Origin: Aureimonas sp. Leaf427
GTDB taxonomy: Bacteria; Pseudomonadota; Alphaproteobacteria; Rhizobiales; Rhizobiaceae
Direction of reading: 5' to 3'
Length of the DNA: 64,000 bases
Assembly: GCF_001425485.1 (NCBI RefSeq)
Contig: NZ_LMQW01000048.1
Span: forward strand, 62,001-126,000
In this document: positions 1 to 64,000 of the stretch, in pieces
Position numbering within the stretch: position 1 is the first letter of the stretch
Layout of the letters: each line of letters begins with the position of its first letter
Translations under genes and position numbers: made by a program
Notes under the pieces: model-generated
What the model was told of the DNA's origin: nothing
Seen by the model: the letters and a program-made list of their open reading frames with translations, nothing else
The model's database searches: none

Positions 1-1
1 G

Positions 2-1162
2 GCGGCGGAGGAGACGGTCGCCCTGACGGTCGCCATGCGCGATTCCGGCGACGTGCTGGACTGGTCGGGCTTTTCGCGGCCGATCCTCGACAAGCATTCG
101 ACCGGCGGCATCGGCGACAATGTCTCGCTGATGCTGGCGCCGATCGTCGCCGCCTGCGGCGGCGCGGTGCCGATGATCTCCGGGCGCGGCCTCGGCCACA
201 CCGGCGGCACGCTGGACAAGCTGGAATCGATCCCCGGCTACACGGTGGCGCCCGACACCGCGCTCTTCCGCCGGACGGTCGCCGAGGTCGGCTGCGCCAT
301 CATCGGCCCGACCGGACGCCTCGCCCCTGCGGACGGGCGCCTCTACGCCGTCCGCGACGTGACGGCAACGGTGGAATCCATCCCGCTCATCACCGCCTCC
401 ATCCTCTCGAAGAAGCTCGCCTCCGGCCTGCAGGGGCTGGTCCTCGACGTGAAGACCGGCTCGGGCGCCTTCATGGCCTCGCGCGAGGCGGCCGAAGAGC
501 TGGCGCGAAGCATGGTCGAGGTCGCGAACGGGGCGGGCCTGCCGACCGTCGCGCTCCTCACCGACATGGACGAGGCCCTGGCGAGCGCCGCCGGCAATGC
601 CGTCGAGATCGAAAACGCCGTGCGTTTCCTCACCGGCGAACATCGCGACGCCCGCCTCCTCGACGTGACGCTTTCTCTCGCCGCCGAAATGCTGGCGCAA
701 GGAGGCCTCGCCTCCGATGTCGCGTCCGGCCGCGCCCGCGCCGAGGCGGCTCTCGCCGACGGTTCGGCCGCGGAGGTCTTCGGCCGGATGGTCGCCGCCC
801 TCGGCGGGCCTCTCGATTTCGTGCCGCGCAGGACGGCCTATCTGCCGAAGGCGGCGGTCGTCGGCGAGATCGCGAGCCCTGAGGCCGGTTTCGTCGTGGG
901 CGTCGATGCGCGCCGGCTCGGTCTTGCCGTCCTCGCGCTCGGCGGCGGGCGCACGCGGCCGACCGACGCGGTGGATCACGCGGTCGGCCTCACCGCCTTG
1001 GAGGGCATCGGCGCGCGCATCGAGGCGGGCCAGCCGCTCGGGCTCGTCCATGCCCGCGATGCGGATGCGGCCGAGGCGGCGGTGCGCCTCGTGCGCGAGG
1101 CCTATACGCTCGGCGACGCCGCTCCGGCGCAGCGCGCGACGGTCATCGCGCGGATCGCGTGA
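2..1162 (+). CDS. deoA: Thymidine phosphorylase, 5' end cut by window edge
   Basis: Phosphorolysis of thymidine or deoxyuridine to the free base and deoxyribose-1-phosphate in pyrimidine salvage. The open frame runs from base 2 with no start, so about 50 N-terminal residues are missing relative to the usual ~440. The visible part carries the family's KHSTGG phosphate-binding motif, the block [21 protein letters not shown] broken here as [10 protein letters not shown] and LDKLESIPG, and the conserved KTGSGAFM and AGNAVE segments, closely matching E. coli DeoA throughout. It reads toward a leftward protease gene and upp; deoB nearby would use the deoxyribose-1-phosphate produced. The C-terminal end is intact. 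Confidence 0.96.
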
Positions 1163-1166
1163 GGGC

Positions 1167-1709
1167 TCACTGGACGAGGTTCAACGTCGCGCCCTCGACG
1201 CCGAAGCGCTTGAGCTTGCTAAGAAAGCTCATGCCGAGGAGCGTCGTGGACAGAACCTTGCCGCGCGAGACCATGACCTCGACGTCGCGCACCTCGATCG
1301 TGCCGATCTGCACGCGGTCGAGCTTGGCGAGCGCCACCTCCGTCTGCCCGTTGGCGGTCTCGGCCTTGTAGCGGAAATCCGCCGGGGCGAGGACGAGGCC
1401 GAGCTTGCGCGCGGTCTCCTCGCTGATCGAGACATAGGTCGCCCCGGTGTCGACGAGGACGGGAACCGCGCGGCCGTTGAAACGCGCGCTGGTGCGAAAG
1501 TGCCCGTCGGGCTCGGCGGTGAGCCGCGCGGAACGTCCGAGGGGAGCCGTGCTGGGCGCGGCGGCTTCCACGACGGCGGCCGGCGGCGACACGATCTCTT
1601 CGCGCCCCGCCTCCGCCGAGAGTTCGGCCTGATAGCGCTGGAACACGGAGGGAAAGGCGAAGCCGACGACCGCCACGGCCCCGACGATCGCGATCAAACC
1701 CTTCGACAT
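1167..1709 (-). CDS. Membrane-anchored retropepsin-like aspartic protease
   Basis: A 180-residue protein with one N-terminal membrane segment (about residues 4-20), an Ala/Pro-rich stalk, and a single-domain clan AA aspartic protease fold. The active-site motif VDTGATYVS has its Asp near residue 86, and a second conserved LLGMSFL segment follows, as in the TIGR02281-type proteins of alphaproteobacteria. Such proteins act as dimers, with the catalytic domain presumably periplasmic here. I chose the ATG at 1709 because AAGGAG (1718-1723) lies 8 bases upstream and the membrane segment follows directly; the longer open frame to 1880 overlaps upp. The substrate is unknown. It stands 4 bases from the end of convergent deoA. 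Confidence 0.82.
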   Translation of the reverse strand: MSKGLIAIVGAVAVVGFAFPSVFQRYQAELSAEAGREEIVSPPAAVVEAAAPSTAPLGRSARLTAEPDGHFRTSARFNGRAVPVLVDTGATYVSISEETARKLGLVLAPADFRYKAETANGQTEVALAKLDRVQIGTIEVRDVEVMVSRGKVLSTTLLGMSFLSKLKRFGVEGATLNLVQ

Positions 1710-1848
1710 GCCGGCCGCTCCTTGGAAGGGGCGGTGCCGGCAAGCCGGCATCGCCCGCGCCGGATCTGGGCATCCGGCCATCGGAGCCAAGCTTGGCAGG
1801 CTTTGCTGAGGAAAGACTGAAGGCGGCGCGCTCTGACGAAACGCCGGC

Positions 1849-2478
1849 TTACTTCGTGCCGTACATCCGGTCGCCCGCATCGCCGAGGCCGGGCATGATG
1901 TAGCCCTTCTCGTTGAGATGGCTGTCGATCGCGGCGGTAAAGACCGGGATGTCGGGATGGGCGTCGCGAAAGCGCTTCAACCCCTCGGGCGCCGCGAGAA
2001 GGCAGAGGAAGCGGATGTTCTTCGCACCGCGCGCCTTCAGCATGTCCATGGCCGCGATCACCGAATTGCCGGTGGCCAGCATCGGATCGACCACGATGAC
2101 GAGGCGGTTTTCCAGATCCTCCGGCGCCTTGAAGTAATACTCCACCGCCTCCAGCGTCTCGTGGTCGCGGTAGAGGCCGATATGGGCGACGCGCGCGGCG
2201 GGCACGAGGTCGAGCATGCCCTCCAGAAGGCCGTTGCCGGCGCGCAGCACGGAGGCGAAGACGAGCTTCTTGCCCTCCAGGATCGGCGCGTCCATCGCCA
2301 CCATCGGCGTTTCGATGCGCATGGTCGTGAGGTCGAGATTGCGCGTGACCTCGTAGCAGAGGAGCGTCGAGATCTCGCGCAGCAGCCGGCGGAAGCTGGC
2401 CGTCGAGGTCTCCTTGTTGCGCATCAGCGTCAGCTTGTGCTGCACCAGCGGATGGTCGACGACGGTAACTCCGTCCAT
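1849..2478 (-). CDS. upp: Uracil phosphoribosyltransferase
   Basis: Converts uracil and PRPP to UMP in cytoplasmic pyrimidine salvage. The 209-residue length is typical. The PRPP-binding motif DPMLATGNS is at residues 131-139, preceded by hydrophobic VIVV, and the C-terminal region has the conserved [13 protein letters not shown] uracil-binding end. It lies 124 bases downstream of deoB on the same strand, so the two may be cotranscribed. Together with deoA they form a salvage group that recovers both base and sugar from nucleosides. Assignment is secure from near full-length motif agreement. Confidence 0.97.
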
Positions 2479-2602
2479 GCGGAAGGCCTTTCGGTTCGCT
2501 TGTCGGCGGGGAGACTAGAGCGCCCGGCCTGCCGCGCCAAGCAAGCATGGCGCGACCCGCCGGCAATCCCCGGAAATCGGCGCAGCCCAATGACCTTTGC
2601 GG

Positions 2603-3808
2603 CTACGAACCCTCGCCCGACAGGAAGCTCTGCCCGTGCCGGCCGGGCTCCAGACCGAGATGCGCGGCGACGCTTTCGCCGATGTCGCAGAAGCTCGGGC
2701 GAAGGCCGATGGAACGGCAAGTGATACCAGGGCCGAAGGCGAGGACGGGCACGATCTCGCGCGTGTGGTCCGTGCCGCGAAAGCTCGGATCGCAGCCGTG
2801 GTCGGCGGTGATGACCACGAGATCGCCCGGCCGGAGCGCGGCCTCCAATTCCGGCAGGCGGCGGTCGAAGGCTTCCAGCGCCGCCGCATAGCCCGCGACG
2901 TCGCGGCGATGGCCGTAGAGGCTGTCGAAATCGATGAAATTGGCGAAGACGAGATCGCCGTCCCCGGCATCCGCGATCGCGCCGAGCATGGCGTCGAAGA
3001 GCGCCATGTTGCCGTCGCCCTTGCGGACCTCCGATATGCCGCGATGGGCGAAGATGTCGCCGATCTTGCCGATCGCGATCACCCGCCGGCCGTCCGCCGT
3101 CGCGCGGTCGAGCAGCGTGTCCTCCGGCGGCGGCACGGCATAGTCGCGCCGGTTGGCCGTGCGGCGATAGCTCTGGGGGTCCTCGCCGACGAAGGGCCGC
3201 GCGATGACGCGCCCGATATTGAGCGGATCGACATGGCGGCGGGCGGCGAGGCAGACCTCGTAGAGCCGCTCCAGGCCGAAGGCCTCCTCATGCGCGGCGA
3301 TCTGGAGAACGCTGTCGATGGACGTGTAGAAGATCGGCCGTCCCGTGCGCACGCTCGTCTCGCCGAGCTCCTCGATGATCTCGGTGCCGGAGGCGTGCCG
3401 GTTGCCGATCGTGCCGGGAATGCCGGTCTCGTCGACGATCTGGCGGATCAGCTCGGCGGGAAAGGCCGGCACGGTCTGCGGAAAGTAGCCCCAGTCGAAG
3501 AGGACCGGCACGCCCGCGATCTCCCAGTGGCCGGAGGGCGTGTCCTTGCCGCGCGAGATCTCGCTCGCCGAGCCGTAGAGGCCGATGGGTTCGGGCGAGG
3601 AAAGCCCGCTCGCGCGGTGGAGACCGAGCCGGCGAAGGTTCGGCAGGAGGAGGGGACCCTTGCGCAGGCCCTCGCGATCCGCCCGCCCGAGGGCGCAGGC
3701 GCCGAGGATGTGGCCGAACGTATCGGCGCCGCGATCTCCGAACGCCTCGGCATCGGGCGCTTCGCCGATCCCGAAGGAATCCATCACGATGAGGACGGCA
3801 CGCGCCAA
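2603..3808 (-). CDS. deoB: Phosphopentomutase, TTG start
   Basis: Interconverts (deoxy)ribose-1-phosphate and (deoxy)ribose-5-phosphate, linking nucleoside phosphorolysis to central metabolism. It belongs to the metal-dependent alkaline phosphatase superfamily: the N-terminal metal motif [16 protein letters not shown], the nucleophile segment [10 protein letters not shown], and the C-terminal ADHGCDPS metal site are all visible. The ATG at 3844 would add 12 unusual residues. A TTG at 3808 is preceded by AAGGAG with an 8-base gap and gives a standard N-terminus, so I place the start there (401 residues). It lies downstream of the leftward Tad minor pilin genes and upstream of upp. Confidence 0.95.
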
Positions 3809-3864
3809 AGATCCCGCTCCTTCAGACCAAGCTCGCCGACCCATGGTCGCCGAGGGCTTGCGCC

Positions 3865-4422
3865 TCAGCAGTCGGTGCAGTCGATCCTAGTTCCATTGCG
3901 CGGGTTGAGATAGGTCGTGCCGCCCATCTGGATAGAGCCGGTGATGAAGTAGCCGGCGACGGGCGTGTAGGTATAGCTCGTCTGAGCCACGACGAGATAG
4001 CGGTCGGGAAAGCTGGAGAAATCGGTGGGCAGCTTGAAGATCGAGCCCTTGGCCAGCTTCGGCAGGCCGCCGGTCGGGTAGTCCCAGTCGACCTTCGCGA
4101 TGCCCTTGTCGTCGATCTTCACCTGCGTGATGCGGGTGCGGAGCGGCGCGAGATCGTAGGGGGTCAGGATCGACTTGGCGACGTTCATGAGGCCGGCGAT
4201 GCTCGCCGTGTTCGTCGTGTTCGACTGCGTGATGAGATCGTTGATCGTGGCGGCGGCATTGTCGACCTTCCGGTCGATGGTCAGCGCCATCGAAAGCTGC
4301 GAGCCGCCGAGATAGAGCGTGAGCAGGAAGGGCGTGACCATCGCGAACTCGACCGCGCCCATCGCGCGCCGGTCCCGCGCGAAACGGCGGACGAGCCGGG
4401 AGAGGTTCTGGCGGGCGGTCAT
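3865..4422 (-). CDS. TadE/TadG-like pilus protein, second of pair
   Basis: A 185-residue protein with a basic N-terminus, then a TadE-like hydrophobic segment ([20 protein letters not shown], about residues 21-40) and a periplasmic tail. These minor pseudopilin-like proteins join the Flp pilus machinery; a Glu within the hydrophobic segment is typical. The C-terminus has a CTDC motif that may form a disulfide. Its ATG overlaps the stop of the preceding tadE-like gene by one base (TGATG), implying translational coupling. It lacks the von Willebrand domain of full-length TadG, so I do not give it that symbol. Confidence 0.85.
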
Positions 4423-5003
4423 CAGAAGGGCTCCGTGCGGAAGGCGGAGATCGCGTAGAGGAGGTGCGTTCCGTCCCCTTTCTCGCCGCCGTCGGCGAGG
4501 TACTTGCGCATCATGTCTGTGGTGATCGGCCATTTGTAGAAGGCGCGCACGGCCGTGATGGTCTCCTTCCCGCCCGGTGCGTAGCCGAAGCCGCTCGTGT
4601 CCAGCTTGCCGTTCGTCAGCGGCTCCGGAATGGCGGCGAAGTTGTCGTAGGTGGCGACGTCGACCGAGAGCTTGTCGCAGGCGAGCAGGAAACCGACCTT
4701 GGCGCAGATCTGCTGCTTGAACGCATCCTTGGTGAGGTTCGCCTTCTGCGCCTGGCCCGTGCGCACGGTGCGCCCCACCTGGTCCACGGCCTGATCCAGC
4801 GTCATCTCGGCGAGACAGACGATGCTGGTCTCGATCGCGGCGAAGATCATCAGGAAGAAGGGCAGCGCCAGAAGCGCGAATTCGATCGCCGCCACGCCCT
4901 TCCGGTCGCGCCGGAAGCGTCGCAGAATTCCGCGCCGCGCCGGCATCGGGGCATCCGCGGTGTCTGTGCCGGGATCGGGCATCGCATCGGAGAGATCGCT
5001 CAT
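4422..5003 (-). CDS. TadE-like minor pilus protein, first of pair
   Basis: A 193-residue TadE family protein. After a 35-residue cytoplasmic leader rich in Arg comes the characteristic GVAAIEFALLALPFFLMIFA membrane segment (about residues 37-56) with its conserved Glu, followed by a periplasmic domain with two cysteines about 12 residues apart. Known TadE proteins are prepilin-like and are needed for Flp pilus assembly. It is transcribed leftward with the overlapping downstream paralogue, divergent in direction from the flp-cpa genes but part of the same locus. The two neighbouring proteins share only the N-terminal pattern and are not recent duplicates. Confidence 0.87.
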   Translation of the reverse strand: MSDLSDAMPDPGTDTADAPMPARRGILRRFRRDRKGVAAIEFALLALPFFLMIFAAIETSIVCLAEMTLDQAVDQVGRTVRTGQAQKANLTKDAFKQQICAKVGFLLACDKLSVDVATYDNFAAIPEPLTNGKLDTSGFGYAPGGKETITAVRAFYKWPITTDMMRKYLADGGEKGDGTHLLYAISAFRTEPF

Positions 5004-5162
5004 GGCGGCGATCCTGACGCGCGGCGATTGAGAACAGGTTCAAAGGTTCGGTAAACGTATCATCAATCGCACGGGCTCCTCCGGCCGAAGCTTCGGATGC
5101 GATTGAGACATTCCTGCTGCCTTCAACCGTCGGATGTGTCCCGCATCCTCGGTCGTCGGTCC

Positions 5163-5642
5163 TTACTTGGCCGCGCCGACCGCCATGGACTGCCGGGTCT
5201 GGAACTGGCCGAAGGAGGCGTCGAACGTGCCGCCGTCGTCGCCGATCGTCACCGTCGGCTCGCATTCGGGCGAGCAGGCGAAGGTCACGCGCTGCGCCTG
5301 CCGGTAGACGCGGACCGTGCCGAGCTCGTTGCTCGTCACGATGACCTGCTCGTCGACGATCGAATTTCCCCGTGCGTCGAGGACGACGAGATTGGTCACG
5401 CCGTAGGATCGGCCTGTGAGGACGAGGGTGGAGGCGTCGTGGATGGTCACGTCGACGATCGCGGGATTGCCGATGATCACGGTCTCCGCCGGCCGGTCGA
5501 TCTTGAGGACGCGCGCCTGGTCGGTGGCGACCTTCAGCATGGCGTCAGAATCGAAGGCGAGGGCCTCGGAAGCCGGAACGATCGCCAGGACCAGCGCCAG
5601 TCCGGCGGCAAAGCGCTTCAAGCCAAGCATTCGAAGTCCCAT
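5163..5642 (-). CDS. Small secreted pilus-assembly N-domain protein
   Basis: A 159-residue protein with a signal peptide (hydrophobic residues 10-28, Ala-rich cleavage region) and a domain like the N-terminal domain of the CpaC/RcpA secretin: ARVLKIDRPAETVIIGNPAI, then VDVTIHDASTLVLTGRSYG and NLVVLDARG. The matching part of CpaC in this window (KVIDLPRDAHDILVSNPRVA) shows the shared plan. No secretin domain follows. Such stand-alone copies are common in rhizobial tad loci and may be periplasmic partners of the secretin; that role is inferred. A start five residues later is possible. It stands 160 bases upstream of the tadE-like pair. Confidence 0.8.
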   Translation of the reverse strand: MGLRMLGLKRFAAGLALVLAIVPASEALAFDSDAMLKVATDQARVLKIDRPAETVIIGNPAIVDVTIHDASTLVLTGRSYGVTNLVVLDARGNSIVDEQVIVTSNELGTVRVYRQAQRVTFACSPECEPTVTIGDDGGTFDASFGQFQTRQSMAVGAAK

Positions 5643-5750
5643 CCAAGGCGCGTGTCGTTGGAAGAGGACGCTAGCGGTTCTTGGTGAACGAAGTCTTTAG
5701 ATCGGTAAGCCCGCAACGCTTTCTTTACTGCAATGAGGACGGCCGGCCAT

Positions 5751-5765
5751 TTAAGCGTTGTTTAG
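5751..5765 (+). promoter_or_regulatory. CtrA-like box upstream of flp pilin genes
   Basis: TTAA, seven bases, TTAG: 7 of 8 matches to the CtrA recognition pattern TTAA-N7-TTAA. It lies 105 bases before the first flp start, in the 228-base gap between divergent pilus genes. Caulobacter pilA is a known CtrA target, so the position is sensible. Binding is inferred. Confidence 0.45.
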
Positions 5766-5870
5766 CGTCTTCCTTAAATCGACTGCAACGCTCGGGGCTT
5801 AGGTTCTCATCCATCCGCTCGGTGGGAACAATCCGACGGCAGCGCTCAACGCGGATCATAGGAACCGATC

Positions 5871-6044
5871 ATGTCCAAGCTCATCGCCCGCTTCGCCAGG
5901 AACGAATCCGGCGCTACCGCCATCGAATACGGCCTGATCGCCGCGCTTATGTCCGTCGCCGTCATTGCCGCTTTCCCGACGCTGAAGACCGCTCTTTCGA
6001 CGACCTTCTCGTCGATCTCCACGACGATGGGCGCGGTCAAGTAA
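5871..6044 (+). CDS. Flp type IVb pilin, copy 1
   Basis: A 57-residue major pilin precursor. A short basic leader ends in NESG, followed by ATAIEYGLIAALMSVA: the prepilin peptidase is expected to cut after Gly14, leaving the Flp motif with the conserved Glu-Tyr pair five and six residues on. The rest is one hydrophobic helix and a short Ser/Thr-rich tail. AGGAA (5860-5864) lies 6 bases before the ATG. It differs from copy 2 at only five of 57 positions. It is too short for many gene callers. Confidence 0.95.
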   Translation: MSKLIARFARNESGATAIEYGLIAALMSVAVIAAFPTLKTALSTTFSSISTTMGAVK

Positions 6045-6079
6045 CCAATTGTCATCGAACGCCTTCGCGGCGACGGGCC

Positions 6080-6092
6080 GGCCCTGCGGGCC
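6080..6092. other. Small GC-rich hairpin between flp1 and flp2
   Basis: GGCCC-TGC-GGGCC in the 151-base spacer between the first two pilin genes, flanked by two similar copies of a TCGCGGCGA-containing segment. It could stabilise or separate the pilin messages. The stem is only 5 bp and has no T-run. Confidence 0.3.
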
Positions 6093-6195
6093 AGCGTTCG
6101 CGGCGAGGCCCGACCATCGCTTCACTCCCTTCGACATCGGATCGGCCGCCGTCTCGGACGGCTTCGCCTGCCATCGCAAAACAGAGGAACCTGTC

Positions 6196-6369
6196 ATGAC
6201 CAAGCTCATCGCTCGCTTCGCCAAGAACGAATCCGGCGCCACCGCCATCGAGTACGGCCTGATCGCCGCTCTGATGTCGGTCGCCGTCATCGCCGCCTTC
6301 CCGACGCTGAAGACCGCTCTTTCCACGACCTTCTCGTCGATCTCCTCGAATATGGCCGCCGTCAAGTAA
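6196..6369 (+). CDS. Flp type IVb pilin, copy 2
   Basis: A 57-residue prepilin nearly identical to copy 1 (52 of 57 residues), with the same NESG / ATAIEYG cleavage junction and hydrophobic helix. Differences are conservative in the leader (S2T, R10K) and cluster in the last seven residues, the part likely exposed on the fibre. AGAGGAAC precedes the ATG by about 6 bases. A stem-loop resembling a terminator follows at 6397-6426, so copies 1 and 2 may be expressed more strongly than the downstream genes. Confidence 0.95.
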   Translation: MTKLIARFAKNESGATAIEYGLIAALMSVAVIAAFPTLKTALSTTFSSISSNMAAVK

Positions 6370-6396
6370 GAGCCGGCCTCGAGAGCGCCCTGCGAA

Positions 6397-6426
6397 AACG
6401 GTCCCGCAGACGAATGCGGGACTGTT
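6397..6426 (+). terminator. Stem-loop after flp2, possible terminator or attenuator
   Basis: A 12-bp stem (AACGGTCCCGCA / TGCGGGACTGTT, one G-U pair) with a 6-base loop, followed by CCTTC rather than a clean T-run. It lies 28 bases past the flp2 stop and before flp3, so it could lower readthrough into flp3-cpaA or protect the 3' end of pilin message. Confidence 0.6.
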
Positions 6427-6529
6427 CCTTCAAGGCAGGGGTCGCTTTCGACACTCGGCTCGAGGCCGTCGGTCGATCGGCGCAAGGCCGGTCGCCATGC
6501 TTCACTCAAGCGGATCGAAGGACCCGACC

Positions 6530-6703
6530 GTGACCCACATGCTTTCTCGCTTCGGTCGCAATGAATCCGGTGCCACCGCGATCGAATACGGCTTGATCGC
6601 CGCCGTCATGTCGGTCGCGATCCTCGCCGCCTTTCCGTTGCTGCGCACGGCGATCGAAACTGCCTTCGGCGCCATTTCGACGGCGATGACGACCGCCAAA
6701 TAG
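6530..6703 (+). CDS. Flp type IVb pilin, copy 3, GTG start
   Basis: A third prepilin with the NESG / ATAIEYG junction. An ATG at 6497 would give 68 residues. A GTG at 6530, preceded by AAGGA with a 7-base gap, gives exactly 57 residues aligned end to end with copies 1 and 2 (VTHMLSRF beside MTKLIARF), so I choose GTG. It is more diverged from the other two copies (for example LLRTAIETAFGAIS), suggesting an older duplication and perhaps a minor or alternative pilin. Confidence 0.9.
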   Translation: MTHMLSRFGRNESGATAIEYGLIAAVMSVAILAAFPLLRTAIETAFGAISTAMTTAK

Positions 6704-6809
6704 TCGGCCCGCCCCTCGAGACGGCCGCTCCGCCCGGATCGCGCCGCAATCCGTTCGGAAGGTGGCGACGCCTTCGGCATCCGCATTCGGAAGACCCGGA
6801 GACCTGCCC

Positions 6810-7319
6810 GTGACCCTCGCTCTCGTCCTGGTCGTCTTCCCGATCTGCATGGCCTATGCGGCCTTTTCCGATCTCGTGTCGATGACGATCGAGAACTGCG
6901 TCTCCACCCTGCTCGTCGTCGCCTTTCTCGCGGTCGCATGGCTCATCGGCAAGCCGCCGATCGAGATCGCGGCGCATGTCGGCGTTGCCATGGCCTGCCT
7001 CGTCGTGACCTTCGGCATGTTCGCGGCCGGCTGGATGGGCGGCGGCGATGCCAAGCTGATCGCCGCGACCGCCATCTGGTTCGGCCCGACCGCCGACCTC
7101 GGCACTTATGCCATGATGGCCTCGCTCTATGGCGGAGCGCTGACAATGGCGCTTCTCCTCGCGCGAGCCCAGATGCTGCCGGTCACGGGCATCGGCTTCG
7201 TCGATCATCTCCTCGATCGGGAGACCGGCGTCCCCTACGGCATCGCGCTCGGCGCGGCTGGCCTGACGACCTTCAGCACCGGCTCCTGGATGGGCATCGC
7301 CCTCGCGCTCGGCGCCTGA
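6810..7319 (+). CDS. cpaA: Flp prepilin peptidase CpaA/TadV
   Basis: An A24-family aspartic prepilin peptidase of 169 residues, expected to cut the three Flp prepilins just upstream. Four to five membrane helices are visible. The two catalytic aspartates fit FSDLVSM near the N-terminus and GGGDAKLIAA (the GxGD motif) mid-protein. Family members in tad loci lack the methylase domain of PilD, as here. I chose GTG at 6810 because GGAGA stands 7 bases upstream and a membrane helix follows at once; the other candidate, GTG at 6762, adds 16 non-conserved residues. Confidence 0.92.
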   Translation: MTLALVLVVFPICMAYAAFSDLVSMTIENCVSTLLVVAFLAVAWLIGKPPIEIAAHVGVAMACLVVTFGMFAAGWMGGGDAKLIAATAIWFGPTADLGTYAMMASLYGGALTMALLLARAQMLPVTGIGFVDHLLDRETGVPYGIALGAAGLTTFSTGSWMGIALALGA

Positions 7320-7465
7320 CACGGGCCCGCTCCCGCACATCACCGCCGCCACCTCGTGGCGCGACGTTTCCGCCATCTCGATGCCAAGGGTTGCTGCCTT
7401 CAGGCGCCCGACCTTTCGCGAAGGTTGCGTTTTCGTCAACGCGCGGGGGAGACCGTAGGGTTTCG

Positions 7466-7480
7466 TTAACTATAAATTGA
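7466..7480 (+). promoter_or_regulatory. CtrA-like box upstream of cpaB
   Basis: TTAA, seven AT-rich bases, TTGA (7 of 8 matches to TTAA-N7-TTAA), 66 bases before cpaB in the 227-base gap after cpaA. The surroundings are the only clearly AT-rich stretch nearby, as expected of a promoter. This suggests cpaB-tadC has its own start of transcription. Binding is inferred. Confidence 0.45.
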
Positions 7481-7546
7481 CGGTTCCGGCCCGATAAGCG
7501 TTCCGACGGCCCGCATGGTGCGAGGCTTCGGTGCGAGGAAACCGGA

Positions 7547-8371
7547 ATGAAGATCGCGCGTCTTGCGGTCCTTGGCGTTGCGGTCCTGGCCGCAGGTGGC
7601 GCGGCGCTCGTGGCGTCCAATCTGTCCGCTCCGGACGCGGCCGATCCGGTCATCATCACTGCGGCGCCCGCGGAGCCGCCGATCAAGCTGACCGAAGTCC
7701 TCGTCGCCAACAAGGACCTGCCGATGGGCACGTCCGTGACGGACGGGCTCGACTGGCAGAAATGGCCGCAGGACGGCGTCAGCGGCACCTTCATCCAGAA
7801 GAACCAGCGGCCCAACGCCGTCGAGGAGCTGAAGGGCTCCGTCGCGCGCCAGACCTTCTTCGCCGGCGAGCCGATCCGCGAGGACAAGCTCATCAAGACC
7901 GATCGCGGCTTCATGTCGGCGATCCTGCCGGCCGGCATGCGCGCGATCGCCGTTCAGATCACTGCCGATACGTCGGCGGGCGGCTTCATCCTGCCGAACG
8001 ACCATGTCGACGTCATCATGACGCGGCGCCGCGACGGGACGGCGAGCGGCTCCGAGAAGGCCGGATTCGAGACCGAGACGGTCCTCTCCAATCTCCGCGT
8101 CCTCGCCATCGACCAGACGATCGAGGAGCAGAACGGCACCAAGGTCGTCGTCGGCTCGACCGCGACGCTGGAGGTCGATGCCGAACAGGCCGAGGCCCTC
8201 ACCGCCGCCCAGCAGATGGCCGAGCGCCTCGTCCTCTCGCTTCGCTCGCTCGCCGACAGCGTTCCGGGCTCGCCCGGCTATGCGCAGTTCCTGCTCCAGG
8301 ACGAGCAGCGTCCCGGCAAGATCCGCATCGTCCGCTACGGCCAGACGACCGACATCACTCCCAAGAAGTGA
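7547..8371 (+). CDS. cpaB: Flp pilus assembly protein CpaB/RcpC
   Basis: A 274-residue inner-membrane-anchored periplasmic protein of the Tad machine. It has an N-terminal membrane segment (residues 5-25), a SAF domain (LVANKDLPMGTSVTDGLDW, about residues 52-70), and the RcpC-type domain with AGMRAIAVQITADTSAGG and LPNDHVDVIM. Known RcpC/CpaB proteins work with the secretin channel. GAGGAAAC precedes the ATG. It begins the long rightward unit cpaB-C-D-E-F-tadB-tadC, and cpaC starts 2 bases after its stop. Confidence 0.95.
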   Translation: MKIARLAVLGVAVLAAGGAALVASNLSAPDAADPVIITAAPAEPPIKLTEVLVANKDLPMGTSVTDGLDWQKWPQDGVSGTFIQKNQRPNAVEELKGSVARQTFFAGEPIREDKLIKTDRGFMSAILPAGMRAIAVQITADTSAGGFILPNDHVDVIMTRRRDGTASGSEKAGFETETVLSNLRVLAIDQTIEEQNGTKVVVGSTATLEVDAEQAEALTAAQQMAERLVLSLRSLADSVPGSPGYAQFLLQDEQRPGKIRIVRYGQTTDITPKK

Positions 8372-8373
8372 CG

Positions 8374-10005
8374 ATGACGATGATCGACGTGATCCGCGCC
8401 AAGCCCCGCCGCTCCGCCGCCCTCATGGCGCGCACGATACTCTCGGGCGGCCTCAGCCTTCTCGTGGCCCTGTCCCCGCTGGCGGCGACGCCGGTCGCAG
8501 CGGCAGGCGACGACATCATCGCGATCTCGAACCCGCAGCAGCGGATCTCGCTCGGGCTGAACAAGTCCAAGGTCATCGATCTGCCGCGCGACGCGCACGA
8601 CATCCTCGTCTCGAACCCGAGGGTCGCCGATGCCGTGACGCGCACGGCGCGGCGCATCTACATCTTCGGCAAGCAGGTCGGCCAAACCAACATCTTCGTC
8701 TTCGACTCCGCCGGGCGCGAGATCGCGGTCCTCGATCTTCGCATCGAGCGCGACGTGGCGGGTCTGGAGTCGACGATCCGCAAATACGTGCCGGATTCGG
8801 AGGTGACGGTCGAGATCCTCAACGACAACGTCGTCCTCACCGGCTCCGTGCAGACCCCGCAGGACGCATCGAAGGTCGTCCGCCTCGCCAATGTGTACCT
8901 TACGGGCGGCGAGGCGACGACGGGCATGTACGACCAGACGCCGACCGGCGCGACCAGTGCGGGCGGCGTGTCCATCAGCACCGACACCGACGAGGCGCGT
9001 CGCAAGAGCCAGATCGTCAACCTTCTCCAGATCCAGGGCGAGGATCAGGTAACGCTGAAGGTCACGGTGGCCGAGGTGCAGCGCTCGGTCGTCAAGCAGC
9101 TCGGTTTCAACGGCACGGGATCGACGACGATCGACGGCATCGGCATCGGTACGCTGATCGACAATCCTTTTGCCCTCGGAAAAGCCGTTTCGTCGTCCGC
9201 AACCGGTGTCGCCGGCCTCATCGGCAACGGAAGCATTTCCGCCCAGTTGAATGCCATGGAACAAGCCGGCGTCATGAAGACCCTGGCCGAGCCGTCGTTG
9301 ACGGCGATCTCGGGCGAACAAGCAAGCTTTCGCGTCGGCGGCGAGTTCACGCTTCCCATGGGCCAGACGTTTACACCCGGAACCGCGGAGAGCCGCCAGT
9401 TCAAAGGCTACGATGCCCAGGGCAACGCGACCTTTGAAACGATTCCTGCCACTCCCGACTCGCGCAGGATTGAAACCGAGCGCATGGATTACGGCATCGG
9501 GCTCGATTTCACGCCGGTGGTCCTGTCTCCCGGCCGTATCAGCCTGAAGTTGCGGACATCGGTGTCGGAGCCGACCTTCGAATCGCCGCTTCATATTGCC
9601 GGCGGTCGCGACGGCGGCGTGGGGGCGGTGCAGATCCGCAAGCGCCTCGCCGACACGACCGTGGAGCTTCCCTCCGGCGGCTCGCTCGTCATCGCCGGCC
9701 TCGTGCGCGACGAGCAGCGGCAGGTCATATCCGGCTATCCCGGCCTCGCCAAGGTGCCGATCCTCGGCACGCTGTTCCGCTCGCGCGATTTCCAGCGCTA
9801 CGAGACCGAGCTCGTCGTCATCGTCACGCCCTATCTCGTGCGGCCCGTCGCGCGGCAGGCTCTGGCGCGGCCGGACGACAATCTGAACTTCTCCTCCGAC
9901 GGCGCCTCCAACTTCCTCGGCCGCATCAACCGCGTCTACGGCACGATGGAGACCAAGCTTCCGCCCGGCCGCTACCACGGCATCGTCGGCTACATCTACA
10001 AGTGA
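8374..10005 (+). CDS. cpaC: Tad outer-membrane secretin CpaC/RcpA
   Basis: A 543-residue secretin forming the outer-membrane channel for the Flp pilus. In order: signal peptide (to about residue 45), pilus N-terminal domain (IDLPRDAHDILVSNPRVADA), a BON-like segment (VTVEILNDNVVLTGSVQTP, about residues 147-165), then the secretin domain with VAEVQRSVVKQLGFNG and the closing VPILGTLFRSRDFQ and ELVVIVTPYLVRP signatures. The start at 8374 begins two bases after the cpaB stop; an ATG two codons later is also possible. It should need the CpaD lipoprotein encoded next for channel function. Confidence 0.96.
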   Translation: MTMIDVIRAKPRRSAALMARTILSGGLSLLVALSPLAATPVAAAGDDIIAISNPQQRISLGLNKSKVIDLPRDAHDILVSNPRVADAVTRTARRIYIFGKQVGQTNIFVFDSAGREIAVLDLRIERDVAGLESTIRKYVPDSEVTVEILNDNVVLTGSVQTPQDASKVVRLANVYLTGGEATTGMYDQTPTGATSAGGVSISTDTDEARRKSQIVNLLQIQGEDQVTLKVTVAEVQRSVVKQLGFNGTGSTTIDGIGIGTLIDNPFALGKAVSSSATGVAGLIGNGSISAQLNAMEQAGVMKTLAEPSLTAISGEQASFRVGGEFTLPMGQTFTPGTAESRQFKGYDAQGNATFETIPATPDSRRIETERMDYGIGLDFTPVVLSPGRISLKLRTSVSEPTFESPLHIAGGRDGGVGAVQIRKRLADTTVELPSGGSLVIAGLVRDEQRQVISGYPGLAKVPILGTLFRSRDFQRYETELVVIVTPYLVRPVARQALARPDDNLNFSSDGASNFLGRINRVYGTMETKLPPGRYHGIVGYIYK

Positions 10006-10026
10006 CCCGGCCGAGGAGAGACTGAA

Positions 10027-10749
10027 ATGATCCCGTCATCCATCCCGGCCCCCGTCTCCGGCGTCGCCCGGCACCGCGCGCTTCTCGTCGGCACGGCGCT
10101 TCTCGGCGTCGCCCTCCTCGCAGGCTGCGCCAAGCGCGATTCCATCGAGGTCGGCTCGATCCCGGACGACTACAGGACGCGCCATCCGATCGTCGTGGCC
10201 GAGGCCGAAAAGACGCTCGACATCCCGATCACCTCGTCGGACGTGCATCTCTCCATCGCATCGCGCGACCGCGTCGCCGATTTCGCCCGGCGCTTCAAGC
10301 GGTCGGGCTCGGCCGCGATCCGTGTCGTGGTGCCCGGCGGCTCCGCCAACTCCGCGGCCGCGGAACTGGCCTCCGCCGATGTCCTGAAGGCGCTGCGGCA
10401 CGAGGGCGTCGGGCCGACGCGCGTCCTCGTCCAGTCCTACGACGCATCGGGCATGACGGGCCCCGTGCCGATCCAGCTCGCCTATTCGACGCTGACGGCT
10501 CAGACCGACCCGTGCGGCCGCTGGCCCGACGATCTCGGCTCCACGCACGAGAACAGGAACTACTTCAACTTCGGCTGCGCTTCGCAGCAGAACCTCGCGG
10601 CCCAGATCGCCGATCCGCGCGATCTTCTGGGGCCGCGCGGGGAGGGCGAGATCGACGCCGAGCGGCGCACCACCGTTCTGGAGGACTTCCGCCAGGGCCG
10701 CGTGACCTCTTCCGATCGCCCGCGCACCGAAATCAACTACAACCCATGA
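10027..10749 (+). CDS. cpaD: Tad pilus lipoprotein CpaD
   Basis: A 240-residue outer-membrane lipoprotein. The lipobox LLAGC puts the acylated Cys at residue 34, and the mature protein matches CpaD in its TRHPIVVAEAEKTLDIPI and NYFNFGCASQQNLAAQIADP blocks. CpaD/RcpB helps assemble or stabilise the secretin. The start has GAGGAGAG upstream after cpaC. The end overlaps the cpaE start (ATGA), so the two are translationally coupled. Confidence 0.95.
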   Translation: MIPSSIPAPVSGVARHRALLVGTALLGVALLAGCAKRDSIEVGSIPDDYRTRHPIVVAEAEKTLDIPITSSDVHLSIASRDRVADFARRFKRSGSAAIRVVVPGGSANSAAAELASADVLKALRHEGVGPTRVLVQSYDASGMTGPVPIQLAYSTLTAQTDPCGRWPDDLGSTHENRNYFNFGCASQQNLAAQIADPRDLLGPRGEGEIDAERRTTVLEDFRQGRVTSSDRPRTEINYNP

Positions 10750-12038
10750 GCCCGGCCATGATCGACAGGAACGCCGCCTCGCTCGACGGGGATACCGAGG
10801 ACGGGGGCCGCGACGAGACCGCCGCGGCCATGGAAGCCGTGCGCCCGATCCCGCGCATCTCGATCCAGGCCTTTTGCGAAAGCGAGCCGGTGGCCCGGCA
10901 GATCGAGCGCGCGGGCGAGGACCGGCGCATGGCCAAGGCCCATGTGCGCGTCCACATGGGCGGCATCCGCGCGGCAGTCGAGCACTATTCCGGCGCTCCG
11001 ACGCCCAATCTCGTTATCCTGGAGTCGCGCGCCGGCGCCGAGGAGCTCGTCGGCGAGCTCGAAAGCCTCGCCGATGTCTGCGATCCCGGCTCCAAGGTCG
11101 TCATCATCGGCCATCACAACGACATCACGCTCTATCGCGATCTCATCCGCAACGGCATTTCCGAGTATCTGATCGCCCCGATCGCGATGCCCGACCTCAT
11201 GGGCGTCATCGCGACGCTCTTCATGTCGCCCGATGCCGCCCCGCTCGGCCGCACGCTCGCCTTCGTCGGCGCCAAGGGCGGCGTCGGCTCCTCCACGATC
11301 GCCCACAACGTCGCCTGGTCGATCTCCAAGCTCTTCAATTCCGACGTCCTCCTCGCCGATCTCGATCTGCCCTTCGGCACCGCCAACATCAATTTCGACC
11401 AGGACCCCGCGCAGGGCATCGCCGAGGCGGTCTTCTCGGCCGATCGCATGGACGACGTCTTTCTCGACCGTCTCCTGTCGAAATGCGCCGACCATCTCTC
11501 GCTTCTCGCCGCGCCCTCCATCCTCGACCGGACCTACGACTTCGCCGCCGACGCCTTCACCGCCGTCATCGAGACCGCCCAGCGCTCGACGCCGATCGTG
11601 ACGCTCGACGTGCCCCATGTCTGGAACGACTGGACGCGCACCGTCCTGTCGCGCGCCGACGACATCGTCGTCACCGCGACGCCGGACCTGGCCAATCTGC
11701 GCAATGCCAAGAACCTCGTGGACACGCTGCGGCGCGCCCGCCCCAACGACCGTCCGCCGCGCCTCGTCCTCAACCAGCTGGGCATGCCGAAACGTCCCGA
11801 GATCAGCGCGGCGGAGTTCGCCGATCCGCTGGAACTGGTGCCCATCGCCGAGATCGCCTTCGATCCCGGCGTGTTCGGCGCGGCCGCCAACAACGGCCGC
11901 ATGATCGCCGAGACCGATGCCAAGCATGCCAGCGTCGAGGCCTTCCACCAGATCGCCTACGCCCTGACCGGCCGCTCCGAGCCCCGGCGCGCCAAGCGCG
12001 GCGCCTCCGGGCTCTTCGAGCGGTTCCGCCGCAAGTAG
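10746..12038 (+). CDS. cpaE: Tad assembly ATPase CpaE/TadZ (ParA/MinD type)
   Basis: A 430-residue localisation factor of the pilus. An N-terminal receiver-like domain (about residues 35-160, with VVIIGHHNDITLYRDLI and GISEYLIAPI) is followed by a MinD/ParA-type ATPase with deviant Walker A AKGGVGSSTIAHN and the downstream LLADLDLPFGTANINF. In Caulobacter CpaE directs the machine to the pole. The ATG at 10746 overlaps the cpaD stop. A 66-base gap separates it from cpaF. The receiver-like domain lacks obvious phosphorylation residues, as is normal for the family. Confidence 0.95.
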   Translation: MSPAMIDRNAASLDGDTEDGGRDETAAAMEAVRPIPRISIQAFCESEPVARQIERAGEDRRMAKAHVRVHMGGIRAAVEHYSGAPTPNLVILESRAGAEELVGELESLADVCDPGSKVVIIGHHNDITLYRDLIRNGISEYLIAPIAMPDLMGVIATLFMSPDAAPLGRTLAFVGAKGGVGSSTIAHNVAWSISKLFNSDVLLADLDLPFGTANINFDQDPAQGIAEAVFSADRMDDVFLDRLLSKCADHLSLLAAPSILDRTYDFAADAFTAVIETAQRSTPIVTLDVPHVWNDWTRTVLSRADDIVVTATPDLANLRNAKNLVDTLRRARPNDRPPRLVLNQLGMPKRPEISAAEFADPLELVPIAEIAFDPGVFGAAANNGRMIAETDAKHASVEAFHQIAYALTGRSEPRRAKRGASGLFERFRRK

Positions 12039-12104
12039 CCTGTCCCGCCGGCTCCATCGAGCCTTGAGCGGCATCGACCGTCGAACGAAGGGTTGTGAGT
12101 AGCG

Positions 12105-13583
12105 ATGTTCGGAAAACGTGGAAACGGCGGAGCCGGCGAGGGCGGCGCGAAGGTGATGGAGCGCCCCGCGCCCACGCCGGCTGCGCCCGTCGCAGCCACC
12201 GGCCTCCGCGCGCCCGCCCCCGCGGCGCCCGTCGCGGCCGACCCGCGCCCGGCCTCTCCCGCCCCGGCCGCCGGCGGCAATGCCGTGCGCGAGCGCGGCG
12301 CCTCCTTCTACGAGACGAAGACGCAGGTCTTCGCGGCCCTCATCGACACGATCGATCTCTCCCAGCTCGCCCGGCTGGACGCCGAGAGCGCGCGCGAGGA
12401 GATCCGCGACATCGTGAACGACATCATCGCGATCAAGAACTTCGCGATGACCATCGCCGAGCAGGAGGACCTCCTCGCCGACATCTGCAACGACGTTCTC
12501 GGCTACGGCCCTCTGGAGCCGCTTCTGGCGCGCGACGACATCGCCGACATCATGGTCAACGGCGCCCGCCAGACCTTCATCGAGGTCGCCGGCAAGGTGC
12601 TGGAGACCAATGTCCGCTTCCGCGACAACCAGCAGCTCCTCAACATCTGTCAGCGCATCGTCAGCCAGGTCGGGCGCCGCGTCGACGAGACCTCGCCGAT
12701 CTGCGACGCGCGCCTTCCCGACGGCAGCCGCGTCAACGTCATCGCCCCGCCGCTCGCCATCGACGGCGCCGTCCTCACGATCCGCAAGTTCAAGAAGGAC
12801 AAGCTGACGCTCGACCAGCTCGTGAAGTTCGGGGCGATCTCGCCGCAAGGCGCGACGATCCTCGAGATCATCGGGCGCGTCCGGTGCAACATCGTCATTT
12901 CCGGCGGCACGGGCTCCGGCAAGACGACGCTCCTCAACTGCCTGACCCACTACATCGACAAGGACGAGCGCATCATCACCTGCGAGGACTCCGCCGAGCT
13001 CCAGCTGCAGCAGCCCCATGTCGTGCGTCTCGAAACGCGCCCGCCCAATATCGAGGGCGAGGGCGAGGTGACGATGCGCGATCTCGTCAAGAACTGCCTG
13101 CGCATGCGGCCCGAGCGCATCATCGTCGGCGAGGTCCGCGGCCCGGAGGTCTTCGATCTCCTCCAGGCCATGAACACGGGCCACGACGGCTCGATGGGCA
13201 CGATCCACTCCAACTCGCCGCGCGAATGCCTGAACCGCATCGAGTCCATGATCGCCATGGGCGGGTTCACGCTGCCCGCGCGCACGGTCAAGGAGATCAT
13301 CGTCGGCTCCATCGACGTCATCATCCAGGCCGCGCGCCTTCGCGACGGCTCGCGCCGCATCACGCACATCACCGAGGTGATGGGCATGGAAGGCGACGTG
13401 ATCACCACGCAGGATCTCTTCGTCTACGACATCCTCGGCGAGGACGCGAACGGCATGCTGGTCGGCAAGCACCGCTCCACGGGCATCGGCCGCCCCGCCT
13501 TCTGGGATCGCGCGCGCTACTACAACGAGGAGCAGCGTCTGGCGAAGGCCCTCGACGAGGCCGATGTGACCAAGAGGATCTGA
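12105..13583 (+). CDS. cpaF: Tad secretion/assembly ATPase CpaF/TadA
   Basis: A 492-residue hexameric ATPase that powers Flp pilus extension and probably retraction. The first 70 residues are an Ala/Pro-rich leader. The ATPase shows Walker [13 protein letters not shown] near residue 266, the Asp box around [16 protein letters not shown], Walker [12 protein letters not shown], and the His box [11 protein letters not shown]. It is followed after 7 bases by tadB, whose membrane product is the expected partner. Confidence 0.97.
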
Positions 13584-13590
13584 CCCCACC

Positions 13591-14598
13591 ATGTCCGGGC
13601 TGCCGCTGATCCTCTTCGTGGTTCTGTCGACCCTCTCCTGCGGGGCGCTCGCCTACGTCCTGCTTCAGCCGCGCATCGCCTCCGAGCGCAATGCCGAGGC
13701 GCGGCTGAACCAGTTCAAGCGGGCCGAGACGGACGGCTCGTCGAAGCGCATCGCGCGGGACCGGCTGCAGGAGGCGGCCAAGCGCCGCAAGACGATCCAG
13801 ACCTCGCTGAAGGAGATCGAGGAGAAGCAGAAGGAGCGCTCGCGCCACACCGCCAAGCCTTCGCTGAAGCGGCGCATGGAGCAGGCGGGCCTGACCATCA
13901 GCGACCGGCAGTTCGTCCTCGGCAGCTCAGCGCTCGGCCTCGTGGCGCTGCTCGTCGCCCTGATGGTCGGCCAGCCGCTGTGGATCGCCGGCAGCATCGG
14001 CCTCATGTTCGGCTATGCCATGCCGCGGATGACGGTGAACCATCTGCGCAAGAAGCGGCAGGCGAAGTTCATCGACGAGCTGCCGAACGCGATCGACCTC
14101 ATCGTGCGCGGCGTGAAATCCGGCCTGCCCGTCAACGACACGATCCGAATGATCTCCACGGAAGCCGCCGAACCCGTGAAGTCCGAGTTCCGCAAGGTCG
14201 TGGAGGCCCAGCAGGTCGGCCTCTCCATGTCCGAGGCGGTGGAACGGCTCTACGAGAACATGCCGATTCCGGAGGTCAATTTCTTCTCCATCGTCGTCAG
14301 CATCCAGTCCCAGGCCGGCGGCAACCTGTCGGAGGCGCTCGGCAATCTCAGCCGCGTCCTGCGCGACCGCAAGCGCATGAAGGGGAAGATCCAGGCCATG
14401 TCGATGGAGGCCAAGGCCTCCGGCGGCATCATCGGCGCGCTTCCCATCGTCGTCGGCACGCTCGTCTACATCACCACCCCCGACTATATCGGCCTCCTCT
14501 TCACCCAGCCGGTCGGCAATCTTCTTCTCGGCGCCTCGGCGATCTGGATGGTGATCGGCATCGTCGTGATGCGGCAGATGATCAACTTCGACTTCTAG
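13591..14598 (+). CDS. tadB: Tad inner-membrane platform protein TadB/CpaG
   Basis: A 335-residue type II secretion F-domain protein. It has an N-terminal helix (residues 3-22), a basic linker, two central helices, the F domain with LPNAIDLIVRGVKSGLPVND and the second-half motif QAGGNLSEALGNLSRVLRDR, and a final helix. With TadC it forms the platform on which the CpaF ATPase acts. Its stop codon TAG lies at the very edge of the palindromic element at 14595-14699, so the element begins exactly where the coding sequence ends. Confidence 0.95.
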   Translation: MSGLPLILFVVLSTLSCGALAYVLLQPRIASERNAEARLNQFKRAETDGSSKRIARDRLQEAAKRRKTIQTSLKEIEEKQKERSRHTAKPSLKRRMEQAGLTISDRQFVLGSSALGLVALLVALMVGQPLWIAGSIGLMFGYAMPRMTVNHLRKKRQAKFIDELPNAIDLIVRGVKSGLPVNDTIRMISTEAAEPVKSEFRKVVEAQQVGLSMSEAVERLYENMPIPEVNFFSIVVSIQSQAGGNLSEALGNLSRVLRDRKRMKGKIQAMSMEAKASGGIIGALPIVVGTLVYITTPDYIGLLFTQPVGNLLLGASAIWMVIGIVVMRQMINFDF

Positions 14599-14699
14599 AG
14601 TTTGTCAGGGATAAGTGGGAACCGGTTATCCCGAAAAGACAAACGACAACAAAGGAATCTGGAGTCCGTCTGGTTCGGTATGAACCTGACGGACTCTAG
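14595..14699. repeat. RIME-like palindromic element between tadB and tadC
   Basis: About 105 bases bounded by inverted ends: CTAGAGTTTGTCAGG on the left, and on the right the complement of CTAGAGTCCGTCAGG, 13 of 15 identical. It holds two dyads. The first (14600-14644) has GTTTGTC / GACAAAC around GGGATAA / TTATCCC, with GTGGGAACCGG inside. The second (14662-14696) has 15-base arms with one mismatch around a GGTAT loop. The composition (GTGGGAACCGGTT, AGTCCGTCTGGTTC) resembles rhizobial intergenic mosaic elements as I remember them. It is not coding: it falls inside the longest tadC frame only because no stop happens to occur. Confidence 0.8.
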
Positions 14700-14751
14700 G
14701 CCGACCCGCCGCCCGCATCCGGCGAAAGCCCGCCATCGAAAGCCTCCCGGC

Positions 14752-15741
14752 ATGGAACGCATCCTGGAATCCTACGGTCTCTCCGGCGAGTTCGTGCTCA
14801 GCGTCTTCGTCGCCATCGCGGTCTTCACCACCTTCGTCTCGGTGGCGATGCCCATGCTGTCCGGCAACGAGCTGAAGACGCGGATGAAGGCCGTGGCGCT
14901 GGAGCGCGACGAGGTGCGGGCCCGCGAGCGCGCGAGGCTCAGCACGGAAAAGGAGCGCTCGCGCCGGGGGCAGGTCCGGCAGGTCGATGCCAAGGGCCTC
15001 GCCGGCGCGGTGGTCGAGAAGCTGAATCTCAAGAACGCGCTGGTGGACGAGAAGACCGTCGCCAAGCTTCGCGTCGCCGGCCTGCGCGGCCAGCAGCCGC
15101 TGACGCTCTTCCTCTTCGCGCGCGTCGCGACGCCGCTCGTGCTCTTCGCCTTGGCTTTGTCCTACATCTTCTTCTTCGACGTCCTTGCCGAGAGCAGCAC
15201 GATGGTGCGGCTCGTGGTCTGCCTCTTCGCGGCCTATATCGGCTTCTACCTGCCGAACATCTACGTGACCAACAAGGCGGCCTCCCGCAAGCTCTCCATC
15301 CAGCGGGCCTGGCCGGACGCACTGGATCTTCTCCTCATCTGCGTGGAATCGGGCAGCGCCATCGAGGCCGCGTTCCGCCGCGTCTCCGACGAGATCGGCA
15401 TCCAGTCGGTGCCGCTGGCCGAGGAACTCGTCCTCCTCTGCGCCGAGCTCGCCTATCTGACCGACCGCAAGACCGCCTACGACAATCTGACGGCGCGCAC
15501 CGACATGGAGGGTGTTCGCGCGGTCTGCACCGCGCTCATCCAGGCCGAGCGCTACGGCACGCCTCTCGGCACGGCGCTGCGCACGCTATCGCAGGAAAGT
15601 CGCGACGCCCGCATGAACATCGCGGAGAAGAAGGCCGCTGGCCTGCCGCCCAAGCTCACCGTTCCGATGATCATCTTCTTCCTGCCGGTCCTCTTCGCCG
15701 TCATCATCGGCCCCGCCGTCATCCAGATCATGGCGCGGTAG
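14752..15741 (+). CDS. tadC: Tad inner-membrane platform protein TadC/CpaH
   Basis: The second F-domain platform protein. The open frame extends back to 14602, but that stretch is the palindromic repeat, so I take the ATG at 14752 (330 residues), which starts MERILESYG just before the first membrane helix. Further helices lie near residues 128-150 and 160-180, then the F domain (RAWPDALDLLLICVESGSAI, and ERYGTPLGTALRTLSQESRD), and a final helix. The ribosome site before 14752 is weak, so the true start is not settled. Transcription probably ends at the hairpin at 15770-15820. Confidence 0.9.
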   Translation: MERILESYGLSGEFVLSVFVAIAVFTTFVSVAMPMLSGNELKTRMKAVALERDEVRARERARLSTEKERSRRGQVRQVDAKGLAGAVVEKLNLKNALVDEKTVAKLRVAGLRGQQPLTLFLFARVATPLVLFALALSYIFFFDVLAESSTMVRLVVCLFAAYIGFYLPNIYVTNKAASRKLSIQRAWPDALDLLLICVESGSAIEAAFRRVSDEIGIQSVPLAEELVLLCAELAYLTDRKTAYDNLTARTDMEGVRAVCTALIQAERYGTPLGTALRTLSQESRDARMNIAEKKAAGLPPKLTVPMIIFFLPVLFAVIIGPAVIQIMAR

Positions 15742-15769
15742 CCACCTCAAAGGCGCCGAGCGCAGGCGG

Positions 15770-15820
15770 GCGACATGCAAACGGGGAGGCCCTCTGGGAG
15801 CCTCCCCGTTTGCATGTCGC
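15770..15820. terminator. 21-bp perfect hairpin between convergent tadC and tadD
   Basis: Perfect 21-base arms at 15770-15790 and 15800-15820 around a 9-base loop, with the stem made of GCGACATGCAAA plus CGGGGAGGC. It sits between the ends of tadC (rightward) and tadD (leftward), so it can work in both directions. There is no long T-run on either side, so it may act as a 3'-end protecting structure as well as a terminator. Confidence 0.8.
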
Positions 15821-15839
15821 AGGATATCCAGGCCTTCGG

Positions 15840-16661
15840 TCAGCTCTTCGGCGCCTCGCCCTTGTCCTTCAGCATCGACCAGGTGTTCTGCTGGGCCAGC
15901 ATCTTGCGCAGATAGGCGACGTTGGCCGTGGCATCTTCGGGGCTCAGCTCGGCGGAGGCGATCCTCTCGGCCTCGTCGAAACGGCCCTGGAGCCCGACGA
16001 CGAGCGCCAGATTCTGCCGCACGCGGCTGTCGGCGCCGGGCTGCGAGACGGCGCGCGACAGATAGGTCTCGGCCGAGGGAAGGTCGTTGGCGAGAATGTA
16101 GGACATGCCGAGATTGGAGAGGACGCTCGGCTCGTTCGGCTGGAGGTCGAGCGCCTTGCGGTAGAGATCGCGAGCCTGGTCGGGGCGGCCGAGCTGGTCG
16201 AGGATCGCGCCCTCGGCGGAGAAGAGGCGCCAGTCCGGCGAATCCTGCGTCTGCGCGCGGCGCACGGTCTCGAGCGCCTTCTCGAGGTCGCCCGCGGCGG
16301 CCAGCGCCTTGCCGTAGGCGGAGAGCACGTCGCGATCCTTCGGATGGGCGATGGCGACCTGCTGCATCACGGCGAGCGACTGGTCGTTGCGCCCGGTCAT
16401 CTGCAGCGCGGTTGCGAAGGCGACGCCCGTCTGCTTGTCCTTCGGGTTCCGCTCGTAGGCCGCGCCGTAGGTCCGCACGGCCCCGTCGAGCTGGCTGGCG
16501 GTCATCTTGTCGAGCGAGCGCGCAAGGCCGGGCCGCTGGATCGAGCCGGTCGTCTCGCGCGAGGTCTGCGAGCAACCGGACAAGGCGATGGCCGAGCCCG
16601 CCGCTGCCATGAGAAGGGCGGCTCGCAGCGTCCAAGCCTGTCCGCGGTCCTCAGTTCCCAT
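15840..16661 (-). CDS. tadD: TPR lipoprotein TadD
   Basis: A 273-residue lipoprotein with lipobox ALSGC (Cys30) and about five tetratricopeptide repeats between residues 55 and 245, for example AFATALQMTGRNDQSLAVMQ and NLGMSYILANDLPSAETYLS. TadD is thought to help assemble or localise the secretin complex. AAGGG stands about 6 bases before the ATG. It is the only Tad gene that converges on the main operon, so its expression must be set separately. A TTAACCA half-site (16740-16746) lies in the gap before it. Confidence 0.9.
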   Translation of the reverse strand: MGTEDRGQAWTLRAALLMAAAGSAIALSGCSQTSRETTGSIQRPGLARSLDKMTASQLDGAVRTYGAAYERNPKDKQTGVAFATALQMTGRNDQSLAVMQQVAIAHPKDRDVLSAYGKALAAAGDLEKALETVRRAQTQDSPDWRLFSAEGAILDQLGRPDQARDLYRKALDLQPNEPSVLSNLGMSYILANDLPSAETYLSRAVSQPGADSRVRQNLALVVGLQGRFDEAERIASAELSPEDATANVAYLRKMLAQQNTWSMLKDKGEAPKS

Positions 16662-16789
16662 GCCGATCCCTTCCCGAGGCTCGATGTCCCGCCGAGATCG
16701 CGTCGCAGGCCCGTCTTGACCGAAGGCGACAATATCTCGTTAACCAGAGCGAGCGTTGATACCGGTCCGCGAGCGGACCTCAGAAAGCG

Positions 16790-18184
16790 ATGAACACCAT
16801 GAACCTTGCCCCGAACGCGCCAACCGATGCCGCAGCGCTTCCCGTCTGGACGATCGGGCGCGAGGGGCTCGACAAACTGCCCGAGCCGGCGCGGGCCTGG
16901 GCGGCCGCCACGCGCTTCAAGGCCGGGGCGGGCGAGGTGCTTCTCGTGCCGGGCGAGGGGGCGAGCCTTGCCGGCGCCGTGCTCGGCCTCGGCGCCGAGG
17001 CGGACGCGCCCGCCCGGTCGCTGCTCGCCGGCGCGCTCGGCCGCAGCCTTCCCGAGGGCGACTGGCGCCTCGAAGGGCCGGACGCCCTCGACGCCGATCT
17101 CGCCGCGCTCGCCTACCGGATCGGCGCCTACCGCTTCGAGCGCTACCGCGCCAATCCCGATGGCGAGCCCCGCGCGCGCCTTCTCTTTCCCGCCGAGGTC
17201 GAGGCCCGCGCCGGGCGCCTCGCGGCCTCCGTCGCGCTCGCGCGCGATCTCATCAACACGCCCGCCAACGACATGCTGCCGGATGCGATCGAGGCCGCCG
17301 TGCGCGCGGTCGGGACCGAGTTCTCCGCGACCGTCACGTCCATCGTCGGCGACGATCTCCTGGCGCAGAACTTTCCGATGATCCATGCGGTCGGCCGGGC
17401 AAGCTCCGTCGCGCCGCGCCTGATCGAGCTTCTCTGGGGCCGCGAGGACGCGCCGCGCGTGACGCTGGTCGGCAAGGGCGTCGCCTTCGACACGGGCGGG
17501 CTCGACATCAAGCCCGCCTCCGGCATGCTCCTGATGAAGAAGGACATGGGCGGCGCCGCCAACGTGCTCGGCCTTGCCCGCGCCATCATGGATGCCGGCC
17601 TGCACGTGCGGCTTCGCGTGCTCGTGCCGTCCGTCGAGAACGCCATTTCCGCCAGCGCCTTCCGCCCCGGCGACATTCTGAAGAGCCGCAAGGGCCGGAC
17701 GGTCGAGATCGGCAACACGGATGCGGAAGGCCGCCTCATCCTCGCCGACGCGCTGGCGCTGGCCGACGAGGAGGCGCCCGAGCTCCTGATCGACATGGCG
17801 ACGCTGACGGGCGCCGCCCGCGTCGCGCTCGGGCCGGACCTGCCGCCCTTCTTCACCGCGGACGAGGCCTTCGCCGCCGATCTCGCCGCGGCCTCCGCGG
17901 CCGTCGCCGATCCGCTCTGGCGCCTGCCGCTCCACAAGCCCTATGCGCGCTCGCTCGCCTCCAAGATCGCCGACATCAACAACGTCACGCCCGACGGCTT
18001 CGCCGGCGCGATCACGGCCGCGCTCTTCCTCGAAGGCTTCGTGGAGAAGGCGGCGAGCTGGACCCATCTCGACGTCTACGGCTGGCGCCCACAGGCCTCC
18101 CATCTCGGCCCCGTCGGCGGCGAGGCGCAAGGGTTGCGCGCGCTCTTCCAGGTGATCGAGGGCCGATACCCACATGCAGGGTGA
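16790..18184 (+). CDS. M17 leucyl aminopeptidase family protein
   Basis: A 464-residue cytosolic metallo-aminopeptidase of the M17 family. The metal and active-site elements are present in order: LVGKGVAFDTGGLDIKP, MKKDMGGAA, and the family signature NTDAEGRLILADAL in the C-terminal half. The N-terminal domain is shorter and less conserved than in PepA, the pattern of the rhizobial paralogue usually found beside a C40 peptidase, as here. Substrates are probably short peptides. Two ATGs (16790 and 16799) are possible. A marR-like gene and an NlpC/P60 gene follow, suggesting a peptide or cell-wall turnover group. Confidence 0.92.
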   Translation: MNTMNLAPNAPTDAAALPVWTIGREGLDKLPEPARAWAAATRFKAGAGEVLLVPGEGASLAGAVLGLGAEADAPARSLLAGALGRSLPEGDWRLEGPDALDADLAALAYRIGAYRFERYRANPDGEPRARLLFPAEVEARAGRLAASVALARDLINTPANDMLPDAIEAAVRAVGTEFSATVTSIVGDDLLAQNFPMIHAVGRASSVAPRLIELLWGREDAPRVTLVGKGVAFDTGGLDIKPASGMLLMKKDMGGAANVLGLARAIMDAGLHVRLRVLVPSVENAISASAFRPGDILKSRKGRTVEIGNTDAEGRLILADALALADEEAPELLIDMATLTGAARVALGPDLPPFFTADEAFAADLAAASAAVADPLWRLPLHKPYARSLASKIADINNVTPDGFAGAITAALFLEGFVEKAASWTHLDVYGWRPQASHLGPVGGEAQGLRALFQVIEGRYPHAG

Positions 18185-18241
18185 AATCTCAACGAAGCTC
18201 GGCTATGAAAGAGAACGGGTCCGAAACGACGGCGGTTCTTC

Positions 18242-18592
18242 ATGGGTATCGAGCTTCGGCCCGCGCAAGCGCTCCGACTTCTCCATCAGACCGCGCTTCT
18301 CCAGGCGCGGGACGAGGAGCATGACCTGACCGTGCGCCAGACCGCCATCCTCCTCACCATCTATCTGGAAGCCCCGCCCCACACGGTGCGCGGGCTCGCC
18401 GCGCGTCTCAACGTCACCAAGCCCGTCATCACGCGGGCGCTGGATACGATGGGCGGGCTGGAGCTGGTGGAGCGTCGGCGCGATCCCGCCGACAAGCGCA
18501 ACGTCCTCGTCCGCCGCACCGTCAAGGGCAGCCTCCACGTCGCCAAGATGGCCGACCGCGTGGTCGAGCAGGCGGCGGGCCTCCAGCCATGA
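18242..18592 (+). CDS. MarR-type winged-helix regulator
   Basis: A 116-residue DNA-binding protein. A winged helix-turn-helix spans about residues 25-95 (LTVRQTAILLTIYLEAPPHT, then VRGLAARLNVTKPVITRALD, and the wing RRRDPADKRNVLVRRT). It is short, with reduced dimerisation helices compared with the usual ~145 residues. It ends in ATGA overlapping the start of the NlpC/P60 gene, so the two are cotranslated. The target is unknown; local control of this cluster is a reasonable guess. Confidence 0.85.
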   Translation: MGIELRPAQALRLLHQTALLQARDEEHDLTVRQTAILLTIYLEAPPHTVRGLAARLNVTKPVITRALDTMGGLELVERRRDPADKRNVLVRRTVKGSLHVAKMADRVVEQAAGLQP

Positions 18593-19476
18593 CCGCCCCG
18601 CTCGATAGGGCCGCCCCGCTCGACAAGCGCCTCAACGCCATGCGCCCCGATCTCGCCGATGTCCGGCTGAAGGGCCGGGTCGAGGCCGACCGCTTCGTCG
18701 AGGGCCGACCCGAAATCGTGCTCGACCCGATCGCCCCCTTGCGCCGCGCGCCGCGCCCCGATGCCGCGCTGGAGACTGAAGCGCTCTACGGCGAGACCGT
18801 GCTCGTCTTCGAGACCGACGAGGAGGGCTGGTCCTGGGTCCAGCTTCTCTCGGACGGCTATGTCGGCTACATGCCGACGACCGCGCTCGGGCCCTCGCTC
18901 GGCCCCTCGTTTGCCCTGCCGACCCACCGCGTCGCCGTGCCGCGCACGCTCCTCTTCCCCGGCCCCGACATCAAGCTCCCGCCGCTCGCCGGCCTTCCCA
19001 TGGGCGCCCTCGTCGCCGTGCGCGGCGAAGCTGCGGACCACAACGCCACCTACGGACTCGTTCACCCCGCCGGCGCCATCGTCCGCCAGCACTTGAGCCT
19101 CCCCGACGCGGCCGCCGAAGACGTCGTCGCCACCGCCGAACGCTTTCTCGGCACGCCCTATCTCTGGGGCGGCAAGTCGACGCTGGGCATCGACTGTTCC
19201 GGCCTCGTCCAGCTCGCCCTCTCCATGGCCGGCTGCGCGGCGCCCCGCGACGCCGACTTGCAGGAGCAGGCCCTCGGCGCGCCGCTCCCCACGACCGAAC
19301 CCCTCCGCCGCGGCGACCTCGTCTTCTGGAAAGGCCATGTCGGCCTCATGGCCGACAAAACCCGCCTGCTCCACGCCAACGCCTTCCACATGATGGTCAC
19401 GATCGAGCCGCTGGCCGATGTGGTGGCGAGAGCAGAGGCGAGGGGGTCGAGGGTGACGAGCGTGCGGCGGCTTTAG
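18589..19476 (+). CDS. NlpC/P60 (C40) cell-wall peptidase
   Basis: A 295-residue hydrolase. An SH3-like domain (about residues 40-150, with GETVLVFETDEEGWSWVQL and DGYVGYM) precedes the NlpC/P60 catalytic domain: nucleophile Cys in GIDCSGLVQLAL near residue 205, catalytic His in KGHVGLM near residue 249, and the following HAN. Family members cut D-Glu-diaminopimelate or related bonds in peptidoglycan peptides. No signal peptide is visible, so it may act on recycled cytoplasmic muropeptides, which would suit the aminopeptidase two genes upstream. Confidence 0.9.
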   Translation: MTAPLDRAAPLDKRLNAMRPDLADVRLKGRVEADRFVEGRPEIVLDPIAPLRRAPRPDAALETEALYGETVLVFETDEEGWSWVQLLSDGYVGYMPTTALGPSLGPSFALPTHRVAVPRTLLFPGPDIKLPPLAGLPMGALVAVRGEAADHNATYGLVHPAGAIVRQHLSLPDAAAEDVVATAERFLGTPYLWGGKSTLGIDCSGLVQLALSMAGCAAPRDADLQEQALGAPLPTTEPLRRGDLVFWKGHVGLMADKTRLLHANAFHMMVTIEPLADVVARAEARGSRVTSVRRL

Positions 19477-19574
19477 ATGGCGAGTCGCTCCGTGATCCAC
19501 GGCGCATGCTATGGGCCGTACCTCGCCCATCCAGATCTTTGAGAGGAATTTCGACAACGGAGCCGGTGCTGGAC

Positions 19575-20810
19575 CTACCGACGGGTGCCGGCAAGCCCCG
19601 ACGAGAAGGCAATCCCCAAAGAGAGAACCGTCAGCCCGGTCGCCAGCAAAAAGGTCATCTGCATCCCGGTGGCAACCGCTTGAGGCGTCGCGCGGATGAT
19701 GTCCTCCACGCCCACGGCGAAGGCGAAGACGGCGCCCATGAAGAAGGCGCCGGCCATCAGGCCGATATTTCGGGACAGGTTCAGCAGACCGGAAACTGTG
19801 CCGCGGCGCTCGCTGGATACGTCGCCCAGCGCCGCCGCGTTGTTGGCCGCTTGAAAGAGCTGATAGCCCGGCGTCAGAACCATGATGGAAAGTGCATAGC
19901 CCGCAACGCCGATCATCTTCGGCAGGAGCGCAAGCAGACAGCTGCCGCCCACGAGAAGCAGGAGCCCGGCGGCAGCCACGCGGTAGCCGCCCCAGCCATC
20001 GACGAGCCGACCCGCAGGAACACCGCAGATCATGGAAATGCCGGGCCCAATCGCCATGACGAGACCGATCGATGTTTCCGTCAAGCCAAGTCCGAGACGG
20101 AGATAGAAGGGGCCGACCACCAGAGTCGTCATCATCACGGCGGCCACCAGCATGTTGACGAAGAGATGGGGAACGATCCTGCCGTCGAGCACAGCCAGTA
20201 AACTCGGCATGGGCGTCTTCTCTTCCCGAGTTTCGGTGGGCAGCGTCGCGAGGCAAAGAACCAAGGCGGTGGCCGCAAGCGGAATCTGAACCCAGAAGAT
20301 GCCCCGCCATCCCGTGACCGGAAGCAACAGCCCGCCCAGCGAGGGGCCCAGCGCCGTTCCCAACGCCGACATGGTACCGACGAGGCCCATGGCGCGCCCG
20401 ATATGAGCCTTGGCGGTCATCTGACGCATCAAGGCCATCGAGAGCGCCATCAGGAAGGCCGCACCGACGCCTTGAACCGCACGTGCGCCGATCAACGACC
20501 AGAGGTTCGGCGCCAGGCTGCACAACACGGATGCGAAGAGGAACACTCCGAGCCCCGTCATCAGCATGGACTTGAGCCCGTAGCGGTCACCCAACCGGCC
20601 TGCGACCACGACGAAGACCGTCAATGCCGCGAGATATCCGACGACGACGGCCTGCACCTGGGAGAAAGGCGCCGCAAACGCCTGAGCCAGTGAAGGCAGC
20701 GCGACATTGGCGATGCTGGTTCCAAGAGTTGCCAGCAGCATGCACAGCGCCAGGGTCGCCGTGACGCCCGTCCGCTTCCCGTCCGACGGAAGGGTGTCGT
20801 TCGTTTCCAT
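19575..20810 (-). CDS. MFS drug-type efflux transporter
   Basis: A 411-residue major facilitator with about 12 membrane helices. Typical exporter motifs are present: GRLGDRYGLKSML (motif A) after helix 2, the GTALGPSLGG type motif C, and LGTSIANVALPSLAQAF in helix 1. The ATG at 20810 has AAGGA 8 bases upstream; the longer frame to 20912 would run through the shared promoter. It is divergent from the MerR-type gene at 20879 across a 68-base gap, which suggests regulation by that protein. The substrate is unknown, but a toxic small molecule is likely. Confidence 0.88.
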   Translation of the reverse strand: METNDTLPSDGKRTGVTATLALCMLLATLGTSIANVALPSLAQAFAAPFSQVQAVVVGYLAALTVFVVVAGRLGDRYGLKSMLMTGLGVFLFASVLCSLAPNLWSLIGARAVQGVGAAFLMALSMALMRQMTAKAHIGRAMGLVGTMSALGTALGPSLGGLLLPVTGWRGIFWVQIPLAATALVLCLATLPTETREEKTPMPSLLAVLDGRIVPHLFVNMLVAAVMMTTLVVGPFYLRLGLGLTETSIGLVMAIGPGISMICGVPAGRLVDGWGGYRVAAAGLLLLVGGSCLLALLPKMIGVAGYALSIMVLTPGYQLFQAANNAAALGDVSSERRGTVSGLLNLSRNIGLMAGAFFMGAVFAFAVGVEDIIRATPQAVATGMQMTFLLATGLTVLSLGIAFSSGLAGTRR

Positions 20811-20854
20811 CTCTGCGTTCCTTGCCGAATAAAGTGTTCCAGCGCAGGCTGCCA

Positions 20855-20876
20855 CTTCAACTCGACTTGAGGTCAA
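20855..20876 (-). promoter_or_regulatory. SoxR-like operator and -35 for the MFS gene
   Basis: Read leftward: TTGACC (20876-20871) runs into the dyad CCTCAAGTCGAGTTGAAG (20872-20855), which matches the E. coli soxS operator pattern CCTCAAGTTAACTTGAGG at 14 of 18 positions. The dyad lies immediately downstream of the -35, as in MerR-family promoters. A clear -10 at the 19-20 base spacing is not seen. Confidence 0.5.
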
Positions 20877-20878
20877 GC

Positions 20879-21316
20879 ATGAGATGTCTGGATATCGGCG
20901 AGGTCGCTGCAAGGAGCGGAATCAAACCCTCGGCGTTGCGCCACTACGAGGAGGCCGGGTTGATCTCCTCGGTCTCTCGCCACGGGTTGCGTCGCCAGTT
21001 CCCGCCCGAAGTGCTGCTGCAGCTCAGGCTGATCTCCATGGGGAAGCTGGCGGGATTCTCGCTTGCGGAAATCGCCGGAATGTTCGGCAAGGACGGCGTG
21101 GCCGACCTGCCCCGCATTGTCTTGCGTGAGAAGGCGGCCGAGATCGATCGCCAGATCAGGCAACTGACCGCCCTCCGCGACACGCTCCGCCACGTCGCCG
21201 ATTGTCCGGCGCCATCCCATATGGACTGCCCGACCTTCAGGCGGCTCGTTCATGCCGCCGGTAAGCCGCAAAGGGCAGGATCGAAGATTGCGAAGTCAGG
21301 GAAACCCAACGCTTGA
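20879..21316 (+). CDS. MerR-family regulator, SoxR-like
   Basis: A 145-residue regulator: MerR helix-turn-helix and wing (LDIGEVAARSGIKPSALRHY, EEAGLISSVSRHGLRRQF), a coiled-coil dimer helix, then an effector end with DCPAPSHMDCPTF. SoxR proteins have CxxCxC-x5-C there to hold a [2Fe-2S] cluster; only the last two of those cysteines have counterparts here. GAGG lies 6 bases before the ATG at 20879; the longer frame to 20822 covers the promoter. It probably controls the divergent MFS gene through the dyad at 20855-20872, but the signal it senses is unknown. Confidence 0.85.
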   Translation: MRCLDIGEVAARSGIKPSALRHYEEAGLISSVSRHGLRRQFPPEVLLQLRLISMGKLAGFSLAEIAGMFGKDGVADLPRIVLREKAAEIDRQIRQLTALRDTLRHVADCPAPSHMDCPTFRRLVHAAGKPQRAGSKIAKSGKPNA

Positions 21317-21364
21317 GATTGACTCTGACGTCGATCCAGAGTGCGGCTTCGGCAACCGTCGCCT

Positions 21365-22306
21365 TCAATACCCCGCCGTCCGATCCACCAGATGCTTCAG
21401 CGCCTCTCCGCGTTCGAGCGCCTCGATCTGTCCGACGATCAGCGGCACCAGCGCATCCGGGTCGGAGCTGGCGGCCGCGTGGGGCGTGACGAAGACCTTC
21501 GGGTGGTGCCAGAGGGGGCTCGTGGCGGGGAGGGGTTCGGTCTGGAAGACGTCGAGGGAGGCTTCGAGAAGCGTGCCGGCGTCGAGGGCGGCGAGGATGT
21601 CGGCCTCGTTCTGGAGCCCGCCGCGGCCGGCATTGACGAGGATCGGACCACCGAAGGGCGTGGCGCGCTTCAGCTTGGCGAAGAGGGCGCGGTCGAGGAT
21701 CCCGGCCGTGGCCGGCGTGTGCGGCAGGAGCACGACGAGGATGTCGGTCGTGCCGAGGAAGGCTGAGAGCTCCTCGTCGCCGGCGAAGCACGCGACGCCG
21801 GGCACTTGCTTCTTCGTGCGCGACCAGCCCGCGAGCTTGAAGCCGAAGGGCTTCAGCTTCTCCGCAGCGTCCCGACCGAGTTCGCCGAGGCCCATGATGC
21901 CGACCGTCACCGCGCCGGCCGCCGGCTGCACGCGCTCGTTCCACTGGCCGGCGGCCTGCTGCGCGCGGTAGGCGAAGCCGCGCCGGTGATGGTCGAGCAC
22001 GCGCCAGGCGACGTATTCGCTCATCCGGCCCGTCAGGTCCTCCGCGACGATCCGGGCGATCGGGACGTCGGGAAGGCTCTTGTCGCGCAGGACGTGGTCG
22101 ACGCCCGCGCCGATCGAGAAGATGGCCTTGAGGTTCGGCAGGGTCGAGAGCAGCCCCTCCGGCTGCTTCCAGACGACGGCATAGTCGATCCCGGGATCGC
22201 TCGCCCCGGTGGGTTCGGTGACGATCCGGCGGCCGGGCAGCGCCTTTTCCAGGGCGTCCAGCCAGGTTTTCGAGGGATAGCCGGTGATGGAGAGGAGAAC
22301 GGTCAT
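21365..22306 (-). CDS. ghrA: Glyoxylate/hydroxypyruvate reductase A family
   Basis: A 313-residue D-2-hydroxyacid dehydrogenase. The NAD(P)-binding glycine motif is in GIMGLGELGRDAAEKL near residue 138, followed by catalytic Arg (VNAGRGGLQNEADI), Glu (DVFQTEPLPATSPLW) and His (VFVTPHAAASSD). The divergent N-terminal domain and full set of active-site residues fit the GhrA type. Its ATG overlaps the NUDIX gene stop (ATGA). It is the last gene of the long unit that starts at 32601. Coupling to a peptide importer has no obvious metabolic reason. Confidence 0.88.
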   Translation of the reverse strand: MTVLLSITGYPSKTWLDALEKALPGRRIVTEPTGASDPGIDYAVVWKQPEGLLSTLPNLKAIFSIGAGVDHVLRDKSLPDVPIARIVAEDLTGRMSEYVAWRVLDHHRRGFAYRAQQAAGQWNERVQPAAGAVTVGIMGLGELGRDAAEKLKPFGFKLAGWSRTKKQVPGVACFAGDEELSAFLGTTDILVVLLPHTPATAGILDRALFAKLKRATPFGGPILVNAGRGGLQNEADILAALDAGTLLEASLDVFQTEPLPATSPLWHHPKVFVTPHAAASSDPDALVPLIVGQIEALERGEALKHLVDRTAGY

Positions 22307-22971
22307 CGAGCGGATTCCTCGTCGAGGGCGATGGCGGCCTGAAGTCCGGCTGCCCGGGCGCGGCCGACGCGCGCGAACCAATGGGTGCAGGCGATGACGA
22401 AGCCGTTCTCGATCATCCCCTCGTCGACCGCCTCGACCAGCGCGCTGACGGGCGCCAGAATCGGGCGGATGTCCTCGTGCTCGTCGTCGAGCCCGGCGGC
22501 GTCGGAGAGATCGGAGGCATCGACGATCGCGAGGAAGATCAGCGCGTATTCGTCGGTGAGGCCCGGCGAGGGGAGCATGGTGAAGCAGCGCTCGACGGCC
22601 AGCGCCGTGAGCCCGGTCTCTTCCAGCAGCTCGCGCGCCGCCGCCGCGTCCGGCGCCTCGCCCGCGTCGATCAGCCCGGCGGGCAGCTCGATCGCCGCCG
22701 CGTTCGGCGTCTTCAGCGCGGCGCCGATGCGGAACTGCCTGAGCACCACGATCGCATCGAGTTTGGGATCGTAGGGCACGACGATCGCGACCGACCCCGT
22801 CGCGATGAACTCGCGCGAGAGGGGACCGATCTGCCGCGTCCCGTCGATCGAGCGATGCGTCAGGGTGATCTTCTCGAAGGGGCGGAAGCCGTCGTGCAGC
22901 CGCTCGCGCGTCTCAAAGGAGACGTCGAGCGGCTGGTCGGCGAGCGCGTCGCGATAATGGCTCTCCCTCAT
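22303..22971 (-). CDS. NUDIX hydrolase, ADP-ribose pyrophosphatase-like
   Basis: A 222-residue protein. The NUDIX box is GLIDAGEAPDAAAARELLEE with TGL following (about residues 101-123), with the REL-LEE-TG core intact. The surroundings, including VLRQFRIGAALKTPNAAAIE before the box and the SPGLTDEYALIFLA segment after it, resemble ADP-ribose or nucleotide-sugar pyrophosphatases. The exact substrate is not set by the sequence. It overlaps yejF upstream and ghrA downstream by ATGA junctions, so it is tightly coupled within the operon. Confidence 0.85.
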   Translation of the reverse strand: MRESHYRDALADQPLDVSFETRERLHDGFRPFEKITLTHRSIDGTRQIGPLSREFIATGSVAIVVPYDPKLDAIVVLRQFRIGAALKTPNAAAIELPAGLIDAGEAPDAAAARELLEETGLTALAVERCFTMLPSPGLTDEYALIFLAIVDASDLSDAAGLDDEHEDIRPILAPVSALVEAVDEGMIENGFVIACTHWFARVGRARAAGLQAAIALDEESAR

Positions 22972-24626
22972 TGCGCGACGATCCCGGTCGGCGCCGTCTC
23001 GATGTTGAAGGCCGCGGCCATCAGGGCCTTCGTGTAGTCGGTCTGTGGCCGCTCGAAGATCTCCGTCGAGGGGCCTCGCTCGACCACCTGTCCGTTGCGC
23101 ATGACGATGACCTCGTTGGCGAGCGCGCGCACGACGCGCAGGTCGTGGCTGATGAAGAGATAGGCCAGATCGTGCTTCTCCTGCAGATCGCGCAGGAGGT
23201 CCACGACCTGGGCCTGCACGCTCATGTCCAGCGCGGAGGTCGGCTCGTCCAGCATGACGAAGCGCGGATTGAGCACCATCGCGCGCGCGATCGCCACGCG
23301 CTGGCGCTGCCCGCCCGAGAACTCGTGCGGATAGCGAAAGCGCGTTCCGGGATCGAGCCCGACCTCGCCGAGCGCGGCCACGACGCGCGCGTCCCGCGCA
23401 TGCGCCGACAGCTTGGGCTCGTGCACGGCCAGCCCCTCGCCGATGATGTCGGCGATCGACATGCGCGGCGAGAGCGAGCCGAACGGGTCCTGGAACACGA
23501 TCTGGATGCGCTTGCGAAAGGCGCGCATCGCCTGGAACGAGCGCTGGTCGATGCGCTCGCCCTCGAAGGTGATGGCGCCCTTGGAGGAGATCATGCGGCA
23601 GAGCGCGAGGCCGAGCGTCGTCTTGCCGGAGCCGGATTCGCCGACGACGCCGACCGTCTGCCCCGCGCGAAGCTGGAGGTCGATGCCGTCCACTGCCTTC
23701 ACATGGTCCGTCACCTTGCGGAAGAGCCCGGTGCGGATCGGGAACCAGACCTTTACGTCCTTCGCCTCCATCACGAGGGGCGCGTTGAGATTGGCCGGCG
23801 GCGGGGCGCCGCGCGGTTCGGCGGCGAGGAGATGGCGCGTATAGTGGTGCTGCGGGTTGGAGAAGATTTCCTCCGTCGGCCCGGTCTCCACGATCTCGCC
23901 GCGATACATGACGCAGACCCGGTCGGCGATCTTGCGCACGATGCCGAGATCGTGGGTGATGAAGAGCAGCGCCATGCCGCGCTTCTGCTGCTGGACCTTC
24001 AGAAGCTCCAGGATCTGCGCCTGCACGGTGACGTCGAGCGCGGTCGTCGGCTCGTCCGCGATGAGGAGGTCCGGCTCGTTGGCGAGCGCCATCGCGATCA
24101 TCACGCGCTGGCGCTGGCCGCCGGACAACTGGTGCGGATAGGCGCCGAGGCGCTTTTCGGGCTCGCGGATGCCGACCTGATGGAGGAGGTCCAGCGTGCG
24201 CTTGCGCGCCTCCGCCGTCGAGACGCCGCGATGGAGCTTCAGCACCTCGCCGACCTGCCGCTCGATCGTGTGCAGCGGGTTCAGCGAGGACATGGGCTCC
24301 TGGAAGATCATCGAGATCTTGTTGCCCCGGACCTTTCTGAGATCGCGCTCGTCGTCGTCGATGAGGTTCTCGTCGCGGTAGTAGACCGCGCCCGCGGGAT
24401 GGCTGGCGGCCGGGTAGGGCAGGAGCTTCAGGATCGAGAGCGCCGAGACCGACTTGCCCGACCCGGACTCGCCGACCAGCGCCACCGTCTCGCCCGCGCC
24501 GACCGTGAAGGACACGCCCTTCACGGCGAGCGAGGTCTTGCCGCCTTGCGTGAAGGCGACCTGCAGCCCCTCGACCGAGAGGAGCGGCCGGCCGGGCGCG
24601 GGGGACGGCGTCGCGAGCGCGCTCAT
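22968..24626 (-). CDS. yejF: Peptide ABC importer ATPase, two domains (YejF)
   Basis: A 552-residue fused ATPase pair. Domain 1 has Walker A GESGSGKS (residues 52-59), signature LSGGQRQRV and Walker B LLIADEP; domain 2 repeats [17 protein letters not shown] and VMLDEP. Each ends in the oligopeptide/dipeptide ATPase extension. The fused form is typical of YejF, which drives uptake of peptides such as microcin C. It should pair with YejB and YejE encoded about 1.8 kb upstream in the same unit; a toxin-antitoxin pair and a metal exporter gene intervene. It overlaps neighbours at both ends (ATGA). Confidence 0.94.
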
Positions 24627-25720
24627 GTCGAAACTCCCTGGAAGATGCCGGGGCCGGCGCTGCGATGCGAATGGCCGTGATCATGGCCGTGCGAGGCCTT
24701 GGCGGCCGTGTGCCGCCGGTCCTGCCCATGCCCATGCCCATGCGCGTGCTCATGATCATGGTCGTGGTGATCGTGCCCGTCTCCGCCCTCCTTCAGGGCG
24801 GCGTCGGCGCAGGTCTCGCGCTCGGTCTCCACGGTCGCGTGCTCGATGCTGAAGCGCGCCGCGAGCAGGCGCTTGACCGCCGTCACGGTCGGGTGGTCCT
24901 CCGCTCCAGCTCTCAGCCGAACGTGCAGCGTCGCGGCGCGGCGCTTGGAGGTGAGCGCCCAGCAATGGACGTGGTGGACGTCCTCGACGCCGGGCACCTC
25001 GGCGATCAGCACCTTGGCGATGGCCTGTCCTTCCGCGCCGGCCGGTGTGCCTTCGAGGAGGATATGGGCGGAATCGCGCACGAGCTTTCCGGCATTGCCG
25101 AGAATGAGCACGGCGACGAGGACGGAGAGGATCGGATCGATCGGCATCCACCCGGTCCAGAGAATGACGAGGGACGCCGCGATGGCCGCGACCGAGCCTA
25201 AGAGGTCGCCGACGACATGGAGGAGGGCGCCGCGAAGGTTCAGATCCTCCTTGTCCCCGCCATGGAGGACGAAGAAACTCACGATGTTCACCAGAAGCCC
25301 GCCGATGGCGATGACCAGCATCGGCCCGCCCAGAACCTCGACCGGCGCCGCGATGCGCTGCACCGCCTCGTAGAGGATGATGCCGGCCACGGCGAAGAGA
25401 ACGAGGCCGTTGGAATAGGCGACGAGGATCTGGAAGCGCCCGTAGCCATAGCTGCGCAGCGCATCCGCCGGCCGCCGCGACAGCCGGATGGCGAAGACCG
25501 CGAGCGCGAGCCCGGCGAAGTCGATGAACATGTGTCCGGCATCGGCCAGCAGAGCCAGCGATCCCGAGAAGATGCCCCCGGCGATCTCCGCCAGCATGAA
25601 CGTGCCCGTCAGCGCCGCCGCGATGAGGATGCGCCTCTCGCTGGCATGCCCGGCATGGTCGTGCCCGCCAGCGGCGTGGGAGTGGCCGGCGTGGTCGTGA
25701 TGGGAATGGTCGTGGCTCAC
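24623..25720 (-). CDS. Cation diffusion facilitator with His-rich tails
   Basis: A 365-residue CDF-family exporter of divalent metal, probably zinc. Six helices are visible with the metal-site motifs LLADAGHMFID in helix 2 and HVVGDLLGS in helix 5, and a C-terminal cytoplasmic domain (VHHVHCWAL). Both ends are very rich in His and Asp: the first 27 residues hold ten His, and the C-terminal ~45 carry a long HDHHDHDHEHAHGHGHG run. The GTG at 25720 overlaps the toxin gene stop, with GGGAG 7 bases upstream. It is an unexpected member of a peptide-import operon. Confidence 0.9.
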   Translation of the reverse strand: MSHDHSHHDHAGHSHAAGGHDHAGHASERRILIAAALTGTFMLAEIAGGIFSGSLALLADAGHMFIDFAGLALAVFAIRLSRRPADALRSYGYGRFQILVAYSNGLVLFAVAGIILYEAVQRIAAPVEVLGGPMLVIAIGGLLVNIVSFFVLHGGDKEDLNLRGALLHVVGDLLGSVAAIAASLVILWTGWMPIDPILSVLVAVLILGNAGKLVRDSAHILLEGTPAGAEGQAIAKVLIAEVPGVEDVHHVHCWALTSKRRAATLHVRLRAGAEDHPTVTAVKRLLAARFSIEHATVETERETCADAALKEGGDGHDHHDHDHEHAHGHGHGQDRRHTAAKASHGHDHGHSHRSAGPGIFQGVST

Positions 25721-26148
25721 GAGGGCGCTCCCGGGCGCTGCGGCAGGTCTGCCGGCGAAAGGCGGTGAAGGGGCTTGGGCATTTTTAGACGCCGATCCGA
25801 CGAGACGATCGCATCGCATTCGGCCGCGAGGGCGGTCGCTACGTGGATGCTGTCCGGCGTCGTTCCGCCGATGGATGCCCTGAGTTCGGCGGATCGGCGC
25901 AGGATCGTGCGATCGATGGGCAGCATTTCGATCAGCTTGCGATCGGCGAGAAGCTCTTCGAAGACGTGCACCCGCCAGGCCTCGCTGCGCTGGAGCGGCT
26001 GCACGATCACTTCCGCCAGCGTCAGTTCGCTCGTCACGAGGCCGACGGCGCGCGCTTCCGCTTCGGCGAAAAGGATCATGAGGTGGCGATCGCTCTTCTC
26101 GATGAAGTCGATGACGACGTTGGCGTCGATGTAGAGCCGCTCCTGCAT
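25717..26148 (-). CDS. PIN-domain toxin, VapC-like
   Basis: A 143-residue PIN-domain RNase. Four acidic positions fit the active site: YIDANVVIDF (Asp near residue 8), LTLAEVIV, TTPDSIHVATA, and IVSSDRRL. VapC toxins of this type cut tRNA or other RNA when the antitoxin is lost. I chose the ATG at 26148, which overlaps the antitoxin stop (TGATG); an ATG at 26157 is also possible. It is followed by the CDF gene with a GTGA overlap. The pair lies between yejE and yejF. Confidence 0.82.
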   Translation of the reverse strand: MQERLYIDANVVIDFIEKSDRHLMILFAEAEARAVGLVTSELTLAEVIVQPLQRSEAWRVHVFEELLADRKLIEMLPIDRTILRRSAELRASIGGTTPDSIHVATALAAECDAIVSSDRRLKMPKPLHRLSPADLPQRPGAPS

Positions 26149-26384
26149 CAGTCCCATTCGTCCCGAAGCGCGCGCACCCGTGCAACGGACTCCTCGGTCG
26201 TCGTGCCGAGATGGCTGGCGACGCCCCAGTAGCGCAGGTATCGCGGCCGTTCGTCACGCGTCGGCTCATCTTCCGCAAGGACGATCACCGTCACCGGCGT
26301 TCCCGGCGCGAGGTCGCCCCGGAAGCGGTCCGGCAGATCGGAGGCAGATGCATGTTCGACGATGGTCTTCTGCAGCGTGCTCAT
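26148..26384 (-). CDS. Putative antitoxin partner of the PIN toxin
   Basis: A 78-residue protein, mildly acidic at its C-terminus, directly upstream of the PIN-domain gene and overlapping it by one base. The N-terminal half resembles a small AbrB/Phd-like DNA-binding unit only weakly (LPDRFRGDLAPGTPVTVIVL). The C-terminal half (YLRYWGVASHLGTTTEESVA) would be the toxin-binding part. Identification rests mainly on position and size. The start lies 9 bases after the yejE stop. Confidence 0.65.
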   Translation of the reverse strand: MSTLQKTIVEHASASDLPDRFRGDLAPGTPVTVIVLAEDEPTRDERPRYLRYWGVASHLGTTTEESVARVRALRDEWD

Positions 26385-26393
26385 CGTTCCATC

Positions 26394-27614
26394 CTATCGA
26401 AAGCTCTTGCGCGGATCGAAGGCGTCGCGCACCGCCTCGCCGACGAAGACGAGGAGGGACAGCATCAAGGATAGCACCACGAAGCCGGAAATGCCGAGCC
26501 AGGGCGCCTGGAGGTTGTTCTTGCCCTGCTGGAGAAGCTCGCCGAGGGACGGGCTGCCGGGGGGCAGGCCGAAGCCGAGGAAGTCGAGCGAGGTGAGCGT
26601 CGTGATCGAGCCGTTGAGGATGAAGGGCAGGAAGGTCAGCGTGGCCACCATGGCATTGGGCAGGAGGTGGCGCACCATGATCGTCCAGTCGCCGACGCCG
26701 AGCGAGCGCGCGGCGTTGACATATTCGAAGTTTCGCGCCCGCAGGAACTCCGCGCGCACCACGCCGACGAAGGAGACCCAGGAGAAGAGGAGCATGATCC
26801 CGAGCAGGATCCAGAAGCCCGGCGGCAGGATCGCGGCGATGATGAGGAGGAGGTAGAGGACCGGGATCGAGGACCAGATCTCGATGAAGCGCTGGAAGAT
26901 GAGATCGACCCAGCCGCCGAAATAGCCCTGCACCGCGCCCGCGAAGACGCCGATCACGGCGGAGAGGCCGGTGAGGATGAGGCCGAAGAGAACGGAGATG
27001 CGAAACCCGTAGATGAGGCGCGAGAGGACGTCGCGAGCCTGGTCGTCTGTGCCGAGCCAGTTGTAGTTGCCGTAGGTGCAGTTGGGGTCCGCCACCCCTT
27101 GCGGATAGCGCGCGCAGAGCTCCTCCTTCGAAAAGGTCCAGGAGGGCGCGGAGGGAGCGGGCGTCGGGATCTCGTTGTTGACCGTGCGATAGGAGTAGCG
27201 GATCGGCGGCCAGATCATCCAGCCGTTCGCCGTGATCTCGTCCTGCACGAACGGGTCGCGATAGTTCGTCACCGGCAGGAAGCCGCCGAAGACCTCTTCG
27301 GGATAGTCGACGAAGAGCGGCGCGTAATACTCGCCCTTGTAGTTCACGATCAGCGGCCGGTCGTTGGCCACGAGCTCGGCGAACATCGTGACGACGAAGA
27401 GGACGAGGAAGATCCAGAAGGACCAGACGCCGCGCCGGTTGGCCTGGAAGTTCTGCAGCCGCCGCTGGTTGATCGGCGAAAGGCGAGCGCGCACGACCTG
27501 AGCGGACGGCGCCATCTGCGCGACGCCCGACGTGTCGGCCTGCGCGTCCTGGCGCGCTTCTGCGGGCTCCGGCACGCGCTCTGCGGGTGCCAGCGGGTCG
27601 CGTGTGCCGTCCAT
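26394..27614 (-). CDS. yejE: Peptide ABC importer permease YejE
   Basis: A 406-residue inner-membrane permease. After an N-terminal cytoplasmic arm (residues 1-60) come one helix (WSFWIFLVLFVVTMFAELVA), the long periplasmic loop of the YejE type (NDRPLIVNYKGEYYAPLFVD and DPNCTYGNYNWLGTDDQARD), then five helices with the permease EAA-type loop (ARSLGVGDWTIMVRHLLPNA). It begins in a TGATG overlap with yejB. Its stop is followed after 9 bases by the antitoxin gene rather than yejF. Confidence 0.94.
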   Translation of the reverse strand: MDGTRDPLAPAERVPEPAEARQDAQADTSGVAQMAPSAQVVRARLSPINQRRLQNFQANRRGVWSFWIFLVLFVVTMFAELVANDRPLIVNYKGEYYAPLFVDYPEEVFGGFLPVTNYRDPFVQDEITANGWMIWPPIRYSYRTVNNEIPTPAPSAPSWTFSKEELCARYPQGVADPNCTYGNYNWLGTDDQARDVLSRLIYGFRISVLFGLILTGLSAVIGVFAGAVQGYFGGWVDLIFQRFIEIWSSIPVLYLLLIIAAILPPGFWILLGIMLLFSWVSFVGVVRAEFLRARNFEYVNAARSLGVGDWTIMVRHLLPNAMVATLTFLPFILNGSITTLTSLDFLGFGLPPGSPSLGELLQQGKNNLQAPWLGISGFVVLSLMLSLLVFVGEAVRDAFDPRKSFR

Positions 27615-28705
27615 CAGACGTCCCTCCGCTCGAAGTCGATGCGCGGGTCGATCCACGTATAGGTGAGATCGGAGATCAGCGTCGTCACGAGGCCGAGCAG
27701 CGAGAAGATGTAGAGCGTGGCGAAGACGACCGGGTAGTCGCGCTTGTAGATGCTCTCGAAGCCGAGCAGCCCCAGCCCGTCCAGCGAGAAGATCGTCTCG
27801 ATGAGGAGCGAGCCCGCGAAGAAGGCGGAGATGAAGGCGCCGGGAAAGCCCGCCACGATGATCAGCATCGCATTGCGGAAGACGTGCCCGTAGAGGACTT
27901 TGGTTTCCGTCAGGCCCTTGGCCCGGGCGGTCGTGACATACTGCTTGCGGATCTCGTCGAGGAAGGAGTTCTTCGTGAGCAGCGTCGTCGTCGCGAAGGC
28001 CGAGAGCGAGAGGGCGATGAGCGGCAGCGTCAGGTGCCAGAAATAGTCCGCGATCTTCTGCGGCCAGGACATCTGCGCGAAATTGTCGGAGGTGAGGCCG
28101 CGCAGCGGGAAGAGGTCGTAGAACGATCCGCCCGCGAAGAGCACGATGAGCAGGATCGCGAAGAGGAAACCGGGAATCGCATAGGCGACGATGATGATGC
28201 CCGACGTCCAGGTGTCGAAGGTCGAGCCGTCCTTCAGCGCCTTGCGGATGCCGAGCGGGATCGAGATGCCGTAGGAGAGGAGCGTGATCCAGAGGCCGAG
28301 CGAGATCGAGACCGGCATCTTCTCCAGGATGAGGTCGATCACCGAGACCGAGCGAAAGTAGCTCTCGCCGAAATCGAAGCGGATGTAGTTCCACATCATC
28401 AGGCCGAAGCGCTCCAGCGGCGGCTTGTCGAAGCCGAACTGCTTCTCCAGCCGCTCGATGAAGGCGGGGTCGAGCCCCTGCGCGCCGCGGTAGCCCGACG
28501 ATTCTCCCCCTTGCGCCCCGGCCGCGAAATCGGACGAGCCGCCGCCGACGCGGTCCGCGCCCGAGCCGCCCTGGCCCTGCAGATTGGCGATGACCTGTTC
28601 GACCGGCCCGCCCGGCGCGAACTGGATCACGGCGAAGGAGATCGCCATGATGCCGATCAGCGTCGGGATCATCAGGAGCAGTCGGCGGAAGATATAGGCG
28701 CCCAT
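27614..28705 (-). CDS. yejB: Peptide ABC importer permease YejB
   Basis: A 363-residue permease with six helices. It opens [20 protein letters not shown], typical for the DppB/YejB group, and carries the long periplasmic segment with [20 protein letters not shown] and the EAA-type loop [20 protein letters not shown]. It pairs with YejE and is overlapped by it (TGATG). A 54-base gap separates it from the upstream binding-protein gene. Confidence 0.95.
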
Positions 28706-28759
28706 GGGCCTCCGGTCGTCGTCGCATCGTATCGCCGCCTGGAACGAGGCGGCGCGGGA

Positions 28760-30640
28760 TCAGGCCCGGCCGATCGCCTTGGCCCGTGCCTCGTCGTACC
28801 ACCAGAGTGATTCGACGGGGAAGCCGTAGTCGGGCTTCTCCTCCTTGAAGCCGAAGAGGTCCCAATAGGCAACGCGGTGCTGGTCGGCATTGATGTTGGG
28901 CAGCCAGTCGAGCCGCGCCCGCAGCACCCGGTCGAGGCACAGGATGGCCGTGGTCAGATCCTCGCGCGTCGTCGCCTCGCCGACCTTGGCGATCAGCGCA
29001 TCGACGGCGGGATCGGCCGTTCCGGGGAAGTTGTAGGAGCCCGGCACGTCCCTCGACCGGCCTGCGAAGAAGAGGCCGAGGCTGTCGCGCGTCGGCGTCG
29101 CGCTGAAGGAGAAGGCGGCGAGGATCATGTCGTAGTCGAAGCGCTGCTGACGGTCCTGGTACTGCGCCTCGTCGACGAGCCGGAAGCTTGCATCCACCCC
29201 GATCCGGCGGAGCGTGTCGAAGAACTTGCCGTAGACCCGCTGCTGCTCGGCCCCGTTGATCATGTATTCCAGGCGGAAGACCTCGCCGGAAGCGTTCACC
29301 AGCCCCGAGCCCTGCCGCTTCCATCCCGCCTCGTCGAAAAGCCGGACGGCCTCGCGCAGGAGTTTCCGGTCGTTGCCCGTCCCGTCCGAGACCGGCTGCG
29401 TCCAGACCGCGCCGAAGACCTCGTCCGGCACCTGGCCCCGCAGCGGCTCCAGGATGGCGAGTTCGGCGGGCGAGGGCGTGCCGGCCGCCTTGTAGGGCGA
29501 GCCCTCGAAGGGCGAGTCGGAATGGGTGCGCAGGCCGAAGAGGATGTTCTGGTTCGTCCACTCGAAGTCGAAGCACAGGTTGATCGCCCGGCGCACGCGC
29601 GGATCGGCGAAGCGCTGGCGCCGCTGGTTCAGCGCCCAGCACTGGAACTTCGGCCGCGTTTCGACGGGAAACTCCCGCTTGATCACCTGCTTGGCGGCGA
29701 CGGCGGGAAAGTCGTATTCCACGGCCCAGGACCGCGTCGTGAACTCCTCGCGAAAGGTGATCTCGCCCTTCTTGAAGGCTTCCAGCGCCGGTTGCCGGTC
29801 GCGGAAGAAGTCGATGCGCACGGTCTGGAAATGGTCGAGGCCCCGCGCGAAGGGCAGGTCCTTGGCCCAATAGTCCTCGCGCTTCTCGTATTCGATGAAG
29901 CGGCCGACCTCCATGCGCCCGATCTTTCGCCGCCCGCTGCCGGGGATGACGTCGAGCCCCGTGCGCTCGAAGTCGCGGCCCTCGAAGAAGGCTTCCGGCA
30001 CGACGGGCAGGCCAAAGGCGTCGAGCGTCTCCTGGTAGGTCTGCTTCCCCGAAAAGGTCAGGCGGAACGTCCGCTCGTCAACGGCGACGGCCTCGGCCAT
30101 TTCGCGCAGCGAGACGGCGATGGACGGATGGCCCTTCTCCTTCAGCACCCGATAGGTGAAGGCGACATCGCCCGCCGTGACCTTCCTGCCGTCGGAGAAG
30201 CGCGCCTCCGGCCGGAGCGCGAAGGTGAACGTGTTCCGGTCGGTCGAGATCGACACGGTCTCGGCCAGCGCGCCGTAGAGGCTGTCCGGCTCGTCCAGCG
30301 AGGAGACCATCAGCCCGTCATAGAGGCTTTCCAGCCGCGGCGGCGCGTTGCCCTGGAGGACGAACGTGTTCAGCGTGTCGAAGGTCTGCGGCGACTGGTT
30401 CAACACCCAGTTCGGCACCGAATAGTTCATCCGCCCGCCCTGCGGCGCCCCCGGCGTCGCATAGTCGAACGCCCCGTAGTCCGGCGGATATTTCAGGTCG
30501 CCGAAGGCGGAGAGCCCATGCAGCGGCGTGTCCGTGGGAATGGCGGCGAAGGCCGCGCGCGGAAGGACCGCCGCGCCGGCCGCAAGGCCGAGGCCTTTCA
30601 GAACCGTGCGGCGCGTCAGGCGGGAAAGGGCGGTGCTCAT
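28760..30640 (-). CDS. yejA: Peptide-binding protein YejA, Tat-type leader
   Basis: A 626-residue family-5 extracellular solute-binding protein. The leader has twin arginines (SRLTRRTVLKGLG, residues 6-18) and a hydrophobic run ending AAFA near residue 32, suggesting Tat export. The mature part has YejA landmarks such as LSAFGDLKYPPDYGAFDYAT and WLPNINADQHRVAYWDLFG, and ends near WWYDEARAKAIGRA. I chose the ATG at 30640, which overlaps the upstream paralogue's stop. It is clearly a paralogue of the next gene, sharing AGTPSPAELAILEPLRG. Confidence 0.92.
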   Translation of the reverse strand: MSTALSRLTRRTVLKGLGLAAGAAVLPRAAFAAIPTDTPLHGLSAFGDLKYPPDYGAFDYATPGAPQGGRMNYSVPNWVLNQSPQTFDTLNTFVLQGNAPPRLESLYDGLMVSSLDEPDSLYGALAETVSISTDRNTFTFALRPEARFSDGRKVTAGDVAFTYRVLKEKGHPSIAVSLREMAEAVAVDERTFRLTFSGKQTYQETLDAFGLPVVPEAFFEGRDFERTGLDVIPGSGRRKIGRMEVGRFIEYEKREDYWAKDLPFARGLDHFQTVRIDFFRDRQPALEAFKKGEITFREEFTTRSWAVEYDFPAVAAKQVIKREFPVETRPKFQCWALNQRRQRFADPRVRRAINLCFDFEWTNQNILFGLRTHSDSPFEGSPYKAAGTPSPAELAILEPLRGQVPDEVFGAVWTQPVSDGTGNDRKLLREAVRLFDEAGWKRQGSGLVNASGEVFRLEYMINGAEQQRVYGKFFDTLRRIGVDASFRLVDEAQYQDRQQRFDYDMILAAFSFSATPTRDSLGLFFAGRSRDVPGSYNFPGTADPAVDALIAKVGEATTREDLTTAILCLDRVLRARLDWLPNINADQHRVAYWDLFGFKEEKPDYGFPVESLWWYDEARAKAIGRA

Positions 30641-32601
30641 TGCTGCGCCGGAATCTTGGCGGCCTTGGCCTCGTCCCACCACCAGATCGTCGGCCAGCCA
30701 TCCGAATATTCCGGCAGTTCGGGATGCGAGAACCGGTCCCAGTACGCGACGCGCTCGTCCTTCGGCACGTAGGAGGGGATGATGTACTGGTTGGCCATCA
30801 GAACCCGGTCGAGCGCGCGCGTTGCGGCGACGAGCGTGTCGCGATCCTTGGCCTGGACGACCTGGCGCACCAACTCGTCGATGACGGGGTCCTTGATGCC
30901 GGCATAGTTGCGGGAGGCCGGCTTGTCCGCCGCGTCGGAGCCGAAATAGTCGTATTGCTCGTTGCCGGGCGAAAGCGACTGCGCGAGCCCGCTATAGATC
31001 ACGTCGTAGTCGCGCGCGCGGATGCGGTTGATATATTGCGAGGGATCGACGGCGCGGATGCGCATCTCGACGCCGATGCGCTTCAGGCTCTCCTGATACT
31101 GCGCGACGACGCCCGACAGCGCGTCGCCGTTGAGCAGGATCTCGAAGGAGAGCGGCGTGCCGGTCGCGGTCTCCACCATCTTACCGCCGCGCTGCTCGTA
31201 GCCGGCCTGTTTCAGGAGCTTCACCGCCTCGCGAAGATTGTCGCGGATGCGGGCATTGTCGCCGCCGACCGGGTTCGTCGCGGGGGCGCCGAAGACGCTG
31301 TCGGGCACCTTGCCGCGCAGCGGCTCCAGAATGGCGAGTTCGGCCGGCGAGGGCGTGCCGGTCGCCGCCAGCTCGGTGTTGTAGAACCAGGAATTGGGCC
31401 GCGCATATTCGCCGAAGAACAGCGTTCGCTGCATGGTTTCGAAGTCGAGCGCATAGTTCAGCGCGCGGCGCAGATCGACGTTCTGGAAGAGGGGACGGCG
31501 CAGGTTCGGCACGAAGCCGACCATCAGGCCCGCCGAGCGATAGGAATTCTCGAAGCGCTCCTGCTTCACCGCGCCGCTGCGCACGGCGGGAAAGTCGTAG
31601 CCGGTCGCCCAGCGCGACGCCTTGTTCTCGCTCCAGAAATCGAACTGGTTCGCCTTGAAGGCCTCGAAGGCCACCGTGTCGTCGCGGAAGTAGATGTAGT
31701 CGATGCGGTCGAAATTGTACTGTCCGACATTGATCGGCAGGTCCGCGCCCCACCAGTCCTTGACGCGCTCGTAGGAGACCCCGCGTCCGGTCGAGGACGA
31801 GACGATCCGGTAGGGACCGGAGCCGAGAGGCGCCTCGACGGTGGTCTCGGCGATGTCGCGCTGGCGACCGTTCGCATCCTTGCGCGTCCACCAGTGCTTG
31901 GGCAGGACGATCAGCTGGCCGACGATGTTCGGCAGCTCGCGATTGTTCTTCTCGTCGAAGGTGAAGGTCACTTCGCCGGGGGCCGTCTCCGCCGCGTCGA
32001 CCACATGGCGATAGTAGAAGCCCTGGCTCGCATTGACCTCCTTCAGCGCCTCGAAGCTCCAGATCACGTCCTCGGTCGTGATCGGCTGTCCGTCGTGCCA
32101 GCGCGCCTTGGGGTCGATGCGATAGGTCACGGAGGAGAAGTCGGCGGGAAAGGACACGGCGTCGGCGATGCGGCCGTAGCCGGTCGAGGTCTCGTCCATC
32201 GTCGGCGAGGTCAGCGTCTCGTAGATCAGTCCGAGCCCCTCGGCGGCGTCGCCCTTGGAGGCGATGGGATTGAAGCTGTCGAAACTGCCGATCGCATCCA
32301 GCCGGATGCGCCCGCCCTTCGGCGCGTCGGGATTGACGTAGTCGAGATGCCGGAAGCCCGGCTCGTACTTGAGATCCCCGAGAAGGCTCGTGCCGATGCG
32401 CCAGTCGCGCGTCGCGGCGGCGTCGGGCGTGGCGGGTGCGATCGGGGCGGGCGTCGATGGATCGGCGGCGGCCGGGCTCGCTGGAGCCGCGGCCGGTGCC
32501 GCCGTCGCGGGGGCGGTGGTCTGTGCCTGGGACGGCGCCGGAACGAGCCCCGCGAGCAGAATGGCGAGGCTGGGAACGATGCGGCGCGCGAATGGCGTCA
32601 A
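30637..32601 (-). CDS. Second YejA-like peptide-binding protein, TTG start
   Basis: A family-5 solute-binding protein of 654 residues, first gene of the long leftward unit. The ATG at 32673 has no ribosome site. A TTG at 32601 has GGAGG 6 bases upstream and begins a clean Sec-type signal peptide (residues 1-26, ending PSQAQ), so I choose TTG. An Ala/Pro-rich spacer (about residues 27-65) precedes the binding domain, which shares many blocks with the next gene (TGTPSPAELAILEPLRGKVP). Two binding proteins on one importer imply a wider peptide range. Confidence 0.88.
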   Translation of the reverse strand: MTPFARRIVPSLAILLAGLVPAPSQAQTTAPATAAPAAAPASPAAADPSTPAPIAPATPDAAATRDWRIGTSLLGDLKYEPGFRHLDYVNPDAPKGGRIRLDAIGSFDSFNPIASKGDAAEGLGLIYETLTSPTMDETSTGYGRIADAVSFPADFSSVTYRIDPKARWHDGQPITTEDVIWSFEALKEVNASQGFYYRHVVDAAETAPGEVTFTFDEKNNRELPNIVGQLIVLPKHWWTRKDANGRQRDIAETTVEAPLGSGPYRIVSSSTGRGVSYERVKDWWGADLPINVGQYNFDRIDYIYFRDDTVAFEAFKANQFDFWSENKASRWATGYDFPAVRSGAVKQERFENSYRSAGLMVGFVPNLRRPLFQNVDLRRALNYALDFETMQRTLFFGEYARPNSWFYNTELAATGTPSPAELAILEPLRGKVPDSVFGAPATNPVGGDNARIRDNLREAVKLLKQAGYEQRGGKMVETATGTPLSFEILLNGDALSGVVAQYQESLKRIGVEMRIRAVDPSQYINRIRARDYDVIYSGLAQSLSPGNEQYDYFGSDAADKPASRNYAGIKDPVIDELVRQVVQAKDRDTLVAATRALDRVLMANQYIIPSYVPKDERVAYWDRFSHPELPEYSDGWPTIWWWDEAKAAKIPAQQ

Positions 32602-32815
32602 GGAGGACCTCCGGTGCGATGAGCTCGACGCTCCACGCTTTGGTGCAGACTGTGGCCGTCGTTCGGCACACATAGGATCATGACGAAGTTTTAATCGCCC
32701 CGGCGCCGCTGTCCAACCGTTCCGCAGCGGCGATCGATCACGATCCGGGTGGCATCTCGCGAAGGCGGCCGGATGACGGAGAGCCTGGGCGAAGGCGGAG
32801 GGTGCCCCGAATCGA

Positions 32816-32841
32816 AAGGCCCCGGCTTTCGCCAGGGCCTT
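32816..32841 (-). terminator. Hairpin downstream of the cytochrome gene
   Basis: Read leftward: AAGGCCCTGGC, GAAA tetraloop, GCCGGGGCCTT; 11 bp with one G-U pair, followed by TCG rather than a T-run. It lies 28 bases past the cytochrome stop and before the peptide-importer unit, insulating the two. The rest of the 32602-32869 gap shows nothing else I can name apart from the leader of the importer unit. Confidence 0.7.
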
Positions 32842-32869
32842 CGTCGTCTTAGCGGATCGGTGCGGACCC

Positions 32870-34162
32870 TTACTGCGGGCCGCCGGCGCCGGTCTCGTCG
32901 TAGCTCTTCAGGAAGGCGATGACGTTGGCGATGTCCTCGGGCTTCTTCAGGCCGGGGAAGGCCATCTTGGTGCCGGGCACCTCGCCCTTCGGGTTGGTGA
33001 GCCAAGCCGTCAGAGCCGCGTCGTCCCAGGTCGGGTGCGTGCCGGCATAGGCCTTCAGCGCGGGCGAGAAGGCGTAGCCCTCGACCGAGGCGACCGCCTC
33101 GCCGAAGATGCCGTTCAGCTCGGGGCCGATCTTGTTGGCCGCGTTCGGGCCGACCGCATGGCAGGCCTGGCACTTCTTGAAGACCTGCGCGCCGGCCTTG
33201 GCGTCGCCGGCGCTCGCGACCTGCGTCGCGGCGGGAGCTGCGGCAGGCGCAGGCGTCGCCGCGCCCTGCTGCTGCGGGGCGGCTGCGGGCGCTGCCGGAG
33301 CGGGCGCTGCCGGTGCCGGAGCGGCAGGAGCCGGAGCGGGTGCCGCCGGAGCCGCCGGTGCAGGCGCTGCGGGAGCAGGAGCCGCCGTGGCAGGAGCAGG
33401 AGCAGCGGGAGCAGGAGCCGCCGGAGCAGGTGCAGGTGCAGCCGGAGCGGCCTGGGCCGCCGGAGCCGGCGTGGCCGGGGTGTTGGCGGGCGTCGGGCCG
33501 GAGCCCTGCGTCGGCTCGGCGGCGCCGGCGGCGGGAGCCGCAGGCGCGTCGGCCGGCGCGGTCGCGGCGGGGGCCGCATCGGCGGTGGCGGCTGCGGGCT
33601 CGGCGGCGGCGGTCGGCTCGGGCAGCGGCACCGGGCTGTCGGAGAGCGTGCGCAGATAGGCCAGGAGGTCGGCGCGGCCCTGCGGGTCCTTGATGCCGGC
33701 AAAGCCCATCGCGGTGCCCGCGACATACTGCTTGGGGCCCTTCAGGAAGTGATAGAGGTGGTCGTAGTCCCACTTCGTCTCGCCGCCCTTGGCGAAGTCC
33801 TTCATGCCGGCCGAATAGGAGAAGCCCTCATGCACCGCCACCGGGCGGTTCACGAGATCCCAGAGATCGGGGCCGACCTTGTTCGGTCCGCCCTTCTCGC
33901 CGGAATGGCAGGCCTGGCACTTCTTGAACTCGGTCGCGCCCTTTTCGGCATTGGCCGAGACGAGGAGCGTGGCGACCGGCGGGTCTTCCGCCGCGGCCGG
34001 TGCGCCGCCGGCCGCCGGGGCTTCCGCCGCGACGATCGTGTAGCCGGGCTTTTCCGGCGCCTCGGAGTGAAACAGGCCATCCGCGAGAAGGCTGCCGCCG
34101 AACACGACGAAGATCGTGCCCAGCACGGCTCCGAAGATCTTGTTGGCTTCTAAGGAATCCAT
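32870..34162 (-). CDS. Membrane-anchored two-haem cytochrome c with Ala/Pro linker
   Basis: A 430-residue protein: N-terminal membrane helix (about residues 12-30), class I cytochrome c domain 1 (haem motif CQACH at 82-86, likely axial Met152), an Ala/Pro linker (about 180-316), and domain 2 (CQACH at 331-335, Met400). The start [15 protein letters not shown] matches the family of single-haem membrane cytochromes of rhizobia, so this looks like such a protein with a second domain added. It probably shuttles electrons in the periplasm between the bc1 complex and an oxidase. The ATG at 34162 is chosen on family fit; another at 34183 is possible. Confidence 0.9.
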
Positions 34163-34286
34163 GAAGACGGCGGCTCCCGACATGCCGGCCGCATCGGCGG
34201 CCTCTTACAACGAACGAGCCGCCTTGGCGGCCTCCCAACGATCCTGTATCCGCATCGGAACCTTCGGTCCTTTGCGGATGATCGAC

Positions 34287-34305
34287 AACGCCTATAAGAG
34301 GCGTT
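34287..34305. promoter_or_regulatory. Short palindrome around a TATAAG box
   Basis: AACGCCT-ATAAG-AGGCGTT: perfect 7-base arms around a 5-base loop that overlaps a possible -10 (TATAAG, 34293-34298), in the 225-base gap between the divergent cytochrome and kdsB genes. It is 82 bases before kdsB. A TTGCGG at 34272 gives only a 15-base spacer, so the promoter call is weak. Confidence 0.35.
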
Positions 34306-34387
34306 CTAAACGACCTTTTGACACCTCGAAGCCCGGCGTTCAATCGCCCCCGCAGCTTCTTTCTGCACCAAGGCCCCGATACCTCCG

Positions 34388-35128
34388 ATGTCCGTCCTCA
34401 TCCTCATTCCCGCGCGGCTGGCTTCGACGCGCCTGCCGGGCAAGCCGCTGGCCGATATCGGAGGCCGCCCGATGATCGTGCGCGTCGCCGAACGGGCCGC
34501 CGCATCGGGGCTCGGACGGGTCGTCGTGGCGACCGATACGCCCGAGATCGCGAGGATCGTCGAGGCTCACGGCTTCGAAGGCGTGATGACGAAGCCGACC
34601 CACGAATCGGGCTCCGACCGCATCCACGAGGCGCTTCTCGCCGTCGATCCGGAAGGGCACTGCCGGACGATCGTCAACCTCCAGGGCGATCTGCCGACCA
34701 TCGACCCCGCGATGATCGGACGCGTCCTCGCGCCTCTGGAAAACCCGGACTGCGATATCGCGACGCTGGCCTTCGAGATCACCGAGGCGGCCGAGCGCAC
34801 CAATCCGAACGTCGTGAAGCTCGTGGGGACGCAGATCGCGCCGGGCACCTTGCGCGCGCTCTATTTCACCCGCGCCACCGCGCCCTGGGGGGAGGGGCCG
34901 CTCTTCCACCATGTCGGGCTCTACGCCTATCGGCGCGCCGCGCTGGAGCGCTTCGTCGCGCTGCCGCCCTCGCCGCTGGAGCTTCGCGAGCGGCTGGAGC
35001 AGCTGCGCGCCCTGGAGGCCGGCATGACCATCATGGCCGGCATCGTCGACACCGTTCCGCTCGGCGTCGACACGCCGGAGGATCTCGAGCGCGCGCGGCG
35101 CCATCAGGCCGGGGAGAACAGGACGTGA
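34388..35128 (+). CDS. kdsB: 3-deoxy-manno-octulosonate cytidylyltransferase
   Basis: Activates KDO to CMP-KDO for lipopolysaccharide core synthesis in the cytoplasm. The 246-residue protein has the nucleotide-binding start [40 protein letters not shown], and the QGDLPTIDP metal-binding segment. It overlaps pheA by a GTGA junction, the common alphaproteobacterial arrangement. It is divergent from the cytochrome gene. Confidence 0.96.
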
Positions 35129-36060
35129 GCCGCTTGCAGAAGATCTCGTTCCAGGGCGAGCCCGGCGCCAATTCCGACATGGCCTGCCGCACCGTCTTCG
35201 GTGACACGCTGGAGCCCATGCCCTGCCCTTCCTTCGACGACGCCTTCGAGGCGGTGAAGAGCGGCGAGGCGGCCTATGCGATGATCCCGATCGAGAACAC
35301 GCTCGCCGGGCGCGTGGCCGACATCCATCATCTCATGCCGAAATCCGGCCTGCAGATCACCGGCGAACACTTCATGCCGATCCACTTCCAGCTGATGGTC
35401 CGCCCGGGCGTCCGCCGGGAGGAAATCCGCGCCGTGCACAGCCATGTCCATGCGCTCGGCCAGTGCCGCGAATACCTGAAGCGCAACGGCTGGAAGCCGG
35501 TCATCGCCGGCGATACGGCGGGCGCGGCGCGCGAGGTCTCCGAGATGGAGAGCCGCGATCAGGCCGCCCTCGCGCCGGAACTCGCCGCCGGCTACTACGG
35601 CCTCGACATTCTCGACCGCAATGTCGAGGATTCCGATTCCAACGTCACGCGCTTCGTCGTCCTGCGCGATCCGTCCCGCGTCGATCTCGCCGATGCCGAA
35701 GAGCGGGCGACGAGCCTCTGGGCGCCGCGCGATCCCCGCCTCAACGAGACCGAGCGCGCCTATATCAGCCGCGACGTGGTCACGACCTTCGTCTTCCGCG
35801 TCCGCAACATTCCGGCCGCGCTCTACAAGGCGCTGGGCGGCTTCGCGACCAACGGCATCAACATGACCAAGCTCGAAAGCTACCAGATCGGCGGCAGCTT
35901 CTCGGCGACGCAGTTCTATGCCGACATCGAGGGCCACCCGCACGATCCCGCCGTCGCCCGCGCCCTGGAGGAGCTCCGCTTCTTCTCCGCCGAATATCGC
36001 AATCTCGGCGTCTACAGGGCCGCCGAGAACCGGCACGCGCTCCTCGTGCCGGCGGAGTGA
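35125..36060 (+). CDS. pheA: Prephenate dehydratase, GTG start
   Basis: Converts prephenate to phenylpyruvate in phenylalanine synthesis. The 311-residue protein has a dehydratase domain ([11 protein letters not shown] near the start, the catalytic Thr region NVTRFVVL near residue 175) and a C-terminal ACT regulatory domain ([20 protein letters not shown], then [10 protein letters not shown]), which binds Phe for feedback control. There is no chorismate mutase domain. The GTG at 35125 overlaps the kdsB stop, with GGGGAG 8 bases upstream. Confidence 0.95.
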
Positions 36061-36097
36061 TCCGGGCCGGCCGCGGCGCAGCCCGGGGGCTCGCGCG

Positions 36098-37030
36098 TCA
36101 GCCCTTCAGCGCGCCGTCCACGAAGGCCTTGACCAGATGGTGCGCGATGGCGAAGGGCTTGGGCGCGGTCAGCGCGTCCTCGTGCGTTCCTGCCATCATC
36201 CGCGCAACCTCGTCGCGATTGAACCAGCGGCAGTCCTCCAGTTCCAGCCCGTCGAAGACGATCTCGTCGTCGAGGGCGAGCGCCGCGCAGCCGATCATCA
36301 GCGAGCCCGGAAAGGGCCAGGGCTGCGAGGCGAGATAGGCGACGGGCCCGACGCGGATGCCGGCCTCTTCCAGCGTCTCGCGGCGCACCGCGTCCTCCAG
36401 AGTCTCGCCGGGCTCGATGAAGCCGGCAAGGCACGACCACATCTTTTCGGGAAAGCGCGGCTGGCGGCCGAGAATGCAGCGGTCCGCGCCGTCGTGAACG
36501 AGCATGATGGAGACCGGGTCCGTGCGCGGAAAGTGAACGTCGCCGCAGCCGGGGCACTTGCGGCGATAGCCGGCGGCCTCGGGCTTGGTTTCCGTCCCGC
36601 AACGCCCGCAGAAGCGCGACTTGGCGTGCCAGTTCAGGAAATGCTCGGCCTGTCCGAGCTGCCCCTCGATGTCGCCGCTCAGACGGCCGCTCATGGCGAG
36701 AGGCCTGAGTGCTACGGCGGTGAGATCGGCCGCCGCGCCCGCGCTGGCGCTTGCCGAGACCGCCAGCGACGGCACACCGGCCGCGTCGTGCCCGAGGAGC
36801 ACCGCCGCAGACAGGTCCGCCCCGAGCGCCCGCGCGAGCGTCAGGTCGAGAACGGGGTCGGCTGTGGCCTCCTCGCCCCGGCAGAGCCAGAACCCTTCCG
36901 CCGACGCGAAGATGCGGGCGCCGGGATGGTCGAGGGCGGTGGCGAGCGTCGCCTCGTTGCGCGTCTCGCCGCCCCGGTCCAGCCGGTTTCCCGCAAAGCC
37001 GAAGGCGGGCCGGTCGCCGCCCCCGGTCAC
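36098..37030 (-). CDS. nudC: NAD+/NADH diphosphatase NudC type, GTG start
   Basis: A 310-residue hydrolase that cuts NAD(H), and in E. coli also removes NAD caps from RNA. The middle has a zinc ribbon (FCGRCGTETK and CPGCGDVHFPR). The NUDIX box GFIEPGETLEDAVRRETLEE is followed by AGI, and the NudC marker SQPWPFPGSLMIG stands after it. The frame extends well upstream, but the GTG at 37030 overlaps the HIT gene stop (GTGA) and gives a normal length. It is coupled with the HIT gene and converges on pheA. Confidence 0.92.
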   Translation of the reverse strand: MTGGGDRPAFGFAGNRLDRGGETRNEATLATALDHPGARIFASAEGFWLCRGEEATADPVLDLTLARALGADLSAAVLLGHDAAGVPSLAVSASASAGAAADLTAVALRPLAMSGRLSGDIEGQLGQAEHFLNWHAKSRFCGRCGTETKPEAAGYRRKCPGCGDVHFPRTDPVSIMLVHDGADRCILGRQPRFPEKMWSCLAGFIEPGETLEDAVRRETLEEAGIRVGPVAYLASQPWPFPGSLMIGCAALALDDEIVFDGLELEDCRWFNRDEVARMMAGTHEDALTAPKPFAIAHHLVKAFVDGALKG

Positions 37031-37440
37031 GAGGGAAGCGCCGCGTTGCGGATGAGATCTGTCATGCGGGCCGCCTCCTCGGGCGAATAGGGTTCCGCCG
37101 TGCCGACGCCCCAGACGGGCGCGGGCCACGCCGCATCGGTGTCGAACCGCGCGATGACATGCGTGTGGAGCATCGGCACCATGTTGCCGAGCGCCGCGAT
37201 GTTCATCTTCTTCGCGCCGAAGACCCGCTTCATCCCGTCCGCCAGCGACAGCGTCTCGAAGGAGAGGAGGACCTGGTCGAGCGGCCGCAGCTCGAAGATC
37301 TCGGTGATGCCGGGCCGCCGAGGCACCAGGATCGCCCAGGGAAAGCGCCGGTCGTTCATCAGCCGAACCTCGGAGAGGTTCAGCACCGTCACCGGCAGCG
37401 TGTCCCGCGCGAGTCGGGGATCGAGTTCGAAGCCTTGCAT
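37027..37440 (-). CDS. HIT family nucleotide-binding protein
   Basis: A 137-residue histidine-triad protein. The triad is the HTHVIAR segment near residue 91 (His-x-His-x-x-Arg in place of the third His of the classical HxHxH). The region before it, VRLMNDRRFPWAILVPRRPG, contains the substrate-facing strands. HIT proteins hydrolyse nucleoside phosphoramidates or dinucleoside polyphosphates. The variant triad means catalysis is uncertain. The ATG lies 30 bases from the SRP RNA promoter, transcribed the other way. Confidence 0.86.
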   Translation of the reverse strand: MQGFELDPRLARDTLPVTVLNLSEVRLMNDRRFPWAILVPRRPGITEIFELRPLDQVLLSFETLSLADGMKRVFGAKKMNIAALGNMVPMLHTHVIARFDTDAAWPAPVWGVGTAEPYSPEEAARMTDLIRNAALPS

Positions 37441-37469
37441 GGCGTTTCATGGCACGCCCGAACCGCCCC

Positions 37470-37498
37470 TTGCAATCGGCCCGCGCCCCTGCGATATG
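37470..37498 (+). promoter_or_regulatory. Promoter of the SRP RNA gene
   Basis: TTGCAA (37470-37475), a 17-base spacer, GATATG (37493-37498), then the RNA's GGGAGG seven bases on. Spacing and distance fit a sigma-70 type promoter well, and the RNA end was deduced independently from base pairing. Confidence 0.75.
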
Positions 37499-37504
37499 AG
37501 CGGC

Positions 37505-37600
37505 GGGAGGTTGGTGGTGGACGAGCCACTCGCCAACCGGGTCAGGTCCGGAAGGAAGCAGCCCCAACGAGCACGGCACGGGTCATCGTGCCAGCCTCCC
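37505..37600 (+). ncRNA. ffs: Signal recognition particle RNA, small bacterial (4.5S) type
   Basis: A 96-base RNA of the bacterial small SRP class. Its tip carries the conserved Ffh-binding core GGGTCAGGTCCGGAAGGAAG and the following CAGCCC, with the GGAA tetraloop and asymmetric loop. The ends GGGAGG and CCTCCC pair, and GGTTGGTGGTGG.. pairs with the returning strand. A TTTT-containing tail follows at 37601-37609. Together with Ffh protein it delivers nascent membrane proteins to the membrane. It lies just before the dnaX-ybaB-recR group, a position seen in many proteobacteria. Confidence 0.96.
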
Positions 37601-37688
37601 ACCCTTTTCCCTTCGACAGGTTCATTCGGCTGAAATCCCCGCCATGCGGGGTGACGTCGTCTTGCGCGCCGCAGTGAGTCTGTCGCGC

Positions 37689-38333
37689 CTAGGGCAGCAG
37701 AAGGTGGAGCGGCAGATGGCCGCTCGTCTGCAGGAACTCGATGCCCTCGAAGAGCGGGATCGCGGTCAGGAAGACCAGCCCGTCGATCAGCGTGCGGTAG
37801 ACGCGGTCCGTGCGGATCGTCATCTCGGCCCGGTCCTCGTAGCCGCAGAGACGCGGCACGAAGCGCGGAACGCGCGCCACATAGGCCGCGTAGGGCGCCC
37901 CGAACTTTTCCAGGAGATGCCGTTCCTCGCGCCGGATCACCGGCTGGAAGGCGAGCGCGCAACCGATCGCGAAGACCGCGCCGAGAACGAGGCTGCCCGT
38001 CTGCGCGCCGACCCCGGCCGCCGCGACCGTGGAGAAGACGTAGAGGGGATTGCGCGTCATCGAATAGGGCCCGGCATCGACGATCTCGGCCGACTTGCGC
38101 CCGCCGATGTAGAAGGTGCACCAGATGCGCCCCATGATGCCGGCGATCATCAGCGCGAAGCCGAGCTGCTCGATGAACTCGTGCATCTCCTCGCCATGGC
38201 TGGAGCCGACGACCGCGAGCGCCAGGAAGGCGCTCGCCAGAAGTCCGGCCAGCGCGCCGCGTCGAAGCTTCTGATAGCGCGAGAGGTTCATGGCGTCCCC
38301 GACCGATTCCATCGTGGCCTGTCCAAGGTTCAT
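37689..38333 (-). CDS. ICMT-like membrane methyltransferase family protein
   Basis: A 214-residue membrane protein with four or five helices. The C-terminal half has the isoprenylcysteine carboxyl methyltransferase / PEMT signature: GPYSMTRNPLYVFSTVAAAG and IRREERHLLEKFGAPYAAYV, with the RNP and E-E-LxxxFG-xYxxY elements. Prokaryotic members methylate lipids or unknown substrates. GAGG stands 5 bases before the ATG at 38333. It is divergent from dnaX with a 107-base gap. Its true substrate cannot be read from the sequence. Confidence 0.82.
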   Translation of the reverse strand: MNLGQATMESVGDAMNLSRYQKLRRGALAGLLASAFLALAVVGSSHGEEMHEFIEQLGFALMIAGIMGRIWCTFYIGGRKSAEIVDAGPYSMTRNPLYVFSTVAAAGVGAQTGSLVLGAVFAIGCALAFQPVIRREERHLLEKFGAPYAAYVARVPRFVPRLCGYEDRAEMTIRTDRVYRTLIDGLVFLTAIPLFEGIEFLQTSGHLPLHLLLP

Positions 38334-38440
38334 AACAGCCTCGAGCGCCAAGTCCCGCTTTGAACGGCCGGCATCATGGCTTAAGTGAGGAGCATGGCGC
38401 CTCGACCTCCTCGTCTTCCCCAAATGCACGATTCGGCCCG

Positions 38441-40261
38441 ATGAGCGCGGTCGATCCCGCCGCCGCGCCCTATCGGGTGCTCGCGCGCAAATACCGGCCC
38501 GCGAGCTTCGACGACCTCATCGGCCAGGAGCCGATGGTGCGCACGCTGACCAATGCCTTCGAGACCGGCCGCATCGCGCAGGCCTGGATGCTGACCGGCG
38601 TTCGCGGCGTCGGCAAGACGACGACGGCGCGCATCCTCGCCCGCGCTCTGAACTACGAGACGGCCGAGATCCACGAGCCGACGATCCACATGCGCGAGCC
38701 CGGCATCCACGACAAGGCGATCATGGAAGGGCGCCATGTCGACGTCGTGGAGATGGACGCCGCGTCCCACACCGGCATCGACGACATCCGCGAGATCATC
38801 GCGCAGGTGCGCTATCGCCCGGTCTCGGCGCGCTACAAGGTCTACATCATCGACGAGGTCCACATGCTCTCCAACCAGGCCTTCAACGGCCTGTTGAAGA
38901 CGCTGGAGGAGCCGCCGGAGCATGTGAAGTTCGTCTTCGCGACGACCGAGATCCGCAAGGTGCCGATCACGGTCCTGTCGCGCTGCCAGCGCTTCGACCT
39001 GCGCCGCGTCGACGCGGCCAAGCTGATCCTGCACCTCAAACGCATCTGCGAGGCCGAGGCCGTGCCGGCGGAGGACGACGCGCTGCGCCTCATCGCGCGC
39101 GCCGCCGAGGGCTCGGTGCGCGACGCCCTCTCGCTGACCGATCAGGCCATCGCCCACGGCGCGGGCACCGTGGGGGCGGAGGCCGTGCGCGACATGCTCG
39201 GCCTTGCCGACCGGGGGCGGGTGATCGACCTCTTCGAGCACCTGATGGCCGGCGACGCGGCCAAGGCCCTGGCCGAGCTGCGCGACCAGTACGAGGGCGG
39301 CGCCGATCCGGTCGTGGTCCTCGCCGATCTCGCCGACTTCACCCATCTCGTCACCTCCTTCCGCTTCGTGCCCGGCGCCGCCGAGGACCCGACGCTTGCC
39401 CCCGCCGAGTCCCAGCGCGGGCTGGACCTTTCCAAGCGCCTGTCGGTGCGCACGCTCTCCCAGGTCTGGCAGATGCTCCTGAAGGCCATCGAGGAGGCGA
39501 GGGGGGCGAGCGCGCCGCGCCAGGCCGCCGAGATGGCGATGATTCGCATCGCCCATGCCGCCGACCTGCCGGCGCCCGCCGATCTCCTGCGCGCCCTACG
39601 CGGCGGCGACGATCTGCCCGCCATCCCGGCCGCGCCGAACGGCGGCGGCTCGGCCTCGGGGCCGACGGCCGAGCGCCCCTCCGCCACGCTGCTCTCCGCC
39701 CCGCCGCGCCTGTCCATCGCCTCGAACGGCGGCGGCGAGGCGCGCGCGCAGAGCCGCGCGCCGCAGCCCTCTCCCGTCCAGGCCGAGCCGCAGGCGCCGC
39801 GCTACGATTCGATCGAGGCGCTCGTCGCGCTCTCGGAGGAGAAGCGCGACTCGCGCATGCGGGCCTATCTGCGCCGCTACATCCGCCCGGTCCGCATCGA
39901 GGACGGGCGGCTCGAATTCGCCCTGACCGACGAGGCGCCGCGCACGCTGCCCGGCGATCTCCAGCGCAAGCTGCACGAATGGACCGGCCGCCGCTGGACC
40001 GTCTCGATCTCGAACGAGCCGGGCCGGCCGACGCTGGAGGAGGCGGAGACGGCGCGGCGCACGGCGCTCGTCACCGACGCCGCTCTCGACCCGGAAGTCG
40101 CCGCCATCCTGCAACTCTTTCCCGGCTCGCGCGTCGTGGATGTGCGGCTGCGCGGCGAGGCGGCCGCGGCCGAAGCCGCGGAGATCGCGGTCGAGGCCGG
40201 ACTGCCCGAGGCACAGGCGCCCGCCGATCCGCCGCCGGAGGATGACGACGACGAGGCCTGA
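38441..40261 (+). CDS. dnaX: DNA polymerase III clamp-loader subunit DnaX (tau)
   Basis: A 606-residue clamp-loader ATPase. Walker A is GVRGVGKTTTAR (residues 53-64); Walker B IIDEVHMLS and sensor TVLSRCQRF follow. An Ala/Pro-rich region (about 410-460) precedes the tau C-terminal domain that contacts the polymerase. The zinc-module stretch (residues 70-98, NYETAEIHEP..IHDKAIMEG) has no Cys at all. The start at 38441 matches the family (MSAV then YRVLARKYRPASFDDLIGQ); no strong ribosome site is visible. It heads dnaX-ybaB-recR. I found no convincing frameshift site for a gamma form. Confidence 0.95.
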   Translation: MSAVDPAAAPYRVLARKYRPASFDDLIGQEPMVRTLTNAFETGRIAQAWMLTGVRGVGKTTTARILARALNYETAEIHEPTIHMREPGIHDKAIMEGRHVDVVEMDAASHTGIDDIREIIAQVRYRPVSARYKVYIIDEVHMLSNQAFNGLLKTLEEPPEHVKFVFATTEIRKVPITVLSRCQRFDLRRVDAAKLILHLKRICEAEAVPAEDDALRLIARAAEGSVRDALSLTDQAIAHGAGTVGAEAVRDMLGLADRGRVIDLFEHLMAGDAAKALAELRDQYEGGADPVVVLADLADFTHLVTSFRFVPGAAEDPTLAPAESQRGLDLSKRLSVRTLSQVWQMLLKAIEEARGASAPRQAAEMAMIRIAHAADLPAPADLLRALRGGDDLPAIPAAPNGGGSASGPTAERPSATLLSAPPRLSIASNGGGEARAQSRAPQPSPVQAEPQAPRYDSIEALVALSEEKRDSRMRAYLRRYIRPVRIEDGRLEFALTDEAPRTLPGDLQRKLHEWTGRRWTVSISNEPGRPTLEEAETARRTALVTDAALDPEVAAILQLFPGSRVVDVRLRGEAAAAEAAEIAVEAGLPEAQAPADPPPEDDDDEA

Positions 40262-40378
40262 CGGGCCCGAGCCCGAGACGGACCGCGCCGACCTCTCATG
40301 CGACGGCGCTCCGAGCGACGAAACGACGACCCGCCGGTTGCGACCGGCAAGAGTTAGAACACCAGCGAAAGGGATTCC

Positions 40379-40702
40379 ATGAAGGACATCATGGGGATGA
40401 TGAAGCAGGCAAAGGCCATGCAGGAGAAGATGCAGAGCCTTCAGGACGAGATCGCCGGCATTTCGGCGACCGGCGAGGCCGGCGGCGGCCTCGTCTCCGT
40501 CACGCTGAACGGCAAGTCCGACCTCACAGCGCTCTCCATCGATCCCTCGCTGGTGAAGCCGGAGGAAAAGGACATTCTGGAGGACCTCCTCGTCGCCGCC
40601 CATGCCGACGCCAAGCGGCGCCTGGAAGCCACGATCGCGGAGAAGACCGAATCGCTCACTGCCGGCCTCCAGCTTCCCGGCGGCATGAAGTTCCCCTTCT
40701 AA
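40379..40702 (+). CDS. YbaB/EbfC nucleoid-associated protein
   Basis: A 107-residue DNA-binding dimer of the YbaB/EbfC family. It starts [20 protein letters not shown] and has the [20 protein letters not shown] sheet region, then PGGMKFPF at the end. AAAGGG lies 5 bases before the ATG. The position between dnaX and recR is conserved across proteobacteria and supports a role near replication or repair, although the function is not precisely known. Confidence 0.95.
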
Positions 40703-40783
40703 GCCTTCGCCGAAGCGCGATCGGCCAAGCGATGCCGCCTGCCGATCGCGCCCGGCTCGACGACGAATCGAAATGACGACACG

Positions 40784-41389
40784 ATGGCCAAATCCATTGC
40801 CGGCCCCGAGATCGAGCGGCTGATCCAGCTTCTCGCCAAGCTTCCGGGGCTCGGCCCCCGCTCGGCGCGGCGCGCGACGCTGCATCTCGTCAAGCGCCGC
40901 GAGCAGCTCCTCGCCCCGCTCGCCGGCGCCATGGCCGAGGCGCTGGAGCGCGTCGTCGTCTGCTCCAATTGCGGCAACATCGACACGCGCGACCCCTGCA
41001 CGATCTGCTGCGATCCCGCGCGCGACCAGACGCTCGTCGTGGTGGTGGAGGACGTGTCGGACCTCTGGGCGCTGGAGCGCGCCAAGGCGCTGTCCGCCTC
41101 CTACCACGTCCTCGGCGGCGTGCTCTCACCGTTGGAAGGCGTCGGCCCGGAGGATCTGACCATCCGCCGCCTCGTCGAGCGCGTCGCCTCCGGCGAGGTC
41201 CGCGAGGTCATCGTCGCCGTCAATGCCACGGTGGAGGGCCAGACCACGGCCCATTACATTATCGACCAGCTCGCCGGCTTCGACGTGAAGATCACGCGCC
41301 TCGCCCACGGCGTTCCGGTCGGCGGCGAGCTCGACTATCTCGACGAGGGTACGCTCTCGGCGGCGATGCGCGCTCGGACGAGCTTCTGA
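40784..41389 (+). CDS. recR: Recombination mediator RecR
   Basis: A 201-residue protein that, with RecO (not in this window), helps load RecA on gaps. In order: helix-hairpin-helix region [20 protein letters not shown], zinc motif with [20 protein letters not shown], Toprim domain ([15 protein letters not shown] and [15 protein letters not shown]), and the final domain with [20 protein letters not shown]. The length is typical. The ribosome site is weak, but gene order (dnaX-ybaB-recR) confirms the call. Confidence 0.97.
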
Positions 41390-41457
41390 CGCGCAAGCGA
41401 TTTCGAAAGCCGGCGGCGCTCTGGTAGAATGCTCGCACAGCCGAAGGAGCGGACGAA

Positions 41458-41703
41458 ATGCAGGTCAAGGTCGCAAGCCCCTGGGACGGTCTGGTCGAGA
41501 CGCTGATCGAAAGCGGCCGCTACGCCTCCGCCGACGAGGCCGTCGAAGACGGGCTTCGCCTGCTGCAGGAGCGGGAGAGCAAGCTCGACTGGCTTCGTGC
41601 GAAGATCGGGCGCTCGCTGGCCGCGGGCGGCGAGACGTCGGATGCAGATGTCGAACAGGCCTTGGATGCGGCAACGGAGCGGCTGAGCGCGACGGGCTCC
41701 TGA
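41458..41703 (+). CDS. ParD-family antitoxin
   Basis: An 81-residue antitoxin with a short ribbon-helix-helix-like N-terminus (MQVKVASPWDGLVETLIESG, then RYASADEAVEDGLRLLQERE) and a helical acidic C-terminus that would wrap the toxin. AAGGAG lies 8 bases before the ATG. The toxin gene starts two bases after its stop. These pairs stabilise genomic regions or respond to stress; this one sits on the chromosome between recR and a cell-wall enzyme. Confidence 0.85.
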   Translation: MQVKVASPWDGLVETLIESGRYASADEAVEDGLRLLQERESKLDWLRAKIGRSLAAGGETSDADVEQALDAATERLSATGS

Positions 41704-41705
41704 GA

Positions 41706-42017
41706 TTGCGCCGCCTTCTCTACACGAAGGAAGCGCAGGCCGACCTCGTTTCGATCCTGACGCATGTCGCGAGAACGTCCGGCAGCGTGGAAACGGGACG
41801 AAGAGTGGTCGACCGGATCAGGACGAAGTGCCGGAAATTCGCCTCTCTGCCCGGTATGATGGGCAGGACGAGACCAGAGATTCGCCCGGATCTTCGCTCC
41901 GTCGCCATCGGCCGCTACGTCGTCTTCATGCGGTATCATGATCGCGAGCGCCTCGAGATCGTCGCGATCGTCGAGGGGCATCGGGACATCGACGCCTATT
42001 TCCATCCCCAACAGTGA
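41706..42017 (+). CDS. ParE/RelE-family toxin, TTG start
   Basis: A 103-residue RelE/ParE-fold toxin: RRLLYTKEAQADLVSILTHV, then GMMGRTRPEIRPDLRSVAIG and YVVFMRYHDRERLEIVAIVE with the closing HRDID. ParE members poison DNA gyrase. The only in-frame start after the antitoxin stop is TTG at 41706 with no clear ribosome site, so translation is likely coupled to the antitoxin and kept low. Start confidence is lower than function confidence. Confidence 0.82.
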   Translation: MRRLLYTKEAQADLVSILTHVARTSGSVETGRRVVDRIRTKCRKFASLPGMMGRTRPEIRPDLRSVAIGRYVVFMRYHDRERLEIVAIVEGHRDIDAYFHPQQ

Positions 42018-42024
42018 GGTTTCC

Positions 42025-43260
42025 ATGCAGCGAGGCTTGAGAACGGCCATCGTCCTCGTCGGTGCGATCATCTTCGCGGGCCCCGCCTTCGCCCAATCCT
42101 CCGTCGAGACCGGCTTTCGCAAGTTCCTCGAAGCCGACATCTGGCCGGCCGCCAAGGCGAACGGTGTGCCGCGCGCCGTGTTCGAGGAGGCCTTTCGGGG
42201 CGTGAAGCCCAATCTCGACCTGCCCGATCTCCAGAGACCCGGCGAGACCGCGAAGGTGGAGGAGGTGAACCGGCAGGCCGAGTTCCAGAGCCCCGCCGCC
42301 TATTTCGACGAGAAGAAGCTCGCCGGCCTCGCCGCCAAGGGGCGCGGGCTTCTGAAGACCCATGCGACGCTTCTGGCGCGGATCGAGGCGGAGACCGGCG
42401 TGCCCGGGCCGATCGTCGTCGCGATCTGGGGCCGCGAATCCGGCTTCGGCGCCGCGAAGATTCCTTACAACGCCTTCGAGGTTCTCGGCACCAAGGCCTA
42501 TCTCTCCCGCCGCAAGGAGATGTTCCGCACCGAACTTTTGGCCGCGCTCGACATCGTGGCGGACGGGCATCTCAAGGTCTCCGAGATGCGCTCCTCCTGG
42601 GCCGGCGCGCTCGGCCAGCCGCAGTTCATGCCGACGAAGTTCAAGGCGCTCGCGGTGGACGAGGACGGCGACGGCCGCCGCGACATCTGGGGCTCGGTCC
42701 CCGACACGCTCGCCTCCATCGGCCGCTATCTCGAGTCCTACGGCTGGGCCAAGGGGCGCGGCTGGGGTTTCGAGGCCGATGTTCCCGCCGCCGTCTCCTG
42801 CGCCGGCGAGGGGCCGGACAAGGGGCGCCCGATCCAGGCCTTCGCCGCCGAGGGCGTCACCCGCATCTCCGGCAAGCCCTTCCCGCCGCGCGAGATGAAG
42901 GCGACGGGCCATCTCCTCATGCCGGCCGGCCGCTCCGGTCCGGCCTTTGTCGCAACGCCGAACTTCTACGTCCTGAAAAGCTACAACAATTCCGATCTCT
43001 ACGCCCTCTTCATCGGCCATGTCGCCGACCGCATGGCCGGCGCCGGCGCCTTGAAAGCCGGCTGGGGCAAGCCGACCGGCCTCTCGCGCGGCGATGTCGC
43101 CCGCCTTCAGGAAAAGCTCCAGGCGGCGGGCTACGATGTCGGCGGCGCCGACGGCCTGCCCGGCTTCAAGACCCGCCGCTCCATCGGCGCCTACGAGACG
43201 AAGGCCGGCCTGCCCGCGACCTGCTGGCCCTCGAAGGCGCTGGCCGCGCGAATGAAATGA
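42025..43260 (+). CDS. Lytic murein transglycosylase, MltB type
   Basis: A 411-residue exported peptidoglycan lyase. Signal peptide to about residue 23 (AFAQ). The SLT-type catalytic domain has Glu138 in VAIWGRESGFGA, SWAGALGQPQFMPTKF, and DIWGSVPDTLASIGRYLESY. A C-terminal peptidoglycan-binding domain (about 345-405, SRGDVARLQEKLQAAGYDVG) follows. TGAGG lies 5 bases before the ATG. No lipobox is present, so it is soluble in the periplasm, unlike E. coli MltB. Confidence 0.92.
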   Translation: MQRGLRTAIVLVGAIIFAGPAFAQSSVETGFRKFLEADIWPAAKANGVPRAVFEEAFRGVKPNLDLPDLQRPGETAKVEEVNRQAEFQSPAAYFDEKKLAGLAAKGRGLLKTHATLLARIEAETGVPGPIVVAIWGRESGFGAAKIPYNAFEVLGTKAYLSRRKEMFRTELLAALDIVADGHLKVSEMRSSWAGALGQPQFMPTKFKALAVDEDGDGRRDIWGSVPDTLASIGRYLESYGWAKGRGWGFEADVPAAVSCAGEGPDKGRPIQAFAAEGVTRISGKPFPPREMKATGHLLMPAGRSGPAFVATPNFYVLKSYNNSDLYALFIGHVADRMAGAGALKAGWGKPTGLSRGDVARLQEKLQAAGYDVGGADGLPGFKTRRSIGAYETKAGLPATCWPSKALAARMK

Positions 43261-43405
43261 GACGGCCCACCGGGCCCGACCGCGAACCCCTCCGCCGCCC
43301 TCACCCTCAGCCCGTCGAAGGACGAGGGCGCTTGCCCCAAGCGCCGTGCGCCATGAGTTGAGACCCCTGCGCCTCGGTCGATCGGCCGGATGCAGCCGAA
43401 AATGG

Positions 43406-43438
43406 CTCGGGCGCGGCAGGAGACCTGCCGCGCCCGAG
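43406..43438 (-). terminator. 15-bp perfect hairpin ending the PhoX-type gene
   Basis: CTCGGGCGCGGCAGG at 43406-43420 and its perfect complement at 43424-43438, with a 3-base loop. Read leftward it is followed by GCCATTTT, so it is best for the leftward phosphatase gene, but it can also stop the rightward transglycosylase. The preceding gap (43261-43405) holds a CCTCACCCTCAGCCCGTCGA stretch resembling a common short intergenic repeat. Confidence 0.8.
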
Positions 43439-43466
43439 TTGGAAGCCTATCGGGTGATCCGACTGC

Positions 43467-45506
43467 TCAGGAACTCGCGATCTTGCCGCCGCCGGCTTTG
43501 GTGATGGCGACGACCGAGGGACGGACGGGCATGTCGGGCTTGAAGTCCGGCCAGCGCGTCGAGAGGTCTTCGTAGTAGGACGGGCGGCCGAAGCCTTCCC
43601 AATCCTCGCCGCCGTCGCCGGGATGCTGGACCGCGACGAAGAAGGTCGCCATGTCCGGCAGCATCAGCGGGCCGCACATTTCCGCACCCACGGGCACGCG
43701 GAAGAAGAGCTTGGACGTGGCGCGCGCGGCGCCCTCCGTGTCCACCGCGAAGAGGCCGTCCGTGCGGCCCGTCGCCTTCGGCGAATTGCCGTCGGTGGAG
43801 ACCCAGAGCCGCCCGTCCGTGTCGACCGCGCAATTGTCGGGCATGCCGAACCAGCCGTTCTTCGTCGTCTCGGTCGAGAAGGAGGCGCCGACCTCGGCGA
43901 CGGACGGGTCGCCGCACTTCAGGAGCACCTCCCAGCGGCCTGTCGTCGCCGCGAAGTCGCCATCGGCCTCCGCGATCTCGATGATGTGGCCGAAGGCGTT
44001 CTTGGCGCGGGGATTGGCGGCGTCCGTCTCCTTGCGCTTGGAATTGTTCGTCAGCATCACGTAGACGCGCCCGTTCACGCCGTTCGGCGCGATGTCCTCC
44101 GGCCGGTCCATCTTCGTCGCGCCGAGCAAGTCGGCGGCGCGGCGCGTCTCGATCAGAACGTCGGCCTGCGAGGCGAAGCCGTTTGCCGCCGTCAACTCGC
44201 CCTGGCCATGCGTCAGCGGCATCCAGGCGATCGTGCCGTCCTCGGAGAACTTGGCGACATAGAGCGTGCCCTCGTCGAGAAGGTCGAGATTGGCGGCGCG
44301 ATCGTTCGGATCGAACGTGCCCGCGGTCACGAACTTGTAGACATAGTCGAAGCGCTCGTCGTCGCCGAGATAGAAGACGACATGGCCGTCCTTGGAGACG
44401 ATCGAATCCGCGCCCTCGTGCTTGAAGCGGCCGAGCGCGGTGCGCTTCTTCGGGATGGAATTGGGATCCTCGACGTCGACCTCGACGATCCAGCCGAAGC
44501 GGTTCGGCTCGTTCGGCTCCTTGGCGAGATCGAAGCGGTCGTGGAATTGGCCCCAGGCATAGGTGCCTTCCGGAATGCCGAGGCGCTTGTAGTTCTCGGC
44601 CTCCTTGTGGCCCTCCGGCAGCGTGCCCATGAAGTAGCCGTGGATGTTCTCCTCGGCCATGACATAGGTGCCCCAGGGCGTGACGCCGCCGGCGCAGTTG
44701 TTGATCGTGCCGAAGACCTTGCGGCCGGACGGGTCGGCGACGGTCTGGAGGCGGGCATCGCCGGCCGCCGGGCCTGACAGCTGCATCTCGGTGGTGGAGG
44801 TGATGCGGCGGTTCTTGGCGCCGTCGCGCACGACCGCCCATTTCCCGCCCTCCTTGCGGATCTCGACGACGGTGCCGCCATGCGCGGCCATCTCGATATC
44901 GACGCGGGCCTTGTCGGCCGGCGCGATCTCGAGCGCCTTGACCATCTTGGCCGGGTCCTTCTCATCGGGCTTGTCGACGACCGAGACGATGCCGGGGAAC
45001 ATCAGGTGCTCGTTCGTGTACTCGTGGTTTACCACGAGAAGCCCGTGCTCGGAGGAGCCGTCGATCGGGATGTAGCCGACATAGTCGTTGTTGTAGCCGA
45101 ACTGGCGGGCCTGCGACTCCGCGCTCTGCCGCGTCGGATCGAAAGCCGGCGAATCGGGGAAGAGCGCGTCGCCCCAGCGAAGCAGAACATCGGCGTCGTA
45201 GCCCGCGGCCACGTGGTGGTTCGCGTCGATCCCGGCTTCGACCTCGGTGAAGGTGAAGCGCGAGGCGTCGGACGCCGTGCCGGCCGTCTCGGCGCGGGCA
45301 TCGCCGGCGGTCGCGAGGGCAAGGGGGCTGACGGTCGCGGCGATCGCCGCGGTCGCCAGCGATCCGCGCAGGAAGTCGCGGCGCGAGAAGCGCGAGGCGA
45401 TGATCTCGCCCATGGTCGGATTGGCGGTTTCGTTGTGCCCGTCGCCCTCGTTCTCTTCCAGGAGAGAGGTGCGGAACGCGGCGCGCGTCATGTCGTGGTC
45501 GGTCAT
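43467..45506 (-). CDS. PhoX-family phosphatase, Tat exported
   Basis: A 679-residue protein of the PhoX/DUF839 family, Ca/Fe-dependent alkaline phosphatases that release phosphate from organic esters in the periplasm. The Tat motif SRRDFLRGSL is at residues 41-50, with a hydrophobic run to about 70. Family blocks include NNDYVGYIPIDG, LLVVNHEYTNEHLMFPG, FGTINNCAGGVTPWGTYVMA and the later GWFGMPDNCAVDTDGRLWV. The ATG at 45506 gives a 40-residue stretch before the twin arginines, normal for this family. No clear Pho box was found upstream. Confidence 0.92.
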   Translation of the reverse strand: MTDHDMTRAAFRTSLLEENEGDGHNETANPTMGEIIASRFSRRDFLRGSLATAAIAATVSPLALATAGDARAETAGTASDASRFTFTEVEAGIDANHHVAAGYDADVLLRWGDALFPDSPAFDPTRQSAESQARQFGYNNDYVGYIPIDGSSEHGLLVVNHEYTNEHLMFPGIVSVVDKPDEKDPAKMVKALEIAPADKARVDIEMAAHGGTVVEIRKEGGKWAVVRDGAKNRRITSTTEMQLSGPAAGDARLQTVADPSGRKVFGTINNCAGGVTPWGTYVMAEENIHGYFMGTLPEGHKEAENYKRLGIPEGTYAWGQFHDRFDLAKEPNEPNRFGWIVEVDVEDPNSIPKKRTALGRFKHEGADSIVSKDGHVVFYLGDDERFDYVYKFVTAGTFDPNDRAANLDLLDEGTLYVAKFSEDGTIAWMPLTHGQGELTAANGFASQADVLIETRRAADLLGATKMDRPEDIAPNGVNGRVYVMLTNNSKRKETDAANPRAKNAFGHIIEIAEADGDFAATTGRWEVLLKCGDPSVAEVGASFSTETTKNGWFGMPDNCAVDTDGRLWVSTDGNSPKATGRTDGLFAVDTEGAARATSKLFFRVPVGAEMCGPLMLPDMATFFVAVQHPGDGGEDWEGFGRPSYYEDLSTRWPDFKPDMPVRPSVVAITKAGGGKIASS

Positions 45507-45591
45507 GATCCGGAACCCTTCTTCGGGGACGAGCCCCTCTTTGAAACGGTTCCAGACTGCTAGACGCGGCACATAACAGAGGCATGACGCT

Positions 45592-45618
45592 CGTCGCCGG
45601 CCCCGAGCGCCGGCGACG
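45592..45618 (-). terminator. Hairpin downstream of the secreted protease gene
   Basis: CGTCGCCGG / CCGGCGACG, 9-bp perfect stem with a 9-base loop, 12 bases past the protease stop and 86 before the PhoX start. It would separate the two leftward genes. There is no T-run. Confidence 0.55.
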
Positions 45619-45630
45619 GAGAGGGGAAGG

Positions 45631-47103
45631 TCACTCGCCGTTGAGGCAGAGAACCGGATGGATCGCGGACTGAACGCCCTCGGTCGTGTCGGCGACGCTC
45701 TTGTCCGCGCCACGCTCGGCAGCCTTGATGAAGGCGATGTCGTTGTCGTCGAGGAAGCGAATGGCCGCGTCCGGGCGGATCGCGAAATTGATCGACTGCG
45801 GGATGTCGCCGGTCGCATCGGCGATGGCGACGGCGTTCAGCTTGGCCGTGACGATGCCGACGACGCGGCCGGAGAGATCGACGAGCGGGCCGCCGGAATT
45901 GCCGGGCTGGACGGGCGCCGAAATCTGCAGATAGCGCTTGTCGTTGCCGAGGCCGAGCAGCGAGGAGACGTTGCCGCGCGTGACGTTCAGGCTGTCCGCG
46001 AGGATCGAGCGCAGCGGGTAGCCGAGCGCCAGGATATCCTCGCCGAGGCGCGGAACGCCGGCCGCGATCGGCAGCGGCGCGCCGAGATCGGCATCGACAT
46101 GCACGAGGGCAAGATCGTTCTCTTCGTCGATCAGAACCTTGTCGGCCTTGCCCGCCGTGCCGACGAGAACCGAGCGGCAGGACTTCGCGACATGCGCATT
46201 GGTCAGGAGCCAGCCATCCTTCGAGACGACGAAGCCGCTGCCCGACGAGTCGATGCCGCTGCTCTCGGAATCGGCATCCGGCGCGATCCCGGCATGAAGC
46301 AGAGACACGTTCGGCACCGTCTCCGCGCGACGCGCAACGTTGGACTCGCCGGATTCGCGACCGACCAGACGGAGTTCGGAGCCGGGGGCGACCGGTTCGA
46401 AGAGGTTCATCGCGACGGTCACGAACGGGCGCATCGCCGATTCGACCGAACGGTCGTAGGACACGACATAGCCGCGCACGTCGCCGTCCGTGCCGCCGAA
46501 GCGCATGGAATAGGGCCGGCCGTTCTCCGTGCCGGACACCGAGAACCCGTCGGTCGAAAGAACGGCGCTTTCGACCGTGCGCGTTGCCGCAGGCGAGCCG
46601 AGAACGTCGAACAGCCCGTCGATCGACTGGCCGTCGCCGGTCATGCGAACGGCCTCGATTTCGATCGTGCCGTTCTCCGAGCGCCAGACACGGCCGACAT
46701 CGGTCGGGCCCGCATCGGCGACGAGCGCCGTCGGCAAGGCAACGCGCGTTCCGGTCGCGGCCTCGTCGTACATCTTGAAACCGGTCTGGTGTTCCGCACG
46801 GTCGCTGACATCGATCAGGCGGCGCAGCATCGCCTCGTCGATGATGCCGGTCGCGGACATGCCGTGGCGAGCCTGGAAGTCGCGGATGGCGCGAAGGCTG
46901 GCCGCGTCGATCTCGCTGCTGAAGGGCCCGACATAATCGCCGGTCCAGGCAAGGCGCATCTGCAGGCCGAGGCGAAACGAAGGTTCGGTCTCTTGCTGAT
47001 AGGCGGTCGAGAGCGACGCTACGTCAGTGCCGAAGGTCGCGCCGACGGCAGGCGTCGCGACGAGCAAGCAACCAACGAACAGGGCCTGGAACTGGCGACG
47101 CAT
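45631..47103 (-). CDS. Secreted trypsin-like serine protease with peptidoglycan-binding domain
   Basis: A 490-residue exported protein. Signal peptide to about residue 22. A peptidoglycan-binding type 1 domain follows (about residues 45-98, LRAIRDFQARHGMSATGIID), then a 170-residue region I cannot assign, then an S1C-type protease with His304 (LLTNAHVAKS), Asp330 (EENDLALVHV) and Ser403 (VQPGNSGGPLVDL). There is no PDZ domain, unlike DegP. It probably acts at the cell wall. A promoter with a perfect dyad is described at 47161-47196. Confidence 0.88.
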   Translation of the reverse strand: MRRQFQALFVGCLLVATPAVGATFGTDVASLSTAYQQETEPSFRLGLQMRLAWTGDYVGPFSSEIDAASLRAIRDFQARHGMSATGIIDEAMLRRLIDVSDRAEHQTGFKMYDEAATGTRVALPTALVADAGPTDVGRVWRSENGTIEIEAVRMTGDGQSIDGLFDVLGSPAATRTVESAVLSTDGFSVSGTENGRPYSMRFGGTDGDVRGYVVSYDRSVESAMRPFVTVAMNLFEPVAPGSELRLVGRESGESNVARRAETVPNVSLLHAGIAPDADSESSGIDSSGSGFVVSKDGWLLTNAHVAKSCRSVLVGTAGKADKVLIDEENDLALVHVDADLGAPLPIAAGVPRLGEDILALGYPLRSILADSLNVTRGNVSSLLGLGNDKRYLQISAPVQPGNSGGPLVDLSGRVVGIVTAKLNAVAIADATGDIPQSINFAIRPDAAIRFLDDNDIAFIKAAERGADKSVADTTEGVQSAIHPVLCLNGE

Positions 47104-47160
47104 GCCGCTCTCCGAAAGGCAAGACCTCAGATGTCGTTCAAACGTGACATCGACCGTTTT

Positions 47161-47196
47161 CGATCCATTCCAACGTAACGATTTGTCAATGGATCG
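47161..47196 (-). promoter_or_regulatory. Promoter with perfect 9-base inverted repeat
   Basis: CGATCCATT (47161-47169) and AATGGATCG (47188-47196) are perfect inverted copies 18 bases apart. Read leftward, TTGACA (47189-47184) is an ideal -35, and the hexamer 17 bases on (GGATCG) lies in the far arm, so the arms overlap both promoter elements. This is the layout of a repressor site, 58 bases before the protease start. Confidence 0.5.
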
Positions 47197-47255
47197 TCTT
47201 CATCTTCCCACACCTCCTTGCACGAGATCGGATGGGCGAGTGAGCACTTCTCCAT

Positions 47256-48422
47256 CTAAAGGCCCACCAGTTGTCCCTGCGGCGCCAGCGGTATCGCGTC
47301 CTCCGCCGGCCCGAGTTCGACCTCCGCGATTCGCTCGCCGCGTCGGATCAGCTTCTCCGTCGAAATCAGGATTTGGTCGATGTCCCGCCCGGTCTGGCCG
47401 AAATGGGTCTTCAGGGCGGCGACGCGTGCGTCGAGGCGCCCGACATCTTCCATCAGAAGCCGCACCTCCGATTGGATGCGCCCAGCCTCCTGGCGCATCC
47501 GGGCGTCCTTCAGGATCGACTGCACCACCTGGATCGAGAGCATGAGGAGAGCCGGCGAGACGATGACGACGCGAAGCCGCTGCGCCTTCTGGACGATGTC
47601 GGCGAAATGCTCGTGGAGCTCGGCAAAGATCGATTCCGAGGGCACGAAGAGAAAGGCCGTGTCCTGCGTCTCGCCGGGCAGGAGATAGCGTTCCGCGATG
47701 GCGCGCGCATGGACGTCCATGTCCCGCCGCAGCCGCGCGGCGGCGAGCTGCCGGTCCGCATCGGCTTCGGAGTCGCGAAAGGCCGACCAGGCCTCCAGCG
47801 GAAACTTCGCGTCGATCACGAGGGCCGGCCCCCGGTTCGGCATATGGACGAGACAGTCCGGCCGCCGCCCGTTGGAGAGCGTCGCCTGAAAGGTGAAGGC
47901 GCCGGGCGGCAGGGCATCCGCGACGATCGCCTCCATCCGCCCCTGTCCGAAGGCGCCGCGCGCCTGCTTGTTGGACAGGATATCCTGAAGCCGCACGACC
48001 TCGCCCGCCAGGTCGCTGATCCGCCCCTGCGCCCGGTCGATCACCGCGAGCCGTTCGGACAGGGCGGAAAGGCTCGCCTTGGTCTCGCGCGTCGTCTCCA
48101 GAATGGACTGGCCGACGCGCGAGGACATGCCGTCGAGCCGCTCCGCAACCGTCCGCGTCAGGTCCGCCTGCCGTGTGCCGAGGATTTCGGCCATGGTCTG
48201 CATGCGCCCGGTGATCTCGGCCTGGGACTGGAGCACCGCGTCGAGACGGTCGGCCGTCTCGGCCGCCGCCTGCCGCGCCGCGCTCCGCCCGCGCAGCGCG
48301 CCGACCAGTGCCAGGATAAGAAGGACGGCGAGCGCGGACGCCAGAGCCGGGCCGATGCCGACCGTTCCGCCGGGGAGCGGAATCGACCGGTCGAGAAAGG
48401 CGGTGAGCGAGCCGAGATCCAT
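47256..48422 (-). CDS. rmuC: RmuC-family DNA recombination protein
   Basis: A 388-residue protein with an N-terminal membrane helix (about residues 20-42), a long coiled coil (about 45-150), and the RmuC nuclease-like domain: KQARGAFGQGRMEAIVADAL, ALVIDAKFPLEAWSAFRDSE and TAFLFVPSESIFAELHEHFA, SPALLMLSIQVVQSIL. In E. coli, loss of RmuC increases inversion between short repeats. It is divergent from def; rmuC next to def-fmt-truA recurs in related bacteria. Confidence 0.93.
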   Translation of the reverse strand: MDLGSLTAFLDRSIPLPGGTVGIGPALASALAVLLILALVGALRGRSAARQAAAETADRLDAVLQSQAEITGRMQTMAEILGTRQADLTRTVAERLDGMSSRVGQSILETTRETKASLSALSERLAVIDRAQGRISDLAGEVVRLQDILSNKQARGAFGQGRMEAIVADALPPGAFTFQATLSNGRRPDCLVHMPNRGPALVIDAKFPLEAWSAFRDSEADADRQLAAARLRRDMDVHARAIAERYLLPGETQDTAFLFVPSESIFAELHEHFADIVQKAQRLRVVIVSPALLMLSIQVVQSILKDARMRQEAGRIQSEVRLLMEDVGRLDARVAALKTHFGQTGRDIDQILISTEKLIRRGERIAEVELGPAEDAIPLAPQGQLVGL

Positions 48423-48565
48423 GGGTCGGGAGGCTAGAGGAGAACGCAGGTCAAATCCAGATCAAAAGAAGAACAAAATGAGCGGAGGCGGCGGATGCGC
48501 GGGCCCTGGGGCTCTCGAAACGGCCTGCGATTGACCGCCGCGCCGCCAGCCATTACCTGACGGGA

Positions 48566-49081
48566 ATGACGATCAAGCCGCTCATCATCCTGCCCGATCC
48601 GCTCCTGCGCCAGGTCTCGCGCCCCGTCGAGACGGTGGATGCCGCCGTCAAGCGGCTGGCGGACGACATGCTGGAGACGATGTACGACGCGCCCGGCATC
48701 GGGCTCGCGGCGATCCAGATCGGCGAGCCGTTGCGAATGCTGACCATCGACCTCGCCGGCGAGGACGAGGAGAAGGCGCCGCAGGTCTTTCTCAATCCGG
48801 AAATCGTGGCGACCTCCGAGACCCTGTCGGTCTACGAGGAAGGCTGCCTGTCGATCCCAGACTATTATGCCGAGGTCGAGCGGCCGGGCACGGTGACGGT
48901 GCGCTATCTCGGGCTCGACGGCGCGATGCACGAGAGCGAGGCGACGGGCCTTCTCGCCACCTGCCTCCAGCACGAGATCGACCACCTGAACGGCGTTCTC
49001 TTCATCGACCATATTTCCAAGCTGAAGCGCGACATGGTCGTGAAGAAGTTCACCAAGCTGGCGCGCAAGGCGACGGCCTGA
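48566..49081 (+). CDS. def: Peptide deformylase
   Basis: Removes the formyl group from nascent proteins. The 171-residue protein has all three family motifs: [10 protein letters not shown] (about residues 43-52), [12 protein letters not shown] with the metal-binding Cys, and the [13 protein letters not shown] His/Glu motif. The product pairs functionally with fmt, which starts 10 bases downstream. Confidence 0.97.
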
Positions 49082-49091
49082 AAGGCCCGAT

Positions 49092-50045
49092 ATGCGCATC
49101 GTCTTCATGGGAACGCCCGCCTATAGCGTCCCGACGCTGAAGGCTCTCGTCGAAGCCGGTCACGAGATCGCCTGCGTCTACGCCCAGCCCCCCCGCGCCG
49201 CCGGCCGTCGTGGGTTGAAGGCGGTTCCCTCGTCCGTCCAAGCCGAGGCGGAGACGCTCGGCCTTCCCGTCCGCACCCCTCTTTCGCTGAAGGGCGAGGC
49301 GGAGATCGAGGCCCTGCGGGACCTTCGGGCCGATGTCGCGGTCGTCGTCGCCTATGGGCTGCTCCTGCCGCAGGCGGCGCTGGATGCGCCGCGTCTCGGC
49401 TGCCTCAACGGACATGCTTCCCTCCTGCCGCGCTGGCGCGGCGCCGCGCCGATCCAGCGCGCGATCGAGGCCGGCGACGCCGAGACCGGCGTGATGGTCA
49501 TGGCGATGGAGGCAGGCCTCGACACGGGGCCGGTCGCTCTGACGAAGACGGTCGCGATAGGCGGCGCGGAAACCTCCGGCGAGCTGCACGACCGCCTCTC
49601 GCTCCTGACGGCAGACGCCATGGTCGAGGCGGTCGCCGCGCTCGGCGCGGGCTCGATCGCCTACGAGGCGCAGGAGGCCATCGCCGCCCGGACCGGGCGC
49701 GAGACAATCTACGCCCGCAAGATCGACAAGGCCGAGGCGGGGATCGACTTTTCCGGCGAGGGCGCGTCGGTCGCCTGCCGGATCAACGCCTTCTCGCCCT
49801 TTCCCGGCGCCTGGACGCTGATCGATCTCGGCCAGGGGCCGGAGCGCGTGAAGCTGCTGCGGGCCATGGCCGAGGCGGGTGCCGGCGAGCCCGGCACCGC
49901 GCTCGACGGGCGGCTTCTCGTCGCCTGCGGTTCGGGCGCCGTGCGGATTTTGGAGCTCCAACGGGCGGGCGGCAAGCCGATGCCGGCCGAGGCGCTCCTG
50001 CGCGGCGCGCCCGTCGCGGCGGGTTCGCGGCTCGGGCGCGGCTGA
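49092..50045 (+). CDS. fmt: Methionyl-tRNA formyltransferase
   Basis: Formylates initiator Met-tRNA from 10-formyl-THF. The 317-residue enzyme has [20 protein letters not shown] at the start, the catalytic segment [20 protein letters not shown] (about residues 108-127), and a C-terminal OB-like domain with [15 protein letters not shown] precedes the ATG. Its stop overlaps truA (TGATG). Confidence 0.97.
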
Positions 50046-50788
50046 TGCCGCGCTACAAGCTGACCGTCGAGTATGACGGCACGCGCTATGTCGGCTGGCA
50101 GCGGCAGGCGAACGGCCATGCCGTGCAGGAGGCGATCGAGACCGCGTTCCAAGCCTTCGTCGGCGAGCCCATTACGATCTTCGGCGCCGGGCGCACCGAT
50201 GCGGGCGTCCACGCGACGGGGCAGGTCGCCCATGTCGATCTGCCGAAACCCTATCGCACCGATACGATCCGCGACGCGCTGAACGCCTACCTGCGCGAGG
50301 AGGCCGTGACGATCCTGGCGGCCGAGCCCGTGGCCGATACATTCGATGCCCGCTTCTCCGCCCGCAAGCGCCACTATCTCTACCGCATCTTCAACCGCCG
50401 CCCCCCGCCGGCGCTGCTCCAGGGCCAAGTCTGGTGGGTCAGCAAGGCCCTCGACATCCAAGCGATGGACAAGGCGGCCAAGCGCCTTCTCGGGACGCAT
50501 GATTTCAACACGTTCCGCTCGGCCCATTGCCAGGCGAAGAACCCGGTCCGCACGCTCGACCGGCTCGACGTGATGAAGGGCCCCGGGGACGAGGTGCATA
50601 TCCATGCGAGCGCGCAGTCCTTCCTGCACAACCAGATCCGCTCCTTCGCGGGGTCGCTGAAGATGATCGGCGAGCACCGCTGGACGGAAGAGGACCTCGT
50701 CTCGGCGCTGGAATCGCTCGACCGCAAACGCTGCGGGCCCGTTGCGCCGCCGGACGGGCTTTACCTCACGCGAGTCGACTACGACTGA
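50045..50788 (+). CDS. truA: tRNA pseudouridine(38-40) synthase
   Basis: Isomerises uridines 38-40 in the tRNA anticodon arm. The 247-residue protein begins with [16 protein letters not shown] and has the catalytic Asp in [12 protein letters not shown] near residue 56; [11 protein letters not shown] and [18 protein letters not shown] complete the family pattern. The one-base overlap with fmt indicates a def-fmt-truA operon devoted to translation. Confidence 0.97.
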
Positions 50789-50971
50789 CGGGTCGTCGCG
50801 GCGCTATCGGGCATCTGGGATATCAGTGTCCGTGATTTGGCATGGGTGCCCTGCAGGATTGCGGGGAGTCCGGCCCGGCCGGATGCAGTAACCTGAAGCC
50901 TCCTGCCGATCGGTGCGCTCGGGCGCGCCTTGCAGATCCCGACATTTCCTTCGACAGTCCAGGAGCCCGTC

Positions 50972-52228
50972 ATGGACGAAGCCTCGATCGTCGCGTCGTC
51001 CAGCGCGCGTCTCGCCCCGGCCGGCGTGCCGCCCCTCTCGCGGCGGGCCGCGGGCCTCACCGAGTTCGCCCTCGCCATCGGCGGTTTCGCCATCGGCACC
51101 GGCGAGTTCGCGATCATGGGCCTCCTGCCGGACGTGGCGGAGGGGCTCGGCGTCTCGACGCCGGAGGCCGGCCATGTGATTTCCGCCTATGCGCTCGGCG
51201 TCGTCGTCGGCGCGCCGGTCATCGCGCTCGCGGCGGCCAAGATGGCCAAGCGCCAGCTTCTGCTCATTCTGATGGCGATCTTCGCGCTCGGCAATCTCGC
51301 CAGCACCTTCGCGCCGAGCTATGGCAGCTTCGTTGTCTTCCGCTTCCTGTCCGGCCTGCCGCACGGCGCCTATTTCGGCGTCGCGGCGCTGGTCGCGGCC
51401 TCCATGGCGGCGCCGAACAAGCGCACCCAGGCGGTCGGCCGCGTCATGCTGGGCCTGACCGTCGCGACGCTGATCGGAACGCCCTTCGCCACATGGCTCG
51501 GCCAGCTCGCCGGCTGGCGCTCGCTCTTCGCCACCGTCGGCGCCATCGCCGCGCTGACCGTTCTTCTCGTCGCGATCTTCGTGCCGCAGGACAGGGTGAG
51601 GGACGGGGCGGGCGCCATGCGCGAGCTCGGCGCCTTCGCGCGCTCGCAGGTCTGGTTCACGCTCGGCATCGGCGCCGTCGGCTTCGGCGGCATGTTCGCG
51701 GTGTTCAGCTACATCGCCTCGACGGCGGTCGCGGTCGCCGGCCTTTCGGAGTCCAGCGTGCCCCTCATCATGGTCGCCTTCGGCGCCGGCATGGTGCTCG
51801 GCAATATCGCGGGCGCCTGGCTCGCCGACCGTTCGCTGATGGGCACGATCGGCGGCATGCTCGTCTTCAACGTCGTGGTGCTGACCGTCTTCGCCCTTTT
51901 CGCCTCGAGCCCGGTCGTCCTCTTCCTCTGCGTCTTCCTCATCGGCTGCGGCGTCGCCGTGGGGCCGGCTCTGCAGACCCGGCTGATGGATGTCGCCGGG
52001 GACGCGCAGACGCTGGCCGCCGCGCTCAACCACTCCGCCTTCAACGTCGCCAATGCGCTCGGCGCCTGGCTCGGCGGCGCGGCCATCGCGGCGGGCTACG
52101 GCTTTGCCTCCACGGGCTGGGTCGGCGCGGTTCTCGGCCTCGGCGGTCTCGGCATCTTCGCGCTCTCGGCCTCCGCCGAGCGCGCCCGGCCGGCCGCGGC
52201 CCTGCGCGAGGCCGACGCCTGCGCTTGA
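50972..52228 (+). CDS. MFS transporter, DHA1-type exporter
   Basis: A 418-residue permease with about 12 helices. It resembles the sugar-efflux/arabinose-polymer branch: GTGEFAIMGLLPDVAEGLGV in helix 1, FRFLSGLPHGAYFGVAALVA in helix 4, and GWRSLFATVGAIAALTVLLV. AGGAG lies 6 bases before the ATG at 50972; an upstream ATG-frame start at 50930 adds only 14 non-conserved residues. The 183-base gap from truA suggests its own promoter. The substrate is not predictable. Confidence 0.88.
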   Translation: MDEASIVASSSARLAPAGVPPLSRRAAGLTEFALAIGGFAIGTGEFAIMGLLPDVAEGLGVSTPEAGHVISAYALGVVVGAPVIALAAAKMAKRQLLLILMAIFALGNLASTFAPSYGSFVVFRFLSGLPHGAYFGVAALVAASMAAPNKRTQAVGRVMLGLTVATLIGTPFATWLGQLAGWRSLFATVGAIAALTVLLVAIFVPQDRVRDGAGAMRELGAFARSQVWFTLGIGAVGFGGMFAVFSYIASTAVAVAGLSESSVPLIMVAFGAGMVLGNIAGAWLADRSLMGTIGGMLVFNVVVLTVFALFASSPVVLFLCVFLIGCGVAVGPALQTRLMDVAGDAQTLAAALNHSAFNVANALGAWLGGAAIAAGYGFASTGWVGAVLGLGGLGIFALSASAERARPAAALREADACA

Positions 52229-52237
52229 GCGTCTTCT

Positions 52238-52876
52238 CTAGAGAAGAGGAACGCCGGTGAGGTCCATGACCGCGCCGTAGGAGACGAGCGTCGAGACGAT
52301 CATCAGCACGACCACGCCGGCCGCGATCGAGAGGTCGCGGCCGATCGCCGTGGAGGCGAGGCGGGCGGTGAGGATGATCGTGGCGATCGTCGCGGCCAGC
52401 CCCAGCATGGCACTCGCATCGTTGTTTCCGATCAGGAAGATCAGGATGTAGTAGGGCGTCAGCGCCCAGGCGAGAAGCGCGCCGCCCCAGTTCGTCGCCA
52501 CCACCAGCGGCACGATCTTACGCCTCAGCCCGAGCGGCTTGGCCAGCAGCATCAGCACCACGACCGGCAGGACCCAGGCGACGACGTCGGCCAGCGCATG
52601 GGCCAGATAGACCGTGAGCGGCCCGGCGGAACTGGCCATGCCCGATTGCTGCTCGGCCGTCTCGAACTCGATCCAGGACAAGGCGACCGGGGGCGCGGCG
52701 ACGAGGATCGCGGTGAACGAGGTCCAGAACCCGTCCGCCGAGAGATCCAGCCGCTTCAACCCCTCCGCCCGCCCCGCCATGAGAAGGGCGGCGCCCCGGA
52801 AATAGCCGAGCACTTCGGAAAGGTCGGGAACGCTGTCAGGCGTTTGCGGCGAACCAGCGGGAGATGAAGGCGTCAT
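52238..52876 (-). CDS. Conserved inner-membrane protein of unknown function
   Basis: A 212-residue protein with five or six helices after a Ser/Pro-rich N-terminus (GYFRGAALLMAGRAEGLKRL near residues 24-43, then helices from about 50). It loosely resembles YIP1-type membrane proteins, but I cannot assign a family. Its start overlaps the dapE coding end by 41 bases; no better start is available. Position just after dapE suggests cotranscription only. The C-terminus converges on the MFS gene with a 9-base gap. Confidence 0.75.
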   Translation of the reverse strand: MTPSSPAGSPQTPDSVPDLSEVLGYFRGAALLMAGRAEGLKRLDLSADGFWTSFTAILVAAPPVALSWIEFETAEQQSGMASSAGPLTVYLAHALADVVAWVLPVVVLMLLAKPLGLRRKIVPLVVATNWGGALLAWALTPYYILIFLIGNNDASAMLGLAATIATIILTARLASTAIGRDLSIAAGVVVLMIVSTLVSYGAVMDLTGVPLL

Positions 52877-54038
52877 AGATGTCCGTCAGTGTCTCGAGAT
52901 CGGAAACGGCGACCCGTTCATTGGACATATGCATGGTGCGCCCGACAAGGCCGAACTCGACCACGGGGCAATGATCCTTGATGAAACGGGCGTCCGACGT
53001 GCCGCCCGAGGTTGAAAGGTCCGGCCGGCGCCCGGTGACGGCCTCCACGGCTTCGCGCAGCGAGGCGATGAGCGGCTCGTCGCGCGTCAGGAACGCCTCG
53101 GCCGGCCGCTCGCGCCATTCGATCTCGTAGACGATCGGCTCGCTGCGCCCCGGCCGCCGGCTCGTGTCGCCAAGCGCGCCGTCGAGCCGGCGGCGCAATT
53201 CGGCGCCCAGCGTCTCCGGCGTCCAGATGTCGTTGAAGCGGACGTTGAAGGCGGCGCTCGCGGCGCCCGGTATCACGTTCACCGAGGGGCGCTCGCCCGT
53301 GTCGAGCGCGGTGATCTCGAGGTTGGACGGCGGAAAGCGCTCGTTGCCGGCGTCGAGAGGCTCGGCCAGCAGCGCATCCATCAGCGTGATCAGCCCGCGC
53401 ACGGGATTGTCGGCGAGATGGGGATAGGCGACGTGACCCTGCCGCCCCTTGACGGTGAGGCGCCCGGACAGCGACCCGCGCCGCCCGATCTTGATCATGT
53501 CGCCGAGCGCGTCGGGATTGGTCGGCTCGCCGACGAGGCAGGCGGAGAAGCGGTGGCCGCGCTCGGCGGCCCAGTCGAGCAGCTTCGTCGTGCCGTTGAC
53601 GGCCGGGCCTTCCTCGTCGCCCGTGATCAATAGCGAGACCTGGCCCTTCGGCAGGCCCTCGCGCGCGATCTGCCGGGCGAGCGCTGCGAGGAAGCAGGCG
53701 ATGCCGCCCTTCATGTCCACCGCGCCGCGCCCGTAGACCTCGCCCTCGACGATCGCGCCCGAGAAGGGCGGCTCGCGCCAGTCGCCTTCCGGCCCCGGCG
53801 GGACCACGTCCGTATGGCCGGCGAAGACGAGATGCGGGCCGGTTGTCCCCAGCTTGGCGAAAAGATTTTCCACGTCCGGCGTGCCCGGATCGGAAAAGAC
53901 GGGGCGCTCGACGGCAAAGCCGAGGGGCTTCAGGAAATTCTCCAATGCGCTCAAGGCGCCGCCTTCCTCGGGCGTGACCGACGGGCATCGAATCAAGGAT
54001 TGCAGAAGGGCGGTCGGATCGGTCTGAAGCTTGTGCAT
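52836..54038 (-). CDS. dapE: Succinyl-diaminopimelate desuccinylase
   Basis: Releases LL-diaminopimelate from the N-succinyl form in lysine and peptidoglycan synthesis. The 400-residue M20 enzyme shows the first metal motif VFAGHTDVVPPG (about residues 65-76), GRGAVDMKGG, the catalytic Glu in ITGDEEGPAVNGT, SGGTSDARF and VEFGLVGRTMHMSNE. The ATG at 54038 begins MHKLQTDPTALLQSLIRCPS as in the family, although the ribosome site is weak. dapD, the step that makes the succinyl group's precursor, is 2 kb away on the same strand. Confidence 0.96.
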   Translation of the reverse strand: MHKLQTDPTALLQSLIRCPSVTPEEGGALSALENFLKPLGFAVERPVFSDPGTPDVENLFAKLGTTGPHLVFAGHTDVVPPGPEGDWREPPFSGAIVEGEVYGRGAVDMKGGIACFLAALARQIAREGLPKGQVSLLITGDEEGPAVNGTTKLLDWAAERGHRFSACLVGEPTNPDALGDMIKIGRRGSLSGRLTVKGRQGHVAYPHLADNPVRGLITLMDALLAEPLDAGNERFPPSNLEITALDTGERPSVNVIPGAASAAFNVRFNDIWTPETLGAELRRRLDGALGDTSRRPGRSEPIVYEIEWRERPAEAFLTRDEPLIASLREAVEAVTGRRPDLSTSGGTSDARFIKDHCPVVEFGLVGRTMHMSNERVAVSDLETLTDIYDAFISRWFAANA

Positions 54039-54210
54039 GGCTTGTCGTATCCGATCGGAACGGCCGGTTCCAAGCACCAACATGTTGCCAAAAGGTTTCA
54101 TGCCGGAACAGAATGTGTAAAGACGAAGGCGCGACGCCGTCTTCGCCTTCCGGCTGCCTTCTTTGCCGCCGAACGACGTTCGCATCGTTGAAACGGCCAA
54201 GGAGAACGGC

Positions 54211-55605
54211 ATGCGACAGGCAACGGGACAGGGGCGGACATCGCGCCCCGAACGACAGGCCGGTGTTTTCGCCGTCGCCTGCGCCGTGGTCCCCCTCGCA
54301 CTGTCCGGCTGCAACTCCACCGCATCCAAGCCCGCCCTGACCGACAAGCCCGCCGCGGGCTCCTACGGCTATGCGCCCGTCCGCGTGATGGCCTTCGCCG
54401 ACGGCACCCGCGTCGCGATGCCGACGACCAAGCCCTCCGTCGCCGCGCTGGCCGATGCGAAAAGCGCTGTCGAAGCGACGAACGCGGTCGTTCCCGCCGC
54501 GCCGGCCGACGATGCGGCCAAGGCCGAGGCGCTGAAGGCCGACGTCGCCGATCGCAAGGCCGAGCAGGCCTCGCTCGCCATCGCCGATCTCTCCGCCGCC
54601 AAGCAGTCCTTCAAGCCGGGCGCGGAGCCCGCGGCAGGCGCCCCGGTCCAGACCGCCGCGGTCCAGCCTTCGGCCACGGCGCCCGGGTCCTCGCCCGTTG
54701 CGTCGAATGTCGAGCAGGCCACCAAGGGCGGTCGCCCGCACACGACGATGGAGACGGTCGCCGAGATCGCCGCCGTTCCGGTCAAGGGCGCGCGCGCCGT
54801 TGCCGGCGGTGCGAAACAGGCTGTCGCCTCCACGATCGAGACGGTCGGCGACGGCGCGGAAGCGGCCAAGGACGTGACGGTCGCCGCGATCGACACGACG
54901 GTCGACACCGCCCGCCGCGTTCGCCAGCGCATCGGCGACACGTTCAAAGGCACCGACACGATCACCGGATCGTCCTCCATCGATCAGCTGATCGAGAAGG
55001 CCGCGGCCGAGAACAACATTCCGAGCGATCTCGCCTATGCGGTCGTGCGGGTGGAAAGCCACTACAATCCGACCGCGATCGGCGGCGGCGCCTACGGCCT
55101 CTCGCAGATCAAGCCGGCGACGGCGCGCGGCCTCGGCTTCGCCGGCCCCGCCAAGGGCCTCTTCGACCCCGAGACCAATCTTCGCTACGGCATGAAGTAT
55201 CTCGCCGGCGCCTGGGAGCTCAGCGGCCACGACGTCTGCGGCACCGCGATGCGCTACAAGGGCGGGCATCGCACGACCAGCATGAGCAAGGCCGCGTCCG
55301 TCTACTGCTCCAACGTCAAGCGCCACATGGCCGCCATCGAGCGCCGCCGGGGCCCGGTGAACAAGGGCACGATCACCGCCGCCGCCGAGCGCCAGAAGAC
55401 GGTCGCCGTCGCCTCTCGCGAGGCCCTTCCGGGCGTGCCGCTGCCGACCTCGCGCACCATCGTCTCGGCCGCTGCCTCCGATGCCGGCCGCCGCGTGGCC
55501 GCCGCAGCGCCCGTCGTCTCGACCAGCTCGGCCCTCGCCACCCCGTCCTTCGCCGCCCCCGTCAGCGACCGCGGCGGCCGCGTCACCCATGTGGCGCTGG
55601 ACTGA
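54211..55605 (+). CDS. Lytic transglycosylase lipoprotein, SLT domain
   Basis: A 464-residue protein. Lipobox ALSGC places the lipidated Cys at residue 34. A 210-residue Ala/Lys-rich region of low complexity follows, then an SLT domain (about residues 255-360) with catalytic Glu282 in VVRVESHYNP, GGGAYGLSQIKPATARGLGF and NLRYGMKYLAGAW. AAGGAG lies 6 bases before the ATG. It cleaves the glycan strand of peptidoglycan, and its placement between dapE and dapD puts wall breakdown beside wall-precursor synthesis. Confidence 0.9.
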   Translation: MRQATGQGRTSRPERQAGVFAVACAVVPLALSGCNSTASKPALTDKPAAGSYGYAPVRVMAFADGTRVAMPTTKPSVAALADAKSAVEATNAVVPAAPADDAAKAEALKADVADRKAEQASLAIADLSAAKQSFKPGAEPAAGAPVQTAAVQPSATAPGSSPVASNVEQATKGGRPHTTMETVAEIAAVPVKGARAVAGGAKQAVASTIETVGDGAEAAKDVTVAAIDTTVDTARRVRQRIGDTFKGTDTITGSSSIDQLIEKAAAENNIPSDLAYAVVRVESHYNPTAIGGGAYGLSQIKPATARGLGFAGPAKGLFDPETNLRYGMKYLAGAWELSGHDVCGTAMRYKGGHRTTSMSKAASVYCSNVKRHMAAIERRRGPVNKGTITAAAERQKTVAVASREALPGVPLPTSRTIVSAAASDAGRRVAAAAPVVSTSSALATPSFAAPVSDRGGRVTHVALD

Positions 55606-56037
55606 TCGGTCGGGTTTGCCGGCGTTCTTCTGAAAGGGCCGTCTGAACGGGCCGAGGGAGGCACCCCCCTCTGTCCCGCCGGACATCTCCCCGGCAAGGC
55701 CTCTGTCCTGCCGGACATCTCCCCCGCAAGGAGGGAGATCTGCAGCTTTGCCGAGGATCGAAACCTCGCAGCACGGCGGTCACCCGAGTCTCAGGCGGCG
55801 GGGACAAGCCGTAGCTTTGCCGGCAGCGATGAGCCTACCCACAGACGGCAGCGATAAGCCGAACTTCACACGGCAGCGACAGGCCGATCTCCCTCATTGC
55901 GGGGGAGATGCCCGCCTCTCGACAAAGGCTCGGGAGGGCACAGGGGGGCCTCGCACCCAACCCTCGATGACAGGCCGCGCAGGCGCCGGCCCGCCCCGTG
56001 AACGCCCGGCCTCGCGACCGAGCGCCCCCAATCCGCC
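55606..56037. repeat. Repeat-rich intergenic region without genes
   Basis: A 432-base gap, the only one over 300 bases here. CATCTCCCCCGCAAGGAGGG plus AGATC (55716-55740) has an inverted copy at 55886-55910 with 24 of 25 bases matching; a partial direct copy precedes it near 55684. Between the arms lie three copies of CGGCAGCGAT-AGCC-like units (near 55821, 55846 and 55871) and two GCTTTGCCG copies. No convincing open frame was seen. It resembles a mosaic of short dispersed repeats. Confidence 0.75.
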
Positions 56038-56892
56038 TCAGCTCCGCAGCAGCTCGTTGATCGAGGTCTTCGAACGCGTGCGCTCGTCCACGCGCTTGAC
56101 GATCACGGCGCAGTAGAGGCTCGGCCCCATCTCGCCGTTGCCCATCGGCTTGCCCGGCATGGCGCCGGCGACGACGACGGAATAGGGCGGCACCTCGCCA
56201 TAGGTGACGGAGCCGGTCTCGCGGTCGACGATCTTGGTGGACTGGCCGATATAGACGCCCATGCCGAGTACGGCGCCCTGGCGCACGATGCAGCCTTCCA
56301 CGACCTCCGAACGCGCGCCGATGAAGCAGTCGTCCTCGATGATGGTCGGGCCGGCCTGCATGGGCTCCAGCACGCCGCCGATGCCGACGCCGCCGGACAG
56401 ATGCACGTTCCGCCCGATCTGCGCGCAGGAGCCGACCGTCGCCCAGCCGTCCACCATCGAGTTCTCGCCGACATAGGCGCCGAGATTGACGAAGGAGGGC
56501 ATGAGCACGACGCCGCGCCCGATGAAGGCCGAGCGGCGCACGACCGAGCCCGGCACGGCGCGAAGGCCGGCCTCGCGGAAGCGGTTCTCGCCCCAGCCCT
56601 CGAACTTCGAGGGCACCTTGTCCCACCAGGTCGCGCCGCCCGGCCCGCCCTCGATGATCGCCATGTCGTTGAGGCGGAAGGAGAGAAGCACGGCCTTCTT
56701 CAGCCACTGATGCACGGTCCAGGCGCCGTCCTCGCCGCGCGTCGCGACGCGCGCCTCGCCGCGGTCGAGGAGATCGAGCGCGGTGTCGACGGCCTCGCGG
56801 ACCTCGCCCTTGGTCGTCGCGGAAATGCCGTCGCGCGCCTCGAAGGCAGCCTCGATCGTGCGTTCAAGGTCGGCATGGGCAGCGGCGGTCAT
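56038..56892 (-). CDS. dapD: Tetrahydrodipicolinate N-succinyltransferase
   Basis: Adds succinyl to tetrahydrodipicolinate in diaminopimelate synthesis. The 284-residue protein has an N-terminal helical domain and a left-handed beta helix of hexapeptide repeats (about residues 105-240): [62 protein letters not shown] lies 6 bases before the ATG at 56892. It is divergent from the LOG gene. Confidence 0.97.
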
Positions 56893-57031
56893 CGAGCGTC
56901 CTTTTGGTTTCCAAGCGTCGGGCCGTGTCTTAGAGCATCGTGCGGTCGCGGCAAAGAGAACCGGTCCCATTCGCGCCCCGATGGTTCTAGAAGGAAGCCG
57001 GGCAGGCCGAGCGCGAGGGAGGGAATTCGAG

Positions 57032-57889
57032 ATGACCGACGAGACCGGACCGGACGCCGAAGCCGCGACCTGGGATCCGTTTCCCAGCTCCGGCGAGGAC
57101 CGCACGCTCGCCAAGGTCAAGCCGGACACGCCGCAGACGCGCTCGCCGACCTTCCGCCTCGCCTATGACGACGCCGAATTCCTGACGAGCGAGGCCATGC
57201 GCGGCGTGCGCCTGCAACTTGAACTGATGAAGCCGGAAATGGCGCTGACCGAGGCGGGCATCCTTTCAACGGTCGTCCTCTTCGGCGGCGCGCGTATTCC
57301 AGCCCCCGGCGCGGCCGCCTGGGCCGCGCGCAACGAGGGCCAGAGGCAGCGGCTGGAGGCCAATTCGCGCTATTACGAGGAGGCCCGGCGCTTCGCGCAG
57401 ATGTGCTCGAAGCATTCGGCCAACACCTATGGCGGCAAGGAGTTCGTGGTGGTCACGGGCGGGGGCCCGGGCGTCATGGAGGCCGGCAATCGCGGCGCCG
57501 CCGATGTCGGCGCGGTTTCGATCGCGCTGAACATCACCCTGCCGCACGAGCAGGCGCCGAACGCCTACGCGACGCCGGAACTCTGCTTCAACTTCCACTA
57601 TTTCGCCGTGCGCAAGATGCACTTCCTCCTGCGCGCCAAGGCCATGGCGATCTTCCCCGGCGGCTTCGGCACGCTGGACGAGCTCTTCGAGGCGCTGACG
57701 CTGATCCAGACCGGCCGCATGGCGAAGATGCCCGTCATCCTCTTCGGCTCCGACTTCTGGGCCCGCGTCCTTCATCTCGATACCCTCGCCGAAGAGGGCA
57801 TGATCGCGCCGGACGACGTCGCCCTCATCACCTTCGCCGACACGGCCGAGGACGGCTGGGCCGCGATCCGCAGCTTCTACGGGTTCTGA
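57032..57889 (+). CDS. LOG-family protein (lysine decarboxylase-like fold)
   Basis: A 285-residue protein of the LOG superfamily, many of which release cytokinin bases from nucleotides as phosphoribohydrolases. The signature [12 protein letters not shown] is near residue 210, and [20 protein letters not shown] near residue 140 supplies the nucleotide site. This larger version has an extra 90-residue N-terminal part. I chose the ATG at 57032 ([14 protein letters not shown]), with GGAGGG about 8 bases upstream; the frame runs further back through the dapD promoter. The older name lysine decarboxylase is misleading. Confidence 0.87.
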
Positions 57890-57960
57890 GCGGTCGGAAC
57901 GGGGACGTTCGCGCGACGTTTGAAGGGGCAGAGACCGCCTCCAGCGAAGGACGCAACGCC

Positions 57961-58260
57961 ATGACCGACACCGACTCCGACATGATGCGCCGCCAGCAGA
58001 ACCTCGACACGCCGCAGAAGATCGTCCCCGACGAGACCCGGGCGAGCAAGGACTGGACGGACAGCGACGCCGCCAGCGCCCATGCCCGCGAAGAGGCCCA
58101 GGCCGGAACCGCGACCTATGCGCGGGAGCAGCAGGACGCGATCTTCGAGGAGAACAAGGTCTTCGAGGAGCCCCGCGAGGCCGATGTCGAAATCTCGCAC
58201 GCCGACCCCGACACCGAAGGCTCCCTCGTCCAGCGCGGCCGCTCGCAGCTGAAGCGCTGA
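57961..58260 (+). CDS. Small acidic hypothetical protein
   Basis: A 99-residue hydrophilic protein, rich in Asp, Glu, Gln and Arg, with no membrane segment or Cys. It is probably largely helical or disordered (RRQQNLDTPQKIVPDETRAS; AREEAQAGTATYAREQQDAI). I recognise no domain. AGGA lies 9 bases before the ATG. It starts 71 bases after the LOG gene and may share its transcript. Codon use matches the neighbours and the frame is open, so I believe it is real. Confidence 0.65.
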   Translation: MTDTDSDMMRRQQNLDTPQKIVPDETRASKDWTDSDAASAHAREEAQAGTATYAREQQDAIFEENKVFEEPREADVEISHADPDTEGSLVQRGRSQLKR

Positions 58261-58272
58261 CGAGCGCCCCGG

Positions 58273-58998
58273 TTAGACGTTGGAAATGCGCGTCAGGAAG
58301 GTCGCGAGATCGTCGGTGATGAAGTCGATATGCTCGCCCTCCCGGCCCTCGTGCTCCCAGACGTCGCCGAGAAGCTCCTCGAGCGCGGGCGGAACGACGA
58401 GGATGGTGCGCATGCCGAGGCGCTTGGGCACGATGAGATTGCGCGCGAGGTCCTCGAACATGGCTGCGCGCGCCGGCTCGATGCCGTGGCGGCCGACGAA
58501 GAGGTCGTAGGTCGCGGCAGCCGGCTTGGGGTTGAGGCCGGCGGCGACGATGTCGAAAATATCCTCGAAATGGTCGAGAATGCCGAGCGCCCGCGCCGTC
58601 CGCTCGGCATGGCCCCGGTCGCCGTTGGTGAAGATGAACTTGCGGCCGGGCAGGGCCTTGATCACCTCGCCGAGCGCGGGGTCCGCGACGAGCCCGGAAT
58701 AGTCGATGTCGTGCACGTATTGGAGGAAGGCGTCGGGATCGATGTCGTGGACGGTCATCAGGCCGCGCAGCGTCGTGCCGTAGTCGCGGTAGAAGCCCTT
58801 CTGCACGAGGCGCGCCTCGTCCCTCGACAGCTTCAGGAGGTCGGCGACGAACTCGGTCATGCGCACGTCGATCTGCGCGAAGAGATCGGTGCGGCGGGGA
58901 TAGAGCGTGTTGTCGAGGTCGAAGACCCAGTCGCGCACATGGGCGAAGTCGGCGGGCACCGCCTCGGCGGTCTGGCGGATCAGGGTCTCGGAGCTCAT
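58273..58998 (-). CDS. HAD-family pyrimidine 5'-nucleotidase
   Basis: A 241-residue phosphatase related to yeast SDT1, expected to dephosphorylate UMP, CMP or toxic pyrimidine analogues. HAD motifs are in place: DLDNTLYP near residue 27, the Thr of FTNGDRGHAERTARAL, the Lys in LNPKPAAATYDLF, and FEDLARNL. The ATG at 58998 gives a normal length. This gene near dapD and argB is the usual arrangement in related bacteria. Confidence 0.9.
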   Translation of the reverse strand: MSSETLIRQTAEAVPADFAHVRDWVFDLDNTLYPRRTDLFAQIDVRMTEFVADLLKLSRDEARLVQKGFYRDYGTTLRGLMTVHDIDPDAFLQYVHDIDYSGLVADPALGEVIKALPGRKFIFTNGDRGHAERTARALGILDHFEDIFDIVAAGLNPKPAAATYDLFVGRHGIEPARAAMFEDLARNLIVPKRLGMRTILVVPPALEELLGDVWEHEGREGEHIDFITDDLATFLTRISNV

Positions 58999-59092
58999 GA
59001 AGGGGAAGCCTTTGGCTGAGGGCGGCGCGGCTTGCCCGTCCAGGGTGCGCGGCGCATAGAGCGGGCATGTCAGCAGCGTTCCAGGTGCCGCC

Positions 59093-60001
59093 TTGCCTCT
59101 TTGGATTCCCCTTACCATCGCCGCGGCCTTCCTGCAAAACGCGCGCTCGGCGCTGCAGAAACGCCTGAACGGCAGCCTGAAGCCGAGCGGGGCGACCTTC
59201 GCTCGCTTCGGCTTCGGATTTCCCGTGGTCCTGCTCTATGCCGTGGGGCTGCACGAGATCGGCGGCCTCGCTTGGCCGGAGACCTCGCCGCGCTTCTTCG
59301 CGGCGGCGGCGGTCGGCGGGCTGGCGCAGATCGGCGGCACGTTCTGCCTCGTCCAGCTCTTCGCGCTGCGCAACTTCATGGTCGGCACCGCCTATTCCAA
59401 GACGGAGCCGGTGCAGGCCGCGCTCTTCGGCCTTCTCATCCTCGGCGAGACCGTCTCGGCCGCGGGCCTTGCCGCCATTCTCGTCGGCGTCTGCGGCGTC
59501 GTCCTCATCTCGCTGGGCGGGCGCACGGCGGCCACAGGCGGCTGGCGGGGCGCTCTGTTTTCCAAGGCGGCGGGGATCGGCATTCTGTCCGGCGCGCTCT
59601 TCGGCGCCTCGGCGGTCTGCTTCCGCCTCGCCTCCCTGTCGCTCGGCGAAGCCGAAGTCGCGATGCGCGCGGCCTTCGCGCTCTGCGTCGCCACCGCCTT
59701 TCAGACAATCGTCATGCTCGTCTGGTTCGCGGTGCGCGATCGGGCGGAGCTTGCCGCCATCCGCCGGGCCTGGGTGCCGGCCTTCCTCGTCGGGATCGTC
59801 GGCGTCGCCGGCTCGGTCGGCTGGTTCACGGCCATGACGCTCCAGAAGGTCGCCTATGTTCGCGCGCTCGGGCAGATCGAGCTGGTCTTCACGTTCCTGT
59901 CCTCGGTGCTCCTCTTCAAGGAGCGCATCCGGCCGATGGAGGCGGCCGGATGCCTTCTCATTCTGGGTGCGATCCTCGGTCTTCTCGCGGGCGCGGCCTG
60001 A
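59093..60001 (+). CDS. EamA/DMT-family transporter, TTG start
   Basis: A 302-residue membrane protein with about ten helices in two EamA repeats (first ending near GVCGVVLISLGG, second near LLILGAILGLLAGAA). It is likely an exporter of a small metabolite or amino acid. The only usable in-frame start is TTG at 59093, with AGGTG five bases upstream; an in-frame stop at 59057 rules out a longer version. It is divergent from the nucleotidase gene and ends 4 bases from the convergent MHS gene. Confidence 0.85.
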   Translation: MPLWIPLTIAAAFLQNARSALQKRLNGSLKPSGATFARFGFGFPVVLLYAVGLHEIGGLAWPETSPRFFAAAAVGGLAQIGGTFCLVQLFALRNFMVGTAYSKTEPVQAALFGLLILGETVSAAGLAAILVGVCGVVLISLGGRTAATGGWRGALFSKAAGIGILSGALFGASAVCFRLASLSLGEAEVAMRAAFALCVATAFQTIVMLVWFAVRDRAELAAIRRAWVPAFLVGIVGVAGSVGWFTAMTLQKVAYVRALGQIELVFTFLSSVLLFKERIRPMEAAGCLLILGAILGLLAGAA

Positions 60002-60005
60002 AGGC

Positions 60006-61295
60006 TCAGGCCTGTTCGAGGCGCGCCTTGGAGGGCGCGAGGACGAGAGCCACCGCGGTGACGGCGGCGGCCGCCGTCAGATAGAGCCCGACCGAGGAGA
60101 TGCCGTAGGCGCCAGCGAGCCGCGTCGCGATGAGGGGCGCGAGCGAGGCGCCGAGAATGCCGCCGAGATTGAAGGTGAGCGATGCGCCGGTGTAGCGCAC
60201 GTTCGTCGGGAAGAGATCGGACAGGGCCGTGCCGAGCGGGCCGTAGGTCATGCCCATCAGCGCGAAGCCGAGGATCTGGAAGGCGATGACGGCGCCCGTC
60301 GAGCCCGAGCCGAAGAGAGGGCCGAAGGTGAAGCCGAAGAGGCCGATGCCGACCGAAGCCGCGATCAGGACGGCGCGATGGCCCCAGCGGTCGGCCGCCA
60401 TGGCCGAAAGCGGGATCGCGAAGCCGAAGAAGCAGACGCCGAGCATCTGGATCGGCAGGAACGTGCCGCGCGAGAAGCCGAGCGCCGAGGTGGCCCAGGA
60501 GAGGACGAAGGTCGTCATCAGATAGAAGAGGGCGAAGGTCGCGAGCGCGGAGACCGTGCCGGCGGCGAGCTCCCGCTTGTGCTCGGCGAAGATCGAGACG
60601 AGCGGAACGCGCTTGCGCTCGTTGCGCTCGATCGCCCGGGCGAACTGGGGCGTCTCCTCGATCTTCAGCCGGACATAGAGCCCGACGAGAACGAGCAGCG
60701 CGCTGGCGACGAAGGGGATGCGCCAGCCCCAGGCGAAGAACTGCTCGTCCGTGAGGAAGTCGGAAAGGAGGAGGAAGCTGCCGGTCGCGCAGATGAAGCC
60801 GATGGGGGCGCCGAGCTGCGGGAACATGCCGTACCAGGCGCGCTTGCCGGGAGGCGCGTTCTCGGTCGCCAGCAGCACCGCGCCGCCCCATTCGCCGCCG
60901 AGGCCGAAGCCCTGGCCGAGGCGGCAGAGAGCGAGCAGCAGCGGCGCCAGCACGCCCGCCGTCTCGTAGGTCGGCAGAAGGCCGATCGCGACGGTGGAGA
61001 GGCCCATCGTCATCAGCGCCGCGACCAGCGTCGCCTTGCGCCCGATCCGGTCGCCGTAATGGCCGAAGACGGCCGCGCCGACGGGGCGGGCGAAGAAGGC
61101 GATGGCGAAGGTCGCGAACGAGTTCAGCGTGGCCGAGGTCGGATCGGCGCTCGGGAAGAAGAGCGTCGGAAACACCAGCACCGCCGCCGTGGCGAAGATG
61201 TAGAAGTCGAAGAACTCGATCGTCGTGCCGATGAGGCTGGCGAAGAGAACGCGCGACCTGGAATTGGCGGGCTTTGCGAGAGCGATGCTGGACAT
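60006..61295 (-). CDS. MHS-family metabolite:proton symporter
   Basis: A 429-residue major facilitator of the metabolite/H+ symporter group (relatives of ShiA, ProP, KgtP). Diagnostic parts are SLIGTTIEFFDFYIFATAAV in helix 1, ARPVGAAVFGHYGDRIGRKA between helices 2 and 3, and RLGQGFGLGGEWGGAVLLAT in helix 4. Imported substrates in this family are organic acids or zwitterions; which one cannot be told. An AraC-type gene lies upstream on the same strand after a 77-base gap. Confidence 0.92.
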   Translation of the reverse strand: MSSIALAKPANSRSRVLFASLIGTTIEFFDFYIFATAAVLVFPTLFFPSADPTSATLNSFATFAIAFFARPVGAAVFGHYGDRIGRKATLVAALMTMGLSTVAIGLLPTYETAGVLAPLLLALCRLGQGFGLGGEWGGAVLLATENAPPGKRAWYGMFPQLGAPIGFICATGSFLLLSDFLTDEQFFAWGWRIPFVASALLVLVGLYVRLKIEETPQFARAIERNERKRVPLVSIFAEHKRELAAGTVSALATFALFYLMTTFVLSWATSALGFSRGTFLPIQMLGVCFFGFAIPLSAMAADRWGHRAVLIAASVGIGLFGFTFGPLFGSGSTGAVIAFQILGFALMGMTYGPLGTALSDLFPTNVRYTGASLTFNLGGILGASLAPLIATRLAGAYGISSVGLYLTAAAAVTAVALVLAPSKARLEQA

Positions 61296-61372
61296 GGGAA
61301 GCCTGCGACTGATGAGGACGCCGGACCCCTAGCGTAACGACGAGTACGGCGCAAGCCAAACCGTACCGTCCG

Positions 61373-62434
61373 TTACGGAGCGTCTCGGGTCGTCGCGTCT
61401 TTCTCGTCGGATGCGCGATGCCGCGCCCTCCAATCGCTGGGGGAGCACGAGGCGAGCCGTCTGAACTCGCGATTGAAGTTCGACTTGGTCTGGAAGCCGA
61501 CCTCGAACATGATGTCGGTGACGGACCGATCCGTCGTTGCGAGCAGCCGCTGCGCCTCCGCCACGCGATGCCCGTTCACATATTGCGAGACGTTCTGGCC
61601 GCGGCGGCGGTTGATCGCGCTCGATACTTGTCGCGCCGGAACGGCGAGCTTTCGGGCGAGGCGCTCGAGCGTCAGATCGGGATCGCGGTGAAGACCGCGC
61701 TCCGCCATGGCCGCGTCGAGCCGAGCGAGAAGCGCGTCATCGGCTTCCTCGTCGGTTCCGGCGCCGACATCCGCCGGGGCCGGGCGTGAGGGTAGGGGCT
61801 CGCGCGGCGGTGCCCGGCCGGTCGCGGCCGCCACGATGCAAAGCGCCAGCAGCGCCGGCAGGTTGGCGATGGCGACGATCCGCGCGGCATGGCTGCCGCC
61901 CGTCCACTGGAAATCGAGATCGATCGCGAGGTCGATGAGGGCCGACAGGAGGAAGAAGACCGCCGTCGCCTGGAGCGAGCGGTAGATCAGGGGTGTCTCG
62001 TCGAGTGCGGCACGCGGCAGGGCATCGGCGCCGCCCAGCGCCAGGCGGCCGAGCGTCAGGCCCGCTGCCACGAAGAGGGCGATGATGACCCAGCCGATCG
62101 CACCCGGAACGATTTGCCCGATCAGGGCGACGCCCAGCGTGGGCAGGACGATGTCGAGATATCGGATGTCGCGGCCGGATCGATGCCCTGCCCATTTGTG
62201 GAAGGCCGAGACCGTCAGGCTCAATGCGAGGGTGGAGAGAACGGGCTGGAGCACGGCGAGAGCGGCGAAGCCGTAGCCCCAGCGCAGTCCGATGACGAAA
62301 GAGAGGAGCCCGTAAGCGGCGATCGATCCGAGCAGCGGGTTCCGGTCGCCGGTCGAGTGGCCGGCGGCGAGGCCTCGAACGACGAAGATCGTGCAGAGCA
62401 GGGTGACGAGGAACGGCAGGGGAACGAAGATCAT
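61373..62434 (-). CDS. AraC-type regulator with membrane N-terminus
   Basis: A 353-residue protein. The N-terminal two thirds (residues 1-210) contain six or seven hydrophobic helices; the last 110 residues are an AraC DNA-binding domain with LTLERLARKLAVPARQVSSA, RRGQNVSQYVNGHRVAEAQR and SVTDIMFEVGFQTKSNFNRE. Membrane-embedded AraC regulators of this design sense signals directly at the membrane. It is divergent from the alpha/beta hydrolase gene with a 149-base gap and may control it, or the MHS gene downstream. Confidence 0.9.
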   Translation of the reverse strand: MIFVPLPFLVTLLCTIFVVRGLAAGHSTGDRNPLLGSIAAYGLLSFVIGLRWGYGFAALAVLQPVLSTLALSLTVSAFHKWAGHRSGRDIRYLDIVLPTLGVALIGQIVPGAIGWVIIALFVAAGLTLGRLALGGADALPRAALDETPLIYRSLQATAVFFLLSALIDLAIDLDFQWTGGSHAARIVAIANLPALLALCIVAAATGRAPPREPLPSRPAPADVGAGTDEEADDALLARLDAAMAERGLHRDPDLTLERLARKLAVPARQVSSAINRRRGQNVSQYVNGHRVAEAQRLLATTDRSVTDIMFEVGFQTKSNFNREFRRLASCSPSDWRARHRASDEKDATTRDAP

Positions 62435-62583
62435 ATCCGTTGGAACCAGGAAGCGAAGGGGCCCCGATCCCGGCCTCGATCGCGATCCGGCACGACCTCG
62501 AACAGGAAGAAGGTCGAGCGGCGAGGTCCGCGAATGGTGAGCTCGGCCGGTCGAAACTCCTGCCGAAAAGGTTGCCAGCCTCC

Positions 62584-63621
62584 ATGATCCGCTTTCTCAA
62601 GCCGCTTCTTCTCGTGGCGTTTCTCGCCTCGGGCGCCTCCTCGACGGCCGCCGCCGCCGAGACCGTCGGCACAACGACCCTCGCCGTCGCATCGCCCGAG
62701 CGAGATCGTCCGCTCCAGGTGACGCTCTGGTATCCGGCCGGCGAGGGAGGGACGCTTCGTCGGATCGGCGCCAATCCGCTTTTCGTCGGAACGCAAGGTT
62801 TCGCCGACGCTCCGGTCGTGCCCGGCCGCCATCCGCTGATCGTGCTGTCGCATGGTTCGGGAGGACGTGCCGCCAATCTCGGCTGGCTCGCCGGTTCCCT
62901 CGCGGCGCGCGGCTTCGTCGTCGCGGCACCCGACCATCCGGGAACCACCGGTGGCGATTCCAGGCCGTCCGAGACGGTCAAGATCTGGGAGCGTCCGGCG
63001 GACCTGTCGGCCGTCGTGACCGGGCTGGAAGCGGACGAGGCCTGGGCGGGCGCCGTCGATCCCGGCCGGGTCGGGGCGGTCGGCTTCTCCCTCGGAGGTT
63101 TCAGCGTCCTTGCCCTCGCCGGTGCCAGGGCCGATGCGGCGGCCTATGCCGACTACTGCTCCGTCGATCGCGGCGCCATGTCCGACTGCGCCTGGTATGC
63201 GAGAGGCGGCGTCGATCTGCGGCGGCTCGACGGGAAACGGTTCGGCGGGTCGTTCGAGGACCCGCGCATCCGAACGGTCGTCGCCGTCGATCCGGCGCTC
63301 GCGCAGGCCTATCGGGCGGACAGCTTGAAAGGCATCGCGATTCCCGTTCATTTCCTCAATCTCGGCAAGGCCGGAACGACATGGCTCGGGGTCGAGGCCT
63401 CCGGCTTGGCGCCCCTCGTTCCCGGCGCCTCCCTCGATCGCATCGCCGATGCGGATCATTTCTCGTTCCTGGGCGAATGCCGAGCCGATGGCGCGGAAAT
63501 TCTCAGACGCGAGGGCGAGACCGACCCGCTCTGCGACGATGCCGGCGGTCGCTCCCGTCGCGACATTCACGATGACATCGCACGGCTTGTCGGCGATGCG
63601 CTGGCCCGGGATCTCGACTGA
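62584..63621 (+). CDS. Secreted alpha/beta hydrolase, dienelactone hydrolase-like
   Basis: A 345-residue exported hydrolase. Signal peptide to about residue 26 (TAAAAE). The fold landmarks are an oxyanion segment VLSHGSGGR (about 88-95) and the nucleophile elbow GFSLGG with Ser169; a His near the C-terminal IADADHFSF completes the triad. Family members cut esters or short peptides. Two Cys pairs suggest disulfides, fitting export. The ATG at 62584 directly precedes the signal peptide. Confidence 0.87.
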   Translation: MIRFLKPLLLVAFLASGASSTAAAAETVGTTTLAVASPERDRPLQVTLWYPAGEGGTLRRIGANPLFVGTQGFADAPVVPGRHPLIVLSHGSGGRAANLGWLAGSLAARGFVVAAPDHPGTTGGDSRPSETVKIWERPADLSAVVTGLEADEAWAGAVDPGRVGAVGFSLGGFSVLALAGARADAAAYADYCSVDRGAMSDCAWYARGGVDLRRLDGKRFGGSFEDPRIRTVVAVDPALAQAYRADSLKGIAIPVHFLNLGKAGTTWLGVEASGLAPLVPGASLDRIADADHFSFLGECRADGAEILRREGETDPLCDDAGGRSRRDIHDDIARLVGDALARDLD

Positions 63622-63630
63622 TCGTCCGTG

Positions 63631-63669
63631 CGCCCCTCCCGCGGACGGCCGTCCGTCGCGGGAGGGGCG
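63631..63669. terminator. 13-bp hairpin between hydrolase and argB
   Basis: CGCCCCTCCCGCG (63631-63643) and its perfect complement (63657-63669) around a 13-base loop that itself contains the palindrome GACGGCCGTC. It lies between two convergent genes and can stop both. There is no T-run. Confidence 0.75.
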
Positions 63670-63677
63670 AGAGCGGA

Positions 63678-64000
63678 TCAGGGAACGATCAGCGTTCCCG
63701 CGCCGTGCTCGGTCAGGAGTTCCAGGAGCACCGCGTGGCGGGTCTTGCCGTTGAGGATGACGACGCCGCCGACGCCGCGTTCGATCGCCTCGATGCAGGT
63801 CTCGACCTTCGGGATCATGCCGCCGGAGATCGTGCCGTCCTTGATGAGGGCGTGGGCCTGCGCGACCGAGAGCTCCTTGATGAGCTGGCCGGACTTGTCG
63901 AGGACGCCGGGAACGTCGGTGAGGAAGAGGAGCCGTGCGGCCTGCAGCGCGCCGGCGATGGCGCCGGCGAACGTGTCGGCATTGATGTTGTAGGTGTGGC
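63678..64000 (-). CDS. argB: Acetylglutamate kinase, cut by right edge (C-terminal end)
   Basis: The last 107 residues of the arginine-pathway kinase, reading leftward into the window. The visible part begins [20 protein letters not shown] (substrate-binding NINAD), continues [40 protein letters not shown] with the ATP-binding Lys, and ends [11 protein letters not shown]. These are all classic ArgB segments. The start lies beyond base 64000. Position next to the nucleotidase and dapD/dapE region matches gene order in related bacteria. Confidence 0.95.

Follow-up and report, generated by a model that had tools for sequence, protein, structure and literature searches.

A membrane-anchored two-haem cytochrome c from Aureimonas: a possible tethered pair of electron shuttles assembled from anchored and soluble carriers

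CycM-type carriers (cytochrome cy, c552) ferry electrons between the bc1 complex, their source, and the terminal oxidases. In a 64,000-nucleotide stretch of DNA from Aureimonas sp. Leaf427 (hereafter the window), one such carrier appeared to bear a second haem domain at the end of a long Ala/Pro arm, and we wondered where this second domain came from and what a protein of this shape could do for electron transfer. A preliminary description of the window had pictured the arm as a wire between bc1 and oxidase that reaches far across the periplasm. Our analysis bears out the layout and the domain types given there; the wire is not supported, and the reach across the periplasm was overstated.

Gene, domains and linker

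The cytochrome gene is a single intact open frame, 437 codons long and encoded by the minus strand (Table 1). Since homologues begin with MDS or MNS, the internal ATG is the probable real start. The gene is flanked by neighbours for which we assume the names kdsB-like and yejA-like. A kdsB-like match lies beside the cytochrome gene in all 18 related loci compared and a yejA-like match on its other side in 15 of the 18 (the exceptions being L007, a short locus, L034 and L035); the window gene is in the orthologous position among Rhizobiales CycM genes. A promoter scan of 32600-34450 returned no sigma-70-like promoter, and terminator-like sites in the same interval were at chance level (1 against a mean of 1.4).

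Table 1. Coordinates of the two-haem cytochrome gene, its parts and its divergent neighbour in the window
Feature	Position	Strand	Remarks
Two-haem membrane-anchored cytochrome CDS	32870..34183	-	437 aa; probable start ATG 34162, 430 aa; start from homologues
Single N-terminal transmembrane anchor, residues 14-38	34070..34144	-	Hydropathy peak; AlphaFold2 helix 10-34; 9fks_o alignment
Haem domain D1, CycM/c552/cy type	33635..33955	-	
D1 CxxCH haem-binding motif, residues 89-93	33905..33919	-	
D1 probable distal Met ligand, residue 159, TAMGF	33707..33709	-	Motif position; ligand role by homology
Ala/Pro linker, residues 186-324 (139 aa, 78% A+P)	33212..33628	-	
Haem domain D2, derived from a soluble c550 (CycA-type) carrier	32873..33208	-	
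D2 CxxCH haem-binding motif, residues 338-342	33158..33172	-	
D2 probable distal Met ligand, residue 407, TKMAF	32963..32965	-	Motif position; ligand role by homology
kdsB-like divergent neighbour	34388..35128	+	Context marker, outside the protein

Two stretches of the protein matched PF00034 (class I cytochrome c; 48.9 bits against a curated cut-off of 21.3), and both domains hold a CxxCH motif with a distal Met (89-93/159 and 338-342/407), to which the ligand role is assigned by homology. With one intact frame, two CxxCH motifs and a linker of 139 residues, the two-domain cytochrome with an Ala/Pro linker that had been proposed is real. An AlphaFold2 model built from 14 sequences contained one anchor helix and two helical parts resembling haem domains, with a low-confidence coil between them; the model was weak (mean pLDDT 63.5, pTM 0.38), and residues 211 to 320 were coil with block means of pLDDT of 37-55. 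The linker is predicted to be disordered.

Of the linker residues, 70 are Ala and 39 are Pro, and the longest pure A/P run in the protein is 37. The window has 310 stop-to-stop frames of 100 aa or longer; judged by the richest 100-residue stretch of each, this protein leads by far with 85 A+P, and the runner-up has 57. The DNA had been called internally repetitive: repeats are present, but they are only imperfect, the best-scoring array having a period of 36, 4.2 copies and 76% matches. When linker lengths were measured by one fixed definition, 19 two-haem members of the family (the G039, G140 and tri-haem proteins excluded) had linkers of 101-172 residues (median 134), with 34-83% A+P and a net charge of -5 to -30. 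Near-pure Ala/Pro linkers (79-83% by the same definition) occurred only in the three members of the window's genus. In 23 proteins of other families the linkers spanned 29-214 residues (median 99) and ranged from Met-rich (L202) to Lys-rich (L206). Linker length therefore varies among relatives, and the homologues are not the uniform two-domain proteins with a constant linker that the preliminary description had set against its own proposal. We infer that the linker was kept for its length and disorder, and that its sequence matters little.

Treated as a worm-like chain with assumed persistence lengths of 0.4-1.0 nm, a linker of 140 residues has a contour length of about 50 nm and a root-mean-square end-to-end distance of only about 6-10 nm, which falls short of a far reach across the periplasm; for the 69-residue linker of cy the corresponding distance is 4-7 nm.

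Some linkers had features of their own. The inter-haem linker of L202 (G394 C130), a two-haem CycM-type protein, consists of GMSGM-type repeats rich in Met, which recall copper-binding stretches, and that of L206 (G357 C84) is strongly Lys-rich with a net charge of +12; the other measured linkers are all acidic apart from a single neutral one. A loosely conserved block, PxTTT...QAPxxTDT, noticed by eye, lies in the first half of the otherwise variable linkers of L017, L022, L031, L154, L156 and L157 and recurs in the single-haem tails of L019-L021 and L048; it is degenerate in the window protein.

Origin and distribution of the second haem domain

The solved membrane cytochrome 9fks_o aligns with residues 8-178 of the window protein, a span that takes in the anchor (E 1.6e-22), and the D1 haem domain aligns with the c-552 of 3m97; we take both structures to be of Paracoccus origin. 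D1 groups with the single-haem CycM-type proteins of its family (support 99/95). The N-terminal half, described beforehand as a one-haem membrane cytochrome, can accordingly be assigned to the CycM/c552/cy type on the alignment with 9fks_o, which extends over the anchor.

For D2, the best solved relative was 8ed4, a c552 (E 1.4e-38), presumably the arsenite oxidase partner of strain NT-26. The domain lies inside the clade of the group's soluble c550s (support 100/100, branch 0.52). Its best NCBI family was CycA NF043008, a Bradyrhizobium model, at 108.5 bits and so below the curated cut-off of 240; the soluble c550 of the window genome itself scored 102.4 bits against the same cut-off. This separate soluble c550 (G000 contig C5, L002) is 84% identical to D2 over 99 residues, and its neighbourhood is common to relatives, with flanking matches in at least L009, L010, L011, L119 and L127. 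The second class I domain noticed earlier is thus class I and of the c550 type, and its placement in the trees traces D2 to the soluble c550 (CycA-type) carrier that this bacterial group itself possesses. Nei-Gojobori pN/pS values in five species pairs were 0.19-0.44 for D1 and 0.12-0.57 for D2, and both haem domains are under purifying selection in the pairs tested; for the linker the ratio is unreliable because its alignment is.

On an alignment of 46 rows and 108 columns, a topology that unites all 22 D2s was rejected (AU p 0.0104), as was one that unites the 21 soluble c550s (AU p 0.0128); in an earlier tree of 21 rows, which included the D2 fragment of G004, holding eight D2s together gave an AU p of 0.009. 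On these alignments, neither the D2s nor the soluble c550s form a clade apart from the other kind (AU p about 0.01). Within the soluble clade, the D2s of G039 and G140 were neighbours of G208's soluble c550 (100/96), in a tree that has no rows for the soluble c550s of G039 and G140 themselves. The window D2 paired with its own soluble c550 in three trees (94/90, 90/92 and 87/83); the corner of the 46-row tree that contains this pair is poorly supported. By identity, D2 was nearer to the soluble c550 of its own genome than to any other D2 in two of 22 cases (the window and G140) and was not in the other 20, which suggests that exchange or recapture happened sometimes and not everywhere. Since the two kinds of domain are intermixed and at times closest within one genome, as if sequence had been exchanged, shared partners are plausible. 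At the nucleotide level the window D2 shares 79% identity with the soluble c550 gene of its own genome and 82% with the D2 of G005; these identities do not settle the matter of exchange, for which the signal comes from the protein trees and protein identities, and repeated independent capture would give the same pattern.

To see how widespread the fusion is in the window's family, 297 family genomes were searched with D2 at E <= 1e-36. Matches were obtained in 25 genomes; in 17 of these, from 8 genera, the match lay within a frame that starts with the CycM anchor, and in the remaining eight the listed match was a soluble c550 or another protein. The fusions of G039 and G140, two of these eight genomes, surfaced only when 11 genomes were searched again at 1e-8, so 17 is a lower bound. 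Together with these two, one protein from G001, and those of Aurantimonas marina and A. marianensis (both assigned to the group by name), the set came to 22 multi-haem proteins, and all 22 genomes also encode a soluble c550. In genus g21 and G044 the soluble c550 seemed lost under the strict cut-off; a looser one revealed it in both, and the loss was dismissed. One 542-aa frame (L155, G138 C49) has three haems, in the order CycM domain, linker of 51 residues, c550 domain, linker of 89 residues, c550 domain; its second and third haem domains are nearly identical, and on that resemblance they stem from a recent duplication. L121, L136, L137 and L163 hold a different fusion: a soluble c550-type domain, apparently with a signal peptide of its own, then a linker, then a second, seemingly SoxD-like haem domain.

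Four relatives, Aureimonas leprariae, Aureimonas endophytica, Aureimonas psammosilenae and Aurantimonas sp. CSK15Z-1, have one haem and a tail but no D2, which makes D2 dispensable. Both D2 and the soluble c550 were absent from G002, G003 and the named genomes of Aureimonas leprariae and Aureimonas psammosilenae; in G002 and G003, whose D1 regions are identical to those of the two named species, the D2 query retrieved only CycM at E <= 1e-8. As both are relatives of the window, this identity probably puts the window with an Aureimonas-like member of the Aurantimonadaceae. The genome of Aurantimonas sp. CSK15Z-1 also lacks D2 and has the soluble c550. Its gene (L048) terminates in an ordinary stop, and a frameshifted second domain was rejected for the single-haem relatives, as tblastn with D2 retrieved only D1 (L005, L006, L019-L021 and L048). 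The window's genus, as assigned by the classification tool, includes one-haem and two-haem forms. The D1 gene tree required two state changes, with a broken fragment from G004 scored as one-haem. As this tree is poorly resolved, gain followed by loss and later gain come out alike for the Aureimonas species; CSK15Z-1 adjoins the two-haem Mangrovicella (96/86), which looks like a loss of D2. The tail probably preceded the second domain, because Ala/Pro/Lys/Glu tails are present on Mesorhizobium CycM proteins that have a single haem. Across L023-L096 (L031 and L048 excepted, L034 unreadable in the frame used) we found single-haem CycM proteins of Mesorhizobium, Rhizobium and others, whose C-terminal tails, measured from a fixed cut, range in length from 3 to 94 residues, frequently contain KPAEGAAP-like repeats and lack a second domain.

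An assembly artefact is unlikely as a general cause of these fusions. Collapse or expansion of the assembly had been named beforehand as a possible refutation, and intact frames with this layout occur in many assemblies, including those of one and two contigs (G216 and G005). In G004, D1 and D2 lie at the edges of different contigs (C28 and C19; L007 and L008), so that the repetitive linker probably broke the assembly. This genome was left out of the counts of intact fusions; its D2 fragment entered two trees and its D1 fragment the D1 tree.

When the D1 haem core was used to search 199 genomes of the order, at least 193 gave a match, counted among the stronger matches listed. We read 65 loci from 62 genomes, of which 30 were the best matches and 35 were chosen mostly for long frames. 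Two haem domains in one frame were present at 24 of the 65 loci, namely the window and 23 from ten other families (f5, f14, f18, f28, f29, f30, f31, f34, f48 and f49); with a choice that favours long frames, this count is a lower bound and no rate. One of the frames, L212, has neither start nor anchor as read. The domain search that the preliminary description had suggested thus found the fusion elsewhere, in the window's own family and beyond it. All 23 second domains of the other families lay outside the 100/100 c550 clade and among CycM-type domains, and H1 and H2 paired by family with starred support in f48, f5, f34 and f31 and twice in f18, on an order-wide tree with a weak backbone (42/80 at the middle) and few columns. 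The second domain of these families looks like a CycM copy; either internal duplication happened repeatedly, or a single old one was followed by homogenisation. The window family's D2 is of the c550 type and the others are CycM-like, which indicates that the architecture was reached by at least two routes. Given diverse linker compositions and at least two origins of the second domain, what is shared is the layout, not the linker sequence, and the fact that related bacteria built the same layout in other ways suggests that a two-unit design is useful.

A tethered pair of shuttles and competing explanations

Electrons do not tunnel along a disordered chain of 139 residues, and the haems at its two ends exchange electrons only when their domains collide. 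The suggestion that the linker is a wire from bc1 to oxidase is unsupported; for the Thermus two-domain c550, excerpts of PMC3561395 report independent domains in rapid equilibrium that act as a shuttle and not as a wire. Cytochrome cy carries electrons between bc1 and oxidase by a tethered haem domain, and its 69-residue linker is needed at full length for rapid reaction-centre transfer, about 45 residues being enough for respiration (excerpts of PMC7876108). These two precedents point to a tethered pair of shuttles in the window protein as well, that is, an anchored CycM-type carrier joined to a second carrier domain from a soluble c550 on a disordered arm. We give this reading an even chance (a probability of roughly 0.5); we infer the function, and likewise the functional partners, from homology.

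If the protein works as such a pair, both D1 and D2 would be loaded with haem in the periplasm, and each would collide independently with c1, the oxidase or other c550 partners. The linker would serve as an entropic tether that keeps D2 within roughly 6-10 nm of D1, and electrons would pass between D1 and D2 by collision and not along it. Under the assumption that bc1 and aa3 are present in the window genome, the pair would shuttle locally, storing two electrons per anchor and giving a high carrier concentration beside bc1 and oxidase, and the molecule would bridge the c550 pool and the membrane-bound route. Several observations sit less well with tethered shuttles: close relatives live without D2, D2 is not closest to its own soluble c550 in 20 of 22 genomes, D2 scores below the CycA cut-off, the cbb3 oxidase is missing from 5 of 19 multi-haem genomes, and the structure model is weak. 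On a wider scale, and more tentatively, with the odds somewhat against it, the two classical bc1-to-oxidase carriers of alphaproteobacteria, anchored and soluble, may have been merged, D2 exchanged with the free carrier in some lineages, and the design reached repeatedly as a recurring adaptive solution for electron transfer between complexes III and IV.

Other explanations, not fully exclusive of one another, give the second haem a different role. D1 might remain on the oxidase route and D2 reach a different periplasmic or outer-membrane enzyme, as with the c5 and CcoP of Neisseria. According to excerpts of PMC2924362, an AlaSerPro-rich region of 34 or 42 residues precedes an additional haem domain in c5 and tri-haem CcoP, and NirK-dependent growth is not the same in strains that have one or the other CcoP form. 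The joint absence of D2 and soluble c550 in Aureimonas leprariae and Aureimonas psammosilenae, as if a common partner had gone, is in keeping with such a branch, but Aurantimonas sp. CSK15Z-1 is without D2 and yet keeps the soluble c550. NirK had to be rejected as a general partner: there was no match to TIGR02376 in the window genome, and in a set of 22 genomes (19 multi-haem and three single-haem) it exceeded the cut-off only in G001, G005 and G216 (3/22, or 3/19 of the multi-haem genomes), with some match at E <= 0.001 in 12, nine of these having it only far below the cut-off. Since the window genome has no match, a role restricted to NirK after the Neisseria precedent does not fit. We regard a branching function in general as rather unlikely. 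As to the oxidase, CcoN (TIGR00780) exceeded the cut-off in 14 of the 22 genomes, including that of the window (14/19 multi-haem and 0/3 single-haem; Fisher p 0.036). Because the genomes are not independent, nothing is drawn from this p value, and the absence of CcoN from 5 of the 19 multi-haem genomes means that the cbb3 oxidase is not tied to the layout. D2 might instead be a periplasmic collector of electrons from dehydrogenases (sulfite, thiosulfate or arsenite type), handing them on to D1 at the oxidase when the two domains collide. Its best solved relative is a c552, and on thiosulfate CycA delivers electrons to the aa3 oxidase; the arsenite oxidase of NT-26 reduces its native c552 (excerpts of PMC5574378), and the Thermus dihaem c550 accepts electrons from a sulfite oxidoreductase (PMC3561395, in the part available). 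We nevertheless consider a collector unlikely; the genome has a soluble c550, which by itself could fill this role.

Two further explanations remain. The linker could be cut after export to release D2 as an extra soluble c550, and long unfolded Ala/Pro stretches are indeed exposed to proteases; in the alignment, D2 also starts about where the mature soluble c550 starts, the cleavage site of the latter being a predicted one. What makes this very improbable is that the linker has no signal-like hydrophobic core (its best 15-residue mean hydropathy is 0.67, against 2.22 in the anchor) and that a soluble c550 is already encoded in 22/22 genomes. Alternatively, slippage may have extended an existing Ala/Pro tail of CycM on which a c550 copy then landed, the extra haem bringing no real advantage. 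Such a nearly neutral history would agree with the variable Ala/Pro(/Lys/Glu) tails, without a second haem, on single-haem CycM proteins of Mesorhizobium and Aureimonas, with the lack of D2 in four relatives and with the imperfect DNA repeats. It is distinctly unlikely in the face of a D2 that retains its CxxCH and Met under purifying selection like that on D1 in five species pairs, of its presence in 8 genera in the search at E <= 1e-36, and of similar layouts elsewhere with another domain.

Relation to known carriers

Laboratories engineer fusions such as bc1-CcoP-cy (excerpts of PMC7876108) to find out whether the carriers on which electrons cross between complexes III and IV are free, membrane-bound or tethered. 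The natural fusions described here, with measured linkers of 29 to 214 residues, second domains of at least two origins and single-haem relatives as controls, offer a ready series for testing how far the rate depends on the length of the tether and on which carrier it holds.

Like CycM of Bradyrhizobium, c552 of Paracoccus and cy of Rhodobacter, the window protein has a class I haem domain behind an N-terminal anchor. Those carriers have one haem, whereas the window protein has two CxxCH domains in its intact frame. The long linker of cy, missing from its solved structure (PMC7876108, as far as available), lies between anchor and haem; in the window protein a further linker and a second haem domain come after the first. 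D2 is of the same type as soluble c550 (CycA) and the c552 of NT-26, and falls in one clade with the group's own soluble c550s, but unlike these it is attached to a membrane protein and has no signal peptide of its own.

An extra c-type haem domain on a low-complexity linker is also found in Neisseria c5 (CycB) and tri-haem CcoP, the CcoP domain having been acquired through a fusion and later removed by truncation in N. meningitidis. Their AlaSerPro-rich linkers of 34 and 42 residues belong to other carriers, against 139 residues with 78% Ala+Pro in the window protein, and these systems are tied to nitrite reduction by NirK (excerpts of PMC2924362 for all of these Neisseria data), to which the window genome has no match. 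The dihaem c550 of Thermus thermophilus and the cytochromes c4 resemble the window protein in having two independent haem domains on a flexible linker. In the Thermus protein the two domains resemble different cytochromes, a proline-rich linker covers residues 91-106, and two-electron storage has been proposed (excerpts of PMC3561395). Thermus c550 is periplasmic and c4 periplasmic or membrane-bound, and their linkers have only about 10-16 residues. Each part of the window protein is therefore known, and Neisseria c5/CcoP, in the excerpts of PMC2924362, is a clear precedent for a haem domain behind an Ala-rich linker. In the titles and abstract openings of open-licence PMC literature, no protein of this fusion type is named. 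As far as that literature tells, what is new here is the union of an anchored and a soluble carrier in one chain, the apparent exchange with the soluble partner and the recurrence of the layout across the order.
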